From the NCBI GenBank assembly GCA_946622415.1, contig CAMOPX010000016.1, forward strand, positions 1 to 42,187: a stretch of 42,187 nt of DNA, given 5' to 3'. The notes beneath the pieces are model-generated. The model was not told the DNA's origin. It saw only the letters and a program-made list of their open reading frames with translations, and did no database searches. This document shows, in pieces, positions 1 through 42,187 of this stretch. Every line of letters begins with the position of its first letter. Position 1 is the stretch's first letter. This stretch comes from an uncultured bacterium. Its GTDB lineage: Bacteria > Cyanobacteriota > Vampirovibrionia > Gastranaerophilales > Gastranaerophilaceae. The translations under genes and the position numbers were made by a program.

Positions 1-94
1 TTGCAAGAAAAAATCGAAAAGAAACAATAAATAAAAAACGAAGATTTAGGTTGAGATTTTCTTTCTTTCCACTTTCTTTTTAAAAAGAAAGTGG
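1..94 (-). repeat. Partial intergenic repeat, inverted relative to the copy near 8336-8432
   Basis: Bases 1-46 match the reverse complement of about 8388-8432, and the following stretch resembles the reverse complement of about 8336-8387 with more divergence. The segment ends in a perfect 26-base palindrome at 69-94, CCACTTTCTTTTT followed by its complement. The related copy has a 14-bp stem with the same CACTTTCTTT core. It is non-coding and looks like a member of a dispersed structured repeat family in this genome. Confidence 0.6.
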
Positions 95-181
95 ATAATT
101 AAAGATAAAATTATTAGTTAAAAATTTAAATTATCAACTTGGGTAATTTCTTTTTCGCTATATGCGTTCTATTTTTAAACT

Positions 182-802
182 ATGAATAAAATCATAGACA
201 AAACCGACATTATTGATGAAAACGAAAAACTGATTGCAAACATTCTTCACGATATAAAGAGTCCTCTCTACAGCATTAAAATCGGACTGCAAAATAAACT
301 GGATTCGGAACTGAATTCCGATATTTTTGAAACAACGGTTAGTATTTTAGAATATATTGAAAATTTTCTCGTTGATTACAGTTTTAAATCTGGAAAATTC
401 AAAAACAAAATATCGACTTTTGATATAAAAAATTTAATTACAAAAAAAATAGAAAATTATAAATATATTTTTATAAACAAAAACATCCATATAAATATAA
501 TTCAAGAAGAAAAAAACTATGAAATAAATCAAATCGAAATATTTTTATCAAGCATAATAGGCAATATAATCTCAAATATTGCTTTCCACGCGGAAAGAAA
601 TTCACAAGCCGAAATATTAATCAGAAAAAACAACGGTTACATTTGTTTGGAATTTAAAAATTCATACAGTTCAAAAAACGAGAATTTTAATCTGGGACTT
701 GATTTTTGCAAAAAATTAATATGCAAAACAAAGATACAAATGAGCTTTTGTAAAACCAAAACAACCGTAACCGTTAAATTAAAAATCCCCGAACTGGAAT
801 AA
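182..802 (+). CDS. Degenerate histidine-kinase-like / phosphotransferase-like protein
   Basis: This 206-residue soluble protein has an H-box-like segment near its N-terminus, ILHDIKSPLYSIKIGL, with His23 as the likely phosphorylated residue. A helical dimerisation region follows, then a reduced ATPase-like fold with an N-box-like segment (GNIISNIAFHA, about 127-137) and a G2-like segment (LGLDFCKKL, about 171-179). The DxGxG G1 box is missing; FKNSYSSKN stands at that place. No sensor domain or membrane segment is seen. It may be a degraded kinase or a phosphotransferase of the ChpT kind. It lies 83 bp upstream of fliM, fliN and a receiver protein, so a role in signalling to the flagellar switch is plausible but inferred. 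No clear ribosome-binding site is seen; a TATTTT hexamer lies 6 nt before the ATG. Confidence 0.6.
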   Translation: MNKIIDKTDIIDENEKLIANILHDIKSPLYSIKIGLQNKLDSELNSDIFETTVSILEYIENFLVDYSFKSGKFKNKISTFDIKNLITKKIENYKYIFINKNIHINIIQEEKNYEINQIEIFLSSIIGNIISNIAFHAERNSQAEILIRKNNGYICLEFKNSYSSKNENFNLGLDFCKKLICKTKIQMSFCKTKTTVTVKLKIPELE

Positions 803-885
803 AAAATTCTTTTTCATCTTTCAATATGATAGACAATTTAACCATAAAATAGTAATATTCTATTGAGGAAAGTTATCTATTTGTG

Positions 886-1863
886 ATGGAAAACCAGAAT
901 TATAATACAAACGAAAATTATTTAGACGATAATGACGACATAGAGCTCGATGCGGATTTTGCCAATGAGTACAAAAAAGGTTGTAAATTATACAACTTCA
1001 GACGTCCTGATAAATTCTCAAAAGAACACTTAAAAGCCCTGCAAGATATCCACAGGGATTTTACAAAAAGTCTTGCGAGTATATTAACAAGTTATTTGAG
1101 AATGGAAGTGGAAATTGATGTAATTTCTGTTGACCAATTAACTTATGATGAATATGTTTGTTCAATGCCGCCCAACATTCAAAATCTAATTTTCAAATTG
1201 AATCCCTTGAGCGGAGAAATTTCTTTAGGCATAAGTCCCGAAGTATTATCAATTATTCTGGATAGAATGTTAGGCGGTGCAGGTGTAGCATCTGACCACG
1301 GAAAAGAATTAACACAAGTAGAAGAACTTTTAACCATAAAATTTGCGGAAAAAATCGTAAAAATTTTAGAGGATGCATGGAGTACGATTTTAACCATAAA
1401 ATCGGAATTTGTAACCATAGCAAACGGCTATCATTCCGTACCTATTGCCAATGCGGGTGAAATCGTTACTTTGATATCTTTTGAAGTAAGACTCGGACAA
1501 AAGAACTTCGGTTTAATGAATATTTGTCTGCCTTATCCTGTTTTAGAAACAGTTCTTCCTAAATTAACACCGCAATATATTTACCAACACACGGCAGTAA
1601 CCGCAAACGAAATAGGTAAAAACGAAACACTCGAAAAAATTAAACATGCTCAACTCGAAATGCAGGTTATATTGGGCATGGCAGATATAGAAATAAATGA
1701 CGTTTTAAATCTGAAAACAGATGACATAATCAAATTGGAACAAAAACTGGATAAAGAACTTGTTGCCTGTGTAAACGGAAAAAAGAAATTCTACGTTATA
1801 CCCGGCACAATACAAAATAAGGTTTGCGTGAAAGTAGTGAGCCAATATCAGGAAGAGGAATAA
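886..1863 (+). CDS. fliM: Flagellar motor switch protein FliM
   Basis: FliM forms the middle of the flagellar C-ring and links the CheY signal to the rotor. The protein has the FliM signature YNFRRPDKFSKEHL near residue 37-50, a CheC-like middle domain with GEISLGISPEVLSIILDRMLGG, and a C-terminal SPOA domain (about 255-322) with DVLNLKTDDIIKL. The ATG at 886 is preferred to the GTG at 883; GAGGAAAG lies about 13 nt upstream. The usual N-terminal CheY-binding peptide (LSQxEIDALL type) is not visible; an acidic stretch, LDDNDDIELDADFANEY, stands there. It is followed by fliN after 7 bp, so the two are almost surely co-transcribed. Confidence 0.93.
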   Translation: MENQNYNTNENYLDDNDDIELDADFANEYKKGCKLYNFRRPDKFSKEHLKALQDIHRDFTKSLASILTSYLRMEVEIDVISVDQLTYDEYVCSMPPNIQNLIFKLNPLSGEISLGISPEVLSIILDRMLGGAGVASDHGKELTQVEELLTIKFAEKIVKILEDAWSTILTIKSEFVTIANGYHSVPIANAGEIVTLISFEVRLGQKNFGLMNICLPYPVLETVLPKLTPQYIYQHTAVTANEIGKNETLEKIKHAQLEMQVILGMADIEINDVLNLKTDDIIKLEQKLDKELVACVNGKKKFYVIPGTIQNKVCVKVVSQYQEEE

Positions 1864-1870
1864 TCTTGTT

Positions 1871-2206
1871 ATGGAAAAAGAAGCAAAAGACCTTGCTAAA
1901 AATCTTGATATTTCAACATTGGAAAATGTTGAAAGACCTCAAAAACCCATAAATACAAACACATGCAACCTTTTAATGGATGTAGAGTTGGAGTTATCCG
2001 CTATTTTAGGCGAAACGGATACATCACTAAAAAAAATACTGGATATTACAAAAGGCTCTATAATAGAATTAAACAATAAAACGAGTGAACCTATAAAACT
2101 TCTTGCAAACGGAGAAGAAATAGCAAGAGGCGAAGTTGTAATTATAGAAGATAATTTCGGATTAAGAATAACACAAACGAGTGATAACAAACCTGCTGGT
2201 GAATGA
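1871..2206 (+). CDS. fliN: Flagellar motor switch protein FliN
   Basis: FliN is the small SPOA-domain protein at the base of the flagellar C-ring. It is 111 residues long, close to the usual length, with a short charged N-terminal arm and a C-terminal SPOA domain from about residue 33 (LLMDVELELSAILGETDTSL) to about 105 (GEVVIIEDNFGLRITQ). It sits between fliM (7-bp gap) and the receiver gene (3-bp gap), so the three are one transcription unit. No other flagellar genes are in the window, so whether the cell builds a flagellum cannot be judged from here. Confidence 0.92.
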   Translation: MEKEAKDLAKNLDISTLENVERPQKPINTNTCNLLMDVELELSAILGETDTSLKKILDITKGSIIELNNKTSEPIKLLANGEEIARGEVVIIEDNFGLRITQTSDNKPAGE

Positions 2207-2209
2207 GAT

Positions 2210-2761
2210 ATGGAAATAGATGAAAAAATAGTTAAAGAAATTTTTAGCATAGCAAACATGACAGCACCCGACAAAATTTCGGAAAATGATGTAATGACTG
2301 CGCTTGTAAATATTAAACAACGCAAGAATAAAGAACACACGGAAGATGCGACGGAACCAAAAGGAGAAGGTGCTGATTCCATATTGGTTGTGGACGATAT
2401 AGGCGTCGTTACTTATCAATTAAAAGTGCTTTTGACTCAAATCGGTTACAAAGTGCAGGTTGCAAAAGATGTCTTTGGTGCATTAAATGCCTTTATAAAG
2501 TCAAGATTTGATTTTATAATTATGGATTTATTCGTATCAACGGAACAAGAAGGCTATACCCTATTAGAAGAAGTGAAAAAATTAATAACAAAAAATAACT
2601 TACAGACAAAAATCATTGTTATTACGGCTTCCAATAAAACAGAAAATAAAATTAAATGCTTAAACGGCGGTGCCGATATATTCCTCAAAAAAGAAACAGG
2701 CTGGCAGGATAAATTATTGGAAATCATTGAAAATCATAAATTCGGTATGCAGGAAATATAA
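2210..2761 (+). CDS. CheY-like response regulator with N-terminal extension
   Basis: A single receiver domain fills residues 57-180. The acidic pair is D62-D63 in ILVVDDIG, the phosphorylated residue is D106 in FIIMDLF, the switch Thr is T139 in VITAS and the conserved Lys is K160 in FLKK. There is no DNA-binding output domain. Residues 1-56 form a helical, charged extension not found in plain CheY; it could bind FliM or the upstream kinase-like protein. It begins 3 bp after fliN, so it is probably the switch-binding regulator of this locus. A bidirectional hairpin terminator follows. Confidence 0.85.
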   Translation: MEIDEKIVKEIFSIANMTAPDKISENDVMTALVNIKQRKNKEHTEDATEPKGEGADSILVVDDIGVVTYQLKVLLTQIGYKVQVAKDVFGALNAFIKSRFDFIIMDLFVSTEQEGYTLLEEVKKLITKNNLQTKIIVITASNKTENKIKCLNGGADIFLKKETGWQDKLLEIIENHKFGMQEI

Positions 2762-2796
2762 TTATATAAAGCTAAACTTCTCTATAAAACAAAAAA

Positions 2797-2822
2797 TTGA
2801 ATTTAGAACTCACTAAATTCAA
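2797..2822. terminator. Bidirectional intrinsic terminator
   Basis: A perfect 10-bp stem, TTGAATTTAG with CTAAATTCAA, encloses a 6-base loop. It is followed by CGTTTTTGATTTT on the plus strand and by TTTTTTGTTTT on the minus strand. It lies between the convergent receiver gene and the 124-residue minus-strand gene, so it can end both transcripts. Confidence 0.85.
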
Positions 2823-2857
2823 CGTTTTTGATTTTATTTAATTTAATTATATTTCTT

Positions 2858-3232
2858 CTAATCAGCAAGCCAAGTTATTTGGCACGCATAATCAGGCGCA
2901 TCCAATATAGCTTCATATTTTTTATATTGAATATTTTCAAATTGTTCTTCATCTTTTTGCGGTTTCAATGCATGAGATATTATGGAAATACCTGCAGCAA
3001 CAAGCGCACCCACAGAACCATATTTTAAAATTGAACGGCTGTTAGCACGAGCTACGGCAGCAGTAGAAGAAACAAACGTATCTACGCTTTCTTTGTTTAA
3101 TAACGAAGACAATTCTTTTTTAGTCGGCAAAACATAACGCGCACCCGCACCAATAGCAGCACCTGCAGCAGCCATAAGGGTGGTGTTCGGTCTTCTTCTC
3201 GGTTGTGTAGTTTGGATTGTTAAGTTTTCCAT
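2858..3232 (-). CDS. Small unknown protein with Ala/Gly-rich hydrophobic segments
   Basis: I do not recognise a family. The ATG at 3232 is chosen over an in-frame GTG at 3241 because AGAAAG lies 8 nt before it. The 124-residue product has an N-terminal basic patch (QPRRRP), a small-residue-rich segment (LMAAAGAAIGAGARYVLP), a middle helix, and a second hydrophobic stretch (YGSVGALVAAGISIISHAL) that could be a membrane or packed glycine-zipper helix. The C-terminus is charged and ends in CQITWLAD. The gene faces the flagellar-switch operon across a shared terminator. Confidence 0.6.
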   Translation of the reverse strand: MENLTIQTTQPRRRPNTTLMAAAGAAIGAGARYVLPTKKELSSLLNKESVDTFVSSTAAVARANSRSILKYGSVGALVAAGISIISHALKPQKDEEQFENIQYKKYEAILDAPDYACQITWLAD

Positions 3233-3616
3233 AATAATCACACTTTCTTCACAAGATAATCATGTTAATTACTTTAATTAACACTAACTTTTTACTTCAC
3301 TCTGATTTGGTCAAAAAAAAATCAAATCACCTAGTCAAAATCTGAGATTTCCATTTCCATTTCTCAAATTTTTATTATTCTACCATGTAACACCATGTTT
3401 GTCAACAACTTTTTTAAATATTTTTAGTGAAATTTTTATTATTAAATTATCGGGTTAAAACCCGAGATATACTCTTTATTTTATAATCTTTTGCCTCTTT
3501 TTTTATATTCAAAGAAATATTTATATATCCGGTTTCTTTGACCGCAAAGAAAATGGGAGAATAGAAACTCCCCACGCTTCTACTTTGCTCATTATTTGTT
3601 TGTAATTCATCATCAA

Positions 3617-3738
3617 GATTTAATCAAAATTCCACAATCTTTTTTTGTTGTTTGAGGAAAGTTATAATTTTGCATTTATGCAAAATGTCTTTAAATATAA
3701 CTTTCCGAGTTTAAAAAAAGAGGAATTTTGATTAAATC
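3617..3738. repeat. MITE-like element, copy A (122 bp)
   Basis: The element starts with GATTTAATCAAAATTCC and ends with its exact reverse complement, giving 17-bp perfect terminal inverted repeats. Inside is an 11-bp stem (GGAAAGTTATA at 3656-3666 with TATAACTTTCC at 3696-3706) and within that a 9-bp stem (ATTTTGCAT at 3667-3675 with ATGCAAAAT at 3678-3686). Copies at 8577-8811 and 11980-12102 have the same ends, but the inner stem sequence here is quite different while keeping the same length. It has no coding potential. Confidence 0.8.
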
Positions 3739-3781
3739 GTAAGTCCCAAGAAAAAATCCAAGCCGAGTTTTCTTTCTTTGG

Positions 3782-3831
3782 TTCATTTCTTTCTTTTCCT
3801 TGCGGCGATTGAGCGAAAAGAAAGAAATGAA
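3782..3831. repeat. Long hairpin downstream of element copy A
   Basis: A 17-bp perfect stem (3782-3798 with 3815-3831) has a 16-base loop containing CTTGCGGCGATTGAG. Equivalent hairpins with other stem sequences but the same loop core follow copies B and C of the MITE-like element. There is no T-run after the stem, so it is not a standard intrinsic terminator. Confidence 0.75.
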
Positions 3832-4050
3832 TAATAAAAAAATAAAATCAAAAAGCAAATAATATAAAATAAAAACTTAATTATCGGATTTAACCCACCC
3901 CGATTTGTAAACAATAATTAAAATCGTATATATTCATTCAATAGTCTTTAAATAGCATTAAACAATTCCCGCAAAAAATAAAACTTTATTAATATGTAGG
4001 TTTGACACATTTATCACAGATCATTTGACTATAGAGGAAAGGCACTAATT

Positions 4051-4443
4051 ATGAGTGTATCAGGTTTTTTAAGAATGGAGCTTGGGGATTATATACAATT
4101 TGACCCTTCTATGCTTCCGAAAAATATTTTAAACAAAAACGTAAAGAATAATTTTGTACAACAGGAAAAAGGACAAAAAATATCCCAAAAAATAAATAGG
4201 GAAACTTCTCTTCCAAAAGAAGAAAAGAATATAGATTTTGAAATTCCAAAATATGATTCTGACCCCATTAAAAAAGATAAAATAGAAGAAGCAAATAAAA
4301 AAGCTGATTCAATCGGAATGACAGCAGAAGAATTTATGCAAATCTTTAATATAGCGCAAGAAGCACGCGTAAAAGAGCTTGCACAAATTTATAATGCCGA
4401 CAATATGTCTCAATACGATATTGAAAAGAACCCCTTTTCGTAA
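4051..4443 (+). CDS. Unknown 130-residue hydrophilic protein
   Basis: No family is recognised. The protein is Lys/Glu-rich, has no signal peptide or membrane segment, and ends in a likely helical region (about 85-120) with EEFMQIFNIAQEARVKELAQIYN. The middle (40-75) looks disordered. A good ribosome-binding site, GAGGAAAGG, stands about 12 nt before the ATG. The outer-membrane gene follows after 60 bp but has its own promoter-like hexamer, so shared transcription is uncertain. Confidence 0.65.
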   Translation: MSVSGFLRMELGDYIQFDPSMLPKNILNKNVKNNFVQQEKGQKISQKINRETSLPKEEKNIDFEIPKYDSDPIKKDKIEEANKKADSIGMTAEEFMQIFNIAQEARVKELAQIYNADNMSQYDIEKNPFS

Positions 4444-4492
4444 AGTACTTAATACGTCCGAACTTTAAATCAAAATTTTATGATAATATTTT

Positions 4493-4498
4493 TATACT
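4493..4498 (+). promoter_or_regulatory. -10 hexamer 5 nt before the barrel-protein ATG
   Basis: TATACT ends 5 nt before the ATG at 4504, and no Shine-Dalgarno sequence is present. Transcription would start at or next to the start codon. No good -35 box is seen at 16-18 bp, so this is weaker than the three cases with exact 6-nt spacing. Confidence 0.4.
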
Positions 4499-4503
4499 GA
4501 CCA

Positions 4504-5664
4504 ATGAAAAAGATTTTAGAATTTTTATCAGCTATAATTCTTTTTACATCTTGTGCCTTTGCGATTCAAGATAATTTTGAAAAGCCTATTATTTTAGAAC
4601 CGAATGAAATTTCCCCCGAAATTAAAGAAGAAAGATATAACCCCTATTCAAAAGAAAGCCTGAAGGGTGTTTTGACAAAAGAATACGACTTAGATTCTAT
4701 TGAAGGTATGTTCAAAGAACAGCAAACGATTAAATACAAAAGAGGTATTTTTCAAGAAACATACTTTCAAGAAAATATCATAAACACACTGAATGAAGAT
4801 ATAGAAAAAAACGGCGATAAAAGTTTTTATAACAGAATAAATGTAATAGATTTAGCCTTCAGAGGAAAATTTAAAGGCGGACACGAAAATTTCAGCATAT
4901 TAACAGATGTTTCTCCTCACAAGGAAAGCTTTTTTCACAGACTCATATTAGATGCATATGTAGAAACAGACAGAATCCCGCATCACACCTTATTATTCGG
5001 AACATCAAGACCCTATGTCGGTTATGAAGGCGGAACAAGTCCGCATATGATTCCCCTTGTTTTCCGTTCGCAAAGTGCAAGAAATTTTGGCGGCGTAAGA
5101 AAAACAGGGATAAGATTAAAAGGCAACTTTAAATATCTTGATTATGATATAGGCGGATATAGTTCGGATACTTATTATACGGAATTTTTTCCGGGAGTCG
5201 AAACGGATATTTGGCTGAATTTTAAGCCTCTTACAAATAAAGAAAAGGCTAAAGCAGGACATCTTGATATAGGAGCGGGGTTTCAGGCAGGAAGCAGAAA
5301 CGGACACGATTTTAAAGTAGCAAGTACGGCTTTAAAATATGACCGTCAAAAATTTACTATATCATCCGAATTTCAATATGCGGATGGTTCAAACGGTGCA
5401 AGCGGAATAACCGAAGATACACGTTTTGGGTATAATGCTACATTTATTTATAAATTAACAAAAAAACTTCATCTTGTGGCACGTTTTGACGATTTTAACA
5501 ATAATGTCCATATAAAAAACAACAACACAAGGGAATACACAACGGGCATAAATTATTATATTTTAGGACAAACGTTAAAATTGATGCTCAACTACATTTA
5601 TTGCCAAAATATGAAAGATAACGACTCTCATAAAATAATCATAGGGGGACAGTTGCTTTTATAA
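4504..5664 (+). CDS. Outer-membrane beta-barrel protein, porin-like
   Basis: The 386-residue product has a signal peptide (MKKILEFLSAIILFTSCAFA) and a mature part made of alternating strands, such as GVRKTGIRLKGNFKYLDYDI, LHLVARFDDFN and a last strand HKIIIGGQLLL. This pattern fits a barrel in the outer membrane, loosely like the OprO/OprP porin group, but no firm family can be named. The first 100 mature residues are charged and may be periplasmic. The gene meets the sensor kinase gene head-on: its stop codon ends at 5664 and the kinase stop begins at 5665, leaving no room for a terminator. Confidence 0.75.
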   Translation: MKKILEFLSAIILFTSCAFAIQDNFEKPIILEPNEISPEIKEERYNPYSKESLKGVLTKEYDLDSIEGMFKEQQTIKYKRGIFQETYFQENIINTLNEDIEKNGDKSFYNRINVIDLAFRGKFKGGHENFSILTDVSPHKESFFHRLILDAYVETDRIPHHTLLFGTSRPYVGYEGGTSPHMIPLVFRSQSARNFGGVRKTGIRLKGNFKYLDYDIGGYSSDTYYTEFFPGVETDIWLNFKPLTNKEKAKAGHLDIGAGFQAGSRNGHDFKVASTALKYDRQKFTISSEFQYADGSNGASGITEDTRFGYNATFIYKLTKKLHLVARFDDFNNNVHIKNNNTREYTTGINYYILGQTLKLMLNYIYCQNMKDNDSHKIIIGGQLLL

Positions 5665-7770
5665 TCAGTTATCTCTAACTTCAAACGTTATTTCCCAATC
5701 GTCTAATTTTGAAGTTTCTTTTTTGGTTGTATCCGTTTGTTTTATCGGGTTTTCGTTCTTCTTTTGTTCATTTAATTCATCGAAAACAAGTGAGGGCTTA
5801 TTTTCATTTTCATTTGAAGATGTTTTCTTGGATTTAAATTGGGGCATTTTACTTGCATCCGCACCGATAAATTTAGCATCAAATTCAGCCTTTGTTGTAT
5901 AATCGCTGATTTTTTCTATTTTATATTCTTGATATCTGTTGTTATCATTCACGGGGATTTCATTTAGAGTTTTGTCCTTTAATTCTTTTAAAGAAACATC
6001 TCGAACGTCCGCTTCTTCAATAGGGAGCCAGAACCCAAAAGTTGAACCTTCATTTAGTTTTGATCGTACAAACACTTTTCCTTGGTGGTGTTTTTCTATA
6101 GTAACCTTAACAAGGTGAAGCCCTAAGCCGGTACCTTTTACGGTATGAACTTGATTTTCGATTCTATAGAATCTTTCAAAAATCATTTTTTGATGTTCGG
6201 GCGCTATTCCGATACCGTTATCTTCAACCGTAACTTCTAAATATTTCGGGTCTTTTGCAATTTCTGCTCTGATTTTTACTCTGGAATCGTTTGGGGAATA
6301 TTTTATAGCATTTGTTATTAAATTGCTGACTACTCTTTCTATTGCTTGAGTATTATATGGAACTTTGGGCAGATTATCCTCTTTGATAACAGTAATTTGT
6401 ATATTTTTTTCATCAGCAAGAACCTTGTGGCTTTGTACAATTTTTTCAATTGTATCTGTTATATCTTGTTTTTCTTTTTCCATAACCGTATCGGATTGCA
6501 ATTTTGAAAAATCAAGAATATCATTTACCATTTTATTTAATCTGATTACTTCTTGGTTTATTGTGCCGATAAATTCCTTTTGCTCATCAAAACTAAATTC
6601 GTTTCCAAAATTATATAAAGTATCCGCATAAGAACTCAAAATTGTGACAGGTGTTCTTAATTCATGGGAAACATTAGAAATAAAGTCGTTTTTCAGTCTG
6701 TCAACTTCAGCTTCTTTTGTAATATCAATCAGAACAATAATATATCCCAGGTAATCATGCATTTTTGAATACATCGGAGAAATAACGGATTTTATAACTC
6801 TGTTATCAACATTAACATTAAATTCTAAAGGCTTCTTTTCTATAACATCAAGAGGTGTGTTTTTGAATATTGCAATTTTATCTTTAAAACACAAATCTCC
6901 TGCGGCATCGCAGTATTTTTGAATAGATGTGTTTAAGATTTCACTTTCCGATGTATTCAATATTTTTGTTGCCGCCGTATTAACAAGAATAATATTGTCG
7001 TAGTTATCACATACGACAACGCCGTTCGCAATACTAAACAAGACCGCTTCCAGTTTATTTCTTTCGAGCGTCAACTGGTCAATATTTTGTTCTTCATAGT
7101 TGTGGAGTTTTTTAGACATATCATTAAAAGCATCAAAAAGTTCTTTAATTTCGCCTGATGCCTGATTATAGTCCAGTACAGTTCCGAATCTGCCCTGTTC
7201 GATTTCTTTTACGCCATGGTGCAAAAGGGTCAATTCACGTCTTATTAAAAGCGCATTTCCTAAGATAACAAACGTGAACACGAGCCAAATAAAGCTGAAT
7301 ACAAAAACCATTGATTTTTTGGTTGTTCTTGTAACATTTTTGGCTAAATCCGCGGACAATCCGACTTCCACAACACCCACAACTTTTCCGTTTTGGTCAA
7401 TCATGGGAGAAGAAATATTTGTATCGGCATTTGTTGCGCGTTTTGAATAGGCTTCTATTGTGGAATAAATTACTTCACCTACTTTATTTTTGAAGGTAAT
7501 GTATGAAATATCGTTTGTTGAAGAAAGTATTGAATTAACATGTGCTTTTACAAAAGCTGAAGCGTTATCCGAATGAGCTATTTCATAATTTTGCACGGCA
7601 AGAGTTTTTGTCAAAAGCTGACCGAAGCTTCTGTAACTCTCGTCTAATTCTATCTTTATTTTGTTTACTGCCCAAAAAGCTATGAATACGATTAAAATGG
7701 TGGAAATTATTAATGCTGAGATTATTAACTTATTTTGAACAGTCAAATCAATATTAAATTTTTTATTCAT
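5665..7770 (-). CDS. Membrane sensor histidine kinase (HAMP-PAS-HisKA-HATPase)
   Basis: This 701-residue kinase has two membrane helices (about 15-35 and 153-176) around an extracytoplasmic sensor of about 115 residues with the look of a single Cache domain (GEVIYSTIEAYS, DQNGKVVGVVEVGLS). Then come HAMP (about 175-228), a PAS domain (about 238-352), HisKA with H369 in FISNVSHELRTPV, and HATPase_c with the N box NLITNAIKYSPND, G1 EDNGIGIAP and G2 GTGLGLHLVK. It resembles the PhoR/ResE/VicK group. A charged, likely disordered tail of about 110 residues follows the kinase core, which is unusual. No response regulator is adjacent. A TACAAT hexamer lies exactly 6 nt before the ATG and no ribosome-binding site is seen. 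Confidence 0.92.
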   Translation of the reverse strand: MNKKFNIDLTVQNKLIISALIISTILIVFIAFWAVNKIKIELDESYRSFGQLLTKTLAVQNYEIAHSDNASAFVKAHVNSILSSTNDISYITFKNKVGEVIYSTIEAYSKRATNADTNISSPMIDQNGKVVGVVEVGLSADLAKNVTRTTKKSMVFVFSFIWLVFTFVILGNALLIRRELTLLHHGVKEIEQGRFGTVLDYNQASGEIKELFDAFNDMSKKLHNYEEQNIDQLTLERNKLEAVLFSIANGVVVCDNYDNIILVNTAATKILNTSESEILNTSIQKYCDAAGDLCFKDKIAIFKNTPLDVIEKKPLEFNVNVDNRVIKSVISPMYSKMHDYLGYIIVLIDITKEAEVDRLKNDFISNVSHELRTPVTILSSYADTLYNFGNEFSFDEQKEFIGTINQEVIRLNKMVNDILDFSKLQSDTVMEKEKQDITDTIEKIVQSHKVLADEKNIQITVIKEDNLPKVPYNTQAIERVVSNLITNAIKYSPNDSRVKIRAEIAKDPKYLEVTVEDNGIGIAPEHQKMIFERFYRIENQVHTVKGTGLGLHLVKVTIEKHHQGKVFVRSKLNEGSTFGFWLPIEEADVRDVSLKELKDKTLNEIPVNDNNRYQEYKIEKISDYTTKAEFDAKFIGADASKMPQFKSKKTSSNENENKPSLVFDELNEQKKNENPIKQTDTTKKETSKLDDWEITFEVRDN

Positions 7771-7776
7771 AACAGA

Positions 7777-7782
7777 ATTGTA
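7777..7782 (-). promoter_or_regulatory. -10 hexamer 6 nt before the sensor kinase ATG
   Basis: On the minus strand the sequence reads TACAAT, six bases, then ATG. This puts the expected transcription start on the A of the start codon. There is no Shine-Dalgarno sequence. No convincing -35 box is visible at 16-18 bp spacing. Confidence 0.45.
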
Positions 7783-7903
7783 ACATAATTTGATTTTTAT
7801 ATATATACTAAAAATATGAAATAGAGCTTTTTATTTTTTATTTTGAATTAGATAACTATATATTATTTTACAGCAAATATACCTCATATACAGTTGTGGT
7901 GTC

Positions 7904-8073
7904 ATTCCGAACTTGTTTCGGAATCTTATGGCTATCAAGACCCTGAAACAAGTTCAGGGTGACAGTTTCAGATGTAGGGCAGACTTTAGTCTACCGATAC
8001 AGATTTTTGGCAGACTAAAGTGGCAATCTGTTTCAATATTATGGATTGCTTCGCCGATAAATCGGCTCGCAAT
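7904..8073. repeat. Cluster of three short hairpins, REP-like
   Basis: Hairpin 1 is ATTCCGAA (7904-7911) with TTCGGAAT (7917-7924). Hairpin 2 is CCCTGAA (7941-7947) with TTCAGGG (7953-7959). Hairpin 3 is nested: ATTGC (8045-8049) with GCAAT (8069-8073) around GCCGAT-AA-ATCGGC (8053-8066). The wording of these units (attccgaa...cttgtttcgg, cagggtgaca, ttgcttcg...cgcaatgac) resembles small interspersed repeats known from several AT-rich bacterial genomes. Confidence 0.6.
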
Positions 8074-8335
8074 GACGTTATGCAGGGCAGACAGGTTTAT
8101 ATATACACGAAGTCGAAATAATAGAAAAACTTGCTGATGTGTTCTCAACCGCTCAACACGGCACATCAACAAGTTCTAAATCTATTATAGCAGATTTAAT
8201 TAACAAATATAACCCCTCTGTTAAGAATGGATTTTGGTAGACTAAAGTCTGCTCGACTACTTATGTTCAAAGAACAATTCTCTTTTACGTTTACCACTTT
8301 TTTTGAACACAAAGGAAAGCTTTTGTCTATATTTT

Positions 8336-8432
8336 GTTCACTTTCTTTGCGGTCAAAGAAAGTGAACGGAAAGAAACTCCTCAACCTCATCTCCGTTTTT
8401 TATTTATTGTTTCTTTTCGATTTTTTCTTGCA
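8336..8432 (+). repeat. Structured repeat with 14-bp perfect hairpin
   Basis: GTTCACTTTCTTTG (8336-8349) and its complement (8354-8367) enclose a CGGT loop. The following bases, to about 8432, are shared in inverted orientation with bases 1-60 of the window. A shorter relative of the hairpin is at 3533-3552. Confidence 0.65.
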
Positions 8433-8576
8433 AGTGTGAACTCGGAAAAATATGTATTATATCATTGCTAACGCAATTCATATTTTTCCTCAAACATCAC
8501 ACTTGCTTCATATGAAAAAATCTCACAGACAATAAATAAAAACTCCGATATGGTTGAAAATTTTTATCGACATCAA

Positions 8577-8811
8577 GATTTAATCAAAATTCCTTTAAAA
8601 CATTACTCTGTTTGTTTGAAGGAAAAAATGGAAGTGCGATAGCAATAGCTTTATACCCATTTTTCCTGAGTTCAGAGAATGAGCGTATTTTGCGTAGGGC
8701 GAAGCGATAGCGTAGACTCGAAGTAGCGAGGGCAATATGTAGCTACAACGAAGTGAAGCGGAATACTTGCCTGAGTGAAGCAAAATACAAGAGAGGAATT
8801 TTGATTAAATC
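8577..8811. repeat. MITE-like element, copy B (235 bp) with nested 112-bp insertion
   Basis: The terminal inverted repeats are identical to those of copies A and C (GATTTAATCAAAATTCC and complement). The left 105 bp are nearly identical to copy C. Relative to copy C, about 112 bp are added before the right end, and that addition is itself bounded by an inverted repeat, GTATTTTGC (8685-8693) with GCAAAATAC (8780-8788). The addition contains several short near-repeats such as GAAGTAGCGAG, GAAGTGAAGC and GAGTGAAGC. Confidence 0.8.
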
Positions 8812-8853
8812 GTAAATACCAAGAAATAATCTAAGCCTAGTTTTCTTTTTTCG

Positions 8854-8905
8854 GTTCACTTTTTTCTTTTGTTTGTGGCGTTTGAACCAAAAGAAAAAAG
8901 TGAAC
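8854..8905. repeat. Long hairpin downstream of element copy B
   Basis: GTTCACTTTTTTCTTTTG (8854-8871) pairs perfectly with 8888-8905, an 18-bp stem around a 16-base loop with TTGTGGCGTTTGAAC. It sits 78 bp beyond the yidD stop. The match to the hairpin after copy C is almost exact. Confidence 0.8.
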
Positions 8906-8983
8906 AATAAAAAATAAAAATTAATTAATAAAACTATTTTATACTCAAAAAGCAACAAACATTAAAAATAGAGCTTTTTATTT

Positions 8984-9208
8984 TTAAAACCTAAACTCAT
9001 CCGGAACAGGATCATACCCGCCCTCATGATAAGGATGACACCTTAATATTCTTTTTATTCCAAGATAAATCCCCTTTATTGCACCGAATTTTTCTATCGC
9101 TTCAAATGTATATTGCGAACATGTCGGAATATATCTGCAGCAAGAGGGCGTCATTTTGGAAAAATATTGATATATTTTTATTAATTTTAAACAGATTTTT
9201 TTGAACAT
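8984..9208 (-). CDS. yidD: Membrane protein insertion efficiency factor YidD
   Basis: YidD is a small amphipathic protein that helps insert inner-membrane proteins. The 74-residue product matches the family closely: [19 protein letters not shown] with its conserved cysteines, [19 protein letters not shown] at the C-terminus, and an N-terminal helix [14 protein letters not shown]. It begins 13 bp after the M16 protease stop, so the two form one operon. Its usual neighbours rnpA, rpmH and yidC are not here. Confidence 0.95.
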
Positions 9209-9221
9209 TTTTAGATTAAAA

Positions 9222-11849
9222 CTAATTTTTCTTTACGACAGTATAAATATACGGTTTTGAGAAATATTTATTTGCAACTTCAATAATATCGGCTTGAGTT
9301 ACATCCATTATCATTTTTTTATATTCATCAAAAGCGTCTAAATTTCTTCCTAAAACACTGTACCAGCTGGATAAATCCGCTTCATCCATATTGGTTTCCA
9401 ATGACATTAAAAATTGTCCCATAAGTTTATTTTTAGCATCATCCAGTTCTTTTGTCGTCACCATTTCCGTTTTTAAAATTTCAATTTGATTTAAAATACC
9501 TTTTTTTGCTTGTTCAATGCTTTTTGCATTGGTACCGATATAAGCAATAAAGGCTCCATCCAAGATATTTGTATCAATGGTAGAACCGACAGTATAAGCA
9601 AGTCCTTCTTCTTCACGCAATTTTACAAACAAACGAGAGGACATACCTTCTCCCAGTATTGCATTAATAACGTTTAAAACCGCTATATCTTTTCTGTTAT
9701 TGATATTACAAGTTTTATAACCCAATGCCATCCAATTTGCCTGAACTTCGTTTTTGAATAATGTTGTTTCAACATTATTTTGGGGTTTAAATTGGTTGAA
9801 GCTTATTTTATTAAATGAAAATTTCGTTCCTTTTGGATTACTTGGAATTAATTCCGTAAATTTTTGCGCAATTTCATCTTCATCAATATCCCCAACAACC
9901 GCAATATTCATATTTTGCGGATCAATAATGCGTGAATAATATTCAACCACATCATCTCTTGTTACTTTATTTATGTTATCGAGAATAAATTTTGAATTTT
10001 GTCCGTAGATTGTGCCTTGATAAGCAAGCTTTTTAAATTCATCAAAAACAAATGAGGAAGGATTATCGGAAATAGCCTTTAATTCTTGAATTTTTAAGGC
10101 TTTTATTTTATTTATTTCGGAATCTAAAAATATCGGCTTATTTAACACTTCATCCAATACATAAAAAGCTTTATCCAGATTTTCTTTTGTTGTTTGAATC
10201 AGAATAGAAAAAGTATCGTTACCTGAATTTAGGGATAATTTTATTCCGTTTTCATCCAAATATTCTGCAAGTTGAGTATTTGTAAAATTCTGTGTTCCTT
10301 TTGTTGCCGTTTTTGATGCCAAAATTGCCGTTGCGGGTTTCTTTTCTGCAGCTTTTGAACCTGAAATTGCTATGTTTATTGCAATAATAGAATTCGTTTT
10401 TTTATTTTTGGTTGTAAGATTAATTCCGTTATCTAAAAGAAATTTTTTAGTATTATCTTTTGTTTCCAGCAGTTTCGGCTGTTTGATTTCCGCAGCATAG
10501 GCAACATCGTTGACATGTTTGAACCCGTTCGGTCTGACAATCGAAAGACCGTATTTATCCAAAAGAAGATATTTCTTTGCTGCTTGGATAATATCCTTTT
10601 TTGTCACTTTTTCAATGTTTTTTATGTAATTGTCATAGTAATTTTCGTTATTTGTAAACGTAAAAATATACCCCAATTCATTGGAAATATTAGAGATTGA
10701 TTCTCTTGAATAATAGGTGTCGGTTTTTATTAAATTTTTTGCTCTTTTAATACTTTCTTCCGATAATTCTCCGTTTTGTATTTTTTTCAACTGTTCTAAT
10801 ATTTCATTCTTAACGAGTTGTTCGTTTTTTGGATCAAAGACTGCAGTTACATAAAAAACACCGCTGTCCTTTTGAGAATAATTTCCTGATGTAACAGACA
10901 TCACGAGTTGTTTTTTTTCTTTTAATATTTGATTTAAAATTGAACTTTTTCCGTCGGTCAAAATCGAAGATAAAACATCAAGCGCCAATGTTTCTTTTTC
11001 ATTGGCAAACTTTGGCGCAACAAATCCAATCATCATGTGAGTTTTTGTGATATCCATGGAATCTGTTTTTGTTTCGATTTTTTCGAGGGGTTTTACTTTA
11101 GGATATTTAATTTTTTCCTGTTTTACATTCTTTTTATTTTGCCAATCAAAAGCTTCACTTACTTGTTTTAGGGCATCTTTTGTATCTACATCCCCCACAA
11201 TCACCGTTGTATAGGCATCAGGTGTATAGAATCGGTTGAAATACGCTAAAATTTCTTCTCTTGTAACATTTTCGATTATTTCTTTTTTGCCTATTATATT
11301 GCGTTTGTAGGGATGATTAGATGTTGAAAACAAAATTTCATACATATTATCAAAAAGCAAATTCGAGGGGTTATCTTTTGTTTTTGAAATTTCTTCTATA
11401 ACAACGAGCCTTTCCCTTTCGAGTTCTTTTCTCGGAATCAGGGGATTCATCAACATATCGGCATGGAGCTCGAGTGCGGTTTTAAAATATTTTGAAGGAA
11501 GTTGAATATAATAATGAGTGAAATCCTTGCTTGTTGCGGCATTAACGTTTGCACCTTTAGAATCTAATATTTTATCAAATTCTCCTGTCGGATATTTTGT
11601 TGTACCTTTAAAAAATAAATGCTCTAAAAAGTGGCTTATTCCGTTTGTTTTGTCATCTTCGTTAATTGAACCGGTATTTATCCAGGTATCAATTTTGACT
11701 ATATTATTATCATGCACTTCTTTTATTATTACTTTTTGCCCGTCCGGAAGCGTGTTTATGCTCATACCGTCACTTAGTGCGTATGAAGCGTTACAAACCC
11801 CAAAGAGCAATACAAATACTAAAACGAAAAAAGATGAAATTTTCTTCAT
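9222..11849 (-). CDS. Exported M16-family zinc metallopeptidase, two-lobed
   Basis: The 875-residue protein has a signal peptide (about 1-24, ending NASYA) and two successive M16 halves joined in one chain. The N-terminal half holds the inverted zinc motif HFLEH at 73-77 and the third ligand E153 in VVIEEI, spaced as in active members. The second half (from about 450) lacks HxxEH, as expected for the inactive partner half that closes the substrate chamber. This places it with the PqqL/insulinase-type periplasmic peptidases. Its substrate is unknown. The minus-strand start has a good ribosome-binding site (GAGGGGAGAG). It is followed by yidD. Confidence 0.92.
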
Positions 11850-11979
11850 TTCTCTCCCCTCAAAAATTACACTTCTTGATAAAAGTATAAGCTAAAAATG
11901 ATATTTTTGTATAGTATAGTTTGATTATATTAATTTTTAAGTTATTAAAATTTAAGATTTTCTTTTTTCTCGCTATTAA

Positions 11980-12102
11980 GATTTAATCAAAATTCCACTA
12001 AACATTACTCTGTTTGTTTGAAGGAAAAAATGGAACTGCGTAAGCAATAGCTTTATACCCATTTTTTCCTGAGTTCAGAGAATGAGGAATTTTGATTAAA
12101 TC
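11980..12102. repeat. MITE-like element, copy C (123 bp)
   Basis: The 17-bp terminal inverted repeats are identical to copies A and B. The inner stem is GGAAAAAATGG (12023-12033) with CCATTTTTTCC (12059-12069), 11 bp, the same length as in copy A but with a different sequence. CTCTG and CAGAG flank this stem in mirrored positions. Confidence 0.8.
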
Positions 12103-12143
12103 GTATGTTCTTCACATCATCCGAGCCTAGTTTTCTTTTTTCG

Positions 12144-12195
12144 GTTCACTTTTTTCTTTTGCTTGTGGCGTTTGAACCAAAAGAAAAAAGTGAAC
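12144..12195. repeat. Long hairpin downstream of element copy C
   Basis: The 18-bp perfect stem (12144-12161 with 12178-12195) is the same as at 8854-8905, with a one-base difference in the loop. It lies 105 bp past the atpG stop. GGTTC before the stem can also pair with GAACC in the loop, so two alternative folds exist. Confidence 0.8.
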
Positions 12196-12299
12196 AATAA
12201 AAAATTAAATTTGATTATAAATTCAAAAAATAGGCAAAATATAAATAGAATTATATCGTCGGGTTAAAGTAAACTGTTTTTGCTTAAAAACCCAAACCC

Positions 12300-13268
12300 T
12301 TATTCCAGCGCTCCCGCACCTGAAATTACTTCGGTTAATTCTTGGGTAATTTTTGCCTGACGGGCTTTATTATATTCTATTGTTAATGTCGAAATCATAT
12401 CCGTTGCGTTGTTCGTCGCAGAACTCATAGCTGTCATACGAGAAGCGAGTTCACTTGCCTGAGCTTCTAAAAATGCCTGATAGATTATATTTGTAACATA
12501 CATCGGAACAATTTTTGATAAAACCAAACCAATATTAGGTGTGAATTCACTCAACGGTTCGATTTTATGCACATCATGTTCTACTAAAAGAGCATTTGAT
12601 AATTCATCATCATAGAATTTTTTAATTTCATTATCGTCCGTAATAGCGGGCAGTAATTGCCAATGTTCTGTTTTATAGCTCATCATGTTTTTATATCTTG
12701 TCGTAATTAATTCTATAGAATCAATATCGCCTTTAATATAATCTTCCGCTAAATTTGTCGCAAGAATGTATGCGGAACTTGTACTGATGCCGTCTAAGAT
12801 GTTTGAATATACCTTCCTTATTTCAAAACCAACCAGTTTTTGAAGATTTTTTATTGAAGGAACAGCCTTTTGTCCGACTAAATAAACCTTTACGGATTTT
12901 CCTTCTTCCGTGAATTGTTTTATCATGTTGGTTGCATATCTTATTACATTTGCACAATACGCACCTGCAAGACCTTTGTTGGATGATATTACAACAATTC
13001 CGACGCTTTTAATATCTCTTTTGGATAAAAGTTCCGAATAATTTTCCAAAATTTCTTTTGTTTTTGTTTTATCGGTTTCGGATTTGCTCACTTCTTTATA
13101 TACAAAGCGGAATATTTTTGACAACTCTAAAGTAAAAGGACGTGAAGCACGAACGGCATTTTCAGCTTTTTTAACTTTTGCTGCCGCAACCATTTTCATC
13201 GCTTTTGTAATTTTTTGAGTATTTTTGATACTCGTGATTCTGTCTTTTATACTTCTTAAATTTGCCAT
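12300..13268 (-). CDS. atpG: F0F1 ATP synthase gamma subunit
   Basis: Gamma is the central rotor shaft of F1. The N-terminal helix (ANLRSIKDRITSIKNTQKITKAMKMVAAAK) and the C-terminal helix (ELASRMTAMSSATNNATDM, YNKARQAKITQELTEVISGA) match the family. At 322 residues it is longer than the roughly 290 of most bacteria. Extra residues lie in the 50-75 region and after LITTRYKNM (about 195-245), the zone where cyanobacterial gamma also carries an insert; whether they are homologous needs an alignment. It is the last gene of this operon. Genes for beta and epsilon do not follow. Confidence 0.95.
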   Translation of the reverse strand: MANLRSIKDRITSIKNTQKITKAMKMVAAAKVKKAENAVRASRPFTLELSKIFRFVYKEVSKSETDKTKTKEILENYSELLSKRDIKSVGIVVISSNKGLAGAYCANVIRYATNMIKQFTEEGKSVKVYLVGQKAVPSIKNLQKLVGFEIRKVYSNILDGISTSSAYILATNLAEDYIKGDIDSIELITTRYKNMMSYKTEHWQLLPAITDDNEIKKFYDDELSNALLVEHDVHKIEPLSEFTPNIGLVLSKIVPMYVTNIIYQAFLEAQASELASRMTAMSSATNNATDMISTLTIEYNKARQAKITQELTEVISGAGALE

Positions 13269-13288
13269 ATTTTTTTCTATGCGCCTCG

Positions 13289-14809
13289 CTATATTTTAAA
13301 CACATTTTCCTTAAAGTTTTTAATATGTTTAATCAGTTCTTCTTTATCAGCATCCTCAAGTTTTGCACCTTGATTTAATTTTTCTTCCAGTTCTTTGCAG
13401 TTTGAAGAAAAATATTCGAAGAATTGTTTTTTAAATTCTTGAATGTCTTTATTTTCAACATCATTAATATAGCCTTCGTTGCCGCAAAATAGTATTGCTA
13501 CTTGCTCGGCGACTGATAAAGGATTATATTGAGGTTGAATCAGGATTTGGGTCAATTTTTCACCTTTTAAAAGTTGTGCTTTTGTTGCGGCATCAAGGTC
13601 TGATGCAAATTGCGCAAAAGCCGCAAGTTCTCTATATTGTGCCAAATCCAAACGCAATTGACCTGCAACTTGTTTAATACCTTTTGTTTGAGCGGCACCG
13701 CCTACACGTGATACCGAAATACCTGCATTAATTGCGGGACGTTGACCTGAGTTAAACAGATTTGATTCCAGGAATATTTGACCATCCGTAATTGAAATTA
13801 CGTTTGTCGGAATATAGGCTGAAACGTCGCCTGCTTGTGTTTCAATAATCGGCAGAGCCGTGATTGAACCCGCGCCTCTTTCATCCGATAATTTGCATGC
13901 ACGTTCAAGCAATCTTGAATGCAAATAGAATACATCTCCGGGGTACGCTTCACGTCCCGGCGGTCTTTTCAATAACAAACTCATTGCACGATACGCTTGA
14001 GCGTGTTTTGTTAAGTCATCATATATAATTAAACAGTGTTTTCCTTGTTCCAAAAATTCTTCCGCAATCGCACAACCGGCAAACGGAGCAATATATTGCA
14101 AAGGTGCCGAATTGTCTGCAGTTGCGCTGACTATGATTGTATAATCCATTGCGCCTTTTTCTTCTAAAGTTTTTGCAAGGTGTGCAACGGTAGAAGTTTT
14201 TTGACCTATCGCAACGTAAACACAAATAACGTCTTTTCCTTTTTGGTTAATAATTGTATCTATTGCAATAGCGGTTTTACCCGTTTGTCTGTCGCCGATT
14301 ATAAGTTCTCTTTGTCCTCTGCCGATAGGAGTTAGGGCATCTATCGCAGTTATACCCGTTGCTAAAGGTTCATGGACTGATTTTCTTTCGATAATACCCG
14401 GGGCAACTCTTTCAATCGGACGTGTTTTATCGGAATGTATATCACCTTTTCCGTCTATTGCAACACCCGTCGGATCAATTATTCTTCCGATTAAACCTTC
14501 GCCAACCGGAACGGATGCGATACGGCCCGTTGATTTTACGGTCATGCCTTCTTTAATTTGTGTATAATTACCTAAGATTACAACACCGACATTATCTTCT
14601 TCAAGGTTTAAAGTAATACCGAGTGTATGATATTTATCATCAAATTCAACAAGCTCAGAAGCCATAACATTTTTTAAACCGTATATACGGCAAATTCCGT
14701 CTGAAATCTCCATAACGGTTCCTGTGTTGGAAACTTCCGTTTTTGCTTCATAGTTTTCAATTTTTGACCTTATAATTGAACTAATTTCGTCGGGTCTGAT
14801 TGCTGTCAT
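13289..14809 (-). CDS. atpA: F0F1 ATP synthase alpha subunit
   Basis: Alpha is the non-catalytic nucleotide-binding subunit of the F1 hexamer. The 506-residue length is typical. The P-loop GDRQTGKT is at 172-179, followed by [28 protein letters not shown] and the conserved [19 protein letters not shown] ribosome-binding site, GAGGAAG, precedes the start. It lies 12 bp after atpH and 20 bp before atpG. Confidence 0.98.
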
Positions 14810-14821
14810 TATTTCTTCCTC

Positions 14822-15370
14822 TTATTTTAGTATTTCTTTTTTCAGTTCTTCTATTTTATGGAAAACAGAAGTATCTATTACATCATCGCCTATTTTATAA
14901 ACGAGTCCCGCTATGATATTTTCATTTACTTCATAATCAACATTTACGGTTTTATTCAATTTTTCAAACAGTTTATTCTTTATTTCATTTTTTCTGTTTT
15001 CATCTAATTCAATGGCACATGTCACATTAACATTCACCGTATTATTTAATTCGTCCGCCAATTCGCGGAAATGATTAATTATTGAATAAATAAAATTAAA
15101 ACGGTTTTTATCTATTAATAGCTTGAGCATATTTCTTGCCATTTCGTTTGCATCTTTGTTAAAAACAGCGTCAATAATTTCTTCTTTATCCTGAGCCGAA
15201 ATAATCGGATTTGTCATGGCAAAATACAATTCATCAGAGCTTTTTAAAATAGCTTCAACGTTTCTTAAATCTTCAAGCATTTTTTCTGCTGGGATTCCGT
15301 CGCTCTTTGTTATATCCATTAATGACTTTGCATATCTTTTTGCAATTGTTGAATTTTTTTCCGTGTTCAT
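14822..15370 (-). CDS. atpH: F0F1 ATP synthase delta subunit
   Basis: Delta joins the peripheral stalk to the top of F1. The 182-residue protein has the helical N-terminal domain (TIAKRYAKSLMDITKSDG) and the C-terminal signature IIAGLVYKIGDDVIDTSVFHKIEEL. It starts 1 bp after the atpF stop, which indicates translational coupling. No anomalies are seen. Confidence 0.95.
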   Translation of the reverse strand: MNTEKNSTIAKRYAKSLMDITKSDGIPAEKMLEDLRNVEAILKSSDELYFAMTNPIISAQDKEEIIDAVFNKDANEMARNMLKLLIDKNRFNFIYSIINHFRELADELNNTVNVNVTCAIELDENRKNEIKNKLFEKLNKTVNVDYEVNENIIAGLVYKIGDDVIDTSVFHKIEELKKEILK

Positions 15371-15371
15371 T

Positions 15372-15929
15372 TTATTTTAATCCTGATTCAAGCTCATTTA
15401 TGCTTTCTTCAATAAATTTTTGATGATATTGAGGTTTGTTTTTTAAAACTTCTTTTATGTGCTTTTTTGCAAGTTCAATTGCAGCCAGCGCCGTTTTTCC
15501 CGATAATTCGGAAATAACTTGTTTATTTTCGGAATTGATTATTTTTTCCGTATTTTTATGTATATTTTCAATCTGAATGTCTGTTTCTTTTTCAATTTTT
15601 TCATTCAGAGCGGTTATACTGTTATCGCAATTTTCTTCAATTTCGGATATTTCTTCTTTTACTGATTCTGCTGCTTCATTTGCCTTTAAAAGTTCTTCTA
15701 TTGAATTTTCTCTTGCTTTTATTGAATTGTCGATTGAATCTTTAACACTTTCTTGTGCAGAAGTCAGCTTTTGACCGATTTTTGCATATTTGCAAATAAT
15801 AACAAGAAGTATAACTACAATAAGGAAATTGAAGGCATTAGATTGTACAAATTCAGAACCGTAAAAACCCGATAACGAATTTTTTAATGCTTCTAAAATA
15901 TTTTGAGGTATTAAATTCATAATTTCCAT
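15372..15929 (-). CDS. atpF: F0F1 ATP synthase b subunit
   Basis: This peripheral-stalk subunit has one N-terminal membrane helix (about 32-47, FLIVVILLVIICKYAKI) and a long charged helix to residue 185. By position, second of the two b-type genes after c, it corresponds to cyanobacterial b. A short segment before the helix resembles other b subunits of this group. The ATG at 15929 is used; an alternative ATG is at 15920. The two b-type genes differ clearly, supporting a b/b' heterodimer. Confidence 0.88.
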   Translation of the reverse strand: MEIMNLIPQNILEALKNSLSGFYGSEFVQSNAFNFLIVVILLVIICKYAKIGQKLTSAQESVKDSIDNSIKARENSIEELLKANEAAESVKEEISEIEENCDNSITALNEKIEKETDIQIENIHKNTEKIINSENKQVISELSGKTALAAIELAKKHIKEVLKNKPQYHQKFIEESINELESGLK

Positions 15930-15938
15930 ATTGTATCT

Positions 15939-16409
15939 TTATCCTTGAATTAAGTTTTCTATATATTGGTTATCAATATTTTCCATTTCTTCATGGTTTT
16001 TTAAAATTTTATCCGAAATCAACTGTGCCAGATTAATAACCTCATTTCTTAAAGGTTCGATTACCTGATTTGTTTCTTCCTGTGCTTTTGTCTTATTTTC
16101 TTCAAGACTGTTTCTTGCTTCTTTTTTAGCTTCCGTAATTTTTTCATTCCTTATTGAATTTGCATCTTCAAATGCCTTTGAATATTTTTGCCTTGAAGAT
16201 GCTTTTGCTTCAATAAGTTTGTCTTCTCTCTTTGATAAAAGCACTTTGCTTTTGCTGGAATTTGTTTTTGCTATTTCATAGTTATCGTCTATCATTTGTT
16301 TACGTTTTGAAACTATTTTGTATATAGGTTGATACAAAATAAAATTCATTATTATTATAAAAATAACAAAACTTATGAATGCGACTATAAATGTAGCGTT
16401 AAATTCCAT
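15939..16409 (-). CDS. atpF': F0F1 ATP synthase b' subunit
   Basis: The 156-residue product has an N-terminal membrane helix (about 5-27, ATFIVAFISFVIFIIIMNFILYQPI) followed by a long charged coiled helix. It lies directly after atpE, where cyanobacteria, chloroplasts and some photosynthetic bacteria have b'. A second, distinct b gene follows, so the stalk is probably a b/b' heterodimer rather than the b2 homodimer of E. coli. This gene order is one reason for placing the organism near cyanobacteria. Confidence 0.88.
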   Translation of the reverse strand: MEFNATFIVAFISFVIFIIIMNFILYQPIYKIVSKRKQMIDDNYEIAKTNSSKSKVLLSKREDKLIEAKASSRQKYSKAFEDANSIRNEKITEAKKEARNSLEENKTKAQEETNQVIEPLRNEVINLAQLISDKILKNHEEMENIDNQYIENLIQG

Positions 16410-16419
16410 TTCTTAATCC

Positions 16420-16665
16420 TTATTTTACCAATTGTAATGCAATAAACAACGCATAAATTGCAGTCGCTTCCGCAAGACCAAGACCGAGAATAAAGTTAAC
16501 GAACGCTTTTCCTGCTATTTCGGGTTGTCTTGCCATAGATTCTAACATTGCTTTTGTTGCAATACCGATACCTAAACCTGCGCCGATTGTACCGAATCCG
16601 ATTGCAATACCTGCACCCAATTTAGCGAATGCCACTGCATCTGTTGCTATTTGTTCTACTGTCAT
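16420..16665 (-). CDS. atpE: F0F1 ATP synthase c subunit (probably proton type)
   Basis: The rotor-ring subunit is an 81-residue hairpin of two membrane helices joined by the conserved polar loop ARQPE (45-49). The ion-binding carboxylate is E66 in GLAEATAIY. The residues that make sodium sites, a Gln in helix 1 and a Ser after the Glu, are replaced: I33 stands at the Gln position (GLGIGIA) and A67 follows E66. By these rules the ring should carry protons; this is inference. A strong ribosome-binding site (AAGGAGAAAATT before ATG) fits the need for many copies. Confidence 0.96.
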   Translation of the reverse strand: MTVEQIATDAVAFAKLGAGIAIGFGTIGAGLGIGIATKAMLESMARQPEIAGKAFVNFILGLGLAEATAIYALFIALQLVK

Positions 16666-16677
16666 AATTTTCTCCTT

Positions 16678-17361
16678 TTATTCTTCTTCTTTATTTACCG
16701 CAAGTGAAATGTATGTCGTTGAAAGCAGTGTAAATACAAGAGCTTGTACCACTGCAACAAAAATTTCAAAAAACATAAAGGGAATCGGCAAAAATACGGC
16801 ACACATGCTTGCAAACGTAAACACAAGTATTTCGCCTGCCATTATATTGGCAAAAAGACGAAGTGCCAGTGAAAAAGGTCTGACAACCAATTCCAACAAG
16901 TCGACTAAAGCAACCATTATGCCGTCAATTTTAAAGTTTTCAATAAAGAAATGAAATCCCTTTGTTTTTATACCGTAAAATACGTAATATACAGAAACAA
17001 CGATAGCCATTGCCGCTGTCATATTTATGTCATTATTACAAGAAGCAAGTTCACCTTCGCTCAAATGTATTAATTTCCAAGGCAATTGTCCCAATAAATT
17101 TGCACTCAATATAAACATAAACAAAGTAAGCAAAAGGGGAGTGTGCTTTCTTGCTTCTTTTTCATTCATGTTTGTAGATGCAATATCCGTAAAATAGTTT
17201 ATTATTCCTTCAAATATCAATTGTATTTTTGTAGGGAATATTGATAATTTTCTGGTTGCCAATAAAGAAACAATAATCAACAAAACCATTGCAGTCCACA
17301 TTGTGATTAATGTATCCATATTTACATCATATCCGAATAATTTTACTATCCAATGTTCCAT
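16678..17361 (-). CDS. atpB: F0F1 ATP synthase a subunit
   Basis: Subunit a forms the ion half-channels beside the c ring. The 227-residue protein has the expected membrane helices. The conserved FSLALRLFANIMAGE carries the essential Arg at R168, and the last helix FVAVVQALVFTLLSTTYISLA is typical. It is the first gene of the operon here. No atpI is seen upstream, and the 246 bp before it separate it from a divergent small gene, so the operon promoter should lie there, although I see no clear consensus boxes. Confidence 0.96.
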   Translation of the reverse strand: MEHWIVKLFGYDVNMDTLITMWTAMVLLIIVSLLATRKLSIFPTKIQLIFEGIINYFTDIASTNMNEKEARKHTPLLLTLFMFILSANLLGQLPWKLIHLSEGELASCNNDINMTAAMAIVVSVYYVFYGIKTKGFHFFIENFKIDGIMVALVDLLELVVRPFSLALRLFANIMAGEILVFTFASMCAVFLPIPFMFFEIFVAVVQALVFTLLSTTYISLAVNKEEE

Positions 17362-17607
17362 AGTTTTCCCATATTTGTCCGATAGTCTATTCTAACCTTT
17401 AAAATCTTGAAATACTTAATCTATTTGAATGAATTTTAAAAAATCAAAAAAAAACAAAATATGTTACAAAATCAAATTTTCCTTTTCAAAAAGCAAAAAA
17501 TATATTACAATTTAAAAAGTAAACTTTTGTAAATAAATGGATGCAAAAATATCACTTTTTATTTTCAAGTTACTTTAATAAATCGTGAAACAATAATTGA
17601 GGTTAAA

Positions 17608-17922
17608 ATGAATTTTAAAAATTTCAAAATTGTTAGAACCCTAAAAAACATGAGTTTTTCTAAACTCAAGTGGGCTATGTACAATCAACTTCAAGAATAC
17701 AAAATTGCCTCCCGATACATAGACTATTTGATTCCCGAAAAGAAAGACATAAATTTAGACAACGAAAAACTCGAAAAAATGGTTCGTGACACTCTTTTAA
17801 AAGAATTTTCTCCGAAAATTAAGAACTTGAAATCGTTTGACTTGTTGGTTGATGCTACGGTTCACAATATCAAACTTAAACAAATGAAAGCAATGGGCGA
17901 CTGGGAAGATATCGAGCTTTAA
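17608..17922 (+). CDS. Unknown 104-residue protein
   Basis: No family is recognised. The product is basic and helical, with KNMSFSKLKWAMYNQLQEYKI near the N-terminus and KSFDLLVDATVHNIKLKQMKAMGDWEDIEL at the C-terminus; there is no membrane segment. GAGGTTAAA just before the ATG is a fair ribosome-binding site. Its stop overlaps by 4 bp (TTAA) the stop of the convergent ribbon-helix-helix gene. It is divergent from the atp operon. Confidence 0.6.
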   Translation: MNFKNFKIVRTLKNMSFSKLKWAMYNQLQEYKIASRYIDYLIPEKKDINLDNEKLEKMVRDTLLKEFSPKIKNLKSFDLLVDATVHNIKLKQMKAMGDWEDIEL

Positions 17923-18110
17923 TTAAGCAAATCTTCCAAAATACCCGCATTTTTGGTTGCATTGTTATTGGAAAGAGAACGGTTTTGGCGCTTAATGTAT
18001 TCTCTGAGAGCTTCTCTGATAAATTCAGAGCGGGTTCTTTGCTCGTTTTGTGCCATTTCATCTATTGTTTTTAAAAAATTATCTCTCATAGAAACCAATA
18101 TTCTTGCCAT
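17919..18110 (-). CDS. Ribbon-helix-helix (CopG/Arc/MetJ-type) DNA-binding protein
   Basis: The 63-residue protein has a short beta strand (ARILVSMRDNFLKTIDEMA) followed by the two helices of the fold (RTRSEFIREALREYIKRQ). Such proteins bind DNA as dimers through the strand and act as repressors or antitoxins. A strong AAGGAGATG ribosome-binding site precedes the ATG. No toxin gene is next to it, so it is more likely a free-standing regulator; its target is unknown. Its stop codon overlaps that of the gene at 17608-17922. Confidence 0.85.
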   Translation of the reverse strand: MARILVSMRDNFLKTIDEMAQNEQRTRSEFIREALREYIKRQNRSLSNNNATKNAGILEDLLN

Positions 18111-18167
18111 AACATCTCCTTAAAAACAATCAAGCACACAAAATATTATACCATATTTTGCGATTTT

Positions 18168-19025
18168 TTACAGGTCGATTTTTACAACTTTATTTGATTG
18201 CTGCTCCGTAACATACAGTCTGTCATGTATTGAATCGTACAATATGCAATACGGTTTTTGAATTTCTGCAAATATACTTACAGAACCGTTCGGAGTAATT
18301 TTCAAAATGTTGTTCGCGTTATAGTTTGCAACATAAATATTGTTTTTTGAATCAGCCGCTAAACCGATAGGCCCTTTAATTAAAGAGGAGCCTGTAAATA
18401 CGGATTTTTTACCGAAAATAGAAACTTTGTATATTGAATTTTCAGCAAAGCTTGCCGAAAAAATATTTCCTTCACTATCAACAGCAACGCCGGATGGTGC
18501 TTGAATTTCTGCAATATCAATATAATGCGCTTTTCCGCTTTCATCGGTTATATTTTTATGCTCTTTAATAATTGCTTCCAGTTTTAATTCATCCTGCCTT
18601 TTTTCGATTTTATCAATCAATATTTTTGCGGAAGGATATTGAGGTGCAGACTCGGGTATTGCGGTTAAATGTTTATTTGCGTTAGAAAGATAACCTCTTT
18701 TATATTGGATTTTTCCGATATTATAAAGGGTTTCGGTGTCGTTCGGATTCATCGCAAGCAAAGCCTCTAAAGATTTAAGGGCTTCTTCATTCTTTTCAAC
18801 AGACATTAAAATTTGCGCCAAATTGTAGTGCGCTTCATAAAAATCCGGTTTTAATTCAATCGCTTTTTTGAATAAATCAATAGAAGCATTTATATTATCC
18901 TGCTTGTATAAATCTATTGCTTGATTGTACATAACCGCAGCATTCTCATTAACATCAGCATAAGCGTTTGTATTAAATGCTAAAACCAAAAATAAAAATA
19001 TGGAAATTATTAAATTCTTTTTCAT
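18168..19025 (-). CDS. Exported TPR protein with C-terminal NHL/beta-propeller blades
   Basis: The ATG at 19025 is chosen because a signal peptide starts there (MKKNLIISIFLFLVLAF... cleavage near NAYA); a longer upstream frame would overlap tsaD. The 285-residue protein has about three TPR units (residues 27-125, such as EAHYNLAQILMSVEKNEEALKSL) and a C-terminal part (175-285) with three NHL-type blades: SGVAVDSEGNIFSASFAENS, IGLAADSKNNIYVANYNANN and YCILYDSIHDRLYVTEQQSN. Three blades are only half of a usual six-bladed propeller. It probably acts as a periplasmic binding scaffold; the partner is unknown. Confidence 0.82.
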   Translation of the reverse strand: MKKNLIISIFLFLVLAFNTNAYADVNENAAVMYNQAIDLYKQDNINASIDLFKKAIELKPDFYEAHYNLAQILMSVEKNEEALKSLEALLAMNPNDTETLYNIGKIQYKRGYLSNANKHLTAIPESAPQYPSAKILIDKIEKRQDELKLEAIIKEHKNITDESGKAHYIDIAEIQAPSGVAVDSEGNIFSASFAENSIYKVSIFGKKSVFTGSSLIKGPIGLAADSKNNIYVANYNANNILKITPNGSVSIFAEIQKPYCILYDSIHDRLYVTEQQSNKVVKIDL

Positions 19026-19031
19026 GCTATC

Positions 19032-19059
19032 ATTATAACAAAACGCAAATAAACTACAA
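19032..19059 (-). promoter_or_regulatory. Leaderless promoter of the TPR/NHL gene
   Basis: On the minus strand TTGTAG (19054-19059), 16 bp, then TATAAT (19032-19037), a perfect -10 box, precede the ATG by exactly 6 nt. Transcription should begin on the start codon. There is no ribosome-binding site. The promoter lies in the 55-bp gap to the divergent tsaD gene. Confidence 0.6.
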
Positions 19060-19080
19060 GAATTTTTACAAAAGGTTAAT

Positions 19081-20061
19081 ATGATAATTTTAGCATTGGA
19101 ATCAAGTTGCGATGAAACGGCTGCAGCAATAGTAAAAGACGGCAGAGAGGTTCTTTCTAACATTGTATCGAGCCAAATAAAAATCCATGAAAAATTTGGC
19201 GGCGTTGTACCTGAAGTTGCAGCAAGAGAACACTTAAATTCCGTTAACATGGTAATAAAAGAAGCATACGAACAAGCAAACATTACACCCGAAAACATTG
19301 ATGCCTTCGCATCAACAGTAGGTCCGGGGTTAGTGGGGTGTTTGCTTGTCGGAATGAACAGTGCAAAAACTTTATCATTAGTACACAAAAAATCCTTCAT
19401 CGGAGTAAACCATCTTAATGCCCATGTTTGCGCAAATTATTTAAATTCGGATTTAAAACCGCCCTTTGTTTGCCTTTTGGTTTCAGGCGGACACAGTCAG
19501 GTAATTTATACAGGAAGTTATAATAAACAAACAATAATGGCACAAACTATTGATGATGCTGTCGGAGAAGTTTACGATAAAGTCGCAAGATTGTGTTCAA
19601 TCCCCTACCCCGGCGGAATTTTGCTCGATAAAATGGCGAGCGAGGGAAACCCGAGTGCTTTTGATTTTCCCGAAGCAAAAGTTAAAGAAAACGAATTTTC
19701 TTTTTCGGGCTTAAAGACAGCAGTATTAAGAGAAATAAAAAAATTCGATAAAAATAATATCCCAAAAGCCGACATTGCAGCAAGTTTTCAAAAACGAATT
19801 GCGGATACTTTAATCAATAAAACGAAAAAAATTGCAGATAAATTAAATTGCAAAACTATCGTTTTAGCGGGCGGTGTTGCGGCAAATTCGGAATTAAGAA
19901 AAAGACTCGAACAATTGAACAAAGAAGGGTATTCAACCCATGCTCCCGAATTAAAATATTGTACCGATAACGCATCAATGGTTGCAAGCTGTGCGTATTT
20001 TAATCCGATTCAATGTAAAGATTCTTTAATGCTTGAAGTTTTTTCAAGAGATAAAGCATAA
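19081..20061 (+). CDS. tsaD: tRNA N6-threonylcarbamoyladenosine transferase TsaD
   Basis: TsaD transfers the threonylcarbamoyl group to A37 of ANN-decoding tRNAs. The 326-residue protein begins ILALESSCDETAAAIV and has the metal-binding H111 and H115 in GVNHLNAHVCA, the nucleotide-binding LVSGGHSQVIYTG, FSFSGLKTAV, and near the end AGGVAANSELR and YCTDNASMVA. It is slightly shorter than E. coli TsaD (337). AAAGG stands 6 nt before the ATG. It is divergent from the TPR/NHL gene. Confidence 0.97.
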   Translation: MIILALESSCDETAAAIVKDGREVLSNIVSSQIKIHEKFGGVVPEVAAREHLNSVNMVIKEAYEQANITPENIDAFASTVGPGLVGCLLVGMNSAKTLSLVHKKSFIGVNHLNAHVCANYLNSDLKPPFVCLLVSGGHSQVIYTGSYNKQTIMAQTIDDAVGEVYDKVARLCSIPYPGGILLDKMASEGNPSAFDFPEAKVKENEFSFSGLKTAVLREIKKFDKNNIPKADIAASFQKRIADTLINKTKKIADKLNCKTIVLAGGVAANSELRKRLEQLNKEGYSTHAPELKYCTDNASMVASCAYFNPIQCKDSLMLEVFSRDKA

Positions 20062-20150
20062 AAGAAATTGATTCCGTGATAAAATATGTACATTAAATTT
20101 ATTAGAATTTTTTAAGTTGAGTTTTATATTTTTTAAAAAAGGGGGATAAT

Positions 20151-22586
20151 ATGGCAAAGAAAGCAAAAGTTGAAACAAGAACAATTAACGGCGATGATAG
20201 CTGCGGTATTTTAGAACATAGTAAAGATACAGTTTGGGTTTATAATGCAGGCTCAAAATCACTTAAATTTATTTATCAAACGGCAAAAAACCCTCAATAT
20301 GACACGATAAAATACGGCGAAGCCTTTATCAGACAGGGAAATGATTTGGTCTTTATCACTCTTTATGAACACAAAACAACCCATGCAGTGAAAAAAATCA
20401 CTAATACAATCAAAAACTACTATTTAGCTGACCATGAAATTACAGTCACAAGACAAGACGGCATCAATCTGGCAACAGTCGATGATTTATTCTATACAAG
20501 TGCTTCGGGCTGGATTTGGGATTTAAGCAATTCCGACACAAATCAAATATACGGAAGCAAGAAAAAAGACAGCTATAATTTTGTTCAGGCAAGAAATAGT
20601 TTTGTGATTGATGAAGCAGGAAACGATAATTATGATGTCAAATATGCAGGTTCCGGCAACAGTTACTATTTTGATTTAAAAGGTAACGACAAATACAACT
20701 TTGTGAATGCAAGAAACAATCAGTTCCCCGATATTGTCAATGATTATGCAGGTAATGATAAATACAAAGTTTCAAACAAAGCTAAAGTTAGTGTTACTGA
20801 TTACAAAGGAAAAGACAGTTACGAAGTATATGATGAAAGCCTTGCAAGAATTAATGACTACAACGGAAACGATAAATACACCATGAATAATGTCGCATTG
20901 GGAAGTTCCGTTTCTGATTATGCGGGCAACGATTCATACAGTGTTTCCAATATTCTTATAGAAAACAAGTTTATGAACATTTACGATACCAAAGGAAACG
21001 ATAAATATAAATTTGACACCATAACTTCAAATTCCTATAAAAACGTGGAAGATAAAAGCGGAAAAGATACCTACAATATATCAGGCGTAAAATCAATAAT
21101 CATTAAAGATAACAGTGATTATGATAAAAAGAGAACCGATGATACCTACAACGTTACAAATTCATCAATAGTTATTATAGAAGAAAAATCAAGCACGGAA
21201 GATAAAAAGATTGCATCAGGAAATGATAAATACAATTTTAACGGAGTAGAAAACACAATTACAACAAATGCAATTAAAGATAGCGCAGGAAATGATAAAT
21301 ATAATATTCAAAATTCTGCAACAATAAAATTTGAAGATGAAAAAGGCGCTGACAACTGGAATTTAATTTCATCTAAAAATATGACCGTTACGGATAAAGA
21401 CGGAAAGGATAAATGGAATATCGTTTCTTCAGCAGGCGGGGAAGAATATAAATTAACCGATAACAAAGGTGATGACGTTTGGACGTTTAACAACAGCAAA
21501 TCAATTTATGCAGTTGATAAAGAAGGTGCCGATAAATACACAATTTCCAATAATTCAATAGGCATTGATATAATCGATAAAGGGGGAAATGATAAATATA
21601 CTATCAAAGATTCTATCAGTTTAGCAATTGATGATAAAGGCAAATCTAATGATAAATATGATATAAATAACTATACATCATCAGATAAATATAACATTTT
21701 ATTCGTAGATGACGGTGGAAAAGACAGCTATAATATCAATAATTCAAGCAATTTCCTTATAGAAAACTTGAGCGGAAATACTACTTATACGATTAATAAT
21801 TCAAGAACCGTAAATATAGGTGATAATGCAGAAACAAAAGCAGCCGACCCTGTTCGTGAAAAAAATACATTCAATATTAAAAATTCATTTGCAACAAATA
21901 TTGATGTTAATTACATAAATTATGAAGAAAGTGAAATAGAAAAATACCTTATTTCAAATGATACTTATAACGTAACAGCAAGCAAAGAAACTTCTATACA
22001 CGATCAGGATTTGGGTAACGACACCTACAATATCAAATCAAATCAAGGCGGAACAATCATAAATGATGATGGCGGAAATGATAACTATACAATCGATAAA
22101 TTAACAAACGATTTTAAAATCATAGATGGTGCAGGCACGGATACTCTTTCTTTATCAAAGACAAAAGCCGATAACCTTATTTATATGGCAAACTATAATA
22201 CATCAACACACACCGATGCACCGAAAAATGACGTAAAAGATGGAAGCTTATTTATATTTGATAAATCAACCAAAGGTTATATTGAAATAAAATACTACTT
22301 TAAAACCAAAACAGACAGCTTTGGAAGAAAATTCCTTAATGGTGACGGTAACGGAATTATCGAAACCATCAATGCAGGTAAAAAAGATGTAACATCAGCA
22401 ATCAACACATACGCTGAATCTATCTCAGACAGTCCGAAACCTGATGCATTAGGGGAAGCCGTTGCAGGATGGCTTAATACAAATTCTTATTCAACAGATA
22501 CTTATACATCAATTGGTACAATATTGGATTCGGATAAAGCTAATGACTTCCTTGCATTTGTTTCACAATATAAACCTGCATCATAA
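20151..22586 (+). CDS. RTX-like beta-roll repeat protein, probably secreted
   Basis: The 811-residue protein has a unique N-terminal part (1-137), about 27 degenerate repeats (138-665) and a unique C-terminal part (666-811). The repeat is about 20 residues: D-x-x-G-N-D-K-Y-x-h-x-N followed by a strand of alternating hydrophobics and the next Asp. Clear copies are KGNDKYNF, AGNDKYKV, NGNDKYTM, GGNDKYTI and LGNDTYNI. This is related to the calcium-binding nonapeptide repeats of RTX proteins (GGxGxDxUx), with the second glycine pair replaced. There is no signal peptide, as expected for type I export, but no export genes are near. A GGGGG ribosome-binding site precedes the ATG and a terminator follows. 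The function is unknown; an adhesin or surface protein is possible. Confidence 0.75.
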   Translation: MAKKAKVETRTINGDDSCGILEHSKDTVWVYNAGSKSLKFIYQTAKNPQYDTIKYGEAFIRQGNDLVFITLYEHKTTHAVKKITNTIKNYYLADHEITVTRQDGINLATVDDLFYTSASGWIWDLSNSDTNQIYGSKKKDSYNFVQARNSFVIDEAGNDNYDVKYAGSGNSYYFDLKGNDKYNFVNARNNQFPDIVNDYAGNDKYKVSNKAKVSVTDYKGKDSYEVYDESLARINDYNGNDKYTMNNVALGSSVSDYAGNDSYSVSNILIENKFMNIYDTKGNDKYKFDTITSNSYKNVEDKSGKDTYNISGVKSIIIKDNSDYDKKRTDDTYNVTNSSIVIIEEKSSTEDKKIASGNDKYNFNGVENTITTNAIKDSAGNDKYNIQNSATIKFEDEKGADNWNLISSKNMTVTDKDGKDKWNIVSSAGGEEYKLTDNKGDDVWTFNNSKSIYAVDKEGADKYTISNNSIGIDIIDKGGNDKYTIKDSISLAIDDKGKSNDKYDINNYTSSDKYNILFVDDGGKDSYNINNSSNFLIENLSGNTTYTINNSRTVNIGDNAETKAADPVREKNTFNIKNSFATNIDVNYINYEESEIEKYLISNDTYNVTASKETSIHDQDLGNDTYNIKSNQGGTIINDDGGNDNYTIDKLTNDFKIIDGAGTDTLSLSKTKADNLIYMANYNTSTHTDAPKNDVKDGSLFIFDKSTKGYIEIKYYFKTKTDSFGRKFLNGDGNGIIETINAGKKDVTSAINTYAESISDSPKPDALGEAVAGWLNTNSYSTDTYTSIGTILDSDKANDFLAFVSQYKPAS

Positions 22587-22613
22587 AAAATCAGCGTTAC
22601 TATAAACTTTTTT

Positions 22614-22652
22614 AATAAAGCAATCCGAAATTTATCATCGGATTGCTTTATT
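22614..22652 (+). terminator. Terminator of the RTX-like gene
   Basis: A perfect 14-bp stem, AATAAAGCAATCCG (22614-22627) with its complement (22639-22652), encloses an 11-base loop. It lies 27 bp after the stop codon. The T-run is short and sits partly within the stem. Confidence 0.8.
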
Positions 22653-22985
22653 GTTAAAAATAACAAAAATATCAGTATGATTGAATTTGAAAAATATTTG
22701 CTGTAAGATAAATTTAAACTGTGCGGAATAAACGGCAAAATGTTGAGTTTTGGCGTTTATGAAGTCCATAGAATGCCGCCGTTGTTGCCGAAGTGTAACG
22801 CAGGCAACACAGCAATTTTAATTGCACAGGCGGAAAACCCGAAACAAAAATTGAAAATTAAATCTGTCGGAGTGGCACTCTGCCGACGAGAAAGATTAAT
22901 AATCTTTCGAGGAGAGGGCAAAAGCCGGAGGCGGTTGCTTCGCCACTCGTACTAAACAAAATCTTGAAAATTGAAAATTTAATCT
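22653..22985. other. Gene-free stretch before tRNA-Leu, with short inverted repeats
   Basis: No gene is supported. The stretch is more GC-rich than its surroundings and holds small stems: GCAATT-TT-AATTGC near 22811-22824, TTGCC/GGCAA pairs near 22785-22805, and AAAGATT-AAT-AATCTTT near 22891-22907. It also contains a copy of the start of the tRNA gene. Confidence 0.5.
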
Positions 22986-22996
22986 GTCGGAGTGGC
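22851..22996 (+). repeat. 120-bp-spaced direct repeat including the tRNA-Leu 5' end
   Basis: Bases 22851-22876 and 22971-22996 agree at 25 of 26 positions. The second copy covers 15 bp before tRNA-Leu and its first 11 bases (GTCGGAGTGGC). In the first copy the sequence then diverges (ACTCTGCCGACGAG) and no complete tRNA follows. Confidence 0.8.
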
Positions 22997-23067
22997 GAAA
23001 TTGGTAGACGCGCATGATTCAGGTTCATGTGGGTAACACCTTGTGGGTTCAAATCCCATCTCCGACA
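22986..23067 (+). tRNA. tRNA-Leu, anticodon CAG
   Basis: The 82-base gene folds as a class II tRNA. The acceptor stem is GTCGGAG with CTCCGAC and discriminator A. The anticodon stem CATGA/TCATG holds the loop TTCAGGT with anticodon CAG, which reads CUG. A long variable arm (GGGTAACACCT region) and a T arm GTGGG-TTCAAAT-CCCAT follow. CCA is not encoded. It lies 165 bp upstream of pflB. Confidence 0.93.
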
Positions 23068-23135
23068 TTTTTTTAATAAATTAACCCCATTATCGTTCTC
23101 TTATATTACTTACAATGTATTTTACAAAATGTGAA

Positions 23136-23149
23136 GCGGTCATTTCCGC
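23136..23149. promoter_or_regulatory. Short inverted repeat in the pflB leader
   Basis: GCGG-TCATTT-CCGC lies 83 bp before the pflB start codon and about 20 bp after a TACAAT hexamer (23111-23116) that could be a -10 box. It may be an operator or an mRNA hairpin. The -35 region is not recognisable. Confidence 0.35.
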
Positions 23150-23232
23150 CAAACTATACAAAAATACAAGAAAAGGTAATATTTTTTCTTTTTAGTGGTA
23201 AAATAAATATACTGGACTTGTGGGAGAAAAAA

Positions 23233-25305
23233 ATGGATATGTTGCTTGAAACCGGTACGGAAGATTTTGTAGGCGGTAAATGGCAAAATGAAATAAATGT
23301 TCGTGATTTCATTCAAAGAAATTACACGTTGTATGAAGGAGATTCAAGTTTTCTTGCACCTCCCACCGAAGCTACAAAAAAATTGTGGAAAAAATGCACC
23401 GACCTTTTTAAAAAAGAACGTGAAAACGGCGGGGTTGTTGATATGGATACAAAAATCGTATCCACAATAACATCACATAAAGCAGGTTACATAGATAAAT
23501 CCTTAGAAAAAATTGTAGGACTTCAAACTGATAAACCCCTAAAAAGAAGCCTCCAACCCTTTGGCGGTATCAGAATGGCACAAACGGCATGCCAATCTTA
23601 CGGCTATAAAGTCGATGATGAAATAACGGAAATTTTCACAAAATACAGAAAAACTCACAATCAAGGTGTTTTTGACGTTTATACGCCCGAAATGCGAAAG
23701 GCTCGTCATGCGGCAATATTAACAGGACTCCCCGACGCATACGGCAGAGGAAGAATAATAGGCGACTACAGACGTATTGCACTGTACGGAATAGATAAAT
23801 TAATCGAAGATAAAATCGAACAGCATGCCTCTATTGAAGGCGAAATGACTGCAGAAAAAATACAATTAAAAGAAGAACTTGCAGAACAGATAAAAGCATT
23901 AAATGAAATGGCGGAATTGGGTGAAATATACGGTTTTAATATCAGAAAACCTGCCCGAAATGCGCGTGAAGCTATACAATGGCTATATTTTGGTTATTTA
24001 TCCGCAGTAAAAGAACAAAATGGCGCTGCCATGTCAATCGGCAGAACATCAACTTTTCTTGATATATATATAGAAAGAGATTTAAAAAAAGGTTTAATAA
24101 CGGAATCTGAAGCCCAAGAATTAATCGATCATTTTATTATGAAGTTGAGATTGGTTAAATTCGCAAGAACACCGGAATACAACTCTTTATTCTCAGGCGA
24201 TCCGACATGGGTAACAGAATCGATTGCAGGTGTCGGTATGGATGGAAGACCCTTGGTTACAAAAAATTCCTTCAGATATCTGCACACTTTAGAAAACTTG
24301 GGTACTGCACCCGAACCCAATTTAACCGTTCTTTGGTCAACAAGATTACCCAAAAATTTTAAACAATATGCAGCCCATATTTCCATTAAAACTTCATCAA
24401 TCCAATATGAAAATGATGATTTGATGAGGGTTGTCCATGGGGATGATTATGCTATTGCATGCTGTGTTTCTTCCATGGTAATAGGAAAAGAAATGCAATT
24501 CTTCGGCGCAAGAGCTAATCTTGCAAAATGTTTATTGTATGCAATCAATGGCGGAGTTGATGAAAGATTAAAAGAACAAGTCGGACCAAAATATCGCCCC
24601 ATAACATCCGAATACTTAAATTATGAAGAAGTAATTGAAAAATATGAAGATATGATGGAATGGCTTGCGGGTTTGTATGTAAATACTTTAAATTGTATTC
24701 ACTATATGCACGATAAATACTGTTACGAACGCTCGCAGATGGCACTTCACGATAGAGACGTAAAACGTTATTTTGCAACGGGAATTGCGGGATTATCGGT
24801 TGTTGCAGACAGTTTATCCGCTATTAAATATGCAAAAGTTAAAACAATAAGAGATGAAAACGGCCTTGTTATTGATTATGAAGTTGAAGGCGAATATCCA
24901 AAGTACGGAAACAATGATGATAGAGCAGATAAAATTGCGGTTGAATTAGTTCATAAATTTATGAACATGATTCGAAAACATCATACCTACAGAAATTCAA
25001 TCCCCACAATGTCGATTTTAACAATTACATCTAATGTCGTATACGGTAAGAAAACAGGAAATACACCCGACGGAAGGAAAGCGGGAGTGCCTTTAGCCCC
25101 CGGTGCAAACCCCATGCATGGCAGAGATACAAAAGGTGCCGTTGCGTCCCTTGCATCAGTTGCAAAATTACCGTTTAACGATGCACAGGATGGAATCTCA
25201 AATACATTTTCAATCATCCCGAATGCTCTCGGAAAAGATGAGGTATTTATGGGCGATATTATGGTAAACTTTGATTGCGGATGTTCGGAAGGAAACTGCC
25301 AGTAA
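23233..25305 (+). CDS. pflB: Pyruvate formate-lyase core lacking the glycyl-radical domain
   Basis: The enzyme splits pyruvate plus CoA into acetyl-CoA and formate. The start at 23233 is set by GGGAG 6 nt upstream and by the family start ([20 protein letters not shown]); a longer frame from 23131 is not needed. The core is complete: [38 protein letters not shown], and catalytic C410-C411 in AIACCVSSM. The chain then ends at 690 residues, against about 760 in E. coli. After [11 protein letters not shown] it has a short tail with [10 protein letters not shown] and a TAA stop. The C-terminal domain with the radical glycine is absent and no frameshift restores it downstream; it is encoded at 28522-28896. 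Alone, this protein cannot be active by the known mechanism. Confidence 0.95.
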
Positions 25306-25318
25306 TAAACGGTATTTT

Positions 25319-26407
25319 ATGAATAAATTTATAATTAAATATTTCATAATTTTTGTTTCGTTTATTTCTATACTGTTTTTCTCGCTTGTTTTCTTTAATA
25401 AATTCATGACAGAGCAAATGCTCAGCGCAGGGCCGAATATGGGTAGACCCATGCAAGAAGCTCCAATGGGATTCCATCCGTCAGAACCTGTGCAAGAAGC
25501 CCCCATGCCGCCTGAACCTCCGATTTCCGTTCCTTTAATATTTATTATTTTTGTAAGCTCCGTTTTTGTTCTGACCGTACTTAAATACATTGAAAAAAAC
25601 TTTGTAAAACCGCTTGAAAATATAGAAGAAAACGTCAAAAAAATCAAAGAAGGCAATCTTAATATTGAATTTAAAACAAAAAGTGAAAATAAAACTGCCA
25701 TAGAAACCTTTGATACCTTGAATAAAATGACGGAAGGATTAATTCAAAAAGAAAAATTACAAAACGATTTCATAAGAAATATTGTCCACGATTTAAGAGC
25801 GCCAATCGTTGCATCGGAAAGAGCAATGGATATTTTAGAAGGCGAAATTGATAACGAACTTTATGAAGCTTTAAAAGAAAACAGTGATTCCTATTTAAAA
25901 CTCGTAAACAGCATTATAGAAACAATTACAAAAAAAGAAATCAAAACCGAAAAAATCACTTTTTCATTATTGCCGTTGGTTAATACTGTCGTAAATACTC
26001 TTAAATTTTCTATAAATAGCAAAAACATTACTATTAAAAAAGAAATTAGCGAAAATTTTTCTATATGGGCAGATTATGTTTCGGTGAATAGAATTATTTT
26101 GAACCTTATTTCCAATGCAATTGAACATAATGAAAACAGAACAATCACAATAAAAGCCATCGACGGAGATTTTTCGACCGTGATTATTGAAGATAACGGA
26201 TTGGGAATTAAAAACCCCGAAGAACTGTTTAAAAAACATATTTCTATCAATAATTCGGACAAGAAAATGGTTTCGGGACTCGGACTTTCAATTGTTAAAG
26301 AACTGACTGAAGCAAACGAAGGCACTATTGAAGTTGAAACGGAAGAAAACAAATACACAAGATTTATACTGAAATTTCCAAAGAAAGAAAAATATGAAAA
26401 AAATTAA
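25319..26407 (+). CDS. Sensor histidine kinase with Met/Pro-rich extracytoplasmic loop
   Basis: The ATG at 25319, 13 nt after the pflB stop, starts directly before the first membrane helix. The 362-residue kinase has two membrane helices (about 5-27 and 70-90) around a loop of about 45 residues rich in Met and Pro (MTEQML, NMGRPMQEAPMGFHP, EAPMPPEPP). Then come HAMP, HisKA with FIRNIVHDLRAPIVAS, and HATPase_c with N box NLISNAIEHNENR, G1 EDNGLGI and G2 SGLGLSIVK. It overlaps the next gene, a response regulator, by 14 bp, so the two are a pair. The loop might sense a metal such as copper, or redox state; this is speculation. Confidence 0.92.
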   Translation: MNKFIIKYFIIFVSFISILFFSLVFFNKFMTEQMLSAGPNMGRPMQEAPMGFHPSEPVQEAPMPPEPPISVPLIFIIFVSSVFVLTVLKYIEKNFVKPLENIEENVKKIKEGNLNIEFKTKSENKTAIETFDTLNKMTEGLIQKEKLQNDFIRNIVHDLRAPIVASERAMDILEGEIDNELYEALKENSDSYLKLVNSIIETITKKEIKTEKITFSLLPLVNTVVNTLKFSINSKNITIKKEISENFSIWADYVSVNRIILNLISNAIEHNENRTITIKAIDGDFSTVIIEDNGLGIKNPEELFKKHISINNSDKKMVSGLGLSIVKELTEANEGTIEVETEENKYTRFILKFPKKEKYEKN

Positions 26408-27059
26408 TGTAATTATCGTAGAAGACCATCCTTTAACAAGACAAACTCTTGCTTACCAATTAAAAAAGAAGGAAGAAATAAATCTTCTTGAAGCCTTTGA
26501 AAACGGAAAACAAATCTTGGATTATATTTCGGATAAAACAAGTACAAAACCCGATATAATTTTAATGGATATAGACATGCCCGTTATTGACGGAATTGAA
26601 GCAACGGTTGAAATTAAAAAGACAAATGCCAATTATCCGATAATAATGCTTACAAACCACAAAGACAGAGAAAAAGTGTTATATGCCTTTAAAAGCGGTG
26701 CTAACGGATATTGTGTTAAAGATATTAAAATTGATGAACTCTCGACTGTATTCAACACAATACTGGAAGGCGGTATATGGGTAGATAAAAAGATTGCACA
26801 ATTCATTTTTGATATTTTAAAAGCTAGCGAAAAAGAACAAATAGAAAAACACACAGCAGAAGAATTTGATATAACGAATAGAGAAAAGGAAGTATTAAAG
26901 CTTGTTGCGGACGGATTATCCAATGACGAAATTACGGAAAAACTCTTTATTTCAAGAAACACCGTAAAAAACCATATTTCAAGCATAATTACAAAACTTT
27001 CCGTAAAAGACAGAACTCAAGCTGCCGTTTTTGCACTTAAAAACAATATGTTTGACTGA
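26394..27059 (+). CDS. NarL/LuxR-family response regulator
   Basis: The 221-residue protein has a receiver (1-120) with E10-D11, phosphorylated D59 in IILMDIDMPV, T87 in MLTNHK and K109 in YCVKD. The C-terminal LuxR-type helix-turn-helix (about 155-217) reads DITNREKEVLKLVADGLSND...ISRNTVKNHISSIITKL. It is the partner of the overlapping kinase. The next two genes downstream share a palindromic upstream box, and such regulators bind inverted repeats as dimers, so the box is a natural candidate target. Confidence 0.95.
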   Translation: MKKINVIIVEDHPLTRQTLAYQLKKKEEINLLEAFENGKQILDYISDKTSTKPDIILMDIDMPVIDGIEATVEIKKTNANYPIIMLTNHKDREKVLYAFKSGANGYCVKDIKIDELSTVFNTILEGGIWVDKKIAQFIFDILKASEKEQIEKHTAEEFDITNREKEVLKLVADGLSNDEITEKLFISRNTVKNHISSIITKLSVKDRTQAAVFALKNNMFD

Positions 27060-27080
27060 TTTTTTTTGAATAATTTAAAA

Positions 27081-27098
27081 ATGGTTCTCGAGAACTAT
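27081..27098. promoter_or_regulatory. Palindromic box, copy 1 (candidate regulator-binding site)
   Basis: ATGGTTCTCGAGAACTAT contains the perfect 12-bp palindrome GTTCTCGAGAAC (27084-27095). The box recurs at 27934-27951 with one difference. It is 22 bp after the response-regulator stop and about 80 bp before the 27171 start. A CATAAT hexamer at 27105-27110 would place the box over the -35 region. Confidence 0.7.
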
Positions 27099-27170
27099 GA
27101 ATAACATAATTAACTTTCTCTTTATTAATAAGTAAATAGAAAACTTATTAAAAGAAAGAGAGAGGAAAAG

Positions 27171-27842
27171 ATGTTTAGAATTACAAACAACAATTTCGGA
27201 GCCAAAAATGCAAGTTCTGAAAAAACCGTAACAAACCCTATTAAAAACGACAACGATCCAACAAGATTATCATTTTGCATACGCGAAATGTTGTCATTTC
27301 AATCAACAGTCGAAGATAAAGAAAACAAAGACATACAAGACGCTTTTTATTTAGCACTGGAAGAAGCAGAAGAAGAAAATTATTCTATTAATTTTGTTGA
27401 AACATTCTCTTCAAATATTGTTGATGAAGAATCCAAAGATGAACATACAAAATTTTCAATATCTGATTTAAAAAGAAAAGAATTAAAACAAGAAACAGGA
27501 AATCAGTTGTTCGATATTTATTTAAACGCCGATTACCCTAATGATGAAAAATACATCGAACATAACGCAATGATGATAACTTTACTTTCAAACGCTTCCG
27601 AAAAACAAATTAAAGAATTTATGAATTCTTTTGAAATTTTAACTAAAGATTACGATGTTAATGAAGACAGATATGATTTTTCTTACGAAAACCTTGGAAA
27701 ACAACTTTTGTATGCATCACGAGCATCAAACATTACGGGTCAAAATATCTTTAATGACTTCATGAATAAAGTTAAGTTGTACCCTGATTTATTTCCTAAT
27801 TATAACGAATTTGCCGGAATAGCTCTTGGAAATCAATTGTAA
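27171..27842 (+). CDS. Unknown 223-residue cytoplasmic protein
   Basis: No family is recognised. It has no signal peptide or membrane segment, an Asn/Ser-rich start, an acidic middle, and a helical C-terminal half (from about 125, YIEHNAMMITLLSNASEKQIKEFMNSF). GAGAGGAAAAG before the ATG is a strong ribosome-binding site. Its leader shares two elements with that of the gene at 28011: the palindromic box and AAAAGAAAGAGAG (27150-27162). It probably belongs to the regulon of the adjacent two-component system; its role is unknown. Confidence 0.7.
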   Translation: MFRITNNNFGAKNASSEKTVTNPIKNDNDPTRLSFCIREMLSFQSTVEDKENKDIQDAFYLALEEAEEENYSINFVETFSSNIVDEESKDEHTKFSISDLKRKELKQETGNQLFDIYLNADYPNDEKYIEHNAMMITLLSNASEKQIKEFMNSFEILTKDYDVNEDRYDFSYENLGKQLLYASRASNITGQNIFNDFMNKVKLYPDLFPNYNEFAGIALGNQL

Positions 27843-27933
27843 GATTATAAATTATTTCGGGATAAATACAAAAGCCGATTGCAATTTCAATAAGTCTTAT
27901 ATTCAAAATTTTTGTAATTTGTCTGTTGAATAA

Positions 27934-27951
27934 ATGGTTCCCGAGAACTAT
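27934..27951. promoter_or_regulatory. Palindromic box, copy 2 (candidate regulator-binding site)
   Basis: ATGGTTCCCGAGAACTAT differs from copy 1 at one of 18 positions. It stands about 60 bp before the 28011 start, whose leader also repeats AAAAGAAAGAGAG (27993-28005). Confidence 0.7.
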
Positions 27952-28010
27952 AAATTTTTAATAAAATAATACGTTTTAATAATTACAAATACAAAAGAAA
28001 GAGAGTAAAA

Positions 28011-28376
28011 ATGAAAAAAATTTTAGTATTAACATTAATTTTGTCGACAACAATATCAATAGTCCAAGCAAGCAACGTTTTCAATCAAAAAGTGAATTCT
28101 AATATGGAAACACCGGAAGAATTTATTAGAACAGGAAATCCCAATAAGGATTTAGAAAACTATGCAAGAATAAATAATATCTCGAAAAGAGAAGCTAAAA
28201 AGATATTAAAAGCTATGTATGGAAAACCCAAAAAACCCGAAAAATTGTTTAATCAAATTGCAAGAACGGGTAATCCTGAATTAGATTTATATAATTTTGC
28301 ACAAGAAAACAATTTGTCTTTGGAAAAAGCAAAAGAAATTTTATTTGATATGTTTAAAGAACCGGAGATTGATTAG
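28011..28376 (+). CDS. Small exported protein with two tandem 36-residue repeats
   Basis: The 121-residue product has a signal peptide (MKKILVLTLILSTTISIVQA). The mature part contains two copies of a motif R-T-G-N-P-x2-D-L-x-N-x-A-x2-N-N-x-S-x4-A-K-x-I-L-x2-M, beginning near residues 40 and 85. Each is probably a helical hairpin. No known domain is recognised. It shares its upstream box and leader motif with the gene at 27171, so it is probably a co-regulated periplasmic or secreted product of the two-component system. Confidence 0.75.
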   Translation: MKKILVLTLILSTTISIVQASNVFNQKVNSNMETPEEFIRTGNPNKDLENYARINNISKREAKKILKAMYGKPKKPEKLFNQIARTGNPELDLYNFAQENNLSLEKAKEILFDMFKEPEID

Positions 28377-28486
28377 TTATGAGACAGTTGAGATTTCTCA
28401 TATTAAAATAACTAAAGGATATTGAAAAATGATATAAACCAAACAGATTAATAAAAGTTATTATTTTCTTTAATATTTTAAAATTG

Positions 28487-28495
28487 TGTTATAAT
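28487..28495 (+). promoter_or_regulatory. Extended -10 promoter of the glycyl-radical domain / pflA pair
   Basis: TGTTATAAT is an extended -10 box (TG-n-TATAAT). It lies 26 bp before the start at 28522; AAGGAG at about 28507-28512 is the ribosome-binding site. The pair is thus likely transcribed apart from pflB. Confidence 0.6.
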
Positions 28496-28521
28496 AAAAT
28501 AACTAAAAAGGAGTTTATTTT

Positions 28522-28896
28522 ATGTTAACGCAGCAGGAAGAAAATTTAATCAGCTTACTGGACGGATATGTTGAAAAAGGCGGTCATCATTTAAATGTTA
28601 ATGTGTTTAATAAAGATACATTAATCGATGCTCAAAAGCACCCCGAAAAATATCCTCAATTAACAGTTAGAGTTTCAGGCTATGCGGTTAACTTTATTAA
28701 ATTAACAAAAGAGCAACAGGATGATATCATATCAAGAACCTTCCATTCATCAATAAATCCTGCATCGGATAAAACCACTGCTTTAGAAACATCCGCAAAA
28801 ACAAAAGTAAGAGAATCCAAAGGCGCAATGACGGTTCCCTCTGATTTCAGAAATTCTCCAAAAACAGCAAGAACAAAAACACCTTCAAAGATATAA
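28522..28896 (+). CDS. Stand-alone glycyl-radical domain of pyruvate formate-lyase (GrcA-like)
   Basis: This 124-residue protein equals the C-terminal domain of Pfl[40 protein letters not shown] and [17 protein letters not shown]. The radical-bearing glycine is G53 in RVSGYA. Its N-terminus lines up with the point where the core at 23233-25305 stops. Residues 80-124 are an extra basic, disordered tail not found in PflB. E. coli GrcA (YfiD) is a similar free domain used to repair oxygen-cut PflB, but there the intact enzyme also exists; here the core has no such domain. pflA begins 7 bp later, so the activating enzyme and its substrate are made together. Confidence 0.93.
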
Positions 28897-28903
28897 ATAA
28901 ATC

Positions 28904-29638
28904 ATGCCTGATATTTTGGGAAATATTCATTCGATAGAATCCTTTGGTACGGTCGATGGCCCCAATGTAAGATATGTCATCTTTTTTCAGGGGTGTCCGA
29001 TGAGGTGTCTTTATTGTCATAACCCTGACAGTTGGTCAACAGACACAAATCAACACATGACCGCAAAAGAAATATTAAAACAATATGAAAGTGTAAAGGA
29101 ATTTTGTAAAGGCGGAATCACGGCAACAGGTGGTGAACCGTTGTTGCAGATTGATTTTTTAATTGATTTATTCAAAGAAGCAAAAACAAAAAATATCCAC
29201 ACATGCCTTGATACATCAGGAATTTTATTCAATAAAAACGATACAAAAAAATTTGATGAATTAATAAAATATACAGGCTTAATTTTGTTGGATATAAAAC
29301 ATATCGACGATAACGAACACAGGATTTTAACGGGACATTCAAACAAAAATGTTCTTGATTTTGCAAAATATTTATCCGAAAATCAAATCCCCGTTTGGAT
29401 TCGACATGTTGTGGTTCCCGATATTACATTTAATGAAAAATATTTAAAAGAATTAGGGAAATTTTTATCAACATTAAAAAACATAAAAGCGCTGGACGTT
29501 TTACCTTATCACAATATGGCAATACCAAAATATGAAGAACTCGGAATCGAATATAAATTAAAAGACACTAAACCTTTGACAAAAGAACAGGCAATCGAAG
29601 CAAGAGATATAATTTTAAATGCTATACAAAATGTTTAA
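28904..29638 (+). CDS. pflA: Pyruvate formate-lyase activating enzyme (radical SAM)
   Basis: PflA uses a [4Fe-4S] cluster and S-adenosylmethionine to make the glycyl radical. The 244-residue protein has the cluster motif C31-x3-C35-x2-C38 in FFQGCPMRCLYCHNP, the SAM-contacting TGGEPLLQ, HTCLDTSG, LLDIKH and VWIRHVVVPD. It matches E. coli PflA along its length. No ribosome-binding site is evident, so translation may be coupled to the 7-bp distant radical-domain gene. Confidence 0.96.
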   Translation: MPDILGNIHSIESFGTVDGPNVRYVIFFQGCPMRCLYCHNPDSWSTDTNQHMTAKEILKQYESVKEFCKGGITATGGEPLLQIDFLIDLFKEAKTKNIHTCLDTSGILFNKNDTKKFDELIKYTGLILLDIKHIDDNEHRILTGHSNKNVLDFAKYLSENQIPVWIRHVVVPDITFNEKYLKELGKFLSTLKNIKALDVLPYHNMAIPKYEELGIEYKLKDTKPLTKEQAIEARDIILNAIQNV

Positions 29639-29653
29639 ATTAATGTATATTTT

Positions 29654-29682
29654 TTGCCCGATTTTATTGAATAAGATAAAAT
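29654..29682 (+). promoter_or_regulatory. Leaderless promoter of the GT2-GtrA gene
   Basis: TTGCCC (29654-29659), a 17-bp spacer and TAAAAT (29677-29682) are followed by 6 nt and then the ATG at 29689. The start of transcription should be the A of the ATG. There is no ribosome-binding site. ATAAGA/TCTTAT also forms a small stem overlapping the start. Confidence 0.6.
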
Positions 29683-29688
29683 TGTCTT

Positions 29689-30801
29689 ATGAAAACTCTC
29701 AGCCTTATTGTACCTGTTTATAATGAAGAAGCTACTCTTGAAACTATTATAGAAAAAATACTGAAACTTCAGGAAGAAAAGTATTTAAAAGAACAAGAAA
29801 TAAATCTTGAACTTGTTTTAGTGGACGATTATTCAAAAGATAATTCTTATTCAATAGCAAAAGAACTGGAAAAAAAATACAATAACATAAAGGTTTTTCG
29901 CCACGAAAAAAATATGGGAAAAGGTGCTGCCTTAAAAACAGGGTTTATTGAAGCAACCGGAGATTATATCGGAATACAGGATGCCGACAATGAATATAAT
30001 CCTTTGGAATATGTGAAGCTCCTTCAGCCTATATTAGAAGATAAAGCGGATATAGTGTACGGTTCAAGATATCTAAAAAGAGATACAAGAAGAATACTTT
30101 ATTTTTGGCATACCTTTATGAATAAAGGTTTAACACTGTTGACCAATATGTATACCAATCTCGATATTACGGATATGGAAACATGTTATAAACTGTTTAA
30201 AAAAGAAATAATTAAAAAAATAGCGCCTGCTTTAAAAGAAAACAGGTTCGGTTTTGAACCCGAAGTAACAATAAAAATATCGGAAGGAAACTACAGATTA
30301 TATGAATGCGCAATATCATACAATCCGAGAAGTTACGAAGAAGGCAAAAAAATATGCGCTAAGGACGGATTAAGAGCCTTATATTGTATTTTGCATTATG
30401 GAGCGCATTCTGCACCTTTGCCTATGCAATTTATTTTATATATCTTTATCGGCGGATTTAGCGCAGTTGTAAACATATTAACATTTGTCATACTTGCAAA
30501 ATTTATACAAAATTTGTTTATAAATGTTGCAATATCATTCATTATTGCATCCATAGTTAATTATCTTCTTTGCATATTACTTTTATTCCGTCATAAAGCA
30601 AGATGGTCGTCAACATTAGAAATCGTAACATACATTATAACGCTTGCTATAATGGGTGCTGTCGACTATTATTCCACATATTTATTTTTAACAATAGGAT
30701 TATCAAATTTCTGGGCAAAATCTTTTTCTAATGTTATAGGAGTTTTCGGAAACTTTTTGCTCAGAAAATATTTTGTATTTCAGGAAAAGAAAAAATCATA
30801 A
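29689..30801 (+). CDS. GT2 glycosyltransferase fused to a GtrA-like membrane domain
   Basis: The 370-residue protein starts with a GT-A fold (1-235) of the dolichyl/undecaprenyl-phosphate sugar transferase type: IVPVYNEEATL, D46-D47 in LVLVDDYSKDNS, GKGAALKTGF, D98-x-D100 in IGIQDADNEYNP, and YGSRYL. From about 243 a GtrA-like domain with four membrane helices follows (QFILYIFIGGFSAVVNILTF and on to NVIGVFGNFLLRKYFVF). It probably loads a sugar on a lipid carrier and helps flip it for envelope glycan. The fusion is known in other bacteria. Confidence 0.9.
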   Translation: MKTLSLIVPVYNEEATLETIIEKILKLQEEKYLKEQEINLELVLVDDYSKDNSYSIAKELEKKYNNIKVFRHEKNMGKGAALKTGFIEATGDYIGIQDADNEYNPLEYVKLLQPILEDKADIVYGSRYLKRDTRRILYFWHTFMNKGLTLLTNMYTNLDITDMETCYKLFKKEIIKKIAPALKENRFGFEPEVTIKISEGNYRLYECAISYNPRSYEEGKKICAKDGLRALYCILHYGAHSAPLPMQFILYIFIGGFSAVVNILTFVILAKFIQNLFINVAISFIIASIVNYLLCILLLFRHKARWSSTLEIVTYIITLAIMGAVDYYSTYLFLTIGLSNFWAKSFSNVIGVFGNFLLRKYFVFQEKKKS

Positions 30802-30844
30802 ATGAAGTTTTTATTGTAAAATTATAAAAAAAGGTAATTTTATA

Positions 30845-31777
30845 ATGAAAACATTTGAATTTGAAAAAATACAAGATTTTAAGTACGGCGAAAACCCCCA
30901 CCAACAAGCAAGCTTATATAAATATGATTCTGAAATTGATTATGAACTGCTAAAGGGTAACAGCCTTTCATACAACAACATTTTAAATGCCACGACCGCA
31001 CTCGATACTGCCGCTGAATTTTTTGATGTTGCAGGATGTATTGTTGTTAAAAATTCAAACCCTGTTTCTGTTGCTCTTGGTGCAAATCCTGTTCAGGCAT
31101 ACGAAAAAACATTAGATTCAGACCCCGTTTCGCACTTTAATTCAACAATAGCTTTTACAAGAGAAGTGGATAAAGAACTTGCGCAAAAGTTATCCGAAAT
31201 GTCGGTTGAACTTCTTATTGCACCTTCTTTTTCAAAGGATGCGGAAGAAATATTAAATAAAAACAAAAATTTAAAAATTTTAAAAATAAATACACCTCTA
31301 AACAAAATCCCTTCCCTTGTGCAGGAAGAAATTAAAATGACACCTTTTGGCGCTTTAATTCAAGAAAAAAACTTAAAGGATTTTGATAAAGAAACCTTTA
31401 AAATATTAACAAAGAAAAAACCGATTCAAAGCGAACTTGAGGATATGATTTTTGCTTTTAAGGTTGTAAAACACGTCAAATCAAGCGCAATTGTTATTGC
31501 AAAGGATTTAAGAACTTTGGCAATTTCAGGCGGAGAAGGCAATAGAATAGATAGCGTTGAAATAGCCTTTTCTAAGGTTTGCGATTCGGCAAAAGATTCT
31601 GTTGTCGCATCAGATGGTGCTTTCACTACAATAAACAATATTCAAGTCGCAGCACAAAACAGAGCCGCAGGAATCATACAACCGGCAGGAACGGTCAGAG
31701 ATTCACAAATAGCGGAATACAGCGATAAAATGAATATTTCTATAGTTGCGACAGGAATAAGACACTTGAAATATTAA
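30845..31777 (+). CDS. AICAR transformylase-like protein (PurH C-terminal domain only), degenerate active site
   Basis: The 310-residue product aligns with the AICAR formyltransferase half of PurH: FKYGENPHQQASLY at the start, LSYNNILNATTALD, VVKHVKSSAIVIAKD, and AAGIIQPAGTVRDSQIAEYSD...ATGIRHLKY at the end. The IMP cyclohydrolase half is absent. Key positions differ. The catalytic Lys-His motif (normally KHxNPCG) is KNSNPVS, keeping K69 but with N70 for His; SAFGG is SHFNS; ASDAFFPF is ASDGAFTT. It may be inactive, altered in substrate, or a special class of stand-alone enzyme. The MFS gene follows after 7 bp. Confidence 0.8.
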   Translation: MKTFEFEKIQDFKYGENPHQQASLYKYDSEIDYELLKGNSLSYNNILNATTALDTAAEFFDVAGCIVVKNSNPVSVALGANPVQAYEKTLDSDPVSHFNSTIAFTREVDKELAQKLSEMSVELLIAPSFSKDAEEILNKNKNLKILKINTPLNKIPSLVQEEIKMTPFGALIQEKNLKDFDKETFKILTKKKPIQSELEDMIFAFKVVKHVKSSAIVIAKDLRTLAISGGEGNRIDSVEIAFSKVCDSAKDSVVASDGAFTTINNIQVAAQNRAAGIIQPAGTVRDSQIAEYSDKMNISIVATGIRHLKY

Positions 31778-31784
31778 GGAAGCT

Positions 31785-32948
31785 ATGTTTAATAAACAAA
31801 ATAAAGCAATATTCGGTTTGAGTTTGGGGCATTTTGCGGTGGATTTATACGCCGCCATGCTTGTTCCCTTATATCCGATGATTACAACAAAACTCGGAAT
31901 CAACCTTGCTTTAATAAGCTCGGTTATTGCTTTGGGACATTTGGTTTCTTCCTTGTTGCAGCCTATTTTTGGGTATATTGCAGATAAACTGAGGCACAGA
32001 TTTTTTATGGTTTGGGGTCTTATATTATCTTGTATATTTATACCGTTGTCCGCTAAAAGCAATACTGTTACGGCTTTTTTAGTTTGTCTTTTATTGGGTA
32101 TGATAGGAAATGCTTTCTTCCATCCGCAGGTAAGCGCTTTAATTAAAGATTTTAATAAAAATAATCCGAATTTATCTAAAGTAATGAGCATATTTTTAGG
32201 CTTGGGAACAATAGGATACGCAATCGGACCTTATATTTCAACGTTTTTTGTTGATAATTTCGGAATAGAAAAAATATGGAGTCTGGGGCTTTTCGGTTTT
32301 ACTTGTGCTTTATTTATGTATTTTTTTGTACCGAAAATGCCCGATAAAGATTGTTATATCAAAGAAAATTTCTTTATTATTATGAAAGAAATTCTAAAAA
32401 ACAAAACCTGCATGTTTTTAACAATAATTTCCGTTATAAAATCGGCATTAAGCATCAGCTATGGCACTTATATACCTTTTTTGCTTCAACAAAAAGGCTT
32501 TGATTTATCATCAATCGGTTTTATTGTCACATTATTTTATATCTCGGGCGGAATAGGTACAATATTCAGCGCAAAATTTGAAAAAAAATTCAAGGCAAAT
32601 AACGTTATTGTAATATCGTTCATTTCTATCCTGCCTTTAATTTGTTTGTTTATCCCCGCTTTAAATTATAATAAATATTTAGCGGTTATTTTATTTATAT
32701 TAACAGGCTTCTTTATACTTTTATCAGTCGGTATAATATTAACCCATGCGCAAAACGCAATACCAAAATATACAGGAGTCGTAAGCGGAGTTATGCAAGG
32801 ATTCAGTTGGGGAATCGGAGCTTTATTTTTGGCACCTTTAGGAATAATAGGACAAAAATTCGGTGTCATAACGATACTTTTATTAATGGCTTTTATCGCA
32901 TTTGTTATCGGGGTTTATACACTTAAAAATAAATGCCTTAAAAATTAG
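31785..32948 (+). CDS. MFS transporter, fosmidomycin-resistance (Fsr)-like
   Basis: The 387-residue protein has about 12 membrane helices. Its start, LSLGHFAVDLYAAMLVPLYPMI, is the signature of the Fsr-type efflux group of the major facilitator superfamily; GYIADKLRHRFFMVWG is the loop 2-3 motif, and NAFFHPQVSAL is typical of this group. It is probably an exporter driven by the proton gradient; the substrate cannot be told. It is co-transcribed with the purH-like gene. Its TAG stop overlaps the ftsQ stop by 4 bp on the other strand. Confidence 0.88.
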   Translation: MFNKQNKAIFGLSLGHFAVDLYAAMLVPLYPMITTKLGINLALISSVIALGHLVSSLLQPIFGYIADKLRHRFFMVWGLILSCIFIPLSAKSNTVTAFLVCLLLGMIGNAFFHPQVSALIKDFNKNNPNLSKVMSIFLGLGTIGYAIGPYISTFFVDNFGIEKIWSLGLFGFTCALFMYFFVPKMPDKDCYIKENFFIIMKEILKNKTCMFLTIISVIKSALSISYGTYIPFLLQQKGFDLSSIGFIVTLFYISGGIGTIFSAKFEKKFKANNVIVISFISILPLICLFIPALNYNKYLAVILFILTGFFILLSVGIILTHAQNAIPKYTGVVSGVMQGFSWGIGALFLAPLGIIGQKFGVITILLLMAFIAFVIGVYTLKNKCLKN

Positions 32949-33949
32949 TTTTCCTGCTGTTCTTCAGACGGTTTTTCTTCAGCGGGCTTTTCTTCTGACG
33001 GGCGATTTTCTTCCGTTGAGGGTTTCAAAATTTCTTGTTTTTTATCATTATTTTCTTCCGGTTTATCGGATTTTATTGACTTTATTTCTGTTTCTTCTTT
33101 GGAATCTTTTGTATTTTTCAAACAGAAATATCTTGAATCTTCCCATCTTAAATCGATATATTTTATATTGTTTTTATTTTTTTGAGCCTCGGGAATAATA
33201 GGTGCTATCCATTTTATTCTTGCCAAAGCAGTTTCATTAATTTCACCGAAACGAATCAAAAATTCTCCAAGCATAACATAAGAATCTTTTTCGTTCCTTA
33301 AATCAATATACTTAACCTCTAAGCCCGAATAAGCTTCAAAAGCCTTTGTGATTTCTATTAATTTATCAACCTTCTTTTTATTCCATACTTCTTCATGCCC
33401 GTTTACAACACCGTAGGTTAATATTATTTTTGCCTTTTGAGGAATTTTAAAAGGCAAATAATCTTTGTTTATTAATACACCTTCTGCCGTTAGTGCAGAA
33501 TTTGGTTCGGTATCTAAATTAGGTGTCAATAAAAATACAGGCGTTCTTTCTTCTATCGCTATAATTATGCGAGCAGGAAGCCAGTATCTTTTAATATAAA
33601 CATTCTTGACAGGTTGAAGCTTTTTTATGTTTTCTTCCAGAGGTTTTGTATCTAATCTGTATATTTGCGTATAGGGAAGTTCTGTCTTCCTTACCATATC
33701 TCTGATTTTTTCTTCGGGAGTGAGAGTGTTACCTTGAATTTTTATAATTTCCGAATCCGCATTAGAAAGTTTTGTGCTATCCAAATACCACTGAGGCAAT
33801 TTTAGCACCCAAACGGCAAAAGCGCACAACAAAAGAGCAATAATAAGCGCCAAAAGCACTCTGACTCTTTGCAGGAGTATTCTTACCCCCATAATTTGTC
33901 TGCGCATTTTGTTCGCTTTTAAACGTCTTTTGTAGTATGAAATATCCAT
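32945..33949 (-). CDS. ftsQ: Cell division protein FtsQ/DivIB
   Basis: FtsQ links early and late division proteins in the inner membrane. The 334-residue protein has a basic N-terminal tail, one membrane helix (about 28-50, RVLLALIIALLLCAFAVWVL), a POTRA domain (about 66-135, IKIQGNTLTPEEKIRDMV, KRYWLPARIIIAIEERTPVF), the FtsQ domain (to about 270), and a long Glu/Pro/Lys-rich disordered tail (280-334). The tail is unusual. It is the last gene of the murC-murB-ddl-ftsQ operon, 1 bp after ddl; ftsA/ftsZ do not follow here. Confidence 0.9.
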   Translation of the reverse strand: MDISYYKRRLKANKMRRQIMGVRILLQRVRVLLALIIALLLCAFAVWVLKLPQWYLDSTKLSNADSEIIKIQGNTLTPEEKIRDMVRKTELPYTQIYRLDTKPLEENIKKLQPVKNVYIKRYWLPARIIIAIEERTPVFLLTPNLDTEPNSALTAEGVLINKDYLPFKIPQKAKIILTYGVVNGHEEVWNKKKVDKLIEITKAFEAYSGLEVKYIDLRNEKDSYVMLGEFLIRFGEINETALARIKWIAPIIPEAQKNKNNIKYIDLRWEDSRYFCLKNTKDSKEETEIKSIKSDKPEENNDKKQEILKPSTEENRPSEEKPAEEKPSEEQQEN

Positions 33950-33950
33950 T

Positions 33951-34916
33951 TTATTTTATTTCTGCCGATTTTAATATTAATTCTACAAGTTCATTATAGT
34001 TTATGCCCATTTCATTAGCTTGTGCGGGCAAATCAGATGTATCCGTCATGCCGGGATTTGTATTTATTTCTAATATATATGGTATGTTATTACTAACCAA
34101 AAAGTCAACTCTTGAAACACCCGAACATCCACAAGTTTTGTGTGCCAATATTGCCAGATTTTGAATTTTTTCGGTTAATTCTTTATCAAAATTTGCAGGC
34201 AAAATAAATTCTGTTAAACCTTTGGTATATTTAGCTTCGTAATCATACCATTCCGTTTTTGTTTTAAACCCTAGAATAGGTGTTGCAAAGGTTTCTATTG
34301 AGCCGTCTTCTGTTTTTCTTTCCAAAACGCCGACTGTTGCAGATTCACCCGTTAAATATTCCTCAATTAATATTTCTTTATCGCATTCGAGTGCAACCTT
34401 CATCGCATTATCCAATTCTTCAATTTTATTCACTTTTGTCATACCAATTGAAGAACCTTCGTTTGCGGGTTTAATTATCAAAGGGAAATTCAATTTTTTA
34501 ACTTCTTCTTTATAGTTATCTTTATTAACATTAACGGAATTAATAAGCGGGATACCAACTGTCGATAAAACTTTTTTAGTCATTATTTTATCCATACAAA
34601 TTGCGCTTGATTTTACGTTACATCCGGAATAATCAATTCCCAAAAATTCTAAAACACCTTGAATACAGCCGTCTTCTCCGTATCTTCCGTGCAAAACGTT
34701 AACGGCATATTCTATGTTTGCTTCTTTTAGGGTTTTTGCAATATCTCTATCCACATCTATCAAAGTAACATCTTTATAACCTTTATCAATAAGGGCTTTA
34801 AAAACATTTTTTCCGGAACGCAGAGAAACCTCTCTTTCATTTGAGAGTCCGCCGCACAAAACGGCAATTTTAGAATTTTTTGTTATTTTTTTTACTGATG
34901 TCTTAATATCTTCCAT
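33951..34916 (-). CDS. ddl: D-alanine--D-alanine ligase
   Basis: Ddl makes the D-Ala-D-Ala dipeptide for peptidoglycan. The 321-residue ATP-grasp protein has CGGLSNEREVSLRSGKNV near the start, VLHGRYGEDGCIQGVLEFLG, PANEGSSIGM, SRVDFLVSNNIPYILEINTNPGMT and the C-terminal LPAQANEMGINYNELVELIL. It overlaps the end of murB by 25 bp, showing tight coupling. Confidence 0.96.
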   Translation of the reverse strand: MEDIKTSVKKITKNSKIAVLCGGLSNEREVSLRSGKNVFKALIDKGYKDVTLIDVDRDIAKTLKEANIEYAVNVLHGRYGEDGCIQGVLEFLGIDYSGCNVKSSAICMDKIMTKKVLSTVGIPLINSVNVNKDNYKEEVKKLNFPLIIKPANEGSSIGMTKVNKIEELDNAMKVALECDKEILIEEYLTGESATVGVLERKTEDGSIETFATPILGFKTKTEWYDYEAKYTKGLTEFILPANFDKELTEKIQNLAILAHKTCGCSGVSRVDFLVSNNIPYILEINTNPGMTDTSDLPAQANEMGINYNELVELILKSAEIK

Positions 34917-35824
34917 TTTTCTTTTTCACCCTTCGTCATTTCCCCGATATATTCTATTTCGGGAGTTAATTCCACATTAAACTTTTCTTTAACTTTTGAA
35001 TATATTTCAAAAACCATATTTGTATAGTCAATTGAATTTGCATTTCCTGAATTTATTATAAAATTGCAATGGTTTGAATAAACTTCGCAATTATTTGCTT
35101 TATATCCTCTTAAATCACATTTATCAATCAATGCACCTGCCGACAGTTCACAGTTTTCCGGATTTTTAAATACCGAACCCGCATTCGGCAAAGACAGATT
35201 CGGCTGTCTGTTTTTTCTGAATATGAGGTTTTCGTCCATTTTTGCTTTTATGTCTTCCGAGGGCATTTTATTCAATTTAAATTTTGCCGAAAGAAGAATA
35301 TATGGTTTTTCTTTCAAAATTGAATGTCTGTAGGAAAAATTCATTTCTTCTTTCTGAAGATTTAAAACTTTATTGTTTTCCCAATCGTATACCTTGCAAG
35401 AAACTATATTATCACTAATTGTTTGACCTTTTGCACCGGCATTCATATATATTGCACCACCCAAGGTTGCGGGAATTCCTATCAAAAATTCAAACCCTGA
35501 CAGTTCTTTTTCCAGTGCCAATTTTGATAGAGTTTGTGTTTTGATACCTGTTTCAACTTCTAAATTGCTGCCTGAAAAATTAACGTTATCAATTAGCCCC
35601 GTATAAATTATCGGACGTTCAATTTTTATTGAAGAAAATAAAACGTTAGAACCGTTACCGAGAACAATCGGGGTGTTATCTTTATGTTTTTTAAAAAGCG
35701 AAATCATTTCGCCATAATTATCCGGAATATAAAAGCGTTTTGCAATTGCTTTTATTTTTAGAGTGTTATAGTTTGTGAGGTAAAAATCTTCGTAGAATTT
35801 TATATCATTTTGAGAGCAAATCAT
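34892..35824 (-). CDS. murB: UDP-N-acetylenolpyruvoylglucosamine reductase MurB
   Basis: MurB reduces the enolpyruvyl group to give UDP-MurNAc, using FAD and NADPH. The 310-residue protein has the FAD-binding GNGSNVLFS (57-64), GIPATLGGAIYMNAGA (116-131), R166 in SYRHS, catalytic S217 in NAGSVFKNP and E289 in LTPEIEYIG. It overlaps murC by 20 bp and ddl by 25 bp. Confidence 0.96.
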   Translation of the reverse strand: MICSQNDIKFYEDFYLTNYNTLKIKAIAKRFYIPDNYGEMISLFKKHKDNTPIVLGNGSNVLFSSIKIERPIIYTGLIDNVNFSGSNLEVETGIKTQTLSKLALEKELSGFEFLIGIPATLGGAIYMNAGAKGQTISDNIVSCKVYDWENNKVLNLQKEEMNFSYRHSILKEKPYILLSAKFKLNKMPSEDIKAKMDENLIFRKNRQPNLSLPNAGSVFKNPENCELSAGALIDKCDLRGYKANNCEVYSNHCNFIINSGNANSIDYTNMVFEIYSKVKEKFNVELTPEIEYIGEMTKGEKEKWKILRHQ

Positions 35825-37184
35825 TTATTACCTCACCTATTTTTGTAACATCTCCCGCTCCCAAAGTAAGCACCAAATCATTCTTTTTTAATTCGGGCGT
35901 AATTGTTTTTGCTGCTGTTTTAATATCTCCTTCAATGTATTCAGCGTCAACATTATTTTGTTTAATGTCGTGAGCAAAGTTTTTTGAATTAAATTCTTCA
36001 TCTTTTTCATCTCCCGCAGAAAAAACATCAAGAACAAAAAGCTTATCTATATTATAAAAAGCAGACAAAAAATCATTCCACAAACCCTTGAGGCGTGTGT
36101 ATCTGTGGGGTTGAAAAATTACAACTTTTCTTCTTGAAGACTTTTGCACGGCATTAAGGGTAGATTTAATTTCGGACGGATGATGAGCATAATCATCAAC
36201 AATTTTTATGTTCTTTGTTTTGTTATAGGCAACAATTTGAAAACGTCTTCCCATGCCGGAAAATTCTTCAAAATATTTTGAATAATCTTCAAAATTATAG
36301 CCTAAAGTATCTAAAACACTAATTACGGCTAATGCATTACAAATATTATGCAATCCCGGAACAATCAGCTTAATTTTTCCCAAAAAAACATCTTTTTTGT
36401 ATACATCAAACACAGAATTCAATTCATCAAATTTTATGTTTTTAACCGTGTAATCCGCTTTTGAATCTATTGCATAAGTGATTATATTTTTAAATTCGAT
36501 TTGAGATTTAAAAATGTTGCAACCAATATTGTCTAAATTCAAAAACAATTTATCGTCACCTGACATATTTTTAACCGTTTTTTCAAAAGTTGCCAATATA
36601 TCAACGAGTCCATTCTCATAATGGTCAAGGTGGTCTTCTTCAAGATTATTTATTAAAAATAAATTCGGGTGATATTTTTCTATGGTGCCATCGGATTCAT
36701 CCAATTCCGCTATAAAATATTTTGAATCCAAAGAAGCATTTGCATTAATATTTAATTTCGGAATAATTCCACCTATTGCATAAGAGGGATTTTCACCCAT
36801 TTTATCCATAATAAAACTCATTAAACCTGATGTTGTAGTTTTTCCATGGGTACCTGCAAAACCGATAAACGTAGGGAATTTTTCGGATATAAATTTTAAA
36901 CAATCCGACCTGTGCATAATTTTTAAACCCAAGTTTTTTGCCTCTATAAGCTCGGGATTATCTTCTTTAATTGCTGACGAAATAACAACACAAGGATGTC
37001 CTTTAATATTTTCTTTTTTATGCCCGATATAAATTTTTGCGCCTAAATCTTCCGTAAGTTTAGTGTATTTGCTATTTTGAATATCCGAGCCTGATACTTT
37101 ATATCCCAATTGCAAAAGGATTTTTGCCAACGCACTTTGTCCTACTCCGCCTATTGCAATAAAATGAAAATCAAAATTATCCAT
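35805..37184 (-). CDS. murC: UDP-N-acetylmuramate--L-alanine ligase MurC
   Basis: MurC adds L-Ala to UDP-MurNAc, the first step of the stem peptide. The 459-residue protein has an N-terminal dinucleotide-type loop IAIGGVGQSALAKIL, the P-loop GTHGKTTT (111-118), ELDESDGTIEKYHPN, NLEEDHLDHY, and VDDYAHHPSEI plus FQPHRYTR in the C-terminal domain. It overlaps the upstream glycosyltransferase gene by 8 bp. Confidence 0.97.
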   Translation of the reverse strand: MDNFDFHFIAIGGVGQSALAKILLQLGYKVSGSDIQNSKYTKLTEDLGAKIYIGHKKENIKGHPCVVISSAIKEDNPELIEAKNLGLKIMHRSDCLKFISEKFPTFIGFAGTHGKTTTSGLMSFIMDKMGENPSYAIGGIIPKLNINANASLDSKYFIAELDESDGTIEKYHPNLFLINNLEEDHLDHYENGLVDILATFEKTVKNMSGDDKLFLNLDNIGCNIFKSQIEFKNIITYAIDSKADYTVKNIKFDELNSVFDVYKKDVFLGKIKLIVPGLHNICNALAVISVLDTLGYNFEDYSKYFEEFSGMGRRFQIVAYNKTKNIKIVDDYAHHPSEIKSTLNAVQKSSRRKVVIFQPHRYTRLKGLWNDFLSAFYNIDKLFVLDVFSAGDEKDEEFNSKNFAHDIKQNNVDAEYIEGDIKTAAKTITPELKKNDLVLTLGAGDVTKIGEVINDLLSK

Positions 37185-38493
37185 TATCAGCTTCCTCTAA
37201 AGTGATTGTTGTAACACCATGCACGGTTTTACCCCAATCCATTGTTTTTTTGGTAAAAATTATTTTAAATATAATGAACATCGCAATCGGAAACCATATT
37301 GTTAAAAAGTATATCGAGGTAACGATTGCCTGCCATAAAGAATTTAAAAAATTCAGATTAGCATATTTTCTGAGGCTGTATACAAATCCGCAAATAAAAA
37401 ATATTGCAGTTGCAACAACCATAACAATTGAAGATAAAATACAATTATCGTAACCTTTCACAAATCGAAAAGCTTGGAATAAAATTTCAACAACCAACCA
37501 AAAAGGAAGTAAAAATTCCGTTATATAAGCTATTAAATCGAAACCGACTCTGAGCGACATATCTTTTGTTGTTAAAACATCCTTTGCATATTCAAGATAT
37601 CTTCTGATTGAACCTTCAACCCATCTTCTTCTTTGGCGAATTAATGCACCAAAAGTAATAACGCCTTCTTCATACACTTGAGTATTTGAACAAAAACGTA
37701 TATCCCAGCCTTTTATATGGAGTCTTGTTGACATATCCAAATCGTCAACAATAGTTTCCTCGTTCCAGCCATTAATACTATTCAGTGCTTGTCTTTTAAT
37801 CAATTCACCGTTTCCTCTTAATTCAACCGCACCTCTCACGGCATCTCTGCCTAATTGCAAATGAGTATCCAAAATATATTCGTTGAATTGGCATTGGGTT
37901 AAAAAGTTTTGTTTTGCATTAATAATCACTTTTTGTGCTTGCACCGCACCAACGTCAGCCGGTTCTAACATAGGAAGCATGGTTTTTAAAAATTCGGGTT
38001 TAATTTTAGCATCCGCATCAAAAACAAGTATCGCATCGCCTTTTGCAATTTTCATTGCATCATTTAATACAGCTGATTTTCCCGCTTTTGCATCTTTGTT
38101 TCTGATTAATATTTTTATATTTTTATATTCTTTTTCCAGTTTTTTTAAAATTTCGGGCGTATTATCCGTACTTCTATCGTCAATCAAAACAACTTCAAAA
38201 GAATCGTAATCTAATTTTTGAATATTTTCAACGGTTTTTTCAATAACTTCTTCTTCATTGTGGCAAGGAATAAAAACAGAAACAAACGGGTGAAAATCGT
38301 AATTTATTATTGGGGGATTTTTTTTGAGTTTTCTTTTTCTGTATTTTTGAACGCAATACATGTAAAAAGAGTACAAAAACATGAAAGAAATGAGGCTTAT
38401 TATTGCCCACACAGTATTAAAGTAATTTTGAAAAACAATCAAAAATGCAACAAGCGATATGATTATTATTGACAGTACTACTCGTTCTTTCAC
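37177..38493 (-). CDS. Membrane GT2 glycosyltransferase (processive, PgaC/BcsA-like)
   Basis: The 438-residue protein has two N-terminal membrane helices, a GT-A domain and several C-terminal helices. Its motifs are those of processive beta-glycosyltransferases: IDDRSTDNT (104-112), D159-x-D161 in VFDADAK, VDDLD (249-253) and QRRRW (287-291). It probably makes or extends a polysaccharide at the inner membrane. The start codon is GTG with GAGGA 6 nt upstream. It is the first gene of the murC-murB-ddl-ftsQ unit, so it may take part in wall or surface glycan assembly; the product is unknown. Confidence 0.9.
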   Translation of the reverse strand: MKERVVLSIIIISLVAFLIVFQNYFNTVWAIISLISFMFLYSFYMYCVQKYRKRKLKKNPPIINYDFHPFVSVFIPCHNEEEVIEKTVENIQKLDYDSFEVVLIDDRSTDNTPEILKKLEKEYKNIKILIRNKDAKAGKSAVLNDAMKIAKGDAILVFDADAKIKPEFLKTMLPMLEPADVGAVQAQKVIINAKQNFLTQCQFNEYILDTHLQLGRDAVRGAVELRGNGELIKRQALNSINGWNEETIVDDLDMSTRLHIKGWDIRFCSNTQVYEEGVITFGALIRQRRRWVEGSIRRYLEYAKDVLTTKDMSLRVGFDLIAYITEFLLPFWLVVEILFQAFRFVKGYDNCILSSIVMVVATAIFFICGFVYSLRKYANLNFLNSLWQAIVTSIYFLTIWFPIAMFIIFKIIFTKKTMDWGKTVHGVTTITLEEADNG

Positions 38494-38719
38494 TTCAATT
38501 CCTCACCGTACTCAATAAATTCTATCAAAAAAATGAAAAAAGGTAAAATTATTAAGCTCTTGGGATTCAAGAGTTCCAATATTATATTGTTAAGTTTTGT
38601 AAATTAAATATTCTATACCTAGCAATTATATATTCTGTATATACTTTATACATTTATTAAAAAGAAAATAACAAATATTGTAATATTTTTTAAAAAAACC
38701 GTTTTTCACGTTTAGATTT

Positions 38720-38747
38720 TTGCTTTACGTGGAAATAAGAATATATT
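38720..38747 (+). promoter_or_regulatory. Likely promoter of the LysM repeat protein
   Basis: TTGCTT (38720-38725), a 16-bp spacer and TATATT (38742-38747) lie 36 bp before the ATG at 38784. An inverted repeat CACGT (38707-38711) with ACGTG (38727-38731) brackets the -35 box and could be an operator. The rest of the 290-bp gap to the divergent glycosyltransferase gene shows nothing else clear. Confidence 0.5.
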
Positions 38748-38783
38748 GTAGTAGAACAACTTATAAGAACAGGAAGGTCCATA

Positions 38784-41700
38784 ATGGCAGAACTTAGAGC
38801 AAATTACGATTTTAACAATGTGCAACAATACAAAGACCAAAAAGCACAACTTCAGGAACAAACTGAAGCAATTAAATCTGAAAGAGAAAATCAAACAAAA
38901 CAATCCGACACACAACAAATTAAAGAAAATATGGAATCCACCCTTACGAGCGCACAATCAATGGTGGATACTGCTGCAGGAAAAGTAAATACCGCAAGCG
39001 GTAATTTATCCAGTGCGAACGCAGCATTATCAAGCCTGGGTTCAAGACCTGCACCTAAAGAAGTAAAAGATGAAACAGGCAAAGTGGTTTCAACTGATGA
39101 TTCCGCAGGTCAAGCATGGGATGCCAAAAAGGCTCAATTAGAAGCTGCTCGTGCACAAGCTCAAGCTGAATTGGATGCAGCACAAGCAGAACTTGGTGAT
39201 GCAAAAGAACAAGTAAGCAGTTTACAAGAAGAAATAGAAACTACTTTAAAAGCAGCAGAAGAAGAAGAACAAGCACTTGAAGAAGAATATCAAGCAAAAC
39301 TTGAAGAAGCTGAAACACAACTTCAAGAACTTGATGATAAAATCCAACAAGCAGAAGAAGAATCAAGCTCAGTTGAATCTCAAGATGAACAAAACAGAAG
39401 TTCTGTTACTGTTACATTGGATGACGATGAAGCAACAAAACAAAAAACTGATGAAAACGGTAATCCGATAGCAGAATTTGCAAAAGATGAAAACGGTAAA
39501 GATGATACAACATTAGCAGGTTTACTTGCAGGAACATACGTTGATGAAAACGGTAATCCTATTGAAGCAAAAAAAGATAAAAACGGTAAAGTTATAACAA
39601 ATGAAGAAAACAATAACGAATTAAATTCAGCAGCATGGGCATTCTATGATAACAATAAAGATGACCCCGCATTTAAAGATGCTGTTGCTAAAAAATATAG
39701 AGAAGTAACAGGCAACGACTTACCTGATACAATTAAATCAGAAGATATTCCGCCTGAAGTTCTTTTGGGTACTGATTTATCAGGAGTAAATAAAAAAGAT
39801 TTAAATAAATATACATATCAAAGCTTAAATTCACTTGATTATGATGAACAATCAGGTGCAAAATTAAGCCAAGAAACTAATTTTGATGCTACGCAAGCGC
39901 TCAATATGAATGATTATAACTATCAAACGGGCGAAATGACTCAAGAACAAGCACAAGAAAAACTTGCAAAAGATATCGCAGATACATACGGTATAGATGT
40001 AAATAATTCAGACGCCATGAAGGAAGCTTTGCAAGATATCGTTATGTCTAACCCTGATACATTCAAGGATTCAAATATCGATTTAACAAAAGCTACAGGT
40101 GACGAATTATTACAAAAAGTTCTTGGAATCGGAAATGATAACAACACAAGCAACGATAATATTAATGCAACGTCAAATGTACTCGATTTATCAAGTGCCG
40201 CAGGAACTACAACAACTGCTCAACAAGCAGCCGATAAAGAACATAAAATTGAAAGCGGCGAAACAATGAGCAGCATAATAAGAAAAGAATTAGGTTTACC
40301 TGATGGTACACCGGTAAGCGATGATTTAATACAACAAGTTACACAAGCAAACGGAATTGATAATCCTGATATGATTCAAGCAGGTGATTCAATAACTATC
40401 CCCGGTTCAATGCTTCCTCAAACAGAAACAACTACAACATCAAATCTGACAGATGATCAAATAAAAGAAAATGTAACAAAAGCTCTATGTGATCAATACG
40501 GCGGATTTACTCCGGAACAATTAATGAATTCTCCTGCAGGTAAGAATATTTTAGCAGGTATAATGCTAGACCACGCTAACGATGAAATCTTCCAAGGTAA
40601 AAATATTGAATCAGAAGAAGATATCATAAATGCATTAGTAGAAGCAGCTAAAGAAGGAAAAAAAGTTGCAACTCCTGATACATCAGTTTCATTCTTAACC
40701 GATAAGAATTATAATGATAATGAATTAAGAAATAGAGCCCTTGAATCAACTGACAGTAAGATTTCTTATCTTGCAGTTGAAAAAGACGAAGTAAATATGA
40801 CTGATCTTGAAACATCAGGCGAAAACGGAAAATCGACATACCTTGATTTACTTGATGAAGTTCAATACGAAGCAAAAGAAGACGGTACATCAGTAAGCGT
40901 AAAAGATGCAATTTTAGGTGCAGAAAATGAAGTAAACACTCTTCAACAAGAAATGAACCAAAAAGCTGCAGCAGGGACTTTAACACCTGAAGAAGCAGCT
41001 GCATATACTCAACAAATTAATGATGCAAAAACAAAATATGATAGCTTAACGGAACTCGGAAAATCCGCAATTCAACAATTAGCAGAAACAAATCCTCTGT
41101 TATTCCCTGATTTGTATAATGAAAACGGAGACCTCGACGTTCCGGGTCTTGAAAATGGATTAAATACAGAAATTACAAATCCGAAAGATGAAAACGGTAA
41201 TGAATTATCTAATGATAAAGTTACAGTTCAATTAGAGGCAATTAAATATGTAATTCCTCAACCTGAACCTGAAACTCCGGCTCCTGCTAAGAAAGAATGT
41301 GAACCGGAAGAACACCACGGAGTAAAAGGAGAAGAACCTGACAACCCGGAACCGGAACCGGAACCAAAGACTCCTGATCCGGAAAATCCTAACCCTGGAG
41401 AAAAACCCGGAACCACACCGGAAGAAACACCTTCAACTCCCGGACAAGAAGAACCCGGAACCACACCGGAAGAAACACCTTCAACTCCCGGACAAGAAGA
41501 ACCCGGAACCACACCGGAAGAAACACCTTCAACTCCTGATGAAGAAAACCCCGGAACCACACCGGAAGAAACACCTTCAACTCCCGAACAAGAAGAAGAT
41601 AATCCTGGCGAACCGGAACCGGAACCTAGTGATGAACCATGTCCCGAAGAACCGGAAAACCCTCAAGGTCCTTCAAACGAAGATCCTGATGAACCGACAG

Positions 41701-42187
41701 AACCTGAAGAACCGGATACACCGGAAGTACCGCCATGTGATGACCCGGATGCGCCCAACGAACCTTCAAACGAAGATCCTGAACAACCGGCAGATCCTGA
41801 CGAACCGGATACACCGGAAGTACCGCCATGTGATGACCCGGATGCGCCCAGCGATCCTTCAAACGAAGATCCTGACCAACCAACAGATCCTGACGAACCG
41901 GATACACCGGAAGTACCGCCATGTGATGACCCGGATGCACCTCAAGATCCTTCAAACGAAGATCCTGACCAACCAACAGATCCTGACGAACCAGCAAATC
42001 CTGACCAACCGGAAAATCCTGATCAACCGGAAAACCCTGATCAACCGGAAAATCCTGACCAACCGGAAAACCCTGATCAACCGGAAAACCCTGATCAACC
42101 GGAAAATCCTGACCAACCGGAAAACCCTGACCAACCGGATACACCGGAAGTACCGCCATGTGATGACCCGGATGCACCTCAAGATCC
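38784..42187 (+). CDS. Large LysM-domain protein with acidic Pro-rich repeats, 3' end cut by the window
   Basis: The frame is open from the ATG at 38784 (AGGAAGG upstream) to the window end, at least 1134 residues. Residues 1-215 are a Gln/Ala/Glu-rich coiled coil. About 218-275 carry DENGN-type motifs, perhaps calcium loops. A LysM peptidoglycan-binding domain is at about 487-541 (HKIESGETMSSIIRKELGL ... IQAGDSITIPGS). A helical region follows to about 825, then Pro/Glu/Asp-rich tandem repeats to the end. There is no N-terminal signal peptide, which is odd for a wall-binding protein; another export route or an internal role is possible. It is probably a surface or envelope protein; its function is unknown. 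Confidence 0.85.
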   Translation, partial: MAELRANYDFNNVQQYKDQKAQLQEQTEAIKSERENQTKQSDTQQIKENMESTLTSAQSMVDTAAGKVNTASGNLSSANAALSSLGSRPAPKEVKDETGKVVSTDDSAGQAWDAKKAQLEAARAQAQAELDAAQAELGDAKEQVSSLQEEIETTLKAAEEEEQALEEEYQAKLEEAETQLQELDDKIQQAEEESSSVESQDEQNRSSVTVTLDDDEATKQKTDENGNPIAEFAKDENGKDDTTLAGLLAGTYVDENGNPIEAKKDKNGKVITNEENNNELNSAAWAFYDNNKDDPAFKDAVAKKYREVTGNDLPDTIKSEDIPPEVLLGTDLSGVNKKDLNKYTYQSLNSLDYDEQSGAKLSQETNFDATQALNMNDYNYQTGEMTQEQAQEKLAKDIADTYGIDVNNSDAMKEALQDIVMSNPDTFKDSNIDLTKATGDELLQKVLGIGNDNNTSNDNINATSNVLDLSSAAGTTTTAQQAADKEHKIESGETMSSIIRKELGLPDGTPVSDDLIQQVTQANGIDNPDMIQAGDSITIPGSMLPQTETTTTSNLTDDQIKENVTKALCDQYGGFTPEQLMNSPAGKNILAGIMLDHANDEIFQGKNIESEEDIINALVEAAKEGKKVATPDTSVSFLTDKNYNDNELRNRALESTDSKISYLAVEKDEVNMTDLETSGENGKSTYLDLLDEVQYEAKEDGTSVSVKDAILGAENEVNTLQQEMNQKAAAGTLTPEEAAAYTQQINDAKTKYDSLTELGKSAIQQLAETNPLLFPDLYNENGDLDVPGLENGLNTEITNPKDENGNELSNDKVTVQLEAIKYVIPQPEPETPAPAKKECEPEEHHGVKGEEPDNPEPEPEPKTPDPENPNPGEKPGTTPEETPSTPGQEEPGTTPEETPSTPGQEEPGTTPEETPSTPDEENPGTTPEETPSTPEQEEDNPGEPEPEPSDEPCPEEPENPQGPSNEDPDEPTEPEEPDTPEVPPCDDPDAPNEPSNEDPEQPADPDEPDTPEVPPCDDPDAPSDPSNEDPDQPTDPDEPDTPEVPPCDDPDAPQDPSNEDPDQPTDPDEPANPDQPENPDQPENPDQPENPDQPENPDQPENPDQPENPDQPENPDQPDTPEVPPCDDPDAPQD
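41406..41597 (+). repeat. Four tandem 48-bp units (16 residues each)
   Basis: Units begin at 41406, 41454, 41502 and 41550. Each encodes PGTTPEETPSTPxxEE-type sequence. Units one to three are almost identical at the DNA level; the fourth differs near its end. Confidence 0.92.
41727..42187 (+). repeat. 93-bp tandem units (31 residues) with one Cys each
   Basis: The block starting VPPCDDPDAP begins at 41727, 41820, 41913 and 42150. The first three are spaced exactly 93 bp. The last gap is 237 bp, which equals 93 plus eight 18-bp units. The repeat continues past the window end. Confidence 0.92.
41990..42136 (+). repeat. 18-bp tandem repeat (NPDQPE), about eight copies
   Basis: Units alternate between AATCCTGATCAACCGGAA-type spellings with T/C changes at third codon positions. 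They sit inside one 93-bp unit as a local expansion, as expected from slippage or unequal recombination. Confidence 0.9.

Follow-up and report, generated by a model that had tools for sequence, protein, structure and literature searches.

Natural and engineered relatives of a probable two-part enzyme

Pyruvate formate-lyase (PFL), which turns pyruvate and CoA into acetyl-CoA and formate, is cut by oxygen at its radical glycine. Together with PFOR, PFL is the usual pyruvate-splitting enzyme of anaerobes (PMC13252398). In E. coli PflB (2pfl, TIGR01255) the radical domain is part of the same chain as the catalytic core. E. coli YfiD/GrcA and T4 Y06I (TIGR04365) are stand-alone glycyl-radical domains which complete PFL from outside (PMC8683613), whereby GrcA exhibits a disordered N-terminus of 60 residues and repairs a formerly intact enzyme. 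An engineered counterpart is the pair tPFL:truncYfiD (Andorfer et al. 2021, PMC8683613). Once activated, truncated E. coli PFL combined with YfiD reaches wild-type-level activity (PMC8683613). However, an engineered split of this kind works poorly, because YfiD binding is undetectable for PFL cut at residue 695 and activation is 32-fold below that of cleaved PFL (PMC8683613). Free YfiD/GrcA is not detectably activated without cleaved PFL, although the same work quotes an earlier Km for YfiD, 100 uM (PMC8683613).

A further family, GrcA3 (NF038360), is already named at NCBI, and a Collinsella aerofaciens record names its split pair pflB and grcA3. The literature searched, with thin coverage of subscription journals and of bioRxiv preprints, yielded no account of a naturally split PFL, although such a paper may exist.

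Core and radical domain are encoded by separate genes

The window analysed here is a stretch of 42,187 nt from a Gastranaerophilales-like genome (G000, 91.9% complete). The relevant features are the following.

23233..25305, + strand: gene of the PFL core, 690 aa, entire PFL-like domain including C410-C411, without radical domain
25237..25302, + strand: C-terminal tail of the core, 22 residues after ALGK, in place of the radical domain
25319..26407, + strand: histidine kinase gene, 13 bp after the core (HATPase_c, E 3.4e-17)
26394..27059, + strand: gene of a NarL/LuxR-type response regulator, overlaps with the kinase gene (Response_reg, E 2.6e-26; GerE, E 4.4e-20)
27171..27842, + strand: ORF of 223 aa without a family match
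28011..28376, + strand: ORF of 121 aa, signal-peptide-like start (by eye), no family over cut-off
28522..28896, + strand: gene of the radical subunit, 124 aa, glycyl-radical domain containing G53, and a C-terminal extension that bears a PSDF motif
28904..29638, + strand: pflA, PFL-activating enzyme (radical SAM; TIGR02493, 290.6 bits against a cut-off of 231.75)

The core frame runs from ATG at 23233 to TAA at 25303-25305, and its C-terminal end (27 protein letters) leads through ALGKDE into the tail. It matches PF02901 with E 2e-221 in the protein search and is the sole match in the genome search (E 3.8e-222). Against TIGR01255 it scores 1137.9 bits and thus exceeds the curated cut-off of 994.2 with only about positions 3-664 of 744 present. 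The AF2 model of the core finds 2pfl as its best match, and over the core the identity to E. coli PflB is 67%, with the same fold, the same catalytic residues and the same type of activase. In contrast to E. coli, the window core ends at about E. coli residue 676. An earlier note on this DNA had put it roughly 70 residues short of PflB. It is short indeed, but the missing domain comprises about 83 residues (E. coli 677-759, counted from the alignment); the deficit only seems to be 70 because the 22-residue tail is added.

The glycyl-radical motif is absent from the core chain. The 106 positions of the Pfam Gly_radical profile are divided without overlap, positions 2-50 matching at 25096-25242 (E 2.8e-11) and positions 51-106, which sit in the other gene, at 28528-28698 (E 3.0e-23). 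In the protein search the small protein matches positions 52-106 of PF01228. TIGR01255 is divided likewise (3-664 in the core, 665-743 in the small gene), which bears out the reading of core and radical domain as separate genes.

The small protein carries RVSGYA with G53 as the predicted radical glycine, and G53 is invariant among 31 aligned members. All 31 match the NF038360 model at E 1e-20 or better, and the window protein passes its curated cut-off narrowly (158.5 against 158 bits). In contrast, it reaches 90.2 bits with the GrcA model TIGR04365, below the curated cut-off of 170 and over positions 67-125 only. Compared with GrcA it is devoid of the disordered N-terminus, contains about 15 more PFL residues (a helix before the strand), and no intact PFL was found alongside. 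The view of GrcA as a backup holds for E. coli, but the small proteins match a family that already has a name. This name implies an 'autonomous cofactor', whereas the present data indicate an obligatory subunit.

Relative to tPFL:truncYfiD the cut is similar, yet the natural one precedes it by about 19 residues, and sequence has been added at both ends. The native pair must presumably have overcome the poor binding and activation of the engineered split.

The split is lineage-wide

With the core as query, 79 of the 80 best loci recovered from named genomes are split, and the small gene is seen in 77 of these 79. Including the window, 113 split loci (among them at least two same-sequence pairs, L045/L088 and L054/L082) share the same break, and their titles span several phyla. 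The small gene is located shortly downstream of the core on the same strand in 106 loci, with a median gap of 145.5 bp, and pflA follows it within 150 bp in 48 of the 113; in the window the distance to pflA is 7 bp. All 111 split cores fall on one side of one branch (SH-aLRT 100 and 99 in two trees), and this branch receives 100/99 in a tree of 19 chosen rows. The split PFL cores form one clade among the sampled cellular PFLs. An independent second split in phages was considered as well. The trees place the phage core L198 among intact PFLs, but a single split clade is still compatible with the AU test (p 0.169), so a second split is not claimed.

Within the genus, core and small gene occur together in 24 of 28 genomes and a full-length PFL-type match in none. 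In two further assemblies (G012 and G014) the small gene is present and the PFL core absent; these cases may reflect a different use of the small protein or incomplete assemblies.

The window deviates from this picture in one respect. The gap between core and small gene is 3216 bp and holds the histidine kinase, the response regulator and two ORFs. None of the other split loci fetched has a relative of the kinase above 150 bits between its core and its small gene. This four-gene block between the PFL parts is an unusual feature of the window, and it is what could suggest that an assembly artefact or an insertion broke an intact pflB in this one genome. However, relatives without the block are also split, with their own stop, tail and start, and their tails are homologous, so that a join between 25260 and 28540 is not the cause of the split. 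We regard the artefact as practically negligible. Only the extra distance is specific to the window; the split itself is confirmed as real and lineage-wide, neither chance nor artefact. Apart from the tRNA (E 5.7e-10), an Rfam scan of 22500-30000 returned just a single snoZ7 match, which stays under its gathering score (E 0.23).

In some relatives (Blautia An81, Lacrimispora) the small gene lies in frame after the stop of the core. Readthrough, frameshifting or a split intein might therefore rebuild an intact PFL during or after translation. In many loci, however, the frames differ or the gap amounts to hundreds of bases, and to 3.2 kb here. Moreover the small genes have their own starts, and neither core nor small protein matches an intein family at E 0.001. 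Rebuilding appears highly improbable.

Constraint on the core and its tail

Nine residues (R176, A272, A273, F327, W333, C418, C419, F432 and R435 in E. coli numbering) are kept in 111 of 111 split rows. They correspond to C410-C411, W326, R174, R427 and four others in the window core, and we take them to be the adjacent catalytic cysteines and substrate-pocket residues of PFL. The dN/dS of the core is 0.068 (30 rows, one family).

The tail is homologous to the tails of relatives, with which it aligns in the same 30 rows. It shows a dN/dS of 0.069, though with synonymous sites near saturation. An F-x-G-[DEN] motif occurs in 105 of 113 split tails and two or more Cys in 62. In the AF2 model of the lone core the tail has a pLDDT under 50. 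Six core positions (T272, Y349, H402, S414, F514 and Q652) are the only ones that reach at least 90% in the 111 split rows while not exceeding 15% in the 23 intact ones. They may mark a docking surface, but as the split rows all stem from one clade no conclusion is drawn.

A core shorter than E. coli PflB, with its counterpart 3.2 kb away, could also represent a dead or decaying PFL with the small gene as a leftover spare part. This pseudogene reading is very unlikely in view of the same break in 113 loci of one clade, the strong purifying selection in the family and the full conservation of the nine residues. It is further opposed by the pflA retained beside the small gene and by 8 of 9 isolates showing no other PFL. 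The split, its spread as one clade, the conserved active-site residues and the constraint are established at the sequence level, and the pair most probably represents a genuine, working two-subunit PFL.

The two-part form is seemingly the only PFL

Profile searches of G000 (TIGR01255 at E 0.01 or better) revealed no intact PFL and no other radical domain. An intact PFL could be missing from the assembly, which is 91.9% complete. The earlier note had taken the two-part form as the only one encoded at the locus, and the searches extend this to the genome and to the lineage. Of nine isolate genomes that carry a split core, eight, among them that of Ruminococcus albus, show no full-length PFL match. 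Table 1 of PMC8513621 lists R. albus as a producer of acetate and formate, and in the genome of this species that was examined PFL was found only in split form. Its formate could come from another source. A statement on formate production by R. bicirculans was not found in the texts consulted. Species in which the two-part PFL is apparently the sole one include R. albus and R. bicirculans.

Proposed mechanism and possible exchange of the radical subunit

We infer complex formation, the site of activation, the role of the tail and exchange after oxygen damage as follows. The core would form the PFL barrel with the catalytic cysteines, devoid of the barrel-closing helix, the strand and the radical loop, which the small protein of GrcA3 type would supply from outside. 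PflA would generate the glycyl radical on Gly53, most likely after docking of the small protein to the core, and the radical would then pass to Cys410/411. The parts may be held together by the conserved core tail and by an additional helix at the N-terminus of the small protein. For the tail this idea is weakened by the phage cores L198 and L197, which have no tail at all. After oxygen cleavage at Gly53, the damaged small protein could be swapped for a fresh copy while the 690-residue core is retained.

Activation of the radical part apart from the core, as suggested earlier, is not supported. Activation by PflA inside the complex is the better guess, because free YfiD/GrcA is not detectably activated in E. 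coli without cleaved PFL. Likewise, an own promoter of the small gene setting the ratio of the parts is not supported: the promoter scan yields 26 sites against 31.5 expected in shuffles, and the small gene mostly follows the core closely on the same strand.

The proposal of an exchangeable radical subunit fares better. Of the 24 genomes of the genus with a core, 17 hold a second, separately placed radical gene, which adjoins a CRP/FNR-family regulator gene in all 17. The two copies are near-identical in 7 of these genomes but only 81-96% alike in the other 10; G000 itself shows a single copy. The regulator-linked second genes and the near-identical copies make an exchangeable part more likely, and a cheap replacement of the fragile radical piece after oxygen damage is plausible.

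Alternatively, the two-part enzyme is real but derives from a neutral, once-fixed gene fission without oxygen-repair benefit, its subunits staying together for life. One origin without re-fusion in 111 rows needs no benefit, and core and small gene, close neighbours in most loci, are possibly co-transcribed. Against this, the second radical genes beside the regulator (17 of 17) and the 7 near-identical pairs suggest a separately regulated pool. We consider neutral fission a real possibility, although short of an even chance.

Stand-alone radical genes are also found on phage contigs, which likewise speaks for exchange. Some class III forms of the anaerobic ribonucleotide reductase need formate. 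On the widest reading, PFL of a large clade of gut anaerobes would be a two-subunit enzyme with the radical carrier as a consumable, separately regulated part of 80 residues. An oxygen hit would cost one small protein, a CRP/FNR-type regulator that has a conserved cysteine cluster would control a spare pool, and phages would carry their own copy beside the anaerobic ribonucleotide reductase. This whole scenario is tentative, falling somewhat short of an even chance.

PFL appears to be made as two proteins in this organism, as in many other gut bacteria. With two separate proteins, the fragile piece could in principle be swapped cheaply after oxygen damage. A natural two-part PFL would mean that what is known as a 'spare part' in E. 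coli is the regular form of an enzyme, and it opens docking of the radical domain, activation from outside and exchange to experiment. We suggest that the GrcA3 annotation should read as a PFL subunit. The pair may moreover offer a natural design for oxygen-repairable radical enzymes.

The pyruvate formate-lyase of the window is encoded in two parts

Pyruvate formate-lyase (PFL) is present as a core gene without radical domain and a small gene for the glycyl-radical part (GrcA3 type), which lies 3216 bp from the core and is followed after 7 bp by pflA, the gene of the activating enzyme:

23233-25305, PFL core, 690 aa
28522-28896, small gene, 124 aa, glycyl-radical motif RVSGYA

The Pfam radical profile PF01228 is divided between the two without overlap (positions 2-50 in the core, 51-106 in the small gene), and so is the PFL equivalog model TIGR01255 (3-664 and 665-743). 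The details of the split in an earlier note all hold, except that the missing domain comprises about 83 residues and not 70. Searching the whole genome (1,884,980 bases, 50 contigs, 91.86% complete) with PF01228, PF02901 and TIGR01255 gave no further PFL or radical match and no intact PflB, in line with the natural split claimed there.

What sets the window apart is the content of the gap between core and small gene, namely genes for a kinase and a response regulator and two further ORFs. The small protein carries a C-terminal extension with PSDF that is common to the window and four family genomes with nearby cores (loci L173, L174, L178 and L179). Hence the small gene of the window most likely represents an ordinary operon copy, separated from the core through insertion. 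L175 shows PSGF in place of PSDF, and in L177, whose core is also near that of the window, the small protein has no extension. The surrounding region contains the following features:

20151-22586, 811-aa Asp/Asn-rich protein with repeated NDKYTI-like units
25319-26407, histidine kinase with a short Met/Pro-rich loop (MTEQMLSAGPNMGRPMQEAPMG...) between two hydrophobic stretches
27082-27098 and 27935-27951, two copies of the palindrome TGGTTCYCGAGAACTAT, ahead of the ORFs of 223 aa and 121 aa

The 12-base centre of the palindrome does not occur elsewhere in the genome assembly, and both copies are possible binding sites for the response regulator encoded just upstream. The kinase loop looks as if it belonged to a sensor of metal or oxidation. 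No Pfam family was found for the 811-aa protein.

The split is shared within the genus

Core and separate small gene were found in 24 of the 28 genomes of the genus, in one of them (G020) only as contig-end pieces, and a full-length PFL-type match in none. Two genomes (G012, G014) have a small gene with no core found in the assembly; two (G026, G027) have neither. The earlier note had considered an assembly artefact; with the same split in these 24 genomes, the split in the window is none. Within the class, PF01228 matched in 90 of 289 genomes. Full-length PFL-kind matches occur in 13, namely G045 and 12 genomes from the family of the window; the stand-alone small matches listed include none of these 13. 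A match in G190 was rejected as a fragment of another radical enzyme.

Distribution and phylogeny of split PFLs

The window core retrieved at least 584 loci from a collection of named genomes, and the best 80 were examined. Apart from one intact PFL (Anoxybacillus, L153) all are split (79/80), whereby the query is itself a split core, so that the sample is biased to this form and gives no share among all PFLs. The small gene is seen in 77 of the 79, cut by the contig end in L147, and missing in L082, where the contig ends, and L088; the cores from the G015 and G024 loci are identical to those of L088 and L082. Titles include Candidatus Gastranaerophilales, Ruminococcus, Lachnospiraceae, Oscillospiraceae, Erysipelotrichaceae, Olsenella and one Spirochaetales MAG. 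Some single placements, e.g. L080 (titled Muribaculaceae), could stem from MAG contamination.

Proteins above 700 bits in the window and loci L033-L191 amount to 136 (113 split, 23 intact). Core, small gene and pflA usually stand in this order. In 106/113 loci the small gene shares the strand of the core and lies downstream of it (median gap 145.5 bp), and pflA follows the small gene within 150 bp in 48/113, many loci ending before pflA. In most of the genus pflA is away from the pair.

A first tree was built from 129 of the 136 rows, leaving out five intact rows that the pattern did not cut and two partial split ones. A single branch with SH-aLRT 100 sets its 111 split cores off from all other rows. 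After restoring the five intact rows and adding six metagenome and three phage rows (143 rows) the support was 99. Hence the split looks like one event among the sampled cellular PFLs, near the intact PFLs of Bacillota. The intact PFLs of the class sit apart, distant from the split cores.

Split PFLs appear as working enzymes

The nine active-site residues checked, placed by the numbering of the E. coli enzyme, are kept in 111/111 split rows. The pooled dN/dS of the core is 0.068 (61 pairs, 30 rows, same family). Ten isolate genomes of unstated completeness were searched whole. Nine contain a split core, and eight of these showed no full-length PFL match (R. bicirculans, Beduini massiliensis, Olsenella uli An733, Blautia An81, Lacrimispora amygdalina, Massilimicrobiota An134, R. 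albus KH2T6 and strain 1xD42-87). Claveliimonas bilis has both forms, the Anoxybacillus isolate intact PFL only. Acetate and formate are major products listed for R. albus in Table 1 of PMC8513621.

Radical proteins of phages and viral contigs

The 77-aa radical domain matched 1539 of 50,697 records of an annotated phage collection; in 42 the match covers 80% or more of the domain. Among viral loci as called by IMG/VR (best 80 of 98), 57 have a gene for a stand-alone radical protein, either of a short type without long N-terminus (19) or a longer GrcA-like type (38). For 10 of the 57, the fetched stretch also holds an NrdD match, which is weak and partial in one case. A 76-77-aa radical gene by nrdD and nrdG matches is found in:

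L195:2812-5805
L197:1962-7276
L201, L206, L207, L208

L198 contains a tailless PFL core with a small gene; in L197 and L208, which also hold a thyX-like gene, the PFL core is spread over two ORFs and was left so. PHROGs families were matched by 7/10 neighbouring proteins from four loci, including nucleotide kinase, NrdD, DNA ligase and exonuclease, and by the L198 core (unknown function). The radical protein at L209:5004-5237 reads RVSGYRINF, compared to RVSGYAVNF, directly past the radical glycine.

Break point and docking

Counted on the alignment, the core runs up to about residue 676 in E. coli numbering, with the small protein starting at about 678. The folded part of E. coli GrcA (YfiD) matches 693-759 according to PMC8683613. 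Therefore the small protein has about 15 residues more than GrcA, a helix before the closing strand. The lost domain is replaced by a tail of 14-48 residues (median 22) past the last LGK or LGN, the tail-finding pattern having cut inside the tail in at least two rows. F-x-G-[DEN] occurs in 105/113 tails and at least two cysteines in 62/113. The tail dN/dS is 0.069, with synonymous sites near saturation. An AlphaFold2 model of the core (43 relatives, i.e. 42 chosen from the 79 split loci plus L153) reached pLDDT 81.8, with residues 656-690 below 50; among PDB structures it matches E. coli PFL (2pfl) best.

Andorfer et al. 2021 (PMC8683613) truncated E. coli PFL at residue 695; YfiD binding was undetectable and activation 32-fold below that of cleaved PFL, with full activity once activated. 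The paper gives no detectable activation for YfiD by itself, though it quotes an older Km of 100 uM. By analogy, the natural split should therefore work in principle, yet require a better dock. The conserved core tail and the extra helix of the small protein might supply it, and PflA would act on the docked pair. The tailless phage cores L198 and L197 speak against a general requirement for the tail.

Second radical genes adjoin CRP/FNR-family regulators

Of the 24 genomes of the genus with a core, 17 hold a second radical gene elsewhere, adjoined by a CRP/FNR-family regulator gene in every case. Among the examined loci with a second or lone copy, the regulator is present in 20/23 (absent in G012, G014 and G015); G020 has one more, close to a fragment at a contig end. 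Examples are:

L065:2770-3444, CRP/FNR-family regulator
L046:12368-13153, CRP/FNR-family regulator
L063:4005-4673, CRP/FNR-family regulator

There are 18 more such loci. Pfam confirmed the family for five of these regulators, and C-x3-C-x3-C is found in 20/21, the remaining one being a close variant. A ferritin gene is next to the regulator in L065. G012 (L069) and G014 (L071), where no core was found, share one context: the radical gene neighbours a 457-aa ORF, for which L071 gives matches to FAD-dependent oxidoreductase families.

In 7 of the 17 genomes both copies are identical or nearly so on DNA level and mutual best matches (G001, G023 100%; G002, G025 99.5%; G007 98.6%; G006 98.1%; G010 97.7%). 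For the remaining ten the values lie between 81.2% (G005) and 95.8% (G013). In the genome of the window (91.86% complete) one copy was found and no second. The pairs of copies and the adjoining regulators fit a shared, separately regulated radical pool in part of the genus and are no proof of repair.

Relation to known spare-part systems

An NCBI GrcA3 model and a Collinsella annotation show that the small protein is known to curators. No description of a PFL split by nature turned up in our library search of the literature. In the sections seen of FEBS Lett 2025 (PMC12338860), J Bacteriol 2025 (PMC12288474) and PMC8683613, spare parts serve to restore full-length PFL that is damaged or inactive. 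Split PFL is real and widespread.
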